From Phycisphaerae bacterium (lineage in GTDB: Bacteria > Planctomycetota > Phycisphaerae > Sedimentisphaerales > Anaerobacaceae): a DNA stretch of 42,378 bases. Numbering within the stretch: position 1 is the stretch's first letter; each line of letters begins with the position of its first letter. The translations under genes were made by a program, and so were the position numbers. This document shows, piece by piece, positions 1-42,378 of the stretch. The DNA lies in the NCBI GenBank assembly GCA_030619925.1, contig JAUXAL010000030.1, positions 1-42,378 of the forward strand, in the 5' to 3' direction. The notes under the pieces were generated by a model. That model saw only the letters and a list, made by a program, of their open reading frames with translations. It had not been told where the DNA came from and made no database searches.

Positions 1-106
1 TGGGTGGCAGCCTCAAAGCCGAAGGCTTTGGGGATGGTGAATACAGGAGAAGCCATCCCCAAGCTTGTGCCCGCGAAAGCGGGTACTGCGCTTGAGGCTG
101 CCACCC
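1..106. repeat. Palindromic multi-arm repeat, copy 1
   Basis: An outer stem pairs GGGTGGCAGCCTC (2-14) with GAGGCTGCCACCC (94-106), a perfect 13-bp match. Inside are a small hairpin AAAGCC-GAA-GGCTTT (15-29), a stem GGGGATGG (30-37) with CCATCCCC (53-60), and a hairpin CCCGC-GAAA-GCGGG (70-83). The same building blocks occur in a different order at 37489-37680. It may extend left of the window. REP/BIME-like or MITE-like origin is inference. Confidence 0.8.
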
Positions 107-196
107 TTCCAAACTATCAAATCAAATTTGACAGAGTACTATGACTGCGGAGGATTTGGTGCTTTGTATTTCGCGCTTATTTTTTATCTGTCCTCT

Positions 197-236
197 GTCA
201 TCCATCGTCCATCGTCTGCCGTCCCTCGTCCATCGC
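197..236. repeat. Degenerate 7-bp tandem repeat (TCCATCG-like)
   Basis: About five imperfect copies of a unit close to TCCATCG run in tandem. The array overlaps the 3' end of the minus-strand radical SAM gene and encodes its last dozen residues (ending DEGRQTMDDG), so the repeat appears to have grown into the coding end or replaced the original stop region. Confidence 0.6.
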
Positions 237-2006
237 TTTATCCAAATGCCCCAGCAGATATTTTTTCTCCGGCCCGCCGAGATGCTCCCAGGGCAGGATT
301 TCGTCTGGAGCAAATTGCCTCTGTGCGAGGCTCTCCAGGTCGAATCCGAATTTCTCAAAGGCCTTTTGCCAGAGCGTATAGTCGAAACACTCGTCCCACA
401 AGTCAAATCTTGCACCGCCCCGCCAGGCCTCTTCAATAACACCGCACAAACGTCTGTCACCTCGGGCTATCGCCGATTCCAATATGCTGCGGTTGATATC
501 GTGGAACTTAAAGTGCAGGAACTTCGCACGAAGTCTTTTTTTCTCATCGAGTATTAACCGCTTGGCCTGCTCGAAATAGATTAGCGGTTTTTGACCGAGC
601 CAGCCGAACGGCGTATGCGGCTTGGGAACAAGCCAGCTTACGGTTATGTTGATTTGGCCCGTTTTGCCATCGACTTGCTTCCGCAGTTTAGCTAATTGAA
701 ATGATAGCTCTGCAATTTGTTTTATATCTGCTGGAGTCTCGCCGGGCAGACCAACCATAAAGTACAGTTTCAATTTTTGCCAGCCGGCCCGGTATGCCGC
801 CTCGGCCGCGGCGAACAAATCGTCATCTTTGAGAGGCTTGTTGATGACTTGTCTTAATTTTTCGCTGGCGGCTTCGACAGCAATTGTAAGGCCGCTTCTT
901 CTCACCGAAGTCAATAACTTGGGAAGCTGTTTTAGCTGCCGGTCGACACGCAAACTCGGCACAGACAGTCCGACGTGCTTATCTTGAAAATATGCGCCGA
1001 GGTCGGCCACCAGCTCTTCGAGATTCGGATAATCGGCGCTCGATAAACTCAGCAGGCTGACCGTGTCGAATCCTGTCGACTGGTAGCAGGCCTTTGCAAT
1101 ATCGACAATCCTTTTAACGCTGCGATAGCGAACGGGCCTTCGGCAAAAGCTCGCCTGGCAGAATCTGCATCGGCCTGCACAGCCGCGCATAATCTCAACG
1201 CTGACCCGCTCTTGCACGGCCTGCACAAACGGGACTATCGGCCGAAGCGGCACGCGAGCATTTTCAAAATCCTCAACAACGGCATTTTTAAATTGCAGTG
1301 GTAAGTCGCCTGAGCTCGATTGGAACGATTTTATTCCCGTCCCGTCATATTCAAAGCTGTAAAGGGATGGGACATAGACCCAGTCAAATTTCTTAGCGGC
1401 CTTGACAAGGATTTGATTCTTTTTCGCGCCAACTTTTTTCTCATCTTTAACCAATTCTACCAGTTCGACTACAGCTTCTTCGCCTTCACCCAACACGAAC
1501 ATATCGACGAACTCTGCCATAGGTTCACAGCAGTTTCCCATACCGCCGCCTGCGACCACCAGCGGCTCGCTCTGGTCTCGACCGGCACTTCGGACATTGA
1601 TACCACCGAGGTCGAGCATATTAAGCACATTGCTGTAACAAAGCTCATTCGTCAAACTAAAGCCGATGATGTCAAAACTTTTCAGCGGCGCCTTGGATTC
1701 CAGACTAAACAGCGGGATTTTTTTCTCGCGTAGCACCTCTTCAGCGTCAATCCAGGGTGCAAAGACCCGCTCAGCAGCCACGCCGTCGATTTTATTTAAA
1801 CAATCGTAAATAATCGCCAGACCCGTATAAGACATTGCAACTTCGTAAACATCGGGAAAGCACAATGCCACGGTCAGATCACATTGCGACAGGTCCTTTT
1901 TGATTTGGTTTATCTCGCCGCCGATATATCTGCCGGGCCTGCGAACAAACGGCAGAAACTCCCGCTCCACCCGTTCAGTTAATATCGCCGCTTCCTTTTT
2001 ATTCAT
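198..2006 (-). CDS. TIGR03960-like radical SAM protein with N-terminal B12-binding-like domain
   Basis: A 602-residue radical SAM protein. Residues about 40-185 form a Rossmann-like B12-binding-type region (GFSLTNELCYSNVLNMLDL; VAGGGMGNCCEPMAEFVD). The radical SAM cluster motif C276-x3-C280-x2-C283 (RGCAGRCRFC) follows, with a GLPGE motif in the C-terminal half of the barrel. The start ATG follows an A/G-rich stretch. The family is often next to a DUF2344/TIGR03936 partner, and its substrate is not established; no partner is seen here. The extreme C-terminus is encoded by the degenerate repeat at 197-236 and is probably not conserved. The gene is divergent from apbE. Confidence 0.85.
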   Translation of the reverse strand: MNKKEAAILTERVEREFLPFVRRPGRYIGGEINQIKKDLSQCDLTVALCFPDVYEVAMSYTGLAIIYDCLNKIDGVAAERVFAPWIDAEEVLREKKIPLFSLESKAPLKSFDIIGFSLTNELCYSNVLNMLDLGGINVRSAGRDQSEPLVVAGGGMGNCCEPMAEFVDMFVLGEGEEAVVELVELVKDEKKVGAKKNQILVKAAKKFDWVYVPSLYSFEYDGTGIKSFQSSSGDLPLQFKNAVVEDFENARVPLRPIVPFVQAVQERVSVEIMRGCAGRCRFCQASFCRRPVRYRSVKRIVDIAKACYQSTGFDTVSLLSLSSADYPNLEELVADLGAYFQDKHVGLSVPSLRVDRQLKQLPKLLTSVRRSGLTIAVEAASEKLRQVINKPLKDDDLFAAAEAAYRAGWQKLKLYFMVGLPGETPADIKQIAELSFQLAKLRKQVDGKTGQINITVSWLVPKPHTPFGWLGQKPLIYFEQAKRLILDEKKRLRAKFLHFKFHDINRSILESAIARGDRRLCGVIEEAWRGGARFDLWDECFDYTLWQKAFEKFGFDLESLAQRQFAPDEILPWEHLGGPEKKYLLGHLDKAMDEGRQTMDDG

Positions 2007-2093
2007 ACCGGCATTATAAATCGATTATTGATTATTTTCTATTGATTATCGTCCCATTATCAATTATCAAATCCTGTTATGGAAAGGTCTTTT

Positions 2094-3170
2094 ATGAACA
2101 GGAAAATTGGCCCTATTGTAATCATAGTCTTAGCTCTTCTCGTGATTGAGGTGCTCTATTTTTCTTTCGGCGCTAAGAGACGAGTTGAGCTTGACAGCGG
2201 CCATCAGCTGGTTATGGGGACATTCGCCCGCGTCGTCGCCGTTGCAAAAGACTCGAGCACAGCTAAGAAATGTATCCAGGCCGCCCTTGTAGAAATCCGC
2301 AAAGTTGACGAGCGGATGAGCGACTACAAGGACGACTCGGAAATAAGCGAGCTGAACCGGGATGGGGCCAAAAGAGCGGTCCGGGTCAGTGAATCAACAT
2401 ATGAGGTTTTGCAGACAAGCATCGAATTCAGCGAACTCACCGGTGGAGCGTTCGATATTACCGTCGGGCCTTTGGTAGACTTGTTCCATTCCGCGGAAGA
2501 AGAAACAGTCGCCCCCAGCAAAGAGCAAATCGCCCAGGCAAAATCGAAAGTGGGTTACGAGAAGCTAAAACTCAACAGTCAAAACAGGACGGTAAAGTTC
2601 AGCGTTGACGGCATGAGAGTGGACCTGGGCGGCATAGCAAAAGGATACGCAATCGACAAGGCCGTTGAGGCAATGCAAACCTGCGGTGCAATCGGCGGAA
2701 TGGTCGATATCGGCGGTGACATTCGATGCTTTGGCGCACCGGCCAAAGGCAAAGACCATTGGCTAATCGGCCTGCAAGACCCCAACGTCCCCTTCGAAAG
2801 CAGCGGTGACATCGTCATTCCCGCACAAGTGGGAATCAGCGCAGGTGAGCCTTTGCTGGTATTGAAGTTGACAGATGCCGCCGTAGCTACCAGCGGCGGT
2901 TATCGGCGATTTGCTTTGATAGAAGGCAAAAAGTACAGCCACATAATCGACACAAAGACCGGATACAGCAGCGTCCAATTGACAAGCGTAACAATCATTT
3001 CCAAAAACGCAACCGATGCAGACGCTTTAGCGACGGCGGTCAGCGTGATGGGAGCCGAAAAGGGCCTTGCCTTAATCGAGAAGCTGCCGCAAACCGAGGC
3101 GATTTTAATTCCTTTACAGCCCAAGCTTCAGCTCATCAAAACCAGCGGCGCTGAAAAATACATAAAGTAG
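2094..3170 (+). CDS. apbE: FAD:protein FMN transferase (ApbE)
   Basis: ApbE transfers FMN from FAD to a threonine of target flavoproteins; here the evident targets are RnfG and RnfD, encoded just downstream on the other strand. The start was set at 2094 because GGAAAGG lies 6 nt before it; an in-frame ATG at 2079 precedes this ribosome binding site. One N-terminal membrane segment or uncleaved signal (IGPIVIIVLALLVIEVLYF) places the domain outside the cytoplasmic membrane. Family motifs are present: DLGGIAKGYAID, ATSGGYRRF, HIIDTKTGY and the DADALATA metal/FAD segment. About 358 residues, normal for the family. A strong terminator follows at once. Confidence 0.93.
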   Translation: MNRKIGPIVIIVLALLVIEVLYFSFGAKRRVELDSGHQLVMGTFARVVAVAKDSSTAKKCIQAALVEIRKVDERMSDYKDDSEISELNRDGAKRAVRVSESTYEVLQTSIEFSELTGGAFDITVGPLVDLFHSAEEETVAPSKEQIAQAKSKVGYEKLKLNSQNRTVKFSVDGMRVDLGGIAKGYAIDKAVEAMQTCGAIGGMVDIGGDIRCFGAPAKGKDHWLIGLQDPNVPFESSGDIVIPAQVGISAGEPLLVLKLTDAAVATSGGYRRFALIEGKKYSHIIDTKTGYSSVQLTSVTIISKNATDADALATAVSVMGAEKGLALIEKLPQTEAILIPLQPKLQLIKTSGAEKYIK

Positions 3171-3229
3171 CCCTCCAGGTTTATCCTGGGTTTTTTCGTT
3201 TAGCCCCCAGGTTTATCCTGGGGGTTTTT
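3171..3229 (+). terminator. Tandem intrinsic terminators after apbE
   Basis: Two related hairpins stand in tandem. The first is CCAGG-TTTAT-CCTGG (3175-3189) followed by six T. The second has a perfect 8-bp stem CCCCCAGG / CCTGGGGG around TTTAT (3204-3224) followed by five T. The same CCCCCAGG/CCTGG sequence recurs at the edge of the palindromic repeat at 37489. The second hairpin also encodes the last residues of rnfB on the opposite strand. Confidence 0.85.
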
Positions 3230-4045
3230 CGTTTTGCCACGGTATATAATCACCTTGGTCGGGCATTTGTTCATTGCGGTTTCGGTTTGCTCGGTGGCCT
3301 CGTACTTCTCGTAATCTAAGCGGGCTAAATTATCCTCCACTGTGAATTGCTCGGTTTGCTTGACACACAGCCCGCAGCCGATACAGCCGACCTTACACAT
3401 TGACCGCGTACTCTTGCCGGTTTCCTTACTGCTGCAGGCAACAGTCATCATATTTTCATAACGGAAAGGAACCATTTCGATTAGATTCCGTGGGCAGGCC
3501 TTCGAGCAGGCTGTGCAGCCCGTGCATTTGTCGTAGTCCACAGTGGCCAGGCCGTCAACAATGCTAAGAGCGCCGAACTTACATGCTCTTATACAGTCGC
3601 CAAAGCTCACGCACCCGAACGCACAAGCCTGCACATTCGCCAAGGCATTTGCGGCAATGCAGGTTTGTATGCCTTGATATTTCGCATAGTACGTTTTATC
3701 GGCGGTATGAGCGTGACAGTGCACGATTGGTTTTTGGACGGCCCCTGAATCGCTGACTTGCAGGCTTAATATTCCAGCGATTTTCTGTGATGTTTCCGGG
3801 CCGCCGGGTGCGCATTTGCCGATCAGTTCCGGATTTTTCAAGACGGCTTTTGCATATTGACCACAACCAGCGAAGCCGCAGGTACCGCAGTCAAGGTTCG
3901 GCAACGCCCCGTGGACTTGCTCTACCTTCGGGTCAACCCAGACCTTCAGCTTTTCGCTTGCGATCAAGAGCACCAATGCAAAGCCGAAGCCCAGGCCCAG
4001 CATCGTCGCCCCGGCAGGCCACGCACTATTCCATAGTTCCAACAT
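3200..4045 (-). CDS. rnfB: Rnf complex subunit RnfB, multi-cluster ferredoxin
   Basis: RnfB is the iron-sulfur entry subunit of the Rnf complex, taking electrons from ferredoxin. The protein (281 residues from the chosen start) has an N-terminal membrane helix (MLGLGFGFALVLLIA), then a four-cysteine cluster C53-x2-C56-x4-C61-x16-C78 (DCGTCGFAGC), then several 4Fe-4S binding repeats (DCIRACKFGAL; CTGCTACSKACP; CIGCGLCV). The start at 4045 was chosen because the hydrophobic N-terminus begins there with GAGGAG upstream; longer in-frame starts would run through hairpins at 4063-4111. Last gene of the rnfCDGEAB order. The C-terminal tail (NPQDKPGG) is encoded by the terminator hairpin shared with apbE. 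Confidence 0.93.
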   Translation of the reverse strand: MLELWNSAWPAGATMLGLGFGFALVLLIASEKLKVWVDPKVEQVHGALPNLDCGTCGFAGCGQYAKAVLKNPELIGKCAPGGPETSQKIAGILSLQVSDSGAVQKPIVHCHAHTADKTYYAKYQGIQTCIAANALANVQACAFGCVSFGDCIRACKFGALSIVDGLATVDYDKCTGCTACSKACPRNLIEMVPFRYENMMTVACSSKETGKSTRSMCKVGCIGCGLCVKQTEQFTVEDNLARLDYEKYEATEQTETAMNKCPTKVIIYRGKTKNPQDKPGG

Positions 4046-4062
4046 CTCAGCTAAATTCTCCT

Positions 4063-4111
4063 CCACACACTCACGTGTGTGGTATCGCATTCCCCACACG
4101 TAAGTGTGGGG
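4063..4111. repeat. Twin hairpins in the rnfA-rnfB spacer
   Basis: Two similar perfect stem-loops lie 9 nt apart: CCACACAC-TCAC-GTGTGTGG (4063-4082) and CCCCACAC-GTAA-GTGTGGGG (4092-4111). Both have 8-bp stems and 4-nt loops and differ by few bases. In the rnf transcript they sit between the rnfA stop and the rnfB ribosome binding site. No T-tract follows, so a role in mRNA processing or stability fits better than termination (inference). Confidence 0.75.
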
Positions 4112-4118
4112 TTTCTTC

Positions 4119-4709
4119 TTATCTTATCATCCCTGCAAAACCCATAAACGCCAGAGCAAGAATACCTGCGGTAATCAGCGTAATCGGTGCGCCTTTGAGG
4201 CACTGAGGAACGTCAGCCAAATTCAGATTTTCGCGAATACCGGCCATAATGCAAATCGCCATCGTAAAACCGATGCCGGCACCAAAGCTAAGTACCACCG
4301 CTTCGAGCAGGTTATTGATACCCCAGAGGTTTATAAACAGACACAGTCCTAAAATCGCACAGTTTGTAGTAATCAGCGGCAAAAATATGCCGAAGCTTTC
4401 GTATAGCGTTGGGAAAAACTTTCGCAGATACATTTCCACCAATTGTACGGCGCCCGCGATAACCAGTATGAAGCAGACATATCGCGTAACCTCCAGGCCG
4501 AGTTTCATCAGGATCCAATTATCAATCATCCACGTCAGCGTACCACTGAGAGTAACAACGAACGTTACCGCCATACCCATACCGAAAGCCATATCGATTC
4601 TGCCGGACACTCCAAGATACGGACATATACCGAGAAACTTCGTGAACACAAGATTGTTGATTATGACAATCGATATAAAACCCATGATTAAAATGTTAAG
4701 CGTATCCAT
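4119..4709 (-). CDS. rnfA: Rnf complex membrane subunit RnfA
   Basis: RnfA is a six-helix membrane subunit paired with RnfE in an inverted topology and is part of the ion-translocating path. The protein (196 residues) matches the family throughout: NILIMGFISIVIINNLVF near the N-terminus, FLGICPYLGVS, LITTNCAILG (the conserved cysteine that helps bind the intramembrane iron-sulfur centre) and the C-terminal ITAGILALAFMGFAG. The start at 4709 follows AGGAAGG at good spacing; an upstream extension of nine codons is unlikely. It lies between rnfE and rnfB in the same direction. Confidence 0.95.
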   Translation of the reverse strand: MDTLNILIMGFISIVIINNLVFTKFLGICPYLGVSGRIDMAFGMGMAVTFVVTLSGTLTWMIDNWILMKLGLEVTRYVCFILVIAGAVQLVEMYLRKFFPTLYESFGIFLPLITTNCAILGLCLFINLWGINNLLEAVVLSFGAGIGFTMAICIMAGIRENLNLADVPQCLKGAPITLITAGILALAFMGFAGMIR

Positions 4710-4739
4710 AAGTCCTTCCTTTTCCCACAAAGCCACTAA

Positions 4740-4886
4740 GAAGTGTAAAGTGTCTAAAGTGTAAAGTGCCTAAAGTGTAAAGTGCCTAAAGTTATTTGTT
4801 TTTTTGACTTTAGCTCACTTTAGTTCACTTTAGTTCACTTATAACTTTAGCTCACTTTAGCTCACTTATAACTTTAGCTCACTTTT
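4740..4886. repeat. AAAGTG/CACTTT inverted repeat array A
   Basis: The left arm has copies of GTAAAGTGCCTAAAGT; the right arm has CTTTAGCTCACTTTAG units in the opposite sense. They flank a T-rich core, TTATTTGTTTTTTT. The arms can pair through TAAAGTG..CTAAAG with CTTTAG..CACTTTA. It fills the spacer between rnfE and rnfA, and the rnfE stop codon lies at the end of its outermost unit. The same core recurs at 6174, 7332 and 31068, with a partial array at 16952. Confidence 0.85.
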
Positions 4887-5523
4887 CTTTTCTTTGTGCC
4901 TTCGTGGCCAACTTCTTGCTTACTGCATTCACCAATCCCAATAATAGTCCCAATGTAATAAATGCTCCCACCGGCATACTCATCGCAGCCCACGGCACAA
5001 ACCAGTCAGGCATCACTTGTGCCTCGAATATCTTGCCCGTCGATAACAACTCCCTGACACCGGCTAAAACACACAACGTAACTGTAAAGCCCGCACCCAT
5101 TCCCAATGCATCGATGATACTTACTACAAGGGGATTTTTACTGGCGCACGCCTCAGCCCGGCAAATGATAATGCAGTTGACAATAATCAGCGGCACATAC
5201 GGGCCGAGCACTTCGCTCATTTCCGGCTGGAACGCCTTGAGGAATAAATCCGCTATGGTAACAAATGTTGCTATCGTAAGAGTAAACATCAGGATTCGCA
5301 GATGCGGCTTGAGAAGATTGCGCATCAGGCTGACTACGATGTTGCTGCACAACAGCACAAAGATGACACAAAGCCCCATAGTCAGGGCCGGCTTGACAGC
5401 GGCGGTAACCGCCAATGTCGGACACATTCCCAACAGCAGCCGAAAGACCGGATTTTCACGCCACAATCCAGCCAGAAGCGTATCCTTATAAAGCCCGGCG
5501 TTAGCTTCACTTTTATTTGTCAT
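4879..5523 (-). CDS. rnfE: Rnf complex membrane subunit RnfE
   Basis: RnfE is the membrane partner of RnfA. The 214-residue protein has six predicted hydrophobic helices and the family signatures NPVFRLLLGMCPTLAVT, YVPLIIVNCIIICRAEA (conserved cysteine region matching that of RnfA) and DALGMGAGFTVTLCVLAGVREL. The start overlaps the end of rnfG by 11 bases, which suggests translational coupling. The last residues (KLATKAQRKEK) are charged, and the TGA stop is at the edge of repeat array A. Confidence 0.95.
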   Translation of the reverse strand: MTNKSEANAGLYKDTLLAGLWRENPVFRLLLGMCPTLAVTAAVKPALTMGLCVIFVLLCSNIVVSLMRNLLKPHLRILMFTLTIATFVTIADLFLKAFQPEMSEVLGPYVPLIIVNCIIICRAEACASKNPLVVSIIDALGMGAGFTVTLCVLAGVRELLSTGKIFEAQVMPDWFVPWAAMSMPVGAFITLGLLLGLVNAVSKKLATKAQRKEK

Positions 5524-6139
5524 TGCCGATTAGCCTCTTGTCTTGCATCTGGTTTTTAATCTGCGTTATGGAGTTATTTATTATCTCAATGACTGCCTCG
5601 CTGCTTACCGTCGCTCCGGTTATCGCAACGATTTCGGAATCGATTTTCCTGGGGTTGCCTTCACCGGTTTTTACAAGTGCCAGCTCCTCAGCCGGCGCCC
5701 CCTTGAATTGGTCTCGGAAGTAATCGTATTTTATCTGGTCTCCGAAGCCGGGGGTTTCATTGCTTGCCAAAATATCGAAACCTGCGAGTTTTTGAAAATC
5801 TTTATCAACAGCGATGACCAGCTCGATTTTGTCCGCAAAACCGGACCCGGCGACGTTAAAACTCCAGCCGACACACTCGTCTTCTGACACGGCCTTGTAA
5901 ACCTTAACTTTTTCTTTTTTGCCCCGCCGGGTCGACTCAATTTCGATTTCCGTGTCCAACGCGATGAAGTTCTCAGCCTCCGGCAGCAGAGCACGAGTCA
6001 GGCGGTTAAGTTTGTCGATTCTGTTCTGCTCTATTCTCTCCGATAACGCAGCATTGGCTACCGCTATCAGCAGCCCAAAGCAGAACGACGCCACAATCAG
6101 CAGCCAGCTCTGTTGAATAAAATGTTTTATCTTAATCAT
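5513..6139 (-). CDS. rnfG: Rnf complex flavoprotein subunit RnfG
   Basis: RnfG carries covalently bound FMN on the outer face of the membrane. The 208-residue protein has one N-terminal membrane helix (LLIVASFCFGLLIAVANAAL) and an FMN-binding domain with GFDILASNETPGFGDQI and the flavinylation motif ITGATVSS, in which T177 is the expected ApbE acceptor. The gene overlaps rnfE and is separated from rnfD by repeat array B. ApbE, encoded about 2.3 kb away, is the likely modifying enzyme. Confidence 0.94.
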   Translation of the reverse strand: MIKIKHFIQQSWLLIVASFCFGLLIAVANAALSERIEQNRIDKLNRLTRALLPEAENFIALDTEIEIESTRRGKKEKVKVYKAVSEDECVGWSFNVAGSGFADKIELVIAVDKDFQKLAGFDILASNETPGFGDQIKYDYFRDQFKGAPAEELALVKTGEGNPRKIDSEIVAITGATVSSEAVIEIINNSITQIKNQMQDKRLIGNDK

Positions 6140-6173
6140 TACTAAACTTTCCTTGTCGCCAAGACAGTAACAA

Positions 6174-6284
6174 GTTAAAAGTGCCTAAAGTGTAAAGTGC
6201 CTAAAGTTATTTGTTTTTTTAACTTTAGCTCACTTTAGCTCACTTTTAACTTTAGCTCACTTTAGCTCATTTTAGCTCACTTCG
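6174..6284. repeat. AAAGTG/CACTTT inverted repeat array B
   Basis: This has the same layout as array A: AAAGTGCCTAAAGTG units, the core GTTATTTGTTTTTTTAAC, then CTTTAGCTCACTTTAG units. It occupies the rnfD-rnfG spacer and again supplies the stop codon region of the upstream gene (rnfD TGA at 6277-6279). Confidence 0.85.
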
Positions 6285-7293
6285 TACTCGGCTTACCTCC
6301 TCTCGGAATCCGCTTACAGAACCTATCAATCAGAGGCGTCACAGCATTCATCAAAAGAACAGCAAACATCACACCTTCCGGATACTCTCCGACAATTCTT
6401 ATGAGCATTGTCAGCGTTCCGGTTCCGACACCGAAAATCCACATTCCTCTACGCGTCAAAGGAGCGGTAACAGGGTCGGTCGCAATAAAAAAGGCACACA
6501 ATAATAGTGCTCCGCTGCTTAAGTGGAAGAACGGCTGCACATAGGCAGAGGAATCTACTAAGTAAAAGACCGCCGCAAAAACAAAAGCAGAGAGTAAAAC
6601 CGCTAACGGGATATGAAAGTTTATCGTTCGTCTTATCAATAAGTAAAGGCCGCCTATTAAAAGTGCGATTACACTCGTTTCGCCCAGGCAGCCGCCGACC
6701 TCGCCCGTGAACGTCGCCTTAAAGTGCTCTTCGTTATATTCTTTGGCTCCCAATTCGCTTTTTATCGCCCGCTTACTCCATGCCAACGGTGTTGCCTGCG
6801 TCCTTGCGTTGACCACGTTTTCAGGTGCAATTTTGGGCATTCCGGCATCAACTGTCGCCGGCACCGTCCAGCTTGTCATCAATACCCCGAAAGAGGCCGT
6901 CAGAAATGTTCTGCCGACCATAGCAGGGTTGAAGATGTTCGCGCCGAGTCCGCCAAAAACCATTTTGCCGATTGCGACCGAGAAAACGCTGCCGATTACC
7001 GCCGCCCAAACAGGCAGGTTCGGCGGCAGTGATAACGCAAGGATAATACCGGTAACAACTGCACTGAAATCATCGAGTGAATTGGGCTTCTTGCGAATTG
7101 CATTGCAAAGCCACTCGGTTGCTACTGAAAAGATGACACAGGTGGCAATAAGTACAAGTGCGCGGATGTGGAAATAGTAGCCGGCCGCCGCCATAGCGGG
7201 AACCAAACCAATTATGACGTCTATCATTACGCTGCAGGTCGAAAGACGTTCGCTAATATGCGGCGAACACGAAACTCTTATATCTTTAAGCAT
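6277..7293 (-). CDS. rnfD: Rnf complex membrane flavoprotein subunit RnfD
   Basis: RnfD is a polytopic membrane subunit with covalent FMN that passes electrons across or near the membrane. The 338-residue protein has about nine hydrophobic segments and the family landmarks NIFNPAMVGRTFL, the flavinylation region NARTQATPLAW (T168 the expected acceptor, with Asn where many family members have Asp) and FFIATDPVTAPLTRRG near the C-terminus. The ATG follows AGGAGAAG directly. Spacers on both sides contain repeat arrays. Confidence 0.95.
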   Translation of the reverse strand: MLKDIRVSCSPHISERLSTCSVMIDVIIGLVPAMAAAGYYFHIRALVLIATCVIFSVATEWLCNAIRKKPNSLDDFSAVVTGIILALSLPPNLPVWAAVIGSVFSVAIGKMVFGGLGANIFNPAMVGRTFLTASFGVLMTSWTVPATVDAGMPKIAPENVVNARTQATPLAWSKRAIKSELGAKEYNEEHFKATFTGEVGGCLGETSVIALLIGGLYLLIRRTINFHIPLAVLLSAFVFAAVFYLVDSSAYVQPFFHLSSGALLLCAFFIATDPVTAPLTRRGMWIFGVGTGTLTMLIRIVGEYPEGVMFAVLLMNAVTPLIDRFCKRIPRGGKPSTK

Positions 7294-7331
7294 CTTCTCC
7301 TATCTCGTGTTTTCCATCTCACATCTCGTAT

Positions 7332-7440
7332 AGAAGTGAGCTAAAGTAAACTAAAGTGAGCTAAAGTTATAAGTGAACTAAAGTGAGCTAAAGTGAACTA
7401 AAGTTAAAAAAACAAATAACTTTAGGCACTTTACACTTAC
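7332..7440. repeat. AAAGTG/CACTTT inverted repeat array C
   Basis: GTGAGCTAAAGT-type units are followed by the core GTTAAAAAAACAAATAAC and TTTAGGCACTTTACACTTA. It is the reverse complement orientation of arrays A and B although the flanking genes run the same way, so orientation is not fixed relative to transcription. It fills the rnfC-rnfD spacer and starts beside the rnfC stop. Confidence 0.85.
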
Positions 7441-8814
7441 TTATACCGGTATTTTTTTCTTTTGCCTGGCAAGAAAAATCTTGCCTGTTTTGATATATCC
7501 TGTCAGTTCTATATTGGCCGGGCAGACGTAACTACAACAGCCGCATTCCATACAAGCGCTGATATAATAGCTTTCCGCCACATCCAGAAGATTATTTTTT
7601 ACCGCATGGGCGATTTTCGTCGGGTTCAGATTCTCCGGGCAAACTCCCAGGCACCTGCCGCAGCGAATACAGGGGGTCTGGCGTCTTGCGAATTTAGCCC
7701 TGCCTATCTGCTCTTTTGTTAGTACGGTTATCGCATTGGTCGTTTTCGTAATGGGCGTCTTCAAATCGGCAACTGCTATTCCCATCATCGGCCCGCCCAT
7801 GATTACCTTTGCGGACTTTTTAGCAACTCCTCCACAAAATTCTATTAAGTCCTCAACTGACATCCCTATTGGAACATGGTAATTGCCCGGCCTGGCGATC
7901 GCTTCTCCGGTAACGGTTACGACACGGTGGGCCAGTGGCAAATCCGAAATGACCGCTTCGGTAATTGCCGCAACGGTGGCAACGTTAAGCACTACCACTC
8001 CGATCATTGGCGGAATGCCGCCTGTAGGGACATCTTTCTTTAGAATCGCTTTGATAAGCTGCCTTTCACCGCCTTGTGGATATTTCGTTCTGACTGGAAC
8101 AACCTTAATATCTTCGCCATCAGCACAGGTTTTCAGCGCCGCGTTCATAACCTCTATCGCTTCGGGCTTGTTATCTTCGATGGCGATAAAGACTCGTGAA
8201 CAGCCCGATGCCCTTCTGGCAAGTCTGATACCCGCAATGATTTTGTCGGTCCACTCAAGCATAATACGATAATCGCAGGTGATATACGGCTCGCACTCAC
8301 AGCCATTGATAATCAGTATCTCCTTGGGCAGTCGCGGATTTGGTTCAATCTTGACCCTCGTCGGGAACCCGGCCCCGCCCATACCGACGATACCAGCCTG
8401 ACGCACAGCTTCGCATATCTTTCCCGCCGAATAGTTGTTCTCATCGAAATCATCTTTTAATTTAAAGGATGGCCACTTTGTCGGACTGTAGGGAAATGCC
8501 TCCACAACTATTGCCAGGCTTCGGCCAAGGACCGCATGAGACCGCAGGGCGACTTCTATTACTTTACCGGTAATGGGCGAATGAACCGGGGCCGAAACAA
8601 ATGCATCGCAATCGCCAATCTTCTGACCCGCCTGGACAGCCTCTGATTTTCTAACCAGCGGCTGGCAAACAGCGCCAATGTGTTGGCAAAGCATCACCGC
8701 AACTTCTGTGACGGCAGGTCCCCGCTGTATCTCCATTTCACGGGTAAGGTCCTTTTTCTCCGGAGGGTGTGTCCCGCCGGGAAAAGAAAATCTGCCTTTA
8801 GTATCAATTCTCAT
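7441..8814 (-). CDS. rnfC: Rnf complex NADH/FMN-binding subunit RnfC
   Basis: RnfC is the peripheral cytoplasmic subunit that exchanges electrons with NAD(H). The 457-residue protein contains the N-terminal barrel-sandwich segment (FPGGTHPPEKK), the Nuo51-like FMN/NADH region (GIVGMGGAGFPTRVK; INGCECEPY), a SLBB-like stretch (GNYHVPIGMSVEDLIEFCGG) and two C-terminal 4Fe-4S motifs, CIRCGRCLGVCP and CMECGCCSYVCP. It ends soon after the second cluster motif, without the long alanine-rich tail of some proteobacterial RnfC. First recognised rnf gene of the operon, 28 nt after a small membrane protein gene. Confidence 0.95.
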   Translation of the reverse strand: MRIDTKGRFSFPGGTHPPEKKDLTREMEIQRGPAVTEVAVMLCQHIGAVCQPLVRKSEAVQAGQKIGDCDAFVSAPVHSPITGKVIEVALRSHAVLGRSLAIVVEAFPYSPTKWPSFKLKDDFDENNYSAGKICEAVRQAGIVGMGGAGFPTRVKIEPNPRLPKEILIINGCECEPYITCDYRIMLEWTDKIIAGIRLARRASGCSRVFIAIEDNKPEAIEVMNAALKTCADGEDIKVVPVRTKYPQGGERQLIKAILKKDVPTGGIPPMIGVVVLNVATVAAITEAVISDLPLAHRVVTVTGEAIARPGNYHVPIGMSVEDLIEFCGGVAKKSAKVIMGGPMMGIAVADLKTPITKTTNAITVLTKEQIGRAKFARRQTPCIRCGRCLGVCPENLNPTKIAHAVKNNLLDVAESYYISACMECGCCSYVCPANIELTGYIKTGKIFLARQKKKIPV

Positions 8815-8842
8815 ATTTAAGAAATTTTGAATTATTTGTTGT

Positions 8843-9127
8843 TTACCTTAGTTGTCTATTTATCGCCTGCACAATCAATATGCAAACAAAAGTTATCAAA
8901 AGCGATATAAGAAAGCTAAGGAGCGTTTGCAGCTCTTCAGTATTTACAGCTTTGGCAAGAATCTCTTCAAAAACCGCTAAAGAAACGATAAAAACCACCA
9001 CCGGCAGCAGGAAGGCGACAATAACCTTAAATACAACCGAAGGGCCTTTAACATTCCCCAACTGCTCGTAAATCTTTTGGCAGTCGTGCTTTTGGTCGCA
9101 GTTTTGACAGAATTTTTCCTGGGCCAT
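8843..9127 (-). CDS. Small two-helix membrane protein with N-terminal cysteine cluster, head of rnf operon
   Basis: Unrecognised 94-residue protein. It begins with a cysteine cluster (FCQNCDQKHDC: C7-x2-C10-x5-C16) that could bind a metal or iron-sulfur centre, followed by two hydrophobic segments (about residues 31-53 and 67-88) with an acidic linker. It is the first gene after a good promoter and 28 nt upstream of rnfC. RseC-family proteins, which also have cysteines and two helices, accompany rnf genes in proteobacteria, so this may be a reduced analogue; that is inference from position and layout only. Confidence 0.75.
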   Translation of the reverse strand: MAQEKFCQNCDQKHDCQKIYEQLGNVKGPSVVFKVIVAFLLPVVVFIVSLAVFEEILAKAVNTEELQTLLSFLISLLITFVCILIVQAINRQLR

Positions 9128-9158
9128 AGTTTTTTACTACCATATAGAACAAGGAGAA

Positions 9159-9187
9159 TTTATAATAGATACAGTTAAGATTTTCAA
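9159..9187 (-). promoter_or_regulatory. Promoter of the rnf operon
   Basis: On the minus strand TTGAAA (9187-9182) and TATAAA (9164-9159) are separated by exactly 17 nt, about 30 nt before the ATG of the first gene. It lies in the divergent spacer shared with the M48 protease gene. Confidence 0.6.
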
Positions 9188-9217
9188 ACAGAACTTTTCA
9201 TAATTGCGAGCATAATT

Positions 9218-10021
9218 ATGTTTAAAAAATTAATGCTGCTAATATTAGGCCTTATCTTCTACCTCTGCACCGGTTGTGTAACCAACCCGATAACCGGCGA
9301 AGAAGAGCTGATGCTGTTTTCCAAAGAGCAGGATATTGAGATAGGTCGCAAATACGCCCCCGAGGTTGAAAAGCAATTTGGCGGCAGAATTGCCGATGAG
9401 GGTTTGCAAAACTATATTGACAGCGTCGGCCAAAAAATCGCTCGCATTAGCCACAGACCCGATTGGCAATATCACTTCGTGGCGGTGGAGGACAAATCGC
9501 TTAATGCGGCGGCTTTGCCCGGCGGATATATTTTTATCACCAGGGGAATGCTTGAGAACCTTCAGACCGAGGCGCAATTAGCGGCAATACTGGCCCATGA
9601 GACAGTGCACGTTGTCGCCCGAGACACCCTAAATATGATGAGCAATCAGATCGGTATAAGCCTTTTACTTACTGCTGTAACTTCCGGAGAAACATCGCAA
9701 GGTGTTTTGGCAGCAGCAGACATAGCCCGCTCGATTATCGGCCTGCGATATAGCAGAAAGGATGAACGCGAGGCCGATATAGGTGGCCTGGATTATATGG
9801 TTGCAGCCGGCTACAATCCTTACGGGGCGGTTGAGCTTATGCAGATACTCCAAAACCAACACAAAGTTAAGCCAATCGAATTCCTCTCAAGCCACCCATC
9901 TCCTGAAAACCGCCTGGCATATTTAAAACAAAGGGCTCAAACAAACTACTCTAACATTCAACGTTTGAAAATCGGAAAAGAACATTACCACAGCAATGTT
10001 CTTGAACGGTTAAACGATTAA
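9218..10021 (+). CDS. M48-family metalloprotease lipoprotein
   Basis: A 267-residue zinc protease anchored as a lipoprotein. The signal peptide ends in a lipobox with C20 (LCTGC). The conserved VTNPITG follows, as in BepA/YcaL-type proteins. The zinc site is HETVH (H127, E128, H131) with the downstream EREAD motif (183-187). It ends shortly after the catalytic domain and lacks the C-terminal TPR region of BepA. A role in outer membrane or envelope protein quality control is inferred from the family. Divergent from the rnf operon. Confidence 0.9.
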   Translation: MFKKLMLLILGLIFYLCTGCVTNPITGEEELMLFSKEQDIEIGRKYAPEVEKQFGGRIADEGLQNYIDSVGQKIARISHRPDWQYHFVAVEDKSLNAAALPGGYIFITRGMLENLQTEAQLAAILAHETVHVVARDTLNMMSNQIGISLLLTAVTSGETSQGVLAAADIARSIIGLRYSRKDEREADIGGLDYMVAAGYNPYGAVELMQILQNQHKVKPIEFLSSHPSPENRLAYLKQRAQTNYSNIQRLKIGKEHYHSNVLERLND

Positions 10022-10402
10022 CCCGCATATTTCATAAGATTTTGGCAGTCCTCAGATAAGTCCCTTATGAACGTATAACAAAATGAGCAACTGGCTTCAA
10101 TAGTCATTTCGAGCATAGCCGCAGGCAACACAATAGTCATTTCGAGCGTAGCCGCAGGCGGAGTCGAGAAATCTGTTAAACAATTTCTTCCTCTTTATTC
10201 TTTCTTATTTGCCTGTCTCTACGAGCTTCTTAAAACGCCGGTGGTCGCGCAAGGGGCACATTGTGGCCTTAGCATACTACGTGCATTAAGGGGCACGGAC
10301 GAAAGCCCGGGATTTTGGGGTTTCCAATTGTGGCTTGGAGAAGTACAATCTGACACTGATGCTAAAGTAAATCTGTTGTGTTTCGAGGACAAAGGCAGTG
10401 TG
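10022..10402. other. Spacer with GTCATTTCGAGC repeat copies
   Basis: No gene is supported here. At about 10101-10175 two direct copies of AGTCATTTCGAGC(A/G)TAGCCGCAGGC occur; the second runs on to GAGTCGAGAAATCT, the first is cut short. A related copy is at 27791. The rest, to the sulfatase start, shows no convincing coding or RNA signal; an open frame runs in from 10241 but lacks family sequence. Confidence 0.6.
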
Positions 10403-11896
10403 ATGCAACGACGTGACTTTCTCAAGCTTATGGGAGTGACCGCAGGTGCCGCGATGTGGAATTTCGAAGCCTCGGCAAAAGCCCAAGGGCGTCGGCCTAA
10501 CATAGTGCTTATCATTGCCGACGATATGGGATGGGACGACTGTGGGGCATATGGGCACCGGACCATACGGACCCCCAACATTGACAGGCTTGCTGCCGAA
10601 GGCATGCGCTTCACGAATGCTTTCCTGACAGTCAGCTCGTGCAGCCCAAGTCGTGCCGGCATCATCACGGGTCGTTATCCACACAACACCGATGCAGAGC
10701 AGTTGCACTGGCCGCTTCCGCCCGAGCAGCTAACCTTTGTGGAACTGCTGAAGAACGCTGATTACTGGACTGCGGCCGCCGGCAAATGGCACCTCGGCGA
10801 TGCAGTCAAGGACCGTTTTCATCTTGTCCACGAAGCGGATGTCTCCGGCTTTCAGCTTCCGACAGGCAAGGATGCATCAAAGCGAACTATGGTGGCAAGG
10901 GAAAAAAGCGGCTGTGAGCATTGGATATCGACACTTCGCAGCCGGCCGAAAGACAGGCCGTTCTTTTTGTGGCTTGCTTCTCTTGACCCTCATCGCGACT
11001 ACGAACCCGGGATTACCGCAAATCCGCATCGACTTGAAGATGTGCGCGTTCCGCCTTATCTGCCGGATGTGCCGGAAGTGAGAGAGGAATTGGCACTCTA
11101 CTATGATGAGATTGCGAGATTAGACAGTTATGTAGGTAAGGTTCTGAAAGAGCTCAAAGAGCAAGGTATCGAAGAGGATACATTCGTTCTCTTCATCAGC
11201 GACAACGGCCGCCCATTTCCCAGAGACAAGACTACGCTCTACGATGGTGGAATCAAGACTCCATGGCTCGTACGCTGGCCTCTTCGAGTCCGGGCCGGAA
11301 ACGTCTGCAAACAGCTGGTCAGCTCCATTGATATCGCACCGACGGTCCTTACACTTGCCGGCATAGACATGCCTTCGTGTTTTCAGGGGCGCAGCTTTGC
11401 ATCGCTATTGACAGAGCCGGAGAGGAAAATCCACAACTACGTATATGCCGAGGACCATTGGCACGACTACGAGGATTTGGGACGTGCAGTGCGTTCCATG
11501 CGCTACAAATATATTCGAAATGATTATCCTGATTTGCCGGCCACGCCCCCTGCTGATGTGGGTCGTAGCCGCACGTTTGCTGCGATGCGTCGCCTGCGAG
11601 ACCAGGGCAAACTCAGTGAGAACCAGATGGCATGTTTTACCAAACCGCGTCCCGCCGAAGAACTCTACGACGTCATCAAAGACCCGCACGAGATGCACAA
11701 CCTTGCGGATGATCCCGAATACGCCGACGTGCTGGCCGAGCATCGCCGGGCCTTGAGAAACTGGTCGCAGCGTACGGACTTCCGAATCCCTGCGACCCGG
11801 ACACCGGACGAATTCGACCGCGAAACGGGTGAACCGCTACCCAATCGCATTCGTCCTCGACCGTCAAAGAGAGAATTCCAGAAGGCGATTGAATAA
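10403..11896 (+). CDS. Tat-exported sulfatase
   Basis: A type I sulfatase of about 497 residues. The start at 10403 follows AAAGG by 7 nt and opens a Tat-like signal (MQRRDFLKLMG). Metal ligands D40-D41 (LIIADDMGWDDCGAYG) and the maturation motif C80-S-P-S-R lead to the catalytic formylglycine, produced by a maturase encoded elsewhere. AAGKWHLGD, SLDPHRDY and the FISDNG metal site follow. Family resemblance is to N-sulfoglucosamine sulfohydrolase-type enzymes acting on sulfated glycans, but the substrate cannot be fixed. No other glycan-degrading genes are adjacent, unlike typical sulfatase loci. Confidence 0.9.
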   Translation: MQRRDFLKLMGVTAGAAMWNFEASAKAQGRRPNIVLIIADDMGWDDCGAYGHRTIRTPNIDRLAAEGMRFTNAFLTVSSCSPSRAGIITGRYPHNTDAEQLHWPLPPEQLTFVELLKNADYWTAAAGKWHLGDAVKDRFHLVHEADVSGFQLPTGKDASKRTMVAREKSGCEHWISTLRSRPKDRPFFLWLASLDPHRDYEPGITANPHRLEDVRVPPYLPDVPEVREELALYYDEIARLDSYVGKVLKELKEQGIEEDTFVLFISDNGRPFPRDKTTLYDGGIKTPWLVRWPLRVRAGNVCKQLVSSIDIAPTVLTLAGIDMPSCFQGRSFASLLTEPERKIHNYVYAEDHWHDYEDLGRAVRSMRYKYIRNDYPDLPATPPADVGRSRTFAAMRRLRDQGKLSENQMACFTKPRPAEELYDVIKDPHEMHNLADDPEYADVLAEHRRALRNWSQRTDFRIPATRTPDEFDRETGEPLPNRIRPRPSKREFQKAIE

Positions 11897-11937
11897 ATAG
11901 CGCATGAGGAGAACGCATTTGCGTCAAGGTGAAGATT

Positions 11938-12050
11938 CAGCTCCTGGGTTAGTTTAATCATGATGAACCGCAGGCCGTCGGGAGTAACAGCCACATCATA
12001 ACTCGTGCCGTATTCGTTTCTCTCATAGCGTTCCTATTTGCGCTCGACAA
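11938..12050 (-). pseudogene. Possible remnant of a TolB/WD40-like C-terminus
   Basis: Between the sulfatase and the next gene the minus strand reads NEYGTSYDVAVTPDGLRFIM, with an in-frame TAG just upstream. It resembles the YDVTPDGQRFLMI ending found in some kinase or TolB-like propeller proteins. No start or complete domain is visible. Low confidence. Confidence 0.25.
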
Positions 12051-12138
12051 GTGCAGGATGTGCCGGACCGGTCATAACGGTGCGGGTCTCGTGAAAAATG
12101 CGGGCCGGAGAAGGCCGTTCTTTCTCCGGGGCAGAAGA

Positions 12139-14124
12139 TCAGCCCTTGTAGAGTTTGAATATCTGTGCGAGAAGCAAAAACTGGGCGGCCTGGCCCAGGT
12201 AGTTTTTGGGTAGCCGTATGCGGATCCGGCGGCGATAGGCCCTTAGCTTGTTTGCCAGAGCGTCAAAAGCCTTGCCTTCGGAATGCCTCACTTTTTCAAG
12301 ATCCAGGATTAGCTTTCCCCGGTCCTTTTCGAGATACTCTTCGATTCTCTGGGCGAGTCTTTCGGCGCGAAGATTATCCAGAACGCCATTCAATTGCACC
12401 CAGACCTGCCTTTTAGCATGTTGGAGTTCCACCTGGACGGAGAAGTGCGGGGAAATGCTTTCGTCCCGTAGCGATTCCCAGATATTAGTCGCCCATAAGC
12501 CCAAACCTTCTTCTGGCATCCTGAAACTTACGCGGCCGAGACGCGGGTGCTGGAAGATGTCCAAGCGCAGCTTCAGTGCGGTCCAAGCCGCCGCCCCCAG
12601 AGCACCCAAAGACATCAGCCTCTCCGCCAGCGTCGGATTACCCAGCTCGGCGCGAACCTTGTACTCCAGCTCTCTGATCCATGACCGAACATAACTATTA
12701 GGCCCTAATAACCGCCCGACTAAAAACATCAGATACGCCTTTCTGAGATCCTTCGCCTGGCTGGCCGCTTTCTTTCGAAGGAAATTGCTGGAAGACCCCC
12801 TCCACTTCTTGTATCTCAAACACATCATCTCGACAAAGCGATAGATCGATGGACCAAGTCTCTGAAAATCCTGTTCAAAACACCAGCGCTGCATGCCCTC
12901 GATTTCGGAAGAGGACATAGTCGGATGCTTTACTATGGATTTGAAACCGCATCCATCATGCCAGCGCTTGTCGGCATTTTCGGCGTATTTACGTCGCATA
13001 AGACCCTGAGACATGACCCGATCATAGAAGGGCGTTCCCGGTGGAGGACTGTATATCAGGAACTGGGCAAGCTCTGGCCCAAGGTCCATCAGCCCGTCCA
13101 GCTCCTGAGAGATTACTTCCGGAGTCTGGTAATCGAATCCGACGATCATGGAGGTTAGAACAGCAATTCCATTCTCTCGGAGTTCACGGATGAGCTCGTG
13201 CACAGGCTTGCCACTCTGCTTGCTGTATCCCGAGCGGGTTCCCTCGTAACCGATCCAGACGCCATCTATGCCCATTTCCAGGATTTCCTGAACAGTATAC
13301 CGACTGAGGGCCTTGACGCTTGAGAACACGAAGACAGAAACCGGTCTGCCTCCGGTGAGCACGCAGTCCCGAAACTGCATCGCCCTCTTTTTGTCCAGAA
13401 GGAAATCTTCGTCGATAATGGTGAACACCATACTGGGATCCCTTATGAGATAGCGTTCGATCACGTTGTAGATATCTCTGCCCTCTGGAAGTAACTTGAT
13501 GTGCCTTCTTTTGAAGAAATGGGAGGTACAGCAGAAATCGCATCCGTTGGGACAGCCCAATCCGGCAAATATCAGGCCCGTCTTGGAGATGGGAACCGAC
13601 AAGACCTTCAGGCGACTTTCAATCAGAGGGTGCTTGTACGGCATGGGGATTTCCGGCTCACCGAGAAAGTGCCGCATGAATCGAACTCCCTCTTCTCGAC
13701 ATATGTAGTCACCATATTGCTTGAGGATCTCATCGTCCAGAACCGTGCCGTAGCCACCTAAGATGATCTTGCTCATAGGAGAATACTTGCGTATCAGGCT
13801 AACCGTCTCCTTCGCCCGGTGAAATGTCGCCAGTATGAAAGAGATTCCGACAAAATCATATCCCCTCTTGAGCTCTCGAATCAGTTCCCTGCGTGATGGG
13901 TAATGAAGCACTACCGTGGGGATTTCCAGATTATTCGCTATGTAATCGAGAGAGTAATGAACATGTGTGGCTCGAGGACTAAATATCCCCTGGGCCCTGG
14001 TGACTTGTCCGTAGAGGAGTTCATAACCTACGCTCTCCCCATCGCCGTATTTCGGCCCGAGGGGTCTGCATACGCTAGTCAAAAGCAATTTCCTGTTTTT
14101 CTGTTCCTGTTTATAAGAATGCAT
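12139..14124 (-). CDS. B12-binding-like radical SAM protein with C-terminal STAS-like domain
   Basis: A 661-residue protein starting at 14124, 8 nt after AGGAG. Residues about 30-155 resemble the B12-binding Rossmann domain of radical SAM proteins (GYDFVGISFILATFHRA; KIILGGYGTVLD) without the usual DxHxxG histidine. The radical SAM cluster is C191-x3-C195-x2-C198 (GCPNGCDFC), and barrel motifs follow (TIIDEDFLLDKKRA; GIDGVWIGYEGT). After a helical linker, about residues 560-661 look like a STAS domain: VWVQLNGVLD, KLILDLEKVRHSEGKAFDAL, RIRIRLP. STAS domains bind nucleotides or partner proteins; the combination is unusual. Substrate unknown. The gene stands alone between a sulfatase and decayed genes. 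Confidence 0.82.
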   Translation of the reverse strand: MHSYKQEQKNRKLLLTSVCRPLGPKYGDGESVGYELLYGQVTRAQGIFSPRATHVHYSLDYIANNLEIPTVVLHYPSRRELIRELKRGYDFVGISFILATFHRAKETVSLIRKYSPMSKIILGGYGTVLDDEILKQYGDYICREEGVRFMRHFLGEPEIPMPYKHPLIESRLKVLSVPISKTGLIFAGLGCPNGCDFCCTSHFFKRRHIKLLPEGRDIYNVIERYLIRDPSMVFTIIDEDFLLDKKRAMQFRDCVLTGGRPVSVFVFSSVKALSRYTVQEILEMGIDGVWIGYEGTRSGYSKQSGKPVHELIRELRENGIAVLTSMIVGFDYQTPEVISQELDGLMDLGPELAQFLIYSPPPGTPFYDRVMSQGLMRRKYAENADKRWHDGCGFKSIVKHPTMSSSEIEGMQRWCFEQDFQRLGPSIYRFVEMMCLRYKKWRGSSSNFLRKKAASQAKDLRKAYLMFLVGRLLGPNSYVRSWIRELEYKVRAELGNPTLAERLMSLGALGAAAWTALKLRLDIFQHPRLGRVSFRMPEEGLGLWATNIWESLRDESISPHFSVQVELQHAKRQVWVQLNGVLDNLRAERLAQRIEEYLEKDRGKLILDLEKVRHSEGKAFDALANKLRAYRRRIRIRLPKNYLGQAAQFLLLAQIFKLYKG

Positions 14125-14180
14125 CAAATTATCTCCTTATTTGCGTTTCCCTAAGAATCCGACTTTGCCCTCTGCTAATT

Positions 14181-14583
14181 TCAATCGGGCGAATAGGCAA
14201 TCTCAACAAGTTCGAGATCAAAAGTCAGGTCTTCCTCAGCCAAAGGATGCCTGTTCAAAGTCAGGAATCATTTGCTCTTGACCAATAGTAAATACCATCG
14301 GGTTTCTATCAATGTAGACTTTCGCACTTTTTGAAAAGTGTTAATTTGGGCAATTTTAAGCCAGTGTGCTATTTCACAACAATTTCATTATTTTTGGCAT
14401 GTTCGGGACTTTTACCGAACATGCATAAAATTCAAAATCGTGCATAAGCCCTTGTTTTGTAACGATTTCTCCCGTTAAAAAGTGCGAAACTTAACTATCA
14501 ATGGATGAATCAAATACCCTGCCATTAGTTAATTTACCTGTGTAGTGAACCTTAACCTTATCGCCGGATTTTGCCTGTTCCAT
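14181..14583 (-). pseudogene. Broken FKBP/SlyD-type peptidyl-prolyl isomerase
   Basis: An intact start with AAAGGA upstream encodes [18 protein letters not shown] followed by [11 protein letters not shown], the classic FKBP N-terminus, then runs into a 180-bp insertion with a stop codon. On the other side the gene resumes with DRNPMVFTIGQEQM and IPDFEQA. It then jumps, with a frame change, to HPLAEEDLTFDLELVEIA and a stop at 14181, so the central part of the domain (the IF-type insert and neighbouring strands) is deleted. The ends are clearly SlyD-like. The gene cannot make a working isomerase. Confidence 0.88.
14315..14494. mobile_element. 180-bp MITE-like insertion with terminal inverted repeats
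   Basis: Terminal inverted repeats match at 15 of 18 positions: TAGACTTTCGCACTTTTT (14315-14332) and the reverse complement TTAAGTTTCGCACTTTTT (14494-14477), sharing a perfect 13-bp TTTCGCACTTTTT. The element is flanked by identical 9-bp direct repeats CTATCAATG (14306-14314 and 14495-14503), a target site duplication. The interior holds a perfect 10-bp stem GCATGTTCGG / CCGAACATGC (14397-14424) and no coding frame. It lies inside the FKBP gene. The mobilising transposase family is not identifiable here. Confidence 0.88.
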
Positions 14584-14738
14584 TTTAGTTCCTTTCAATT
14601 TTTGAATTTTCGCAAACAAAAGACAACAGGATCAACTCTGAGAATATTTTGACAGGTGAACTCAATGTGCCTATATCGTTTTGGATTTAGAATCTGCACG
14701 ATTCTACTGTAATTCTACCCCAGTTCAGAGTCGGATTA

Positions 14739-14883
14739 TTAATAACTACGTGTGCCACCACGACCGCCGCCACGTCCACCACCAGAGCCACCGCGGCGGG
14801 AACCGCCACCGCGACGGGCACCACCACGACGACGGGGACCACCGCTGGGACGAGGGTGGGCCTCATTAACCCTGATGGCTGTT
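14739..14883 (-). pseudogene. C-terminal remnant of an RRM RNA-binding protein (Gly/Arg-rich tail)
   Basis: The minus strand encodes AIRVNEAHPRPSGGPRRRG and then a glycine/arginine-rich tail ending GGRGGTRSY. 'xVNEAxPR' plus a GGRGG tail is the typical end of short bacterial RRM proteins. The RRM itself is missing: upstream of the remnant the sequence turns into interspersed repeat DNA (GTTGCGAGG, GTCATTGCG). It appears to be a 5'-deleted gene truncated at a repeat. An open frame continues into the repeat, so expression of a junk fusion is not excluded. Confidence 0.7.
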
Positions 14884-14946
14884 CCTTCACTTCGTTCGGG
14901 ACGCCTCGCAACGGCTCCACTTGTCGCAATGACCACCGCCCCAAGT

Positions 14947-15015
14947 CATTGCGGGCCCTTCGCTTTGCTCAGGATAAACTCCACGAAGGCGGGGATGGGA
15001 ACCCAAGCAATCTAT
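14947..15015. repeat. GTCATTGCG...GAAGCAATCT-type interspersed repeat
   Basis: The left end GTCATTGCGGGCCCTTCGCT and the right end CCAAGCAATCTA bracket a degenerate middle (AGGATAAACTCCACGAAGG). Related copies are at 30352-30441 and, as an inverted pair, at 39596-39745. It adjoins the truncated RNA-binding protein gene. Confidence 0.65.
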
Positions 15016-15069
15016 TTGTGTCCCGCATACATTCTAATGTCTAAAAACCTATTACAGGTAGTTTAGCTC

Positions 15070-15106
15070 TGCGCAAAAAAACCCCGACAATCAAGCCTCG
15101 GCCTGA
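15070..15106 (-). terminator. Possible terminator downstream of the zinc-ribbon gene
   Basis: On the minus strand GGCCGAGGC-TTGATT-GTCGGGG is followed by seven T. The stem is short and imperfect, and it lies about 155 nt after the stop of the gene ending at 15260. Confidence 0.35.
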
Positions 15107-15259
15107 TAAAATTGCTTATTCGTATTTTTGTACCTCACTCAGAGTCAGCCCTTGAGCGACTTGAGCGAAGGGATAACGCCAAAACACCTCTTGCATCTTG
15201 CGTCTACTTAAAAACCGGTCAGCAGCTCACCAGGTCTGCTCCCGCGCTTGTTCCGCTCA

Positions 15260-15688
15260 TTACCCGGCCCCGCCAACCGCCCTTCTTTTTCTGATCTCTT
15301 CTGTCTCGCTACGGCCGCATTCGGGGCAGCGGTCTGCAAAATCGTTAGGGACACTACCCCTGAAGAAAACTATCCCGCAATCCGGACCTTGACACTTTTC
15401 AGCTCTGTAAACACTTCCTTCGCCGCAGCTTTTGCAAACCACCGGCGGGGCAACCATCGCCATAGGATCCATGTGTTCCTGTATATACTCGAAATACGCT
15501 TTCTTACCCATCTCATACTCGGTTTTGCAGTTTGGGTTGTTACATTTGACCCATATCATTTCCTCCTCCGAGATGTCCTCAATGCCGCCACCACCTCCAC
15601 CACGCCTGCTAAAAGTTACCAAAGCAGCCAAAACCAAGCACGCGACAATAACGCCGATCATAATCGGTTTTTTCTTGCCTTCTTCCAT
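15260..15688 (-). CDS. Membrane-anchored zinc-ribbon protein
   Basis: Unrecognised 142-residue protein. One N-terminal membrane helix (IMIGVIVACLVLAALVTF) is followed by a flexible RRGGGGGG linker and a soluble part with several cysteine pairs: CNNPNC, CKSC, CQGPDC and CPEC. These suggest two or three small zinc ribbons facing the outside of the membrane (or the cytoplasm if the helix is reversed). The start is supported by GGAG 8 nt upstream. Function unknown; it could help assemble a larger envelope machine. Confidence 0.75.
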   Translation of the reverse strand: MEEGKKKPIMIGVIVACLVLAALVTFSRRGGGGGGIEDISEEEMIWVKCNNPNCKTEYEMGKKAYFEYIQEHMDPMAMVAPPVVCKSCGEGSVYRAEKCQGPDCGIVFFRGSVPNDFADRCPECGRSETEEIRKRRAVGGAG

Positions 15689-15798
15689 ACCAGAATCTCC
15701 AAAAAAGTTAAACTATAATGTGGTTAGCAACTTACACTAATAAGCTATTGCTTATTACCCCATTTGTCAAACGCTTATTTTTTATTATTATGGCCCAG

Positions 15799-16857
15799 CT
15801 AAATACTTCTGGCCTTGCCGACGTGCAGGGATGCCATCTGCAAAACCCTGGCCGGTTCCTCCGGCATAGCGGTGCGGGCCGAAAGATAAGCTGATTCAAT
15901 GACGGCCATATCCTTTAGATTCTCTCTGCCGCTGCTGCAAAGCTCGTTTTTATCGGGCAATAATATACTTAAGGCAAAATTCTCCAGCAGTTTGACCATG
16001 CAAACAAGCTGGTCGTCGTCATATTTCAATTCCTCGCTGACCTGTCCGAGACCATCGCTGACGGTCAGCCGGTTCTGGTTGACTGTCAGAATTTTATCTT
16101 TCCCGTAGAGCCTCAAAAATTCCTCTCTCGGACCAATCCCGCCCCGCCGGGACGCTATAAGGTTGCCAATAAAGGTGTCGGCAAATTTCATCGTTACCAC
16201 AGCGGTATCTTCCGCCAAATAAAGCCTCTGCTGCTTGTCCTGAGCCTGGTTGGTGTTTAACGAATAAACCTGCTGTGGCATGCCGAAATTCCACATTATC
16301 TGGTCGACTATCCCGTAACTGTTGTGTAACAGCACTCCCCCGCCGGCCAGCTTCGGGTCGCTCTGCCACCCCTGGTGCGGCTGATCGCCGGCATTGCAAA
16401 AAGCAGTCATCAGGAAAAGCTGTTCGAGCCGGCCTTGCTCCAGAAACTCGCGCAAAGCAAGAAAGCTCCGGGCAAACCGGCCGGGATTAGCAATGGCAAA
16501 TTTTATATCTTCATCTTCACCCAGGCAGACAAATTCCGCCGCCTCTTCAAAATCTCTCGCCGCCGGTGCTAATTTCAGTATATTGAATTTCTTCTTCATC
16601 GCCATCCGGACATACTCATCGCAACTGTGCATACCGGCGGCAACCAGCAGACAATCGAGCCGATTCTGTATTATCAGCTGTCTGTAATCATCAAAGGCGG
16701 CACATTCGTATTCGGCTGCGATTTTCTCAGCAAGGTTCGTATCTTTGTCGGCAACAGCCTGAATCTGGAAATAATCTATCTGCCGGGCTGCTTCGAGCAG
16801 AAGCTGACCATCGGCGTTAAGGCCGAGTACTGCGGTTTGTAATTTACCTTCGCTCAT
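15799..16857 (-). CDS. Divergent Gfo/Idh/MocA-family oxidoreductase
   Basis: A protein of about 352 residues from the ATG at 16857, which has AGGA 9 nt upstream. Layout matches the family: N-terminal Rossmann fold (TAVLGLNADGQ), an FDDYRQLI helix, a lysine in the region of the family's EKP motif (NILKLAPA, K95), and a C-terminal sheet domain with GWQSDPKLAGGGVLLHNSYG and a late Asp. Two features are off-type: the glycine loop reads GLNADG rather than GxGxxG, and EKP reads LKL. NAD(P) binding may be altered; a sugar or inositol dehydrogenase or an assembly/regulatory role are options. Substrate unknown. Confidence 0.8.
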   Translation of the reverse strand: MSEGKLQTAVLGLNADGQLLLEAARQIDYFQIQAVADKDTNLAEKIAAEYECAAFDDYRQLIIQNRLDCLLVAAGMHSCDEYVRMAMKKKFNILKLAPAARDFEEAAEFVCLGEDEDIKFAIANPGRFARSFLALREFLEQGRLEQLFLMTAFCNAGDQPHQGWQSDPKLAGGGVLLHNSYGIVDQIMWNFGMPQQVYSLNTNQAQDKQQRLYLAEDTAVVTMKFADTFIGNLIASRRGGIGPREEFLRLYGKDKILTVNQNRLTVSDGLGQVSEELKYDDDQLVCMVKLLENFALSILLPDKNELCSSGRENLKDMAVIESAYLSARTAMPEEPARVLQMASLHVGKARSI

Positions 16858-16951
16858 ATCCTGATTTCCTGCTTGCGTAATTCTACATTTCTTTTCCAAA
16901 AAAGAAACTACTAAAAAAGTTTATTATTGGGCAAAAAAGGGATGGGTGAGG

Positions 16952-17052
16952 AGTGAGCTAAAGTGAGCTAAAGTGCCTAAAGTGAGCTAAAGTTGGATGG
17001 TGAATGGTGAATGGTGAATCGTTAATGGTGAATGGTAAATGGTAAATCGAAA
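16952..17052. repeat. Partial AAAGTG array (D) followed by ATGGTGA 7-mers
   Basis: Four GTGAGCTAAA/GTGCCTAAA units (about 16952-16994) are followed by eight degenerate copies of a 7-bp unit near ATGGTGA/ATGGTAA (16995-17045). The A-rich core of arrays A-C is absent. It is in the spacer between the nucleoside hydrolase and the oxidoreductase gene. Confidence 0.75.
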
Positions 17053-17117
17053 AGCTGGTTCTTCGCGAGGAGCCCGGGGCTGAAGACCAGCAATCTCCAG
17101 CATTTAGCATGGTCAGG

Positions 17118-18206
17118 TTATTTTGTGAGCAGATCTACCATCATATTCCAGAAGCGTTCCTCATCAATGGCCAAGAGGATGCGGACCTTTTGAGTACCAG
17201 CGGGTCCTTGTTTGTGATAGCCGAGGCTTCGACCATAGTCCAGGTTATAATCTGAATTGACATCGATCCACCGAGTTTCTTCTTCAACAATTAACGCCGG
17301 ATCAATGACAACCGCAGCGGCGATAGTATCCCAAACCAATCGAGTATAGTTAGGATCCTTTTCAAAGCTTGGCCCATACTTTTCCTTAAACATCTTTGTA
17401 ATTGGCGTGTCTACAGCCATAATGCGCTCAAAGAGTTTCTTGTTGAAAGGATATTTCTCACAAACATCTAATCCAACAATGAGTTGGTCAGCAAACCGAG
17501 CCCGAACAGACATTTTGGCCGCCTCCGGATCAAACCACCAATTGAATTCGGCTGACGGGGTTGTATTGCCCGGAGTATCAAACGCTCCACCCATGTACAC
17601 AACCCTCTTTATGAGGGGAATAATCTCTGGGGCCATTCTTATGGCGATTGCCAAGTTCGTACATGGACCTATTGGCATAACAGTAACTTCTCCTGGATTG
17701 GCCTTGATAGTATCAATCAGAAAGTCCACTGCGTGCTTATCCACAGGCTTTATTGTTGGGTCGCTTCCAAATTCCTTGCGATACACGTCAAGATACGATG
17801 CTGGTTCAGCCCTTCCAAAACAGCCGGTATACCTTGATTGACCAAACATCTTCCCCTCAAGTTCCATTGTTTCATAACGCCCTGCTCGAAGTGGATAACG
17901 TATTCCTAAGGCCACCGGAACGTCCGTGCTATTTAGTACCTCAAGTTGACGAAGAGCATATGCTGTCCCCTCTGAAACCCAGGTGTTTCCGGGAACTATC
18001 GTCACACCGAGCAACTCTATATCCGGATGGTTTACGAGCATCATCATCGCCACACCATCGTCATATAAAACGACCATATCGCTATCGAGAATGACCTTCT
18101 CTTTGGCTCCGGCGACGGAAGCCAGAGCCACAAGCAGTACTGTTACTCCAACAAGCACAATCTTGACTGTCGTCAGACAAGTACGGAAGTGTTTCATGGT
18201 AAACAT
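17118..18206 (-). CDS. Exported inosine-uridine-type nucleoside hydrolase
   Basis: A 362-residue protein with a signal peptide (VKIVLVGVTVLLVALASVAGA) and a nucleoside hydrolase domain (PF01156-like), cleaving N-glycosidic bonds of nucleosides outside the cytoplasm. The calcium site is D41-S-D43-x5-D49-D50, the spaced form found in an environmental subfamily; the classical enzymes have DxDxxxDD. Other family segments are VMPIGPCTNLAIAI, YMGGAFDTPGNTTPSAEFNW (Asn and Glu ligands) and VWDTIAAAVVIDP (late Asp). AGGG 8 nt upstream supports this start. No transporter is adjacent, so substrate use is unclear. Confidence 0.88.
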   Translation of the reverse strand: MFTMKHFRTCLTTVKIVLVGVTVLLVALASVAGAKEKVILDSDMVVLYDDGVAMMMLVNHPDIELLGVTIVPGNTWVSEGTAYALRQLEVLNSTDVPVALGIRYPLRAGRYETMELEGKMFGQSRYTGCFGRAEPASYLDVYRKEFGSDPTIKPVDKHAVDFLIDTIKANPGEVTVMPIGPCTNLAIAIRMAPEIIPLIKRVVYMGGAFDTPGNTTPSAEFNWWFDPEAAKMSVRARFADQLIVGLDVCEKYPFNKKLFERIMAVDTPITKMFKEKYGPSFEKDPNYTRLVWDTIAAAVVIDPALIVEEETRWIDVNSDYNLDYGRSLGYHKQGPAGTQKVRILLAIDEERFWNMMVDLLTK

Positions 18207-19230
18207 GGTCTTATCCCTTCTTTCAGTGCTATTCTGAATCCAAGAGGTTCAGGAATATACATGAACTGAGATTTTGCATTTATCCCTGCTTAGCTACGCT
18301 GCTGAGCCTCATTTACGATAGAATATCAAGTCTGTCTTGAAAACGCAAGCTCTCCGGCCACTTTCGCCAAATGCTCTCAGCAGGCTCAGACCAGCTCGGG
18401 ATTTTCTGTAGAATAGCTGTGAGAGGTGTTTTAGCGTTCTAAAATGGCCAAACTCACGCCGAAGGGTATCTGAGGTAGGGACGGGGGATTCTAACGCAAA
18501 TTAGAACGAAAAGAGCGGGTTTTCTTCTCACCATCACCACGCCCACGCTGCAATTGCCGGCAATAATTCGTCGCTCGTCTCTCGTTGCTCGTGGCTACGC
18601 CGAAGGCGAGCGTTGCTCGAATCTCGATACAGACCTCGAAAACATAACTCCGATCAAACAAGATAAACCCGCAGGCTGTGCGTCCCCCGTTGCTACGGGG
18701 ATAGAATAGGGGAAATTTTCTAATCCGTCAAGGAATTTCGTGACTCCCCATGAGATAATTCCTTACTATCTCACGGGATAAACTGCGAAGCGTATCTCAC
18801 CAGAGCCATCCCCAAGCGCCGCGGCAATCTTTTGCGTTATGAGCAGAAAAGGCCATCGGCGTCAAATACGGTATTCTTTGATTTCACTTGATTTCTAATA
18901 ATACATGTGGTACAATGTATAGTTAACTAATGGATTAGAAATAAAAAAAGCGGATAGCGGAGAACGGAAACCAGGATTCATAAATAAACCCTAAGCACCA
19001 ATTCATAACCTCTAAGCAAGCTTGTCCTCGAGCAAAGCGAAGGAATCAAATGTTCAAAATCCTGAATTTTCAAAACAAAATCATAGATAAACTTTTAGTT
19101 TTTCGTTGTTCCGAAATACCAGATACGACATACGATATACGAGATACGATACAATTATGCAAAACAAACCCAATTCGCTTAAGGCCCAAATAAATGCAAA
19201 CTCACTTGTAATAAAGGATTATGAAAATAA
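18207..19230. other. 1-kb non-coding, repeat-rich region
   Basis: No gene is supported. Structures seen: TTCTAA-CGCAAA-TTAGAA near 18491, TTTTAGCGTTCTAAAA near 18430, CCCCGT-TGCT-ACGGGG near 18690, 7-mers around GCTCGTT/TTGCTCG (about 18566-18628), and tandem ATACGA-type 7-8-mers (19121-19152). From 19157 a short frame reads MQNKPNSLKAQI and then KDYEN; I recall similar peptides from interspersed repeats of Phycisphaerae and treat it as repeat, not a gene. No tRNA-like fold was recognised. Confidence 0.6.
18888..18916 (+). promoter_or_regulatory. Sigma-70-like promoter without an obvious gene
   Basis: TTGATT and TACAAT are separated by exactly 17 nt. The first downstream gene is the AP2-domain gene more than 300 nt away, so this could start an untranslated or long-leader transcript, or be chance in AT-rich DNA. 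Confidence 0.3.
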
Positions 19231-19455
19231 ATGGCAGCGGAAAGTCAGGAAAAACAAAGCCAAAGAGGAAAGCACAGTTCAAAATATAAAGGTGTGATCA
19301 GGGTCAAAAGAGACAGAAAGTGGCAGGCAACGATACAGGCGAACAGAAGAAAAATATCCCTTGGTGCATTTGATGATGAAGTCGAAGCGGCCGTCGCTTA
19401 TGACCGCAAGGCCAAAGAGCTCTTCGGCGAATTCGCATATCTGAATTTTCCATAA
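19231..19455 (+). CDS. Stand-alone AP2-domain protein
   Basis: A 74-residue protein made almost only of one AP2/ERF DNA-binding domain: SKYKGVIRVKRDRKWQATIQ, then KISLGAFDDEVEAAVAYD and ELFGEFAYLNFP. AP2 domains in bacteria mostly occur as C-terminal parts of HNH homing endonucleases; no HNH motif is found here. The first 15 or so residues (MAAESQEKQSQRGK) overlap, in another frame, a repeat-like stretch (19157-19290), so the domain may have been cut from a larger gene and given a new start there. No clear ribosome binding site. It could be a small DNA-binding protein or a remnant. Confidence 0.78.
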   Translation: MAAESQEKQSQRGKHSSKYKGVIRVKRDRKWQATIQANRRKISLGAFDDEVEAAVAYDRKAKELFGEFAYLNFP

Positions 19456-19583
19456 CCGCAGATTACACAGATTAAAAAAAGGATTAACACGGACTGACGC
19501 AGATTAACACCGATTGGTGAATGGTGAATCGCAAATCGAAAATCTAACCAGATTCCTTTATGATTATTTTTTATTTATTTTTA

Positions 19584-19613
19584 TTGACACCTGCTCAATT
19601 CTGCTTGTATAAT
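19584..19613 (+). promoter_or_regulatory. Strong promoter of the cold-shock gene
   Basis: Consensus TTGACA (19584-19589) and TATAAT (19608-19613) have an 18-nt spacer. It is followed by a leader of about 95 nt before the GTG start. Confidence 0.85.
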
Positions 19614-19619
19614 AAGTAT

Positions 19620-19714
19620 TCGTTGGGTATATTCTCACGTCTCTCAAGAATATTCTCCTGAAAAAAACCGAGAGACACAATTTATGGCCATTAACAGGCC
19701 GAAGGAGTACAGTA
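19620..19714 (+). promoter_or_regulatory. Structured 5' leader of the cold-shock mRNA
   Basis: The leader contains a long-range stem GTCTCTC (19639-19645) / GAGAGAC (19670-19676) and, just before the GAAGGAG ribosome binding site, a small GGCC-ATTAACA-GGCC hairpin. Long structured leaders control cspA-type genes by temperature in other bacteria; a similar role here is inference. Confidence 0.5.
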
Positions 19715-19918
19715 GTGAGTACAGGTACAGTAAAATGGTTTAATGGGAACAAAGGCTTTGGGTTTATCACGCCCGATGACGCCGGCGATGATTTGTTCGT
19801 TCATCACTCGGAAATCAAGACGAGCGGCTACGCCAATCTTGAGGAAGGCCAGAAGGTGGAGTTCGAGGTCGGGCAGGGCAAAAAAGGTCCTTGTGCGACC
19901 AACGTAATCCCTGTTTAA
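19715..19918 (+). CDS. csp: Cold-shock protein, CspA family
   Basis: A 67-residue OB-fold nucleic acid chaperone. It shows [19 protein letters not shown] (RNP1) and DLFVHHSEI (RNP2), full length for the family. The GTG start is set by GAAGGAG 7 nt upstream. The consensus promoter, leader and following hairpin indicate a monocistronic, strongly expressed gene. Confidence 0.96.
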
Positions 19919-19944
19919 TTCGAAGCAAAACACCTGAAAAACCA

Positions 19945-19971
19945 ACGGGCTCCGCTCAAACCGGGGCCCGT
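19945..19971 (+). terminator. Hairpin after the cold-shock gene
   Basis: ACGGGCTCC pairs with GGGGCCCGT over 9 bp with one G-T wobble, around a 9-nt loop. It is followed by CTCATTTTA, a weak T tract. Confidence 0.6.
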
Positions 19972-20079
19972 CTCATTTTAACACTTACCCCCAATCTTTA
20001 ATCAGAACGAACGCCGTTCCAATCACAAAACATCGAATCGTGAGCTTCTCAATCGTCTCCATACGTGTACGTCCTGTTT

Positions 20080-20724
20080 CTATGTCCGCACTTCGGATTC
20101 CCCGCGTCTGGCCAGCTCGCCGAGCTTGCCGAGGCATAATTGCGACCACGTCTCCAGAGTATCCCGGAGCTGCTGCAATTCACCAAGACTCATGAACGCC
20201 ATCTGGGTTATCATCTGTTCCCGCTTGCTGACCTGGGCTGAGTCCAAAACCCAGAGGTGGACAATTCCGAGGTGAACGCTTCCAACCTCGTTGGAATCGT
20301 CATTGAGCAGACCGACAATGCTGTCAGTGTGATTTGCTTCTACACTAACTTCCTCAGCCACTTCACGCTCAACGGCAGTGCGGTACATCTCGCGGAAATC
20401 CGTATCGAACAAGGGCACTTCATCATCGACGGGATTTATATGGCCTCCTATGCCGATAGACCTGTTGCCGACCAGCCGCGTCTCCCCGGCCCGCTTGCCT
20501 CGCACATAGCTGAGGTACTTGCCGTGATAGGTCATGATCACGTAGGGAATCAACTGCTTATAGGCAGGGTCTGCTTCAGCCTGCGGCCTCGGCATAAAGC
20601 CCGGAACGCCCGGAGCGAACAGCTTGGGCAGATAGCGGTCGGTATCCAGCGTAAACCCGTGGAACATCCCCGCCTGCTCGACGACTTTTCGCTCGACAAC
20701 CAGCACCCGTTCTTCCTGCGCCAC
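20080..20724 (-). CDS. Nudix hydrolase-like protein
   Basis: A protein of 214 residues using the GTG at 20724, which follows AAGGAGT by a good spacing; a longer ATG frame from 20784 has no such site. The centre carries a Nudix box: GIGGHINPVDDE, then REMYRTAVEREVAEEVSV, with REVAEEV as the metal-binding helix. It is followed by GSVHLGIVHLWVLD. An extended N-terminal part (LFAPGVPGFMPRPQAEADPA) is seen in similar 'phosphoesterase' annotations. The substrate is not predictable. It follows glyA in the same direction and may be cotranscribed. Confidence 0.82.
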   Translation of the reverse strand: MAQEERVLVVERKVVEQAGMFHGFTLDTDRYLPKLFAPGVPGFMPRPQAEADPAYKQLIPYVIMTYHGKYLSYVRGKRAGETRLVGNRSIGIGGHINPVDDEVPLFDTDFREMYRTAVEREVAEEVSVEANHTDSIVGLLNDDSNEVGSVHLGIVHLWVLDSAQVSKREQMITQMAFMSLGELQQLRDTLETWSQLCLGKLGELARRGESEVRT

Positions 20725-20785
20725 GCTGTTACTCCTTTTTCGTAGCTTGCCAAGCTCGTCCTCACGCCAGCCGGTTATCCACAAC

Positions 20786-22096
20786 TTAAAACAACCACGG
20801 CGTTAGGTCGTTTGCGGCTTGTAGCATCTGTGGATTATTCTTATTCGGTATGATGAAGTGCTCCGGCACTGCAAATTGCGAGGACAAGAGCAAAACTTCC
20901 TTGCCGACCTCCTCGATTACCGACTCATTGTCGATATTTTCGGCCACTTTGTTTATAAAGCCGGCGATTTGCCTGGCCTGCTCTTCTTTCATTCCCCGCG
21001 TGGTAATTGCCGGCGTGCCTAAACGTAATCCGCTGGGATTAGATGGATGGGCCGGGTCTAAAGGCGTCGTGTTATAATTGGTAACGATCCTTGCCCTGTC
21101 CAGCGCCTTTGCCAGTTTTTTGCCGAGGATGTTTTTGTTCCGCAGGTCGATTAAGATTAAATGATTATCGGTTCCGCCGGATGAAAGGTTGAATCCGTAT
21201 TCGAGCAGCTTTTCAGCCAAGGCTTTTGCGTTTTTGACTATCTGCTTTGCGTAAGCGACAAACTCCGGCGTATCGGCCTCAGCCATTGCCACCGCGATAG
21301 CGGTCAGTGTGTGCATATGCGGACCGCCCTGCAAACCTGGGAAAACCGCTCTGTCTACCTTTTCTGCGTGTTCGGCCTTGCACAGTAACATCCCGCCGCG
21401 AGGCCCACGCAGCGTCTTATGTGACGTGGTTGAGACTATGTCGGCGTAGGGCACGGGACTTTTGTGTATGCCGGCCACAACAAGACCTGCAACGTGAGCT
21501 ATATCGCTGACATGGTATGCGCCTACGTCTTTGGCTATCCGGCCGAATATTTCAAAGTCAATCTCCCTCGGATATGCTGTGGCGCCGGAGATGATGACTT
21601 TGGGACGGTGTTTTTTGGCGAGCTCTTCAATCCGGTTATAGTCAAATCTGCCGGTATCAGGGTTGACTGTATATTGGACGGAATTAAATATTCTGCTTGT
21701 GACGCTGACCTTCCAGCCGTGTGTGAGGTGTCCGCCATGTGGAAGCGACAGGCCCATAATCGTATCGCCCGGCTTAATCAGCGCCAGATATGCGGCCCAA
21801 TTGGCGATTGAGCCGGAGTAGGGCTGGACGTTGGCGTGGGCGGCCTTGAACAGTTTCCTTACCCGGCCCCGCGCCATCTTCTCGATAAGGTCGGTTACCT
21901 GCTGGCCTTCATAGTATCGCTGGCCGGGGTAACCCTCGGCGTATTTGTTGGTAAGACAGCTTCCGCTGGCCAACATTACGGCCCTGGATACATAGTTCTC
22001 CGAGGGGATAAGGCGAATTGAGCCGCTCTGGCGTGCCTTTTCCTGCCGTATAAGCTCATAAATCTGCGGGTCATACTGTTCAAGAGCATTTACCAT
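20786..22096 (-). CDS. glyA: Serine hydroxymethyltransferase
   Basis: PLP enzyme that converts serine and tetrahydrofolate to glycine and methylene-tetrahydrofolate. The 436-residue protein has the full family pattern: LIPSENYVSRAV, NKYAEGYPGQRYYEG, NVQPYSGS, HVSDIAHVAGLV and the PLP lysine in TTSHKTLRGPRGG. GGGAGG upstream supports the ATG. The C-terminal tail beyond the usual end (about 15 residues, HFIIPNKNNPQML) is slightly extended. The Nudix gene follows. Confidence 0.96.
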   Translation of the reverse strand: MVNALEQYDPQIYELIRQEKARQSGSIRLIPSENYVSRAVMLASGSCLTNKYAEGYPGQRYYEGQQVTDLIEKMARGRVRKLFKAAHANVQPYSGSIANWAAYLALIKPGDTIMGLSLPHGGHLTHGWKVSVTSRIFNSVQYTVNPDTGRFDYNRIEELAKKHRPKVIISGATAYPREIDFEIFGRIAKDVGAYHVSDIAHVAGLVVAGIHKSPVPYADIVSTTSHKTLRGPRGGMLLCKAEHAEKVDRAVFPGLQGGPHMHTLTAIAVAMAEADTPEFVAYAKQIVKNAKALAEKLLEYGFNLSSGGTDNHLILIDLRNKNILGKKLAKALDRARIVTNYNTTPLDPAHPSNPSGLRLGTPAITTRGMKEEQARQIAGFINKVAENIDNESVIEEVGKEVLLLSSQFAVPEHFIIPNKNNPQMLQAANDLTPWLF

Positions 22097-22244
22097 ATTT
22101 GTTCCTCCCTAAACGATTTTGTTTGAGATGTTTTATAGCACAGCGGCACTTTTTATACAAGTATTTATTTGTTGACAAATTTTAGCCCGAGATTACCATA
22201 AGCCGGTTGAATAATATATCAGAAAAGGAATTCGGTAAGAACGT

Positions 22245-23633
22245 ATGCCAGAAGAAGATATTCAGACGGCCAAGGGCAAGGCCTTCTTCGAGAAAGCTCA
22301 TAAAGTAGCCGAGTCGAGCAATTTCGACTACGCTATCGATATGTACCTTGAGGGTTTGCGCTACACCCCGGAAGCGATTGAGCAAGGGCATCTGCCGCTC
22401 TGTGAATTGGCTCTACAACGGCAGGGAAAAGGTGGCAAGAAGCCTTCGGTGATGGAGAGAATGAAGCGTCTGGGGGGTAAAACACCGCTTGAGCAGATGC
22501 TTAACGCCGAATACCTTTTCGCAAAGGACCCCGGCCATTTGCCGTATGCAAAGGCGATGCTGAAAGCTGCGGTGGCAGGCGATTATAGGAGAACGGCTGA
22601 CTGGATTGCCAACTTGATATTCCAGACAAACAACGCCGCCAAGAAACCATCGGTGCGAACATATATCCTGCTAAAAGATTCCTATGCGGCCCTGGGCCAG
22701 TTCGACAAAGCAGTCGCGGCGTGCCAACGTGCGGCCAGACTTAAGCCCGATGACGGAGAATTGGCAGATGAGTATAAGAACCTCTCAGCCGAACTGACTA
22801 TGGCCAGAGGTAAATATGACACGGAGGGGGATTTCAGGAAATCTATCAAGGACCGCGAGTGGCAGGAAAAACTTCAAGCCCAGGCCAGTATCGTCAAGAC
22901 CGAGGATTACCGCCTCAAGGCGGTTGAAGATGCCAGAAGCAAAATAGCGCAGAACCCGGACCTGCCGGCGAATATATTTAATTTGGCCGATGCCCTCTCG
23001 GACATGGAAAACGATAAGGACGAAAATGATGCGATAGCACTGCTGGAAAACACCCATAAAGCTAAAAAAGATTTTAGTTTTAAACAGCGGGCAGGTCTGC
23101 TAAGGATAAAACAGCTCAGACGAAAAATACGAGAGGCAAAAACAGCTCTTGAGACTAAGCCGGATGACGCACAAGCCAAGGCCGGACTCGAAGAATTGTC
23201 GGCCCAGTTAAACAATACCGAATTGGAACATTACCGTCTCTGTGTGGAGAACTATCCGACCGACCTGCATGCCAAGTATGAATATGGTGTTCGTCTGGTT
23301 GGCAATGAAAAGTATAACGAGGCGATACCTTTCTTCCAGGAGGCCCAAAAAGACCCAAGACGAAAGATTGCGGCGATGGGTAAAATCGGCTTCTGCTTTT
23401 TTATGAAGGGCTGGCTTGCAGATGCAATCGACGTTTTTACCAGGGCGATAAACTCCTACGAGATAAAGGACGACACCGTCGGCAAAGAATTGCGGTATAA
23501 CCTGGGCCGTGTTTACCAGGAGCAGGGTGATGCGGACAAGGCGCTGGAAATCTATCGCAAAATCGCCCAAGTTGATTTTACATTCAAAGATGTCAGCCAG
23601 CGAGTAGAGAAACTCAGAAGCATTGACAATTGA
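22245..23633 (+). CDS. TPR-repeat protein
   Basis: A 462-residue, charged, soluble protein with tetratricopeptide repeats at the N-terminus (NFDYAIDMYLEGLRYTPEA), in the middle (YAALGQFDKAVAACQRAARL) and at the C-terminus (EKYNEAIPFFQEA; GRVYQEQGDADKALEIYRKI), with a helical, coiled-coil-like section between about residues 185 and 315. There is no signal peptide. Probably a protein-interaction scaffold; a specific role is not evident. It lies upstream of rpsT in the same direction. Confidence 0.85.
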   Translation: MPEEDIQTAKGKAFFEKAHKVAESSNFDYAIDMYLEGLRYTPEAIEQGHLPLCELALQRQGKGGKKPSVMERMKRLGGKTPLEQMLNAEYLFAKDPGHLPYAKAMLKAAVAGDYRRTADWIANLIFQTNNAAKKPSVRTYILLKDSYAALGQFDKAVAACQRAARLKPDDGELADEYKNLSAELTMARGKYDTEGDFRKSIKDREWQEKLQAQASIVKTEDYRLKAVEDARSKIAQNPDLPANIFNLADALSDMENDKDENDAIALLENTHKAKKDFSFKQRAGLLRIKQLRRKIREAKTALETKPDDAQAKAGLEELSAQLNNTELEHYRLCVENYPTDLHAKYEYGVRLVGNEKYNEAIPFFQEAQKDPRRKIAAMGKIGFCFFMKGWLADAIDVFTRAINSYEIKDDTVGKELRYNLGRVYQEQGDADKALEIYRKIAQVDFTFKDVSQRVEKLRSIDN

Positions 23634-23715
23634 CTATTGAATATCGACTATCGAAAGAAAAAACAAACACCGTTTCCTAAACAATAGACAATAGTAAATA
23701 GCAAATAATAAATGG
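23625..23715. repeat. Degenerate GACTATTGA-type tandem repeats
   Basis: Around the end of the TPR gene and up to rpsT, short units such as GACAATT, GACTATTGA, ATATCGACTATCG and AACAATAGACAATAGTAAATAG follow one another. Same style as the other 7-9-bp degenerate arrays. Confidence 0.5.
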
Positions 23716-23723
23716 AGATTATA

Positions 23724-23984
23724 GTGGTACATTCGTTATCAGCCAAAAAAAGAGTCAGACAAAACACCAAAAGAAGAACGATTAATCGCGCACGCAAAAG
23801 CCAGGTCAAGACGCAAACCAAGCATTTTGAGGCGGCCCTGGCCAGTGGTGATGCTGAAGCAGCGAGTGAACAGCTCCGGCTTGTCGCCCAAAAGCTGGAC
23901 AAGACCGCCGCCAAAAGCACAATGCACAAAAAAACCGCTGCACGAAAAAAATCACGCCTCGCCAAGAAACTAAAAGCCCTTTAG
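23724..23984 (+). CDS. rpsT: 30S ribosomal protein S20
   Basis: Small basic 16S rRNA-binding protein, 86 residues. HSLSAKKRVRQNTKRRTINR and KSTMHKKTAARKKSRLAKKL match the family. The start is the GTG at 23724: GGAG lies 6 nt upstream and the family normally begins MxHSxSAKKR; an ATG four codons earlier overlaps this ribosome binding site. Confidence 0.95.
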   Translation: MVHSLSAKKRVRQNTKRRTINRARKSQVKTQTKHFEAALASGDAEAASEQLRLVAQKLDKTAAKSTMHKKTAARKKSRLAKKLKAL

Positions 23985-24000
23985 GCGAGGACAGGATAAC

Positions 24001-24194
24001 AGGATTATCTTGTTAATCCCGTCCAAAAAAAGAAAGTTGAACCGAACCAGCCCTGCTTCGCGCGAGGGTACGCAGGATAGAACGGCTGGACTCGGACGCC
24101 GCGTACGCGGCGCTGGTGAGCTTAACGTCTTGGCGAAACCTTTAATCCCGGTAGGTCACAGCCACGATCAATAAAGCTCACATAGGTCGCTATC
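24001..24194. other. Convergent spacer with palindromes
   Basis: Between rpsT and the convergent NuoL-like gene: GGATAACAGGATTATC-type repeats, a nested stem CCAGCC(CTGC...GCAGG)GGCTGG around 24048-24089, and a perfect 16-nt palindrome CGCCGCGTACGCGGCG (24097-24112). No coding content seen. Confidence 0.55.
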
Positions 24195-26309
24195 CTACTT
24201 AACCTCTTGAATCTCAATATTTCTCACCTTTGCATCGAGGTTATCATCGAATAGAGGCGAGGAATCTTTTTCATCAAAAGCCACCAATATGCTCTGCTCT
24301 AAATTCTCTTCGTTGAGATGGAACCCATCTGCCAGAAATGTGCCCTCAATCTCAAATGTCACTTTTAACTTCTTCATTTTTTCCTCTCTTTTAAGTATCG
24401 AAAGCGAAAGAATGAGCAAAAATAGTGCCGTAGCTATTAGGCTACTCCACCAAATCTGAATCCCGCAGACTATAAGCAGAATCACTAATAATCCCAAAAT
24501 TACCCAGGTCAAATATGTCGGCAGGATCCCGGAATGCAGCGCTCGCAGAGGTTTTATAAAGGCCAAACCCAGATTCTGGGCTTGGTTGTACAAGTCAAAA
24601 CGGCCTTTTTCTTGCCATGTGTAAAGCTGCTTTAGGCCGTCCATGGATGTAACGGTCTTGTAGAAATGGGTGCCGGGTATTGTCATTTGTTCATTAGTCT
24701 GCACTTCGCCACAGGTCCAGGTGGGCACGATTCTCACTTTTGTTGACAATAAGCCGACGAGTAAAATGAGCAGCCCAAGACCAATACCAACTATTATGAG
24801 GATTGTAGCCAGACCGGATTGCCATGTGCCGAAAATTGCAGTACCTGGTTGTATATTCAGGGCAGGATAAATGAACAGCTTGAGCGGTACGTGATAGAAG
24901 ATTCCGAAAAGCACACACAGCGAAGCAAGTATAACCATCGGAACCTTCATAGAGAGCGAAACTTCTTTAACATCTTTCAATTCAGCTGGCAAGCGAGAAA
25001 GGAATATCGAGTGTATGAGTTTTACAAACGAGGCCAGCGTTAGGGCACTTCCAAACAAGGCGGCAAACAGCCAGATAGGCCATAATCCGGCCCCCTGGGC
25101 GGTATTTTCGGTTCCCATCTTGATTACGCCTTGATAAACCATCCATTTGGAAGCAAACCCATTGAAGGGTGGTACGCCGGAAATACTCAGAGCAGCGATC
25201 AGGCAGGCAGCGAAGGTAATTGACATTTTTTTACCCAGACCGCCAAGCCTATCCAGTTCGGCTGTTCCGGTTGCCTGTTCAACCGCACCGCCACAGAGGA
25301 ACAGACAACATTTATATATTGCGTGGTTTAGCATATGGAACACACCACCGGCAATACCGACAGCCGTGCCTGTTGCTATGCCGAGTACCATATAGCCGAC
25401 CTGACTGATAGCGTGGTAGGATAACAGCTTTTTTAGATTGTGCTGAACCATCGCAATCATCACGGCAATAATAATGGTGGCTGCACCTATAATCGCCAGG
25501 ATGATGCTTAAAACCCCTGATTTAAGTATAAAAATCTCACGCACGATTATAACCAGAAGATAAATGCCCAAAAGTTTGTCAATCGCAGCAGGCAACAGGG
25601 CCATTACAGATGCCGGGGCATATTCGCCACTGGTGGGCAGCCAGGTATGCAAAGGCAAAGCGCCTGCCTTGGTGATGGCGGCTGTCATAAGCAATAAGAA
25701 GGCTATAATTGGGACCGCTGAGGTGGTTGCCACGTTAATATCCGAGATGACAAATGTACCTGAAAGTGCCCATATCATCAGTATCCCAAGCAGAAAAGCG
25801 GCATCGGATGCTCCTATCATTGCGAAACTTTTCGTTGCTGCGAAATTGGAGTTTCTGCCACCTGTGGTTATGAGAAGATACAGCGAAGCGGTAACTATCT
25901 CCCAGAATATCAGCAAAAACAGTAGATGATTGGAAAGCAATACGCCCGCTGCGCCGCCTATTGCAAGTAGAATAGCGCCATAGTACACATTGGCTCGCTT
26001 TGCCTCAGTCATAGACTTTAGTGAATACAAGGCTATTAGCAGGCCAAAACCCATAGCGAACATTAAAATGAAGGCTCCCAGTGGCTTGGCGCTTAGCAAT
26101 AAGTCTAACTTCAGGTTACTTATTTGGAGGACGGGCCAGGCATAATTAAGTTGGCCAAGAGTAAATATCCGGATGGCCAGTGCAAGTGTGATAACCGAAA
26201 TAATTAACGTTAATGCTTTGGACAAAGACTTTATTTTGTTCGGCAAAAATAGCAGAACAGAACCTGCGATCACTGGCAAAAAAATCGGGATAAGCAAAAT
26301 TCTATCCAA
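24195..26309 (-). CDS. Orphan NuoL/MrpA/HyfB-type proton-translocating membrane subunit
   Basis: A 704-residue polytopic protein with about 15 hydrophobic segments. The core matches the Complex I antiporter-like family: FWEIVTASLYLL (E137), ITKAGALPLHTWLP (K214), KLLSYHAISQVGYMVLG and HMLNHAIYKCCLFLCGGAV. Such subunits pump H+ or Na+ within multi-subunit complexes, but no other Nuo, Mrp, Hyf or Ech gene lies nearby. The C-terminal 60 residues are hydrophilic and acidic (from MKKLKVTFEIEGTF). The codons for KREEK just before that Met form a perfect AGAGAGG ribosome binding site, so an internal start at 24377 could yield a separate peptide. Two MerR regulators lie upstream in the same direction. 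Confidence 0.88.
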   Translation of the reverse strand: MDRILLIPIFLPVIAGSVLLFLPNKIKSLSKALTLIISVITLALAIRIFTLGQLNYAWPVLQISNLKLDLLLSAKPLGAFILMFAMGFGLLIALYSLKSMTEAKRANVYYGAILLAIGGAAGVLLSNHLLFLLIFWEIVTASLYLLITTGGRNSNFAATKSFAMIGASDAAFLLGILMIWALSGTFVISDINVATTSAVPIIAFLLLMTAAITKAGALPLHTWLPTSGEYAPASVMALLPAAIDKLLGIYLLVIIVREIFILKSGVLSIILAIIGAATIIIAVMIAMVQHNLKKLLSYHAISQVGYMVLGIATGTAVGIAGGVFHMLNHAIYKCCLFLCGGAVEQATGTAELDRLGGLGKKMSITFAACLIAALSISGVPPFNGFASKWMVYQGVIKMGTENTAQGAGLWPIWLFAALFGSALTLASFVKLIHSIFLSRLPAELKDVKEVSLSMKVPMVILASLCVLFGIFYHVPLKLFIYPALNIQPGTAIFGTWQSGLATILIIVGIGLGLLILLVGLLSTKVRIVPTWTCGEVQTNEQMTIPGTHFYKTVTSMDGLKQLYTWQEKGRFDLYNQAQNLGLAFIKPLRALHSGILPTYLTWVILGLLVILLIVCGIQIWWSSLIATALFLLILSLSILKREEKMKKLKVTFEIEGTFLADGFHLNEENLEQSILVAFDEKDSSPLFDDNLDAKVRNIEIQEVK

Positions 26310-26357
26310 TTTATAAATCCTCCATCTTTAGCCCCGGACGCCGGAATCTTTCCTTAT

Positions 26358-26529
26358 CGTTATTATTGACGGAGCAACCCTGGCAGTTATTATTGCCGCC
26401 TTATGTTAAAAAAAATATCCCAACGGTGTAAAAGCCGCCCTTGACACTTTCTAGACTGCGTCAAAAACGAGGACCCACATAACAATTATTATACGCTCTG
26501 GCCAAGACCCTGACAATAATAATTGCCGA
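26358..26529. promoter_or_regulatory. Cluster of four candidate operators
   Basis: Four similar AT-rich sites lie between the NuoL-like gene and the first MerR gene: CGTTATTATTGACGG (26358-26372), GGCAGTTATTATTGCCGCC (26382-26400), AACAATTATTATACGC (26481-26496) and TGACAATAATAATTGCCGA (26511-26529). Read on either strand they approximate GRCAATNATNATTGYC, an imperfect palindrome of the size MerR dimers bind. Binding by the neighbouring regulators is inference. Confidence 0.5.
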
Positions 26530-26545
26530 TATTAATTAAAAATTT

Positions 26546-26956
26546 TTAGGTTACTCTTTTTTGAGCCTCGGAATAAACTTTACAAGCGCAACACTTATTC
26601 ATTTCCTTAATAGAACTTCTTTGGACTATCGCCCAGCAGGGGTGAGTGTTATTAGCAGAAGCTGGACACCTTTCCTTTTTAACTTTAGGGCAACTTTTGA
26701 TCTTCCAACAAGGAACGACTGCTAATAGACGTTGAATACTAACAATGTTTAACCCTCCTTGGTTAATCAACTTACGAATAAGACGAACCCATTTAAGGTC
26801 TCTATTGGAAAATAAAGTACGCCCATTTACTGGATCACGGAAGGATCTAATCAATCCTTTTTTCTCATATTCTCGGAGCGTTTGCCTGCTTATACCTAAT
26901 TTTTCAGCTGCAATAGTCGCAGAATAAGATGCTTGTTTTTCACTTAATTTTACCAT
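26546..26956 (-). CDS. MerR-family regulator with CW-cysteine tail (copy 1)
   Basis: A 136-residue protein. Residues about 10-75 form a MerR winged helix (AAEKLGISRQTLREYEKKGL, PVNGRTLFSNRDLKWVRLI). Instead of the usual coiled coil and effector domain it ends in a cysteine/tryptophan-rich segment: PCWKIKSCP, ERCPA, HPCWAIVQ, CCACKVY. The pattern resembles the 'two-CW' cysteine motif of some sensor proteins and could bind iron-sulfur, zinc or heme. The start has AAGGG 7 nt upstream. It is a clear paralogue of the next gene upstream; both end VYxEAQKR. Confidence 0.85.
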   Translation of the reverse strand: MVKLSEKQASYSATIAAEKLGISRQTLREYEKKGLIRSFRDPVNGRTLFSNRDLKWVRLIRKLINQGGLNIVSIQRLLAVVPCWKIKSCPKVKKERCPASANNTHPCWAIVQRSSIKEMNKCCACKVYSEAQKRVT

Positions 26957-26986
26957 CTTGAATCCCTTCTTTTCTTAGCGAACACA

Positions 26987-27137
26987 TTGACAATTATTCT
27001 TGATAGTGCTGTTGAAAAAAATATACCCTGTTTTCATAATGAAGAACAAAGTACCATCAGTAGATTTAACTCTCACACTTCATTATTACTTTTCCAATCG
27101 TTGAGCAACACAGACTATAACAATAAAAATTGCCGTT
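26987..27137. promoter_or_regulatory. Candidate operators between the MerR genes
   Basis: TTGACAATTATTCTTGATAG (26987-27006) and ATAACAATAAAAATTGCCG (27117-27135) repeat the core seen at 26358-26529. They lie upstream of MerR copy 1, consistent with autoregulation or cross-regulation (inference). Confidence 0.45.
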
Positions 27138-27150
27138 CACAAGAAAAAAA

Positions 27151-27546
27151 TTAATACAATCTTTTTTGTGCTTCAAGATAAACCTTACAGGTTCGACATT
27201 TATCAGCATCCTTACAATGCTTGCCAGCTATTGTCCAGCATGGCAAAGTCCTGTCCACCACTGCCCCACATTTGTCTCGGATTTCCTTGGGACAATCTTT
27301 AATCTCCCAGCAAGGCATAACCATTAATAAGCGCCTAATACCTTTAATACATAGCCCCTCCTGATGAATCAACTCTCGGATACAACGAATCCATTGAAGG
27401 TCATCGTTAGAAAATAACCTATATCCATTAGATGGATTTCGATAAGGTTTAATTAACCCATCTTTTTCATATTCTCGAAGCATACGGACACTTATTCCTA
27501 ACATCTTAGCTGCGGTAGAAATATTATAGTAGGTAACTCTACTCAC
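27151..27546 (-). CDS. MerR-family regulator with CW-cysteine tail (copy 2)
   Basis: A 131-residue paralogue of copy 1 with a MerR winged helix (ISTAAKMLGISVRMLREYEK; NPSNGYRLFSNDDLQWIRCI) and the same cysteine/tryptophan tail: PCWEIKDCP, DKCGA, LPCWTIAGKHC, CRTCKVYLEAQKR. It has more cysteines around the second CW than copy 1 (C..DADKC..C). The GTG start is preceded by GAGG. The recognition helices differ between the two copies, so their DNA specificity may differ even though similar sites surround both genes. Confidence 0.85.
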   Translation of the reverse strand: MSRVTYYNISTAAKMLGISVRMLREYEKDGLIKPYRNPSNGYRLFSNDDLQWIRCIRELIHQEGLCIKGIRRLLMVMPCWEIKDCPKEIRDKCGAVVDRTLPCWTIAGKHCKDADKCRTCKVYLEAQKRLY

Positions 27547-28032
27547 CGGTTACGGCACCTCATAAAGCTTCGTGCAGAGAAGCTTAATTTTTTAGCCTGT
27601 ATTTGCGCTGTATCGTTTTCTCATACTACAATAATGAGAAATAATCAATATTTTTTGAAATGTCCAATGCTATTTACTCAAAATGTGTGATTTTCGAAAT
27701 GTAGTCGATATAATAATCGATTGGGTTCCTTTTTCAGAAGGTCGAACGAACCGCTAAATGCGATGAGCGTTCGGCGAAAGCGCCCCCTACGTCATTTCGA
27801 GCGAAGCGCAGCGCAGCCGAGAAATCTATCTAATTTTTTCTTCCTTTATAAACATGTCGCAGCAGGTACAATGTCAATATGAAAACATTTTATAAGTAAC
27901 GGCTTGGCAGAAGTATTTAAATAGACCCCTCGGCTGCGCTCGGGGTGACGGTCGTGTTGTTGTGTTGCCTGCGGCTGCGCTCGGGGTGACCAGCACCGAG
28001 TTTTGTTAGGTGTTTTTTTGCAGGTTGGCAGA
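27547..28032. other. Divergent spacer with interspersed repeats
   Basis: No gene is seen. TTCTCAT...ATGAGAA (about 27618-27640) is a palindrome upstream of MerR copy 2. GTCATTTCGAGCGAAGCGC...GAGAAATCT (27791-27829) is a copy of the repeat at 10101. Two copies of CGGCTGCGCTCGGGGTGAC (about 27930-27949 and 27971-27990) look like right ends of the same family in inverse sense. The rnr promoter must lie within or just after them. Confidence 0.6.
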
Positions 28033-30231
28033 ATGGCGGAAATTTTCAAAGAAAGAATAGTTAAATTATTAAAGCACGCCGATTACGAACCAATAAAACT
28101 CGCACAATTGGCCAAGGCATTAGGCGTAAGCTCGGAAGATTATCAACAGTTCAAAGAGGCCTTCGACCAGCTGCGTCAGGCCGGACACGTCGTGATAGGT
28201 GGGAAGAATTTGGTCAGCCTGCCCTCTTTAGCCGGTCAAATCGTGGGAACATTCAGAGCAAACCCAAGAGGATTCGGTTTTATAACACCTCTTGAGCCTA
28301 ATGCTCACGGCGATTTATTTATTCCGCCGAATGCGACAGCCGATGCAATGACCGGTGACATCGTTATTGTAAAGGTTAAAAGAAAAGGCAAGCGCGGCGG
28401 GCAGATGCGCTACACCGGCGAAATAATCGAGGTTCTTGAACGAGCGCAAAATAGATTCGTCGGACTTCTGCTGAAACATCCGGAAGGATGGATTGTTCAG
28501 CCGGACGGGAGGAGTTTTTTCGAGCCGATCTCTGTTGACGACGTCGGCGCTAAAGGAGCCAAAGAAAAGGACAAGGTTGTAGTCGAAATACTTTCCTGGC
28601 CGACAGAAAAATATCTGGCGCGCGGCGTCATCATTGAGGTGCTCGGCAAAGCAGGACGTTATGAAACCGAAATAAAATCGATAATCCGCCGGTATCACCT
28701 GCCGGGCGAATTCGATGCCGACTGTCTCGAGCAGGCGCGCCAGGCCGCCGCCGAATTTAATCACGAGCAACTCGGCACGCGAGACGACATCACGGATAAA
28801 GTGGTCATAACAATTGACCCGCCGGATGCAAAAGATTTTGACGATGCGATAAGCCTCAGAAAGAATGCCGACGGCAACTGGGTATTAGGTGTTCACATCG
28901 CCGATGTGAGTTTCTTTGTGGCGCAGGGTTCACCACTGGATACCGAAGCAAGAACTCGCGGAAATAGCGCCTATCTGCCCGGCAAAACAATTCCAATGCT
29001 GCCGGAGATTTTAAGTAACGGCATCTGCAGTCTCCAGCCGGACCAGCAACGGCTTTGTAAAAGCGTGTATCTGACTTATGACCGGCAGGGTAATGTGCTG
29101 TCCCGCAGCTTCGCCAACTCGGTTATCCGTTCAACGCAGCGTTTGACATACCAACAGGCTGACAGGATTTTGAAAGGCCATACCAAAGACACCGGGCCCG
29201 AAGTCATTGAGCTGTTAAAAAATATGGAGACGCTCAGCCGGGTTATTGAAAAACGACGAACGAAAATTGGAATGATACATCTGGCTTTGCCGGAGACGGA
29301 ATTGGTAATGGATGAATCAGGGTGGGTCGTGGACACACACCCCGCGGATGACAGCTATCCGCATACGATAATCGAGATGTTAATGGTCGAAGCCAACGAG
29401 GCCGTGGCATCACTTATCGACCGGCTCAACGTCGGCTTTATCCGTCGGATTCATCCGGAACCGGATGCTTTGAGTATGAAAAATCTCGCCAAGCTCGTCA
29501 GAGCATTCGGCTTTAGTCTGCCGCGGACTCCGGACCGCACGGCCATACAGGATTTATTGGCTGCCGTCGAAGGGCGTGATTGTTCGTTCGCTGTGAACCT
29601 CGCCGTGCTGCGAAGTTTCGAAAAAGCTCAGTATGCACCGCTGCATATCGGACATTTCGCGCTGGCATCGACCCACTACTGCCACTTTACCAGCCCCATC
29701 CGCCGGTATGCCGATTTGCTTGTTCATCGTCTTCTGGAATGCTACCTGCAGAAGCGTCCGGACTCGGCAAGGGACATCTCAGCCGAGCTGGATTTGGCCG
29801 AGATTGGCAAACACATCACTTTCACCGAGCAGCGGGCCGAGGACGCTGAAAAAGAGCTGACGACAGTGCTGATACTGCAAATGCTGAGCAAGAGAATCGG
29901 CGACGAGCTCGACTGCGTCGTTACGGGTCTGGCAGGTTTTGGTGTATTTGTGCAGTCGCGAAAGTTCGGCATTGAAGGTCTTATCCGGATGGCAGACCTA
30001 GGCCCGGACCAGTGGAAATACAACTCGAGGGCCCAGTGCATCACCGGGCAACGCTCCGGACGCAGTATTCGTCTGGGCCAATCGGTAAAAGTACGCATAG
30101 ACTCAGTAAACGTTCCCGCCCGCCAGTTGAATGTTGCACCCGCCGAACCGTTAATTAGCGCCGCAAAGCAGCGAACTCAAAGTGAAAAAGCAAGGAAAAC
30201 CAAGAAAAGAAAGCGAAAAACCCAGCGCTAA
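28033..30231 (+). CDS. rnr: Ribonuclease R
   Basis: 3'-5' exoribonuclease for structured RNA. The start is the ATG at 28033 (MAEIFKERIVKLL); the upstream in-frame codons are repeat DNA. Domain order: N-terminal helix-turn-helix (about 1-65), cold-shock domain (GTFRANPRGFGFITPLEP), RNB catalytic domain with the acidic site DPPDAKDFDDAISL, then TSPIRRYADLLVHR, an S1 domain (CVVTGLAGFGVFVQSRKFGI), and a lysine/arginine-rich tail (KARKTKKRKRKTQR). About 732 residues, normal for the family. Confidence 0.95.
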   Translation: MAEIFKERIVKLLKHADYEPIKLAQLAKALGVSSEDYQQFKEAFDQLRQAGHVVIGGKNLVSLPSLAGQIVGTFRANPRGFGFITPLEPNAHGDLFIPPNATADAMTGDIVIVKVKRKGKRGGQMRYTGEIIEVLERAQNRFVGLLLKHPEGWIVQPDGRSFFEPISVDDVGAKGAKEKDKVVVEILSWPTEKYLARGVIIEVLGKAGRYETEIKSIIRRYHLPGEFDADCLEQARQAAAEFNHEQLGTRDDITDKVVITIDPPDAKDFDDAISLRKNADGNWVLGVHIADVSFFVAQGSPLDTEARTRGNSAYLPGKTIPMLPEILSNGICSLQPDQQRLCKSVYLTYDRQGNVLSRSFANSVIRSTQRLTYQQADRILKGHTKDTGPEVIELLKNMETLSRVIEKRRTKIGMIHLALPETELVMDESGWVVDTHPADDSYPHTIIEMLMVEANEAVASLIDRLNVGFIRRIHPEPDALSMKNLAKLVRAFGFSLPRTPDRTAIQDLLAAVEGRDCSFAVNLAVLRSFEKAQYAPLHIGHFALASTHYCHFTSPIRRYADLLVHRLLECYLQKRPDSARDISAELDLAEIGKHITFTEQRAEDAEKELTTVLILQMLSKRIGDELDCVVTGLAGFGVFVQSRKFGIEGLIRMADLGPDQWKYNSRAQCITGQRSGRSIRLGQSVKVRIDSVNVPARQLNVAPAEPLISAAKQRTQSEKARKTKKRKRKTQR

Positions 30232-30281
30232 AGCTTATACTTGATGCTCGATGCTCAATACTCAATGCGAATTCATGTTTC

Positions 30282-30310
30282 TTGACATTTTGTGGTAATT
30301 TTGCGATACT
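30282..30310 (+). promoter_or_regulatory. Candidate promoter upstream of efp
   Basis: TTGACA (30282-30287) and GATACT (30305-30310) are spaced by exactly 17 nt, giving a leader of about 190 nt that includes a repeat copy. Confidence 0.5.
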
Positions 30311-30351
30311 TATGCCGAAAAAAAAGTGAGGCCACGGCAATCTTATCGAGC

Positions 30352-30441
30352 ATGTTTGAGATTGCTGCGTTCGACCCCCTCTGCTTTTGGGCTTGGCCAT
30401 CCTGTGGACTTGCGAAAGCAAGAATGGGGGACTCACTCGTA
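30352..30441. repeat. GAGATTGCT...CTCGTAATGAC interspersed repeat
   Basis: TTTGAGATTGCTGCGTTCGA at the left and CACTCGTAATGACA at the right match the ends of the GTCATTGCG/GCAATCTC family (see 39596). The middle (CCTCTGCTTTTGGGC... AAGCAAGAATGGGGG) is different. It lies in the efp leader. Confidence 0.55.
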
Positions 30442-30504
30442 ATGACAAAGAGTAAGTCGGTCCCGAGACACGAGCGATGAGACACGAATTTTTTGGAGTA
30501 GAAA

Positions 30505-31065
30505 ATGCGAGCATCTGAGATGAGAAAAGGCCAGACCGTTAAGATCGACGGCAAGCTTTATGCGATTGTCGATTATCAGCACGTCAAATTAGGCAAAGGC
30601 GGCGCGGTCTATCAGACAAAGCTAAAAAGACTGACCGACGGCTCAATTCAAAATGTTCGCCTGCGCGCAGAAGAAACAGTTGAAGAAGCCTTCCTGGATA
30701 AGCGAACATACGAATACCTGTATTCAGCCGGACGCGAACATGTCCTGATGGATACTACAACCTATGAGCAAATGAGCCTCGATGATGATGCATTCGGCGA
30801 TGGGCCGAAATATCTAAGGCCAAATACGCAAGTGCAGGTCAGTATGTACCAGGGCAGGCTCCTTGGGGTTACTCTGCCTAACACGGTCGACCTGGAGGTT
30901 ACCGACACACCGCCGGAGATTAGAGGCGCCACAGCCACAAGTCAAAACAAGCCTGCAACGCTCGAAACAGGCCTGGTCGTGCAAGTGCCGCCGTTCATTA
31001 AAGTCGGCGACGTTATCCGCGTCGATACCCGTACCGGGGAATATGTAACGCGAGTGAAAGAATAA
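30505..31065 (+). CDS. efp: Translation elongation factor P
   Basis: EF-P relieves ribosome stalling at proline runs. The 186-residue protein has the three-barrel family pattern: KGQTVKIDGKLYAIVDYQHV, the tip loop LGKGGAVYQTK with K31 at the position modified in other bacteria, and a conserved C-terminus (GLVVQVPPFIKVGDVIRVDT). GGAG lies upstream of the ATG. The loop has Gly rather than Pro before Gly-Lys; the modification system cannot be read from this. secA follows after a repeat array. Confidence 0.95.
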   Translation: MRASEMRKGQTVKIDGKLYAIVDYQHVKLGKGGAVYQTKLKRLTDGSIQNVRLRAEETVEEAFLDKRTYEYLYSAGREHVLMDTTTYEQMSLDDDAFGDGPKYLRPNTQVQVSMYQGRLLGVTLPNTVDLEVTDTPPEIRGATATSQNKPATLETGLVVQVPPFIKVGDVIRVDTRTGEYVTRVKE

Positions 31066-31067
31066 AA

Positions 31068-31172
31068 ATGAGTTAAAGTGCCTAAAGTGAGCTAAAGTGA
31101 GCTAAAGTGAACTAAAGTTAAGAAAACAAATAACTTTAGGCACTTTACACTTTAGGCACTTTACACTTTAAA
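31068..31172. repeat. AAAGTG/CACTTT inverted repeat array E
   Basis: GTGAGCTAAAGT units, the core GTTAAGAAAACAAATAAC and two TTTAGGCACTTTACAC units. It starts 3 nt after the efp stop and runs to within a few bases of the secA ATG, so secA lacks an ordinary ribosome binding site. Same element as arrays A-C in the rnf operon. Confidence 0.85.
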
Positions 31173-31175
31173 TTG

Positions 31176-34100
31176 ATGTTTGAGAAGATAAACAAAATTC
31201 TCTTAAAAGTTTTCGGTTCCCGCAACGAGCGGTTAGTAAAGGCCTATTCAGTAATCGCTCAGGAAGCAGGCGAATTCGAAGAGCAAACAAAAAAGCTCGA
31301 CGACCAGGCCCTGAAGGCAAAGACCGCCCAGTTCAAAGCCGCCTTAAAAGCAGGGACCAGACCGGAGGATATTCTGCCTGAGGCCTTCGCTGTCGTTCGC
31401 GAGGCGGCAAGACGAAATGTCGGCATGCGGCATTTCGACGTGCAGCTTATCGGGGGCAAAGTCCTCTATGAGGGCAAAATCACCGAAATGGCTACCGGCG
31501 AAGGCAAAACCTTAGCAGCAACATTGGCAGCATACCTCGTCTATTTAACCGGAAGAAAGGTCCATATAGTTACGGTCAACGACTACCTGGCCAAGCGAGA
31601 CGCAGAATGGATGGGGCCGGTCTATTGGGCTCTGGAGCTGACCGTAGGTGCAATCCAGGCGGATATGGATACCGCAGGCGGCGAACGAAAAAGTCAGTAC
31701 GGCTGCGACATAACCTACGGCACAAACAACGAATTCGGCTTCGATTATCTTCGCGACAATATGAAAACGTCACTCGACCAAATGGTCCAGAGCGAGCGGC
31801 AATATGCCATAATCGACGAAGTGGATTCAATCCTGATCGATGAAGCCAGGACGCCTTTGATTATATCCGGCCCGGCTTTCGGTGATGTCACCAGATATAA
31901 AAAAGCAGACCAGGTAACAAGGAAGCTGATTAGCCTGCACAGCAGCTACGACCGTACCAAAAGACAGATTGATTCGGCCGAGCGAACGATAGCCAGCGCC
32001 CAGGGCGAGCTGGCCGAGGCAAAAAAGGATAAGGACAACAAGCGAATCGAAAACGCCCAGAAGGCACTCGAGACAAGCCAGGCAGAATTGCAGAGCGCTC
32101 AAGTCAGGCTAAGTGAGGCCACCCAATATTACGAAGTTGAATACGACAGAAAAGCGGTGCATCTTACGCATGAAGGGGTGGGAGCCGCCCAGGAGATAGC
32201 CGGAGTAGGCTCATTCTTCACCGGGTCAAATATGGATTGGCCCCATCTTCTGGAGCAGAGCCTGCGGGCCCACGTGACATTCGAAAAAGAAAAAGACTAC
32301 GTCGTTATGGACGGCAAGGTCATAATCGTTGACGAATTTACCGGCCGATTGATGCACGGCCGACAGTGGTCCGACGGACTCCACCAGTCGGTCGAGGCGA
32401 AAGAAGCCGTTACCGTAAAAGAGGAAACTCAGACACTGGCCACTATCACGCTGCAGAATTTCTTCAAACTCTACGACCAGATAGCGGGAATGACCGGCAC
32501 GGCCGCCACCGAAGCCGAAGAGTTTATGAATATCTACAAGCTCGACGTTGTTGTGATACCAACCAACGAACTGTGCATCCGAGACGACCGTGAGGACGTA
32601 ATATACAAGTCGATGCCCGAAAAGTTTGACGCGATAGTAGAAGAGATAAACGACATTAGTTTATCCGGTCGACCGCTGCTTGTGGGCACAACCAGCGTAG
32701 AAAAGAACGAGGCACTTTCGGCTGCTCTTACGAAAAAATTCGGGCTCGAACATGAGGTCCTCAATGCCAAGCACCACGAACGCGAAGCAACGATTGTCGC
32801 CAAAGCCGGCCAGCAGCACAAAGGCCGGGACGGCCGAATGCGAGGCAACATAACAGTCGCAACAAATATGGCAGGCAGAGGCACGGACATTGTACTCGGC
32901 CCAGGCGTAGCTGAAATCGGTGGACTGCACGTACTCGGCACCGAACGACACGAGGCCAGAAGAATCGATAATCAGCTCCGAGGCCGAGCAGGCAGACAAG
33001 GTGACGCCGGCTCCGGTCAATTCTTTCTGAGCTTCGACGACGACCTGATGCTAATCTTCGCCCCGGAGTGGACGGTCAAGGCACTTTCGTGGATCGGCTG
33101 GGAAGAAGGACAGCCAATCTACCACAAGAGAATAAGCAAAGGCATCGAAAAGGCACAAAAGAAGGTTGAAGAGCGAAACTTCGAGATACGAAAGAGCCTG
33201 CTCGAATATGATGAGGTAATGGACTACCAGCGAAAAATCTTTTATTCACGCAGACGAGAAATCTTAGCTGGAAAAGGACTCAAGAACATTATTCAGGAGA
33301 TGATTGACGCCGCTATCCCGAAGAACTGTGATACGATTCTTAACAAAGACTATCCTCTCAACTGCATTATCGAATGGGCCAGAACGAATTTCGGTGCTGA
33401 TTTAAGGGCCTCCGATATCGCCGGCATTAAGACAGAGGAAATTGAGAGACTAATAAAACGGCAGGCAAAAGACAACGCCGCCAACAATATATCGCTTTCT
33501 ATGGGGGAATATTTAGAAGACTACAGTGACTGGCGAAGCTGGGATATCGCCGGCTTGTGCAAATGGGCTATGAGCGCCTTTCGAGTTAGTCTCAGTCCCG
33601 GCAAAATCAAACACCAATCGCCGGAGGAGATTGAAGAGCAGTTGATTTCGGCTGCCGCCGAGCAAATTGATAAAAAAGATTGCTCCCAACTAATCGAATT
33701 CCTGAAGGAAGATTTCTCCGTACGCATGTTTGCCGAATGGGCACGAGCCAAATTCGATATAAGACTGGACGTTGGCGAACTGGCGAGCCTCAACACCTCA
33801 CAAATCCGTCAGCAGCTTGCCGAGAAAACCGCAGCCAAATACAAACAAAAGGAAATTGAGTATCCTGTTGAATTTGCAATGAATATGGTTTATGGGCCTC
33901 AGGGTCCTAACGTATATGCGTTCGAGGCGCTCGCCGACTGGGCGAACAAAAAATATAACGCCCGCTTTTCGGTCGAACAAATGCAAAATACCAAACCTCG
34001 GATATTGCATAAACAACTGCTCGAATTGAGTAAAAGCTTTAACAATGGCGAATTAGACCGAGAGCTCTCTGATAAGATTGCCAGCTTAAACACCGCCGAA

Positions 34101-34664
34101 TTAGTGAGCTGGGCCAACGAAAGATTCGGGGCCTCCTTGACCGAAGACGACCTGGCCGGCGACGGCCCGGAACTCAAAGACAAACTATTGGAGCCGGCAA
34201 GAGAGTTTTTGCGGGCCGAACTCAGCGACCTTGAAAAATACGTCCTGCTCAATGTTTACGACAGCGCCTGGAAGGACCACCTCTACTCGATGGACCATCT
34301 GAAAAGCAATGTATGGATGCGCTCTTTCGCTGAGAAAGACCCAAAGACCGAATACAAGCGCGAAGGCTTCAGAATGTTCGACGAGATGCTCGAGACAATC
34401 GAGGACCGGGTTACAGATATTGTCTTCAAGGTGCACCTCGAAGCCGGCGCAAGGGCACGAAGTGTCTGGAATGTAAGCCAGACAACGCACGACGAGGTCG
34501 GCCAGTTCGCAATGGCCGAGCGACAGCGAGCCGCCGCCCAGGCACCACAGGGCGAGCCGAGAATAAAACAAATTCGGCTGGAACATCCCAAGGTTGGCCG
34601 CAATGCCCCCTGCCCTTGCGGCAGTGGAAAAAAATACAAAAAATGCTGCGGAAAGAACCTGTAA
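31176..34664 (+). CDS. secA: Preprotein translocase ATPase SecA, enlarged
   Basis: SecA drives protein export through SecYEG. The start is the ATG at 31176; no Shine-Dalgarno is seen because repeat array E abuts it. Motifs: Walker A GEGKT (108-112), [47 protein letters not shown], the motif VI region [11 protein letters not shown], and a C-terminal zinc tail [17 protein letters not shown]. At 1162 residues it is about 260 longer than the E. coli protein (901). One insert (about 258-320) is charged and coiled-coil-like; another large one holds five repeats built on 'WAxxxF' with Trp at 734, 797, 855, 922 and 979. Confidence 0.95.
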   Translation: [1162 protein letters not shown]

Positions 34665-34667
34665 AAA

Positions 34668-34704
34668 GAAAACATCGAGTAACGTGTCGCCACCCGATGT
34701 TTTC
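34668..34704 (+). terminator. Hairpin after secA
   Basis: A perfect 10-bp stem GAAAACATCG / CGATGTTTTC with a 17-nt loop lies 3 nt after the secA stop. No T tract follows directly; ATCTTTTTTTGG comes about 14 nt later. It may end transcription or protect the 3' end. Confidence 0.55.
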
Positions 34705-34874
34705 CGGAGGGGAGAAAAAATCTTTTTTTGGACTTCCCTTTATTATCGGCAGCACTGCAATCGCACTTTAACCGAAAATCGGCTGAGTGAATCTGAATTA
34801 GAGAATAGACAGTCTCTACGCCGAAAACAAATAGAGTAACAAAAAAGATGTGAAATAATCGGCAGACTTTTTTC

Positions 34875-35420
34875 TTATTTAAAATCGAACAAAGATTGAG
34901 TCTTAATCATTGTTACCTGGTCCGGATAAGCCGCGAACGTATGGATGTGCAATTCGCTGCACCGAGCCTCGAAGTCAATATAGCAGAACGGCTGGAGTCT
35001 GCCGATTTCCAATTTCGGGAATTTTACAAACACGCCCCGATTCCGCGCGAAGCGCTCAAGGTCAGTATGGCTCTGCCGATACAAATTAGGACTCATCTTC
35101 TCGACCTGAAAATCGGTCATGTAGCTTATCCCCCGTCGCAAAGTGCACTTATGAGTCCGTGGGCCGGAGAACTGAAAACGCTCTATCAAGCCTCGAGAGG
35201 GCAGCATCTGGCCGGGCGGGCTTACAACCTCAGTGAGGCACGCATCAGCGGCAAAAACACTGACAACGTGAGTGCAGCCTGTAACCCAGATAATGGCCTC
35301 GTACTTTTCGGTATTCAAGTGCCGGTTGGCATAAATTTGGAAAAGCTCCGGATGCAAAGGTCTCTGAAAAAGGCTGAACGTTAGCTCTTTGACAGCCACA
35401 TTGGTTTGTGGTGATTCCAT
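34875..35420 (-). CDS. DUF2617 family protein
   Basis: A 181-residue soluble protein. KELTFSLFQRPLHPELFQIY, LTEVVSPPGQMLP, GISYMTDFQVEKMSPNLYRQ and the end MIKTQSLFDFK follow the DUF2617 pattern known mainly from planctomycetes and actinobacteria. There is no signal peptide or catalytic motif, and the function is not known. AGGA about 10 nt upstream supports the start. It converges on secA and is codirectional with the CPBP gene upstream. Confidence 0.75.
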   Translation of the reverse strand: MESPQTNVAVKELTFSLFQRPLHPELFQIYANRHLNTEKYEAIIWVTGCTHVVSVFAADACLTEVVSPPGQMLPSRGLIERFQFSGPRTHKCTLRRGISYMTDFQVEKMSPNLYRQSHTDLERFARNRGVFVKFPKLEIGRLQPFCYIDFEARCSELHIHTFAAYPDQVTMIKTQSLFDFK

Positions 35421-35630
35421 ACAAGAAAAATCCTAATACAAAATATTAACTTCCGATTTTCCACTATTATACCAAAATCAAGACACATATTCAAGGCTGA
35501 TATCAGTATTGATAAGGCCGATACGTGCACTTATAGGACGATTATTTCGCAAGCTGTGCAACGTAAAAGAGTAACAGCAGCAAAGTTTTTTTTGAAAAAA
35601 ATCAAAAAAAATCGGAAGTGTCGCTGATTA

Positions 35631-36542
35631 TCACTGCTGGAAGAAAACTGCATTAATAATAGTGGCAATAATATCGTAAAAGGCATGAGTTCCGGCTGTG
35701 ATTCCGAAACCACGAATTGCAAAAAGAACGGCAAAATAAATACCCGCGATTGTTCTAAAGCCAAACTCCGTCCAGTTAAAAGCAGCGATTCGTCCAAGCT
35801 GTCCGTCCACAAAAATTACATGATGGTGTGCACTAAACAACGCCGCCGAGATTAGAACCGAAAGTATAATCGAGTTCTTATGAGTAAGCCTCAGCACATC
35901 TTGAAATAGCAGCATCAAAAGGCATATCAAAATCAAACGAAAAACGAGCTCTTCGTAAATCCCGGCCCCTATTCCGGTAACGATATTGGCCAGTAGCGAC
36001 TGGGTTTTCGGCTCAACGCCGCCGGCCTCGGCGTTCGACGACGATAAACTTCTGCCTGCCGCCAACGAGCAGCTCAGCGGCGAGGCGGTCCGTACCCGTA
36101 TCGCACTATTGGCGAACTCGTCAATCTCGCCCTGCGGCTTAACCGGACTACTCAAAAACAAACTGAACACAATCAGCGGCACCGCAAGCAGAGCGCACTC
36201 AACGGCCATCGGCCAGATATCGCCAAGACGAAAACGCCACTGTTTGCCTGAGACCAATTGCAACGCTATCAAAATAACCACAACCACCAAAGGAGGTGCC
36301 ACCCACGCTAACCTGCTACCGGAACCCAGTTCAAGAAGGTTCTGCAGCCACACAAACGCCACCACGCGAGCCTGAGACTGGTTCAGAACATCGGTATTGA
36401 CCAAAATCGTTCCAACTTCATAGAAAATAATAAACGGCAGCAGAAAAACGATAGCGTAAATCGGCCGAGACGTCCTCTCAAGATAGGAATCTCTTGCAAA
36501 GTTAAACAATTGGCTCGTGCTGTACTTGTATTTGTCTTCCAT
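35631..36542 (-). CDS. CPBP-family intramembrane metalloprotease
   Basis: A 303-residue membrane protein with about seven hydrophobic segments. The CPBP (Abi/RCE1-like) catalytic motifs are present: E197-E198-x3-R202 (GIYEELVFRLIL), FSAHHHVIF, and a late His in GTHAFYDIIAT. A charged, low-complexity loop (about 140-185, containing SLSSSNAEAGG) separates the N-terminal helices from the catalytic part. The family cleaves or processes membrane peptides; the substrate is unknown. No clear ribosome binding site. Confidence 0.85.
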   Translation of the reverse strand: MEDKYKYSTSQLFNFARDSYLERTSRPIYAIVFLLPFIIFYEVGTILVNTDVLNQSQARVVAFVWLQNLLELGSGSRLAWVAPPLVVVVILIALQLVSGKQWRFRLGDIWPMAVECALLAVPLIVFSLFLSSPVKPQGEIDEFANSAIRVRTASPLSCSLAAGRSLSSSNAEAGGVEPKTQSLLANIVTGIGAGIYEELVFRLILICLLMLLFQDVLRLTHKNSIILSVLISAALFSAHHHVIFVDGQLGRIAAFNWTEFGFRTIAGIYFAVLFAIRGFGITAGTHAFYDIIATIINAVFFQQ

Positions 36543-36564
36543 GCCGTATCCAGGTTATCGGGGC

Positions 36565-36645
36565 ATCAGATTATCAGGTAGTGGATATCAGGTTATCAAG
36601 ATATCCGGCCTGGTTTCCTGATATCCTGTTAATCCTTATTTTTTA
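36565..36645. repeat. Degenerate TTATCAGGT-type repeats
   Basis: Upstream of both the CPBP and the glycosylase genes, words such as CATCAGATTATCAGG, GGATATCAGGTTATC, AAGATATCCGG and CCTGATATCCTGTTAATCC repeat in both orientations. They match the degenerate spacer style of the window. Confidence 0.5.
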
Positions 36646-36724
36646 ATTTTTGCAGAGTTTACTTCAAATAAGCCGAAAATACAATAGTCAAAAACCCACT
36701 TACCTTTGGAATGACAATACCACA

Positions 36725-37390
36725 ATGATAAGTGAACTGTTAACCAAGTTTTACGAGCTTGCCTTCGAGCGTTTTGGCCCTCAGCACTGGTGGCCCGGCG
36801 AAACTCAATTCGAGATAATCACAGGCGCAATACTGACCCAGAATACAAGCTGGGCCAACGTCGAAAAAGCAATAGCAAATCTAAAATCCGGCGACCTTTT
36901 AGCCCCGGAAAAACTGCATCATTTCGACCTCTCGCAGCTTGCTGAGCTTATCCGCCCGGCCGGCTATTACAATATAAAAGCAAAAAGGCTCAAAAACTTC
37001 GTGAACTGGCTCTTCGACAATTACAACGGCAAACTGACAAATCTCGAAAGCGTCGATACCGACCGGTTAAGAGCCGAGCTTTTAACCATAAAAGGCGTCG
37101 GACCCGAGACCGCCGACTCGATTCTACTTTACGCTTTCGACAGACCTGTTTTCGTCGTGGACGCCTACACCGCTCGGATCGCTTTCCGTCACGGACTAAT
37201 CGAGCAGGACGCTGATTACGAGCAGCTACAAGAATTATTCCAGTCAAATCTGCTGCAGGATACGCAGCTTTTCAATGAGTACCACGCATTACTGGTAAGG
37301 GTCGGCAAAGAATTCTGCAAGCCGAAAGCCAATTGCTCCGCCTGCCCACTGGGAAAACTACCACATTCAGTCATCGCCGAATTTCTTTAA
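36725..37390 (+). CDS. Endonuclease III-like DNA glycosylase, probably monofunctional
   Basis: HhH-GPD base-excision protein of about 221 residues from the ATG at 36725; an extension from 36650 uses a non-ATG start. Family landmarks: ITGAILTQNTSWANVEKAI, the helix-hairpin-helix LLTIKGVGPETADSILLYA and the catalytic Asp in VFVVDAYTAR. The lysine used by endonuclease III for its lyase step (GVGRKTA) is replaced by Glu (GVGPETA), as in MagIII-type 3-methyladenine glycosylases. Only three of the four cluster cysteines are seen (C-x5-C-x2-C, then PLGKLPH), so the iron-sulfur site may be incomplete. Confidence 0.85.
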   Translation: MISELLTKFYELAFERFGPQHWWPGETQFEIITGAILTQNTSWANVEKAIANLKSGDLLAPEKLHHFDLSQLAELIRPAGYYNIKAKRLKNFVNWLFDNYNGKLTNLESVDTDRLRAELLTIKGVGPETADSILLYAFDRPVFVVDAYTARIAFRHGLIEQDADYEQLQELFQSNLLQDTQLFNEYHALLVRVGKEFCKPKANCSACPLGKLPHSVIAEFL

Positions 37391-37488
37391 ACCCCTGCAT
37401 CCGTTCACCGCGGAATTATGCTCTGCCAACTTAAGAAGCTCTTGACGCGCTGCGGCTTATAGCGGAGAATTTCAAATGGTTAAATAAA

Positions 37489-37680
37489 CCCCCAGGATAA
37501 ACCTGGTATGTGTTTAGCCAGGGAAAAACCATCCCCAAAGCCTTCGGCTTTGAGGCTGCCACCCAATAAAATTGATAAAGAATGTGTGGCAGCCTCAAGC
37601 TTGGACTCCAGCAAAGCGGAGTCCAAGCTTGGGGATGGCCATTTAAGCCACACATGGCTAAACACGTATTAAACCTGGGG
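37489..37680. repeat. Palindromic multi-arm repeat, copy 2
   Basis: Nested pairings: CCCCAGG (37490-37496) with CCTGGGG (37674-37680); GTGTTTAGCCA (37510-37520) with TGGCTAAACAC (37655-37665); CCATCCCC (37529-37536) with GGGGATGG (37631-37638); GAGGCTGCCAC (37552-37562) with GTGGCAGCCTC (37586-37596). Two side arms are hairpins: AAAGCC-TTC-GGCTTT, and CAAGCTTGGACTCC (37596-37609) with GGAGTCCAAGCTTG (37618-37631). The inner blocks are those of the repeat at 1-106 in permuted order. Confidence 0.85.
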
Positions 37681-37730
37681 TCTAAACAAAACCCTCTAAT
37701 AAATTGCGGGGTATTGAAAGGTAATATGCT

Positions 37731-39560
37731 ATGTTGAAAAAGATGCTTTGCTTAGCGGTTTTGCTAACCGGCCAGAATCTCTGCGCTCAAACGAGCGATT
37801 ATTTTGACGCCCCCTACGGTGAGCTGCTCGGCGCTTCCACTGAGCAAGTCGGTTTGTGGTGGGCGTCGGCCGGCTGGAAAATAAGCCGGGACAAGCCGCT
37901 GCCTGAGACAACAGGCCCAGCGATTATGATACGTGCCGCCCGCAACGAGGCCGAGGCTGCGCAATTGGTAGCTCGGCCAACAGTCTCCCTAAATGGTCTT
38001 ACCGTACGTGCCGGAGTATTGACCGGACGCGGCGGAGCGACTATCAGCGCTGAAAACGTCGAAGTGCTCAAAGTGCGATACGTTAATGTCACAAAGCCAA
38101 CCGACAAAAGTTCAGTGCCTGGCCTTTGGCCGGACCCACTGCCGCCATTAAAGGGCCCTATCGACCTGGAGCCGGGTAAGAATCAGCCGTTCTGGGTCCG
38201 CGTAAAAGTCCCACGCCGGGCTCGGGCAGGAATCTATACCGGCAAAATCGGCCTTGCAGCGCAAGACTACAACGCCGATGTCACCCTGCGCGTGGAGGTA
38301 TATGATTTCGTCCTTGGCGAGAGGATGACCTGCACCACCGCCTTCGGCTTTTCCACGGGCAACGTATTTCGCTATCAAAGGCTCACCGAGGCCAGGCACA
38401 GGCGCCAGGTCCTGGAGAAATACTGGGCCAGCTTCAGCGACCATCACATCTCGCCCTACAACCCAGCCCCCTTAGACGGATTCAAAGTTACCTGGCCGAA
38501 AGTCACCGACTCAATCAAACCACATCAGCTCAAGCCGGTGTTCGACTGGACGGCCTGGGATAAAGCGATGCAGCGAGCAATCGACCACTACGGCTTTAAC
38601 TCGTTTCGGCTGCGCATACCGGGCCTGGGCGGCGGAAGTTTTCACGCCCGATACGAGCCTGAGCTTCTGGGCTTCAGTGAGGATACGGACCGATACAAAG
38701 CCGCCTTTAACGCCTACTGCCGCGGGCTCCAAGAGCACCTGCGCAGCAAAGGCTGGCTCGACGAGGCCTTTATCTATTGGTTCGATGAGCCTGCCCCTAA
38801 AGACTATGAGTTCGTTATGAACGGTTTTGCAAAGCTCAAGCGTGCAGCGCCGGATATCAATCGTATGCTAACAGAACAGGTCGAGCCGAACCTGGTCGGC
38901 GGGCCTAACATCTGGTGCCCTGTCTCCCGTAACTACAAACACGAGCCGGCCGAACAGCGGCGTAAGCACGGCGAAAAGTTCTGGTGGTATGTCTGCACCG
39001 GTCCCAAGGCGCCCTACTGCACGTTGTTTATCGACCATCCGGGTACCGAGCTGCGCGTCTGGCTCTGGCAAACCTGGCAACGCAAGATTGACGGTATCCT
39101 CGTTTGGCAGACCAACTACTGGACCAGCTCGGCCGCTTATCCCGACCGTGACAGTCCTCAGAACCCCTACGAAGACCCCATGGGCTGGCGGTCAGGTTAC
39201 AGCACAGCAAAGGGCGTCAAGAAACCGTGGGGCAACGGCGACGGCCGATTCATTTATCCACCCGAAGCCGCTGCCGACGCCCATCCGGCCGGGCCGGTTC
39301 TCGACGGGCCGGTTGAAAGTATCCGCTGGGAAATGCTGCGCGACGGCATCGAGGACTACGAATACCTGACTATCCTGAACAGACTGCTCAAAGACAAAAA
39401 AGACAAACTCACCGCTCAGCAGCGACAGCGATATACTGCCCTCCTTGAGGTACCCGAGGACATTACGAAGGATATGACCACTTTTACGAAGAACCCAGCC
39501 CCCATCGAGGCCCGCCGCGACCGAATAGCTCGAGCCATAGCTAAGCTAAGCAAATTATGA
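37731..39560 (+). CDS. Secreted GH123/DUF4091-like glycoside hydrolase
   Basis: A 609-residue protein with a signal peptide (MLKKMLCLAVLLTGQNLCAQ). An N-terminal beta-sandwich region (NEAEAAQLVARP; QPFWVRVKVPRRARAGIYTG) precedes a TIM-barrel region and a C-terminal segment RWEMLRDGIEDYEYL typical of DUF4091/GH123. The pair D352-E353 in YWFDEPAP fits the catalytic site of GH123 (N-acetylgalactosaminidase type, substrate-assisted). Substrate specificity in this broad family is uncertain. Monocistronic context; the sulfatase at 10403 could act on related glycans, but the two are not linked. Confidence 0.82.
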   Translation: MLKKMLCLAVLLTGQNLCAQTSDYFDAPYGELLGASTEQVGLWWASAGWKISRDKPLPETTGPAIMIRAARNEAEAAQLVARPTVSLNGLTVRAGVLTGRGGATISAENVEVLKVRYVNVTKPTDKSSVPGLWPDPLPPLKGPIDLEPGKNQPFWVRVKVPRRARAGIYTGKIGLAAQDYNADVTLRVEVYDFVLGERMTCTTAFGFSTGNVFRYQRLTEARHRRQVLEKYWASFSDHHISPYNPAPLDGFKVTWPKVTDSIKPHQLKPVFDWTAWDKAMQRAIDHYGFNSFRLRIPGLGGGSFHARYEPELLGFSEDTDRYKAAFNAYCRGLQEHLRSKGWLDEAFIYWFDEPAPKDYEFVMNGFAKLKRAAPDINRMLTEQVEPNLVGGPNIWCPVSRNYKHEPAEQRRKHGEKFWWYVCTGPKAPYCTLFIDHPGTELRVWLWQTWQRKIDGILVWQTNYWTSSAAYPDRDSPQNPYEDPMGWRSGYSTAKGVKKPWGNGDGRFIYPPEAAADAHPAGPVLDGPVESIRWEMLRDGIEDYEYLTILNRLLKDKKDKLTAQQRQRYTALLEVPEDITKDMTTFTKNPAPIEARRDRIARAIAKLSKL

Positions 39561-39595
39561 ACCTATTGCTCTGGAGCTTGTGATTTGAGGAATTG

Positions 39596-39745
39596 TCATT
39601 GCGAGGAGCGCAGCGCTGAAAGTCCGGCCGCTGGAAGTCCGGCCCCTGGACGGATTGGACGGAACGAAGCAATCTCGGACTTTCGATGAGTTGAGATTGC
39701 TTCGCAGAGTTTATCTTCGAGCGAAGCGAAGGGCTCGCAATGACA
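39596..39745. repeat. Inverted pair of GTCATTGCGAGG...GAAGCAATCTC repeats
   Basis: The left copy runs from GTCATTGCGAGG to GAAGCAATCTCGG and the right one from GAGATTGCTTCGC to GGGCTCGCAATGACA, head-to-head. The left copy contains an internal near-duplication (GAAAGTCCGGCCGC / GGAAGTCCGGCCCC). It lies between the convergent GH123-like and DUF4139 genes. Confidence 0.75.
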
Positions 39746-39777
39746 GCCATCAATTGAGTTGTCACTGACCACTATGC

Positions 39778-41124
39778 TTATCGCGAAGTTTCTTCCCGCC
39801 GGACGCCTTGATACGTTGTCAGGATGTACTCGAATTTCTTCGCTGACCGTGGTTCTAAGATAAGCGTGAACTTGACCGTGTCCAAGTCAACTTTCTCGAA
39901 CTCGTCGAAATCGCCGCTCTTTTCCAGCTTCCAGTATGGCGTATTGAAGTTGCGCTGAATCTCGACCTTGACACCAATCTCGCGAGTGTTCTTAACCTCG
40001 ATTTTAAATTTGCGGATTTTATCCCAGCCGGAAATATTGCCGCGACGGTCGAACCTGTAGTTAGCGGTGCTATAATCCATAAGCGTCGGCTCGACAACAA
40101 CGTTGCCGACCGCACCGAGATTAAGCTCCACATTCTCATCCACGGGAATATACTTAAACGAAGACTGTCCCGTATAAGACAAGTGTCCCTTATCGTCAAC
40201 GCCCCTATAAACCTTCAGCATCCCGCCGGGGATAGGCGTTTCGCCTAACTTATGCTCTTTATCGTTTTTGAAGCTAAGGAACCGGACCACGCTCGGACCG
40301 TAGCGCTCCTCTTCATATTTATACAGATTCACGACTGGCACCTCGTCAACATCAAAACTAAGCAGCCGTTTCGACCAGCCGGTAGGAATTGTCTCTGTCC
40401 CTTCAATCGTATAAAGAAAGTATTCGCTGAGCCCCTCTTTCTTGACTTCCTTCGGCGCCCTTGCCAACAAAACCGGCCTAAAATCTCTTCCAAAGCGGAT
40501 AATCTTCTTAGCTTCCTCGGCTCTCTTACGTGCCTTATCATACTTTTCTCTGATGACTTCCCCCGGTCGGCCGTAGGGATATTCTCTGCGGGCAAGGTCA
40601 GCTATCCGGTCGAGGATGTGCACTTTGCCGACAATAAGCCGCGTCTGCGCATTTTCATAGTCTTCGCCGCTATTGTTAGTAACCCGCACATAGCCCTGCA
40701 GACGCATCGTCTTTTCGTCTTCTGTCAGTGTGCCCATATAAAACGCTCGCCACGATAGACCGCTGGTCAGATACGTAATCTCCACCGGCACCTTGCCGCT
40801 CACACCGCTTTTGATATTCCACAGGCCGAGGTTCCTTACCCTCGGCGGATAGGTCAAATCAGCAATGTCGATTTTGTCTGCATTGGCTTTAGGCAGCATC
40901 TCTAAGCTGGTCGGGTCGATAAGAGTATTGGCCCAGGAGAACTGCAACTTGTTTTTGCCTTGTTTTAGCGTAAGGTCTCTGCTTTCACGCACGAGCGTCA
41001 TATCCGCCGAGTTATAAATCGTAAGCTGCACCATATCTCGCTTCGGCAGCGTAACCAAATCAACCTTGCCCTGCACAACACCAGTAATCACCAATACCGC
41101 TAATAAGAATATTGTTTGTTTCAT
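39778..41124 (-). CDS. Secreted DUF4139-family protein
   Basis: A 448-residue protein with a signal peptide (MKQTIFLLAVLVITGVVQG). The mature part begins KVDLVTLPKRDMVQLTIYN, then continues with the DUF4139 pattern: VPVEITYLTSGLSWRAFYMG, GYVRVTNNSGEDYENAQTRL and a long beta-rich C-terminal half. A charged helical stretch (EKYDKARKRAEEAKK) lies in the middle. Related to mucoidy inhibitor MuiA-type proteins; molecular function unknown. AAAGG 8 nt upstream supports the start. It is 55 nt downstream of the next gene and shares its leader peptide sequence. Confidence 0.82.
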   Translation of the reverse strand: MKQTIFLLAVLVITGVVQGKVDLVTLPKRDMVQLTIYNSADMTLVRESRDLTLKQGKNKLQFSWANTLIDPTSLEMLPKANADKIDIADLTYPPRVRNLGLWNIKSGVSGKVPVEITYLTSGLSWRAFYMGTLTEDEKTMRLQGYVRVTNNSGEDYENAQTRLIVGKVHILDRIADLARREYPYGRPGEVIREKYDKARKRAEEAKKIIRFGRDFRPVLLARAPKEVKKEGLSEYFLYTIEGTETIPTGWSKRLLSFDVDEVPVVNLYKYEEERYGPSVVRFLSFKNDKEHKLGETPIPGGMLKVYRGVDDKGHLSYTGQSSFKYIPVDENVELNLGAVGNVVVEPTLMDYSTANYRFDRRGNISGWDKIRKFKIEVKNTREIGVKVEIQRNFNTPYWKLEKSGDFDEFEKVDLDTVKFTLILEPRSAKKFEYILTTYQGVRREETSR

Positions 41125-41179
41125 GGTTTTAGCCTTTCATATCTTCGTGGCCCTTACAGATCGTCAGGCCCATCCTGCA

Positions 41180-42304
41180 TTATTGACCATCGCCTCGGAC
41201 TGTCAAGGCAACCTTCTTCGAGGCAATATCATTGACTTGCCAAACAATCTCGTGTTTGCCTTTCTTTTTGACGTAGGTATTGAACCTGTGGCTGAATTTC
41301 ATAGCCGCTCCTGCGGCTATACATTTTGCTTTTTTATCCTTCAATGCCCTGCGCAATATATTCTTCCACTCCTTGAGTTCTTCTCCATCTACGTACACAC
41401 GGGAACCTAACACCCCTGACTCCAACCTTTTATTGGAATTGTTAAGAATCGTGAAAGTAAGCGTGTACTCCTCCGGATCAGATTCTGTCAGCCAGTTGCG
41501 ATTGTAGTCCAAATGTGCTTCCAGGTAATACCTGTCGTCCCATTTTTTCGGAAGATGCCGAATGACTTCTGCTCGCAGGTTTTCTGTAGCCGATGATAAC
41601 CCCATCTCGAATTTTCGGGAAACATCCGACAATGCCCAATTAACAGGCCTGGTACTGAATCTTTTTACGCTTTCTCTGGCTTTTCGGTCTTCGCGGCCAA
41701 GTGCCGTAAGGGCTTTCTTCAGCTTCTTGAAGTCGTAAGGCTTTACCGTAAAATGCAACTTGCCGCGAATAGTCGCAGTCGCAGTCGCAGTCGCAGCCGC
41801 AGTCTTAGAATCGTTGTCAAGCGTCCTGCTGGCCTTAACCACACGGTTGCCAAAGAGCCCACTGCTGAGCGTCCTACCGATCTCAACCACATAGTCGCCC
41901 GGAGGCAAAAGGTGCGCCCGAGGACTCAGCAGCACATATTCCAGGTACTTCTCATCATGTTCAAGAGTAATAGTAGTTCCAAGCCCGCCTCTGTGCCCCG
42001 ATGGGGGATATGTAAATTTTCTGTCTGCACTATTTCTAATCACAGCGGAGAATCGCCGATGGTAGGTTGGCCATCCTCTGTAATCGCCTCCGATATCGAA
42101 GGAGAAAGGCTCCTCTTGATTATTTACCACTTCGAAAGCAGCAAAAATAGGTTCACCGACACAGTACATCTCTTTTTCCAAGCGAAAACCCCCTGTCAGG
42201 TTTTCTTGCGTATCCCGCTTCGGCAGCGTAACCAAATCGACTTTCGCCTGTGCAGTACTCGTGATTGCAGCGATTATAAGTAACGCCAATATTATACGTT
42301 TCAT
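41180..42304 (-). CDS. Secreted protein of unknown function with the KVDLVTLPKRD leader
   Basis: A 374-residue protein with a signal peptide (MKRIILALLIIAAITSTAQA). The mature N-terminus, KVDLVTLPKRD, is identical to that of the neighbouring DUF4139 protein, but the rest is unrelated to it: a beta-rich segment (EMYCVGEPIFAAFEVVNN), an Ala-Thr run (TAAATATATAT) encoded by hexanucleotide repeats, a charged helical part and a final beta domain (YTLTFTILNNSNK; HEIVWQVND). No enzyme motif recognised. AAGGAG upstream supports the start. Likely first gene of a two-gene operon. Confidence 0.78.
   Translation of the reverse strand: MKRIILALLIIAAITSTAQAKVDLVTLPKRDTQENLTGGFRLEKEMYCVGEPIFAAFEVVNNQEEPFSFDIGGDYRGWPTYHRRFSAVIRNSADRKFTYPPSGHRGGLGTTITLEHDEKYLEYVLLSPRAHLLPPGDYVVEIGRTLSSGLFGNRVVKASRTLDNDSKTAAATATATATIRGKLHFTVKPYDFKKLKKALTALGREDRKARESVKRFSTRPVNWALSDVSRKFEMGLSSATENLRAEVIRHLPKKWDDRYYLEAHLDYNRNWLTESDPEEYTLTFTILNNSNKRLESGVLGSRVYVDGEELKEWKNILRRALKDKKAKCIAAGAAMKFSHRFNTYVKKKGKHEIVWQVNDIASKKVALTVRGDGQ
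41772..41801. repeat. In-frame hexanucleotide repeat (GTCGCA)
   Basis: Four perfect GTCGCA units plus one variant (GCCGCA) lie in the coding sequence and translate to Ala-Thr dipeptides. Changes in copy number would lengthen or shorten the linker without shifting the frame. Confidence 0.85.
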
Positions 42305-42378
42305 TTTACTGCTCCTTTTTCTTTGTCATTCCTGCGAAATCGAAGATCCGGCATCTGTTTGACGGAATCCGGCTTTAG

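Follow-up and report, generated by a model that had tools for sequence, protein, structure and literature searches.

Two small MerR-type regulator genes standing side by side, next to an antiporter-type gene, raise the question of what such a pair senses and what it controls. The locus lies in the window, the whole 42,378-nucleotide stretch of DNA analysed here, which is contig C132 of its genome (G000; 4.02 Mb, 92.8% complete, 141 contigs). The two regulators, here called MerR-CW, probably control themselves and a spare hydrogenase antiporter subunit, which suggests that a chemical signal could lead the bacterium to exchange one component of an energy-converting machine.

The order of transcription on the minus strand is MerR-CW gene 2, spacer sp2 (194 bp), gene 1, spacer sp1 (236 bp) and the NuoL-like gene (Table 1), flanked by RNase R upstream and ribosomal protein S20 downstream. 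A relative from another genus (G059), used as the reference for all between-genera comparisons of this trio, keeps the same three genes in the same order between different flanks, with DnaA upstream and a helicase downstream. Measured against the G059 orthologues, gene 2 has a dN/dS of 0.25, gene 1 of 0.28 and the NuoL-like gene of 0.18. GC-rich palindromic repeat units around cggctgcgctcggggtgac lie at positions 27795-27990, in the gap between the two regulators and RNase R. The known-RNA search returned a single match, to CrcZ, which was rejected because its 17.3 bits fall below the gathering score of 95.

Table 1. Coordinates of the genes, spacers and sites discussed in the text (positions in the window)
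Feature	Position	Strand	Description
MerR-CW gene 2	27151..27546	-	131 aa, GTG start; wHTH and tail with seven cysteines
MerR-CW gene 1	26546..26956	-	136 aa; paralogue of gene 2, 52% identical
NuoL/antiporter-like gene	24195..26309	-	704 aa, TTG start; Proton_antipo_M 5.1e-54
C-terminal extension of NuoL-like protein	24195..24449	-	about 80 aa
Spacer sp1, before NuoL-like gene	26310..26545	-	paralogous to sp2
Spacer sp2, before gene 1	26957..27150	-	paralogous to sp1
Site A1	26512..26527		exact motif; overlaps the NuoL-like promoter at five of its six -35 bases
Site B1	26382..26397		130 bp from A1
Site A2	27119..27134		aligns with A1 in the paralogous spacer
Site B2	26989..27004		aligns with B1; 130 bp from A2; 32 bp before gene 1 start
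Predicted sigma-70-type promoter of NuoL-like gene	26488..26516	-	TTGTCA-17-TATAAT, 11/12 consensus bases

The MerR-CW proteins and their cysteine tail

The adjacent paralogous MerR genes described in the initial annotation are confirmed as minus-strand ORFs. Each encodes a MerR_1 wHTH (PF13411; Pfam E 3.1e-17 and 2.8e-13, above the gathering score), which places both proteins in the MerR superfamily. The nearest PDB relatives of this domain, found with a 12-row profile, are GlnR proteins (7tec at 7.4e-17, 4r4e and 7tea) and assign it to the GlnR/TnrA branch, while the best NCBIfam model is HspR (NF047375), at 46.6 and 54.1 bits, below its 105-bit cut-off. The type of regulator is already known, namely that of the GlnR/HspR-like MerR regulators, of which the tail makes a variant.

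The annotation had also described both proteins as lacking the normal effector domain and ending in a Cys/Trp-rich segment, and this description holds. About 55 residues follow the wHTH and make up a C-terminal Cys/Trp tail, with no long helix between the two in the structure model. Classical MerR sensors carry a long antiparallel coiled-coil helix and a metal loop at their C terminus, as described in the part of the source consulted (PMC9478572). The coiled-coil effector part of MerR, CueR, ZntR and SoxR is missing in both MerR-CW proteins, which score far below the cut-offs of the NCBIfam models for classical MerR sensors. The same excerpt presents MliR as a MerR-like protein that shares this absence of a classical effector domain, but differs in having a coiled coil and in lacking conserved metal sites and cysteines (PMC9478572). 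The short N-terminal extension, where the N-terminal dimerisation helix of GlnR/TnrA was looked for, shows no helix in the structure model. From residue 101 onward the tail is modelled at a pLDDT of only 37-61 (by blocks), and for this reason no metal site was inferred from the model.

The tail of gene 2 contains seven cysteines (C79, C85, C93, C103, C111, C117 and C120), and that of gene 1 keeps the six core cysteines with Ser in the seventh place; the G059 gene 1 orthologue has also lost the first. Whether these residues are conserved among relatives, a question raised along with the initial annotation, was addressed with 15 proteins drawn from 9 genomes (the window, G059, G151 and G311 with two each, G100 with three, and G013, G770, G691 and G659 with one each). 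C85, C93, C103, C117 and C120 occur in all 15 and C79 in 14, so that every core cysteine is kept in 14 or 15 members. A seventh cysteine stands at the C111 column in 6/15 and is shifted by a few positions in six more (by eye); the members without it are both gene 1 orthologues and the G659 protein. This distribution indicates that gene 2 has retained the full set and gene 1 has drifted. The first tail Trp is present in 15/15 members and the second in 12/15, with Tyr in the other three. The layout CW ... C ... CW ... C..C is shared with the NCBIfam two-CW domain (NF045718), although the MerR-CW tail is shorter and its matches are weak (15.0 and 11.0 bits, below the 35-bit cut-off; E up to 0.1 in 3/12 members), and no protein of the window's own genome exceeds that cut-off. 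No description of a two-CW or cysteine-tailed MerR regulator appeared among the matches listed in the open-access literature searched.

Matches to MerR-CW were obtained in 3/90 genomes of the family with gene 2 (1e-8), in 4/392 of a phylum sample with a five-row profile (1e-12), in 5/398 of a class sample with a 12-row profile (1e-12), and in 2/23 and 1/1 in further searches (1e-14); the query genomes are counted in all of them, there is overlap between the samples, and scoring only the best 9 or 10 first-look candidates per genome in the phylum and class samples makes misses possible. Genome contigs, when scanned, yielded one confirmed locus (L007), plasmids gave no match at 1e-10, and viral contigs gave one partial match limited to the wHTH (46%, residues 9-56; L068).

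Counting tandem copies once, 12 loci are available, and in an uncontrolled tally redox or energy genes occur in the stretch taken at seven of them and are not evident at the other five. The seven comprise the window and G059 loci with their NuoL-like neighbour; G100 C124, with a nitrate-reductase-gamma-like cytochrome and a CCG Fe-S protein; G100 C15, with a tetrapyrrole methylase and a CCG Fe-S protein; G151 C18, with HdrA-, VhuD/G/A- and HdrB-like proteins (below NCBIfam cut-offs); G311 C249, with a formate dehydrogenase-like end, an HmcB-like protein and FdhD; and G311 C67, with ApbE and pyruvate/2-oxoacid oxidoreductase genes some kilobases away. At the remaining loci the neighbour is a methyltransferase (G013) or a GAF-HD-PilZ protein (G151 C3), or mainly raw ORFs were viewed (G770, G691 and G659). 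Genes for methyl-accepting chemotaxis proteins, both confirmed as chemoreceptor-like, adjoin MerR-CW in G659 (L071 3397-6112) and lie about 2 kb off in G691 (L070 1733-6405).

These data bear on the role of the tail, which is proposed here to be the sensor. Alternatively, the pair may bind its sites while the tail serves as a structural zinc knuckle and the signal is of another kind, such as a partner protein. The near-invariance of the core cysteines is what would be expected of structural zinc ligands, and the GlnR proteins closest to the wHTH offer a model, in that the GlnR C-tail acts through protein binding, with glutamine synthetase, according to the portion of the study consulted (PMC9249791). 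The redox or energy enzymes near 7/12 loci speak against this alternative, as does the loss of cysteines in gene 1, which is in keeping with a tunable site more than with a purely structural one, and we consider it rather unlikely, if the strongest of the competing explanations. Nothing pointing to glutamine synthetase or to heat shock was seen for MerR-CW.

Paired palindromes in duplicated spacers

The spacers sp1 and sp2 are paralogous at an offset of 605-607 bp and, judged from their alignment, gene and spacer are duplicated as one unit. The initial annotation had proposed six shared operator sites around the regulators and before the NuoL-like gene. Four are supported here, as one A/B pair in each spacer, where the A site comes immediately behind the stop codon of the gene before it and the B site lies 130 bp beyond; the corresponding spacings in G059 are 133 and 132 bp. 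The other two have no such support, since a candidate near 26359 is not conserved in G059 and one at 26481-26496 retains there mainly its -10 part (the claim gave no positions, and these are taken as the ones meant). The sites were also said to occur only in spacers, which is nearly true, the exception being a copy with 2 mismatches inside the NuoL-like gene at 25464. The region upstream of gene 2 itself holds no conserved site.

The sites read about GRCAAT-N4-ATTGYC, a 16-bp palindrome, and A1 and B1 are inverted copies of each other at 13/14 bases. Between sp1 and sp2, identity is higher in site columns than elsewhere, both in the window (25/32 vs 74/146, P 0.0035) and in G059 (26/32 vs 82/155, P 0.002). 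Between the two genera the same comparison is significant for sp1 (28/32 vs 136/204, P 0.011) and not significant for sp2 (28/32 vs 128/161, P 0.21), and A1 is identical at 16/16 positions. In shuffles of each single spacer (1000 per spacer, with a statistic chosen after the sites were seen), the best repeated pair was reached in 21 for sp1, 18 for G059 sp1, 814 for sp2 and 742 for G059 sp2, and a pair with both members near-palindromic in 0, 312, 1000 and 178, respectively; a clear pass is thus obtained for sp1 only, and sp2 does not exceed its shuffles. Intrinsic terminators or attenuators at the A sites were rejected because no T-tract follows on the coding strand; at B1 the scan flagged a stem on the opposite strand alone.

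Genome-wide, the motif is not common, and neither this result nor the cysteine conservation, the two conditions under which the initial annotation was to be rejected, speaks against it. With up to 2 mismatches it occurs at 103 places in the 4.02 Mb of G000 against 43 for the reversed control, and at 81 against 43 in G059; 13 of 16 places seen in 13 opened stretches lie inside ORFs. A1 is the sole exact match in G000, and its G059 counterpart the sole one there. The four window sites score 14.7-20.1 with a matrix built from the four sites of G059, an approach that is partly circular given the homology of the G059 spacers. In a 400 kb sample of the genome (20 stretches from 7 contigs, several picked from motif matches), three positions reach 14.6, pairs within 250 bp number 0 at 14.6, 0 at 12, 2 at 11 and 4 at 10, and no group of four sites within 800 bp occurs even when the threshold is lowered stepwise to 10. 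At G000:C48:5919-5957 (L024 2420-2458), where no MerR-CW gene adjoins, an ORF is followed by two copies of the motif that have 2 mismatches each and stand 23 bp apart; they may be a distant target or chance. Near the more distant MerR-CW genes the motif is absent (best score 8.9), so that the link between protein and site rests on two related genomes.

The palindromes could belong to another, unlinked regulator, with the MerR-CW genes merely located beside them. The genome-wide excess over the reversed control in both genomes, the C48 copies and the missing motif at distant loci would all be compatible with such an owner. We nevertheless regard it as improbable, given that the 400 kb sample contains no comparable cluster, that the only exact match lies at this locus and that the sites were duplicated with the regulator gene. 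Still less probable is that the site pairs are leftovers of gene duplication in AT-rich spacers alike by descent, which the homology of the spacers and the failure of sp2 to exceed its shuffles would allow, but against which stand the better conservation of the sites than of the rest of the same spacers, the inverted A1/B1 copies and the best near-palindromic sp1 pair, reached in none of its shuffles.

A second copy of a hydrogenase-type antiporter subunit

The NuoL-like gene had been described as an orphan coding for a lone membrane protein, a label that proves misleading. Its product is 77% identical to a copy elsewhere in the same genome (G000:C28) and 85% identical to the G059:C5 copy, and its search gives matches at 1e-100 in 39/90 family genomes. 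The operon copy sits in a large cluster at all six loci opened (G000, G059, G064, G013, G010 and G031). In G000 this operon encodes Rex, a hydrogenase maturation protease, MrpF and MrpG above NCBIfam or Pfam cut-offs, together with sulfhydrogenase beta-/gamma-like, NuoH-, NuoB-, NuoC/D-like and antiporter proteins below NCBIfam cut-offs. The large subunit at the other five loci has Complex1_49kDa and NiFeSe_Hases domains above gathering scores, and the motifs CGIC and CYSC, which we take to be the expected nickel ligands, are present in G000 and G010. By its gene content, the sister operon is Rex-headed, [NiFe]-hydrogenase-like and Mrp-containing, and the window gene has its paralogue in the antiporter subunit of such an energy-converting hydrogenase. 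The supposed orphan is therefore a duplicated hydrogenase-type subunit, outside the Rex-headed operon and under a different promoter.

At 5/6 loci the Rex-type gene is immediately preceded by a Rex-like site (1 or 2 mismatches), and G010 has neither in the stretch taken. The site is conserved and reads TTGTGAATGTGAAC(T/A)CAA (L105 1613, L106 15161, L107 2175, L108 1059 and L110 2129), and the Rex-type gene heads the operon. Rex is a redox repressor that senses NADH/NAD+; it is unrelated to MerR and scores above its NCBIfam cut-off here. The window copy differs from the operon copy in its place between the MerR-CW pair and S20, in its extension and in the lack of a Rex-like site at up to 2 mismatches within 26300-27760. 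Control of the trio by Rex was rejected, the 3- or 4-mismatch matches in that interval being taken as chance.

In the antiporter-subunit tree, which covers 13 of the 42 matches and leaves out G067 and G068 for want of a fitting frame, the window copy pairs with the G059:C5 copy (100/98), and placement is supported for this pairing alone. The C-terminal extension comprises one further hydrophobic stretch and a charged part (by eye) and is absent from the 11 copies compared outside G000:C132 and G059:C5. A 65-aa query from the extension matches 2/90 family genomes, G000 and G059, the same two that carry the regulator pair.

The hexamers and the 17-bp spacing of the predicted NuoL-like promoter are unchanged in the G059 alignment. 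The consensus match alone is weak, as a scan of the region found 11 promoter-like places against 5.0 in shuffles. The placement of A1 over a promoter kept in both genera favours the proposed control of the NuoL-like gene, as a predicted regulation. With A1 over the -35 box, the basal effect is most likely repression.

A proposed switch and its known relatives

The reading we prefer, to which we give an even chance, is that of a repressor switch that acts locally, regulates itself and controls an alternative antiporter subunit of the hydrogenase, with the cysteine tail as sensor. The MerR-CW pair would act as dimeric GlnR/HspR-like DNA-binding proteins, most likely binding the paired palindromes that precede gene 1 and the NuoL-like gene. 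Occupancy of A1 would mask the -35 box and repress transcription, perhaps strengthened by looping to B1. The tail, with its six core cysteines and one or two Trp, may bind a metal or Fe-S centre or react through its thiols (the candidate signals being thiol, Fe-S or Zn), and a change in redox or metal state would then alter DNA binding. Derepression would yield the C-terminally extended subunit variant, which might take the place of its sister subunit in the Rex-headed hydrogenase-Mrp complex or work alongside it.

A wider version is conceivable, though we hold it to be on the unlikely side. The energy-converting hydrogenase would have an exchangeable ion-pumping subunit, of which the Rex operon supplies the standard form, while the cysteine-sensing MerR-CW pair switches on an extended spare that alters coupling or regulation. 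On this view the MerR-CW proteins would form a regulator family, so far undescribed, that acts in anaerobic H2, formate and heterodisulfide metabolism, and duplication would have yielded a sensing and a less-sensing partner. If the switch is real, it would be a case in which transcription is regulated for one interchangeable subunit alone of a respiratory-type complex, and the cysteine-tailed MerR family tied to anaerobic energy metabolism would gain its first operator motif and a candidate target.

Among known systems, GlnR/TnrA and HspR, which form the MerR branch without a coiled-coil effector, have the closest wHTH and share short palindromic operators and small C-tails with MerR-CW, which differs in its Cys/Trp tail and operator sequence. 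The GlnR/TnrA operator, TGTNAN7TNACA, is not matched by the window sites. Classical MerR operators lie between -35 and -10 boxes spaced 19-20 bp apart, in contrast to the spacing of 17 and the -35 overlap at the NuoL-like promoter. A precedent for a short MerR-type repressor on a palindrome at repressed promoters is CvkR, which regulates a type V-K CAST through a 15-nt inverted repeat at its target promoters; CvkR differs in controlling a CRISPR transposon, and a Cys/Trp tail is not mentioned in the part of its report consulted (PMC9938897).

Other candidate operators were seen by eye, without statistics, at two sets of distant loci. The single MerR-CW gene of G013, beside the methyltransferase (L053 1406-2752), has a TGACA-N7-TGTCA dyad over the -35 box. 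In G100, all three MerR-CW genes have ATAG-N5-CTAT between their own -35 and -10 boxes (L046 5150-5336 and 5840-6031, L047 3650-3823), a differing operator candidate in the classical MerR position.
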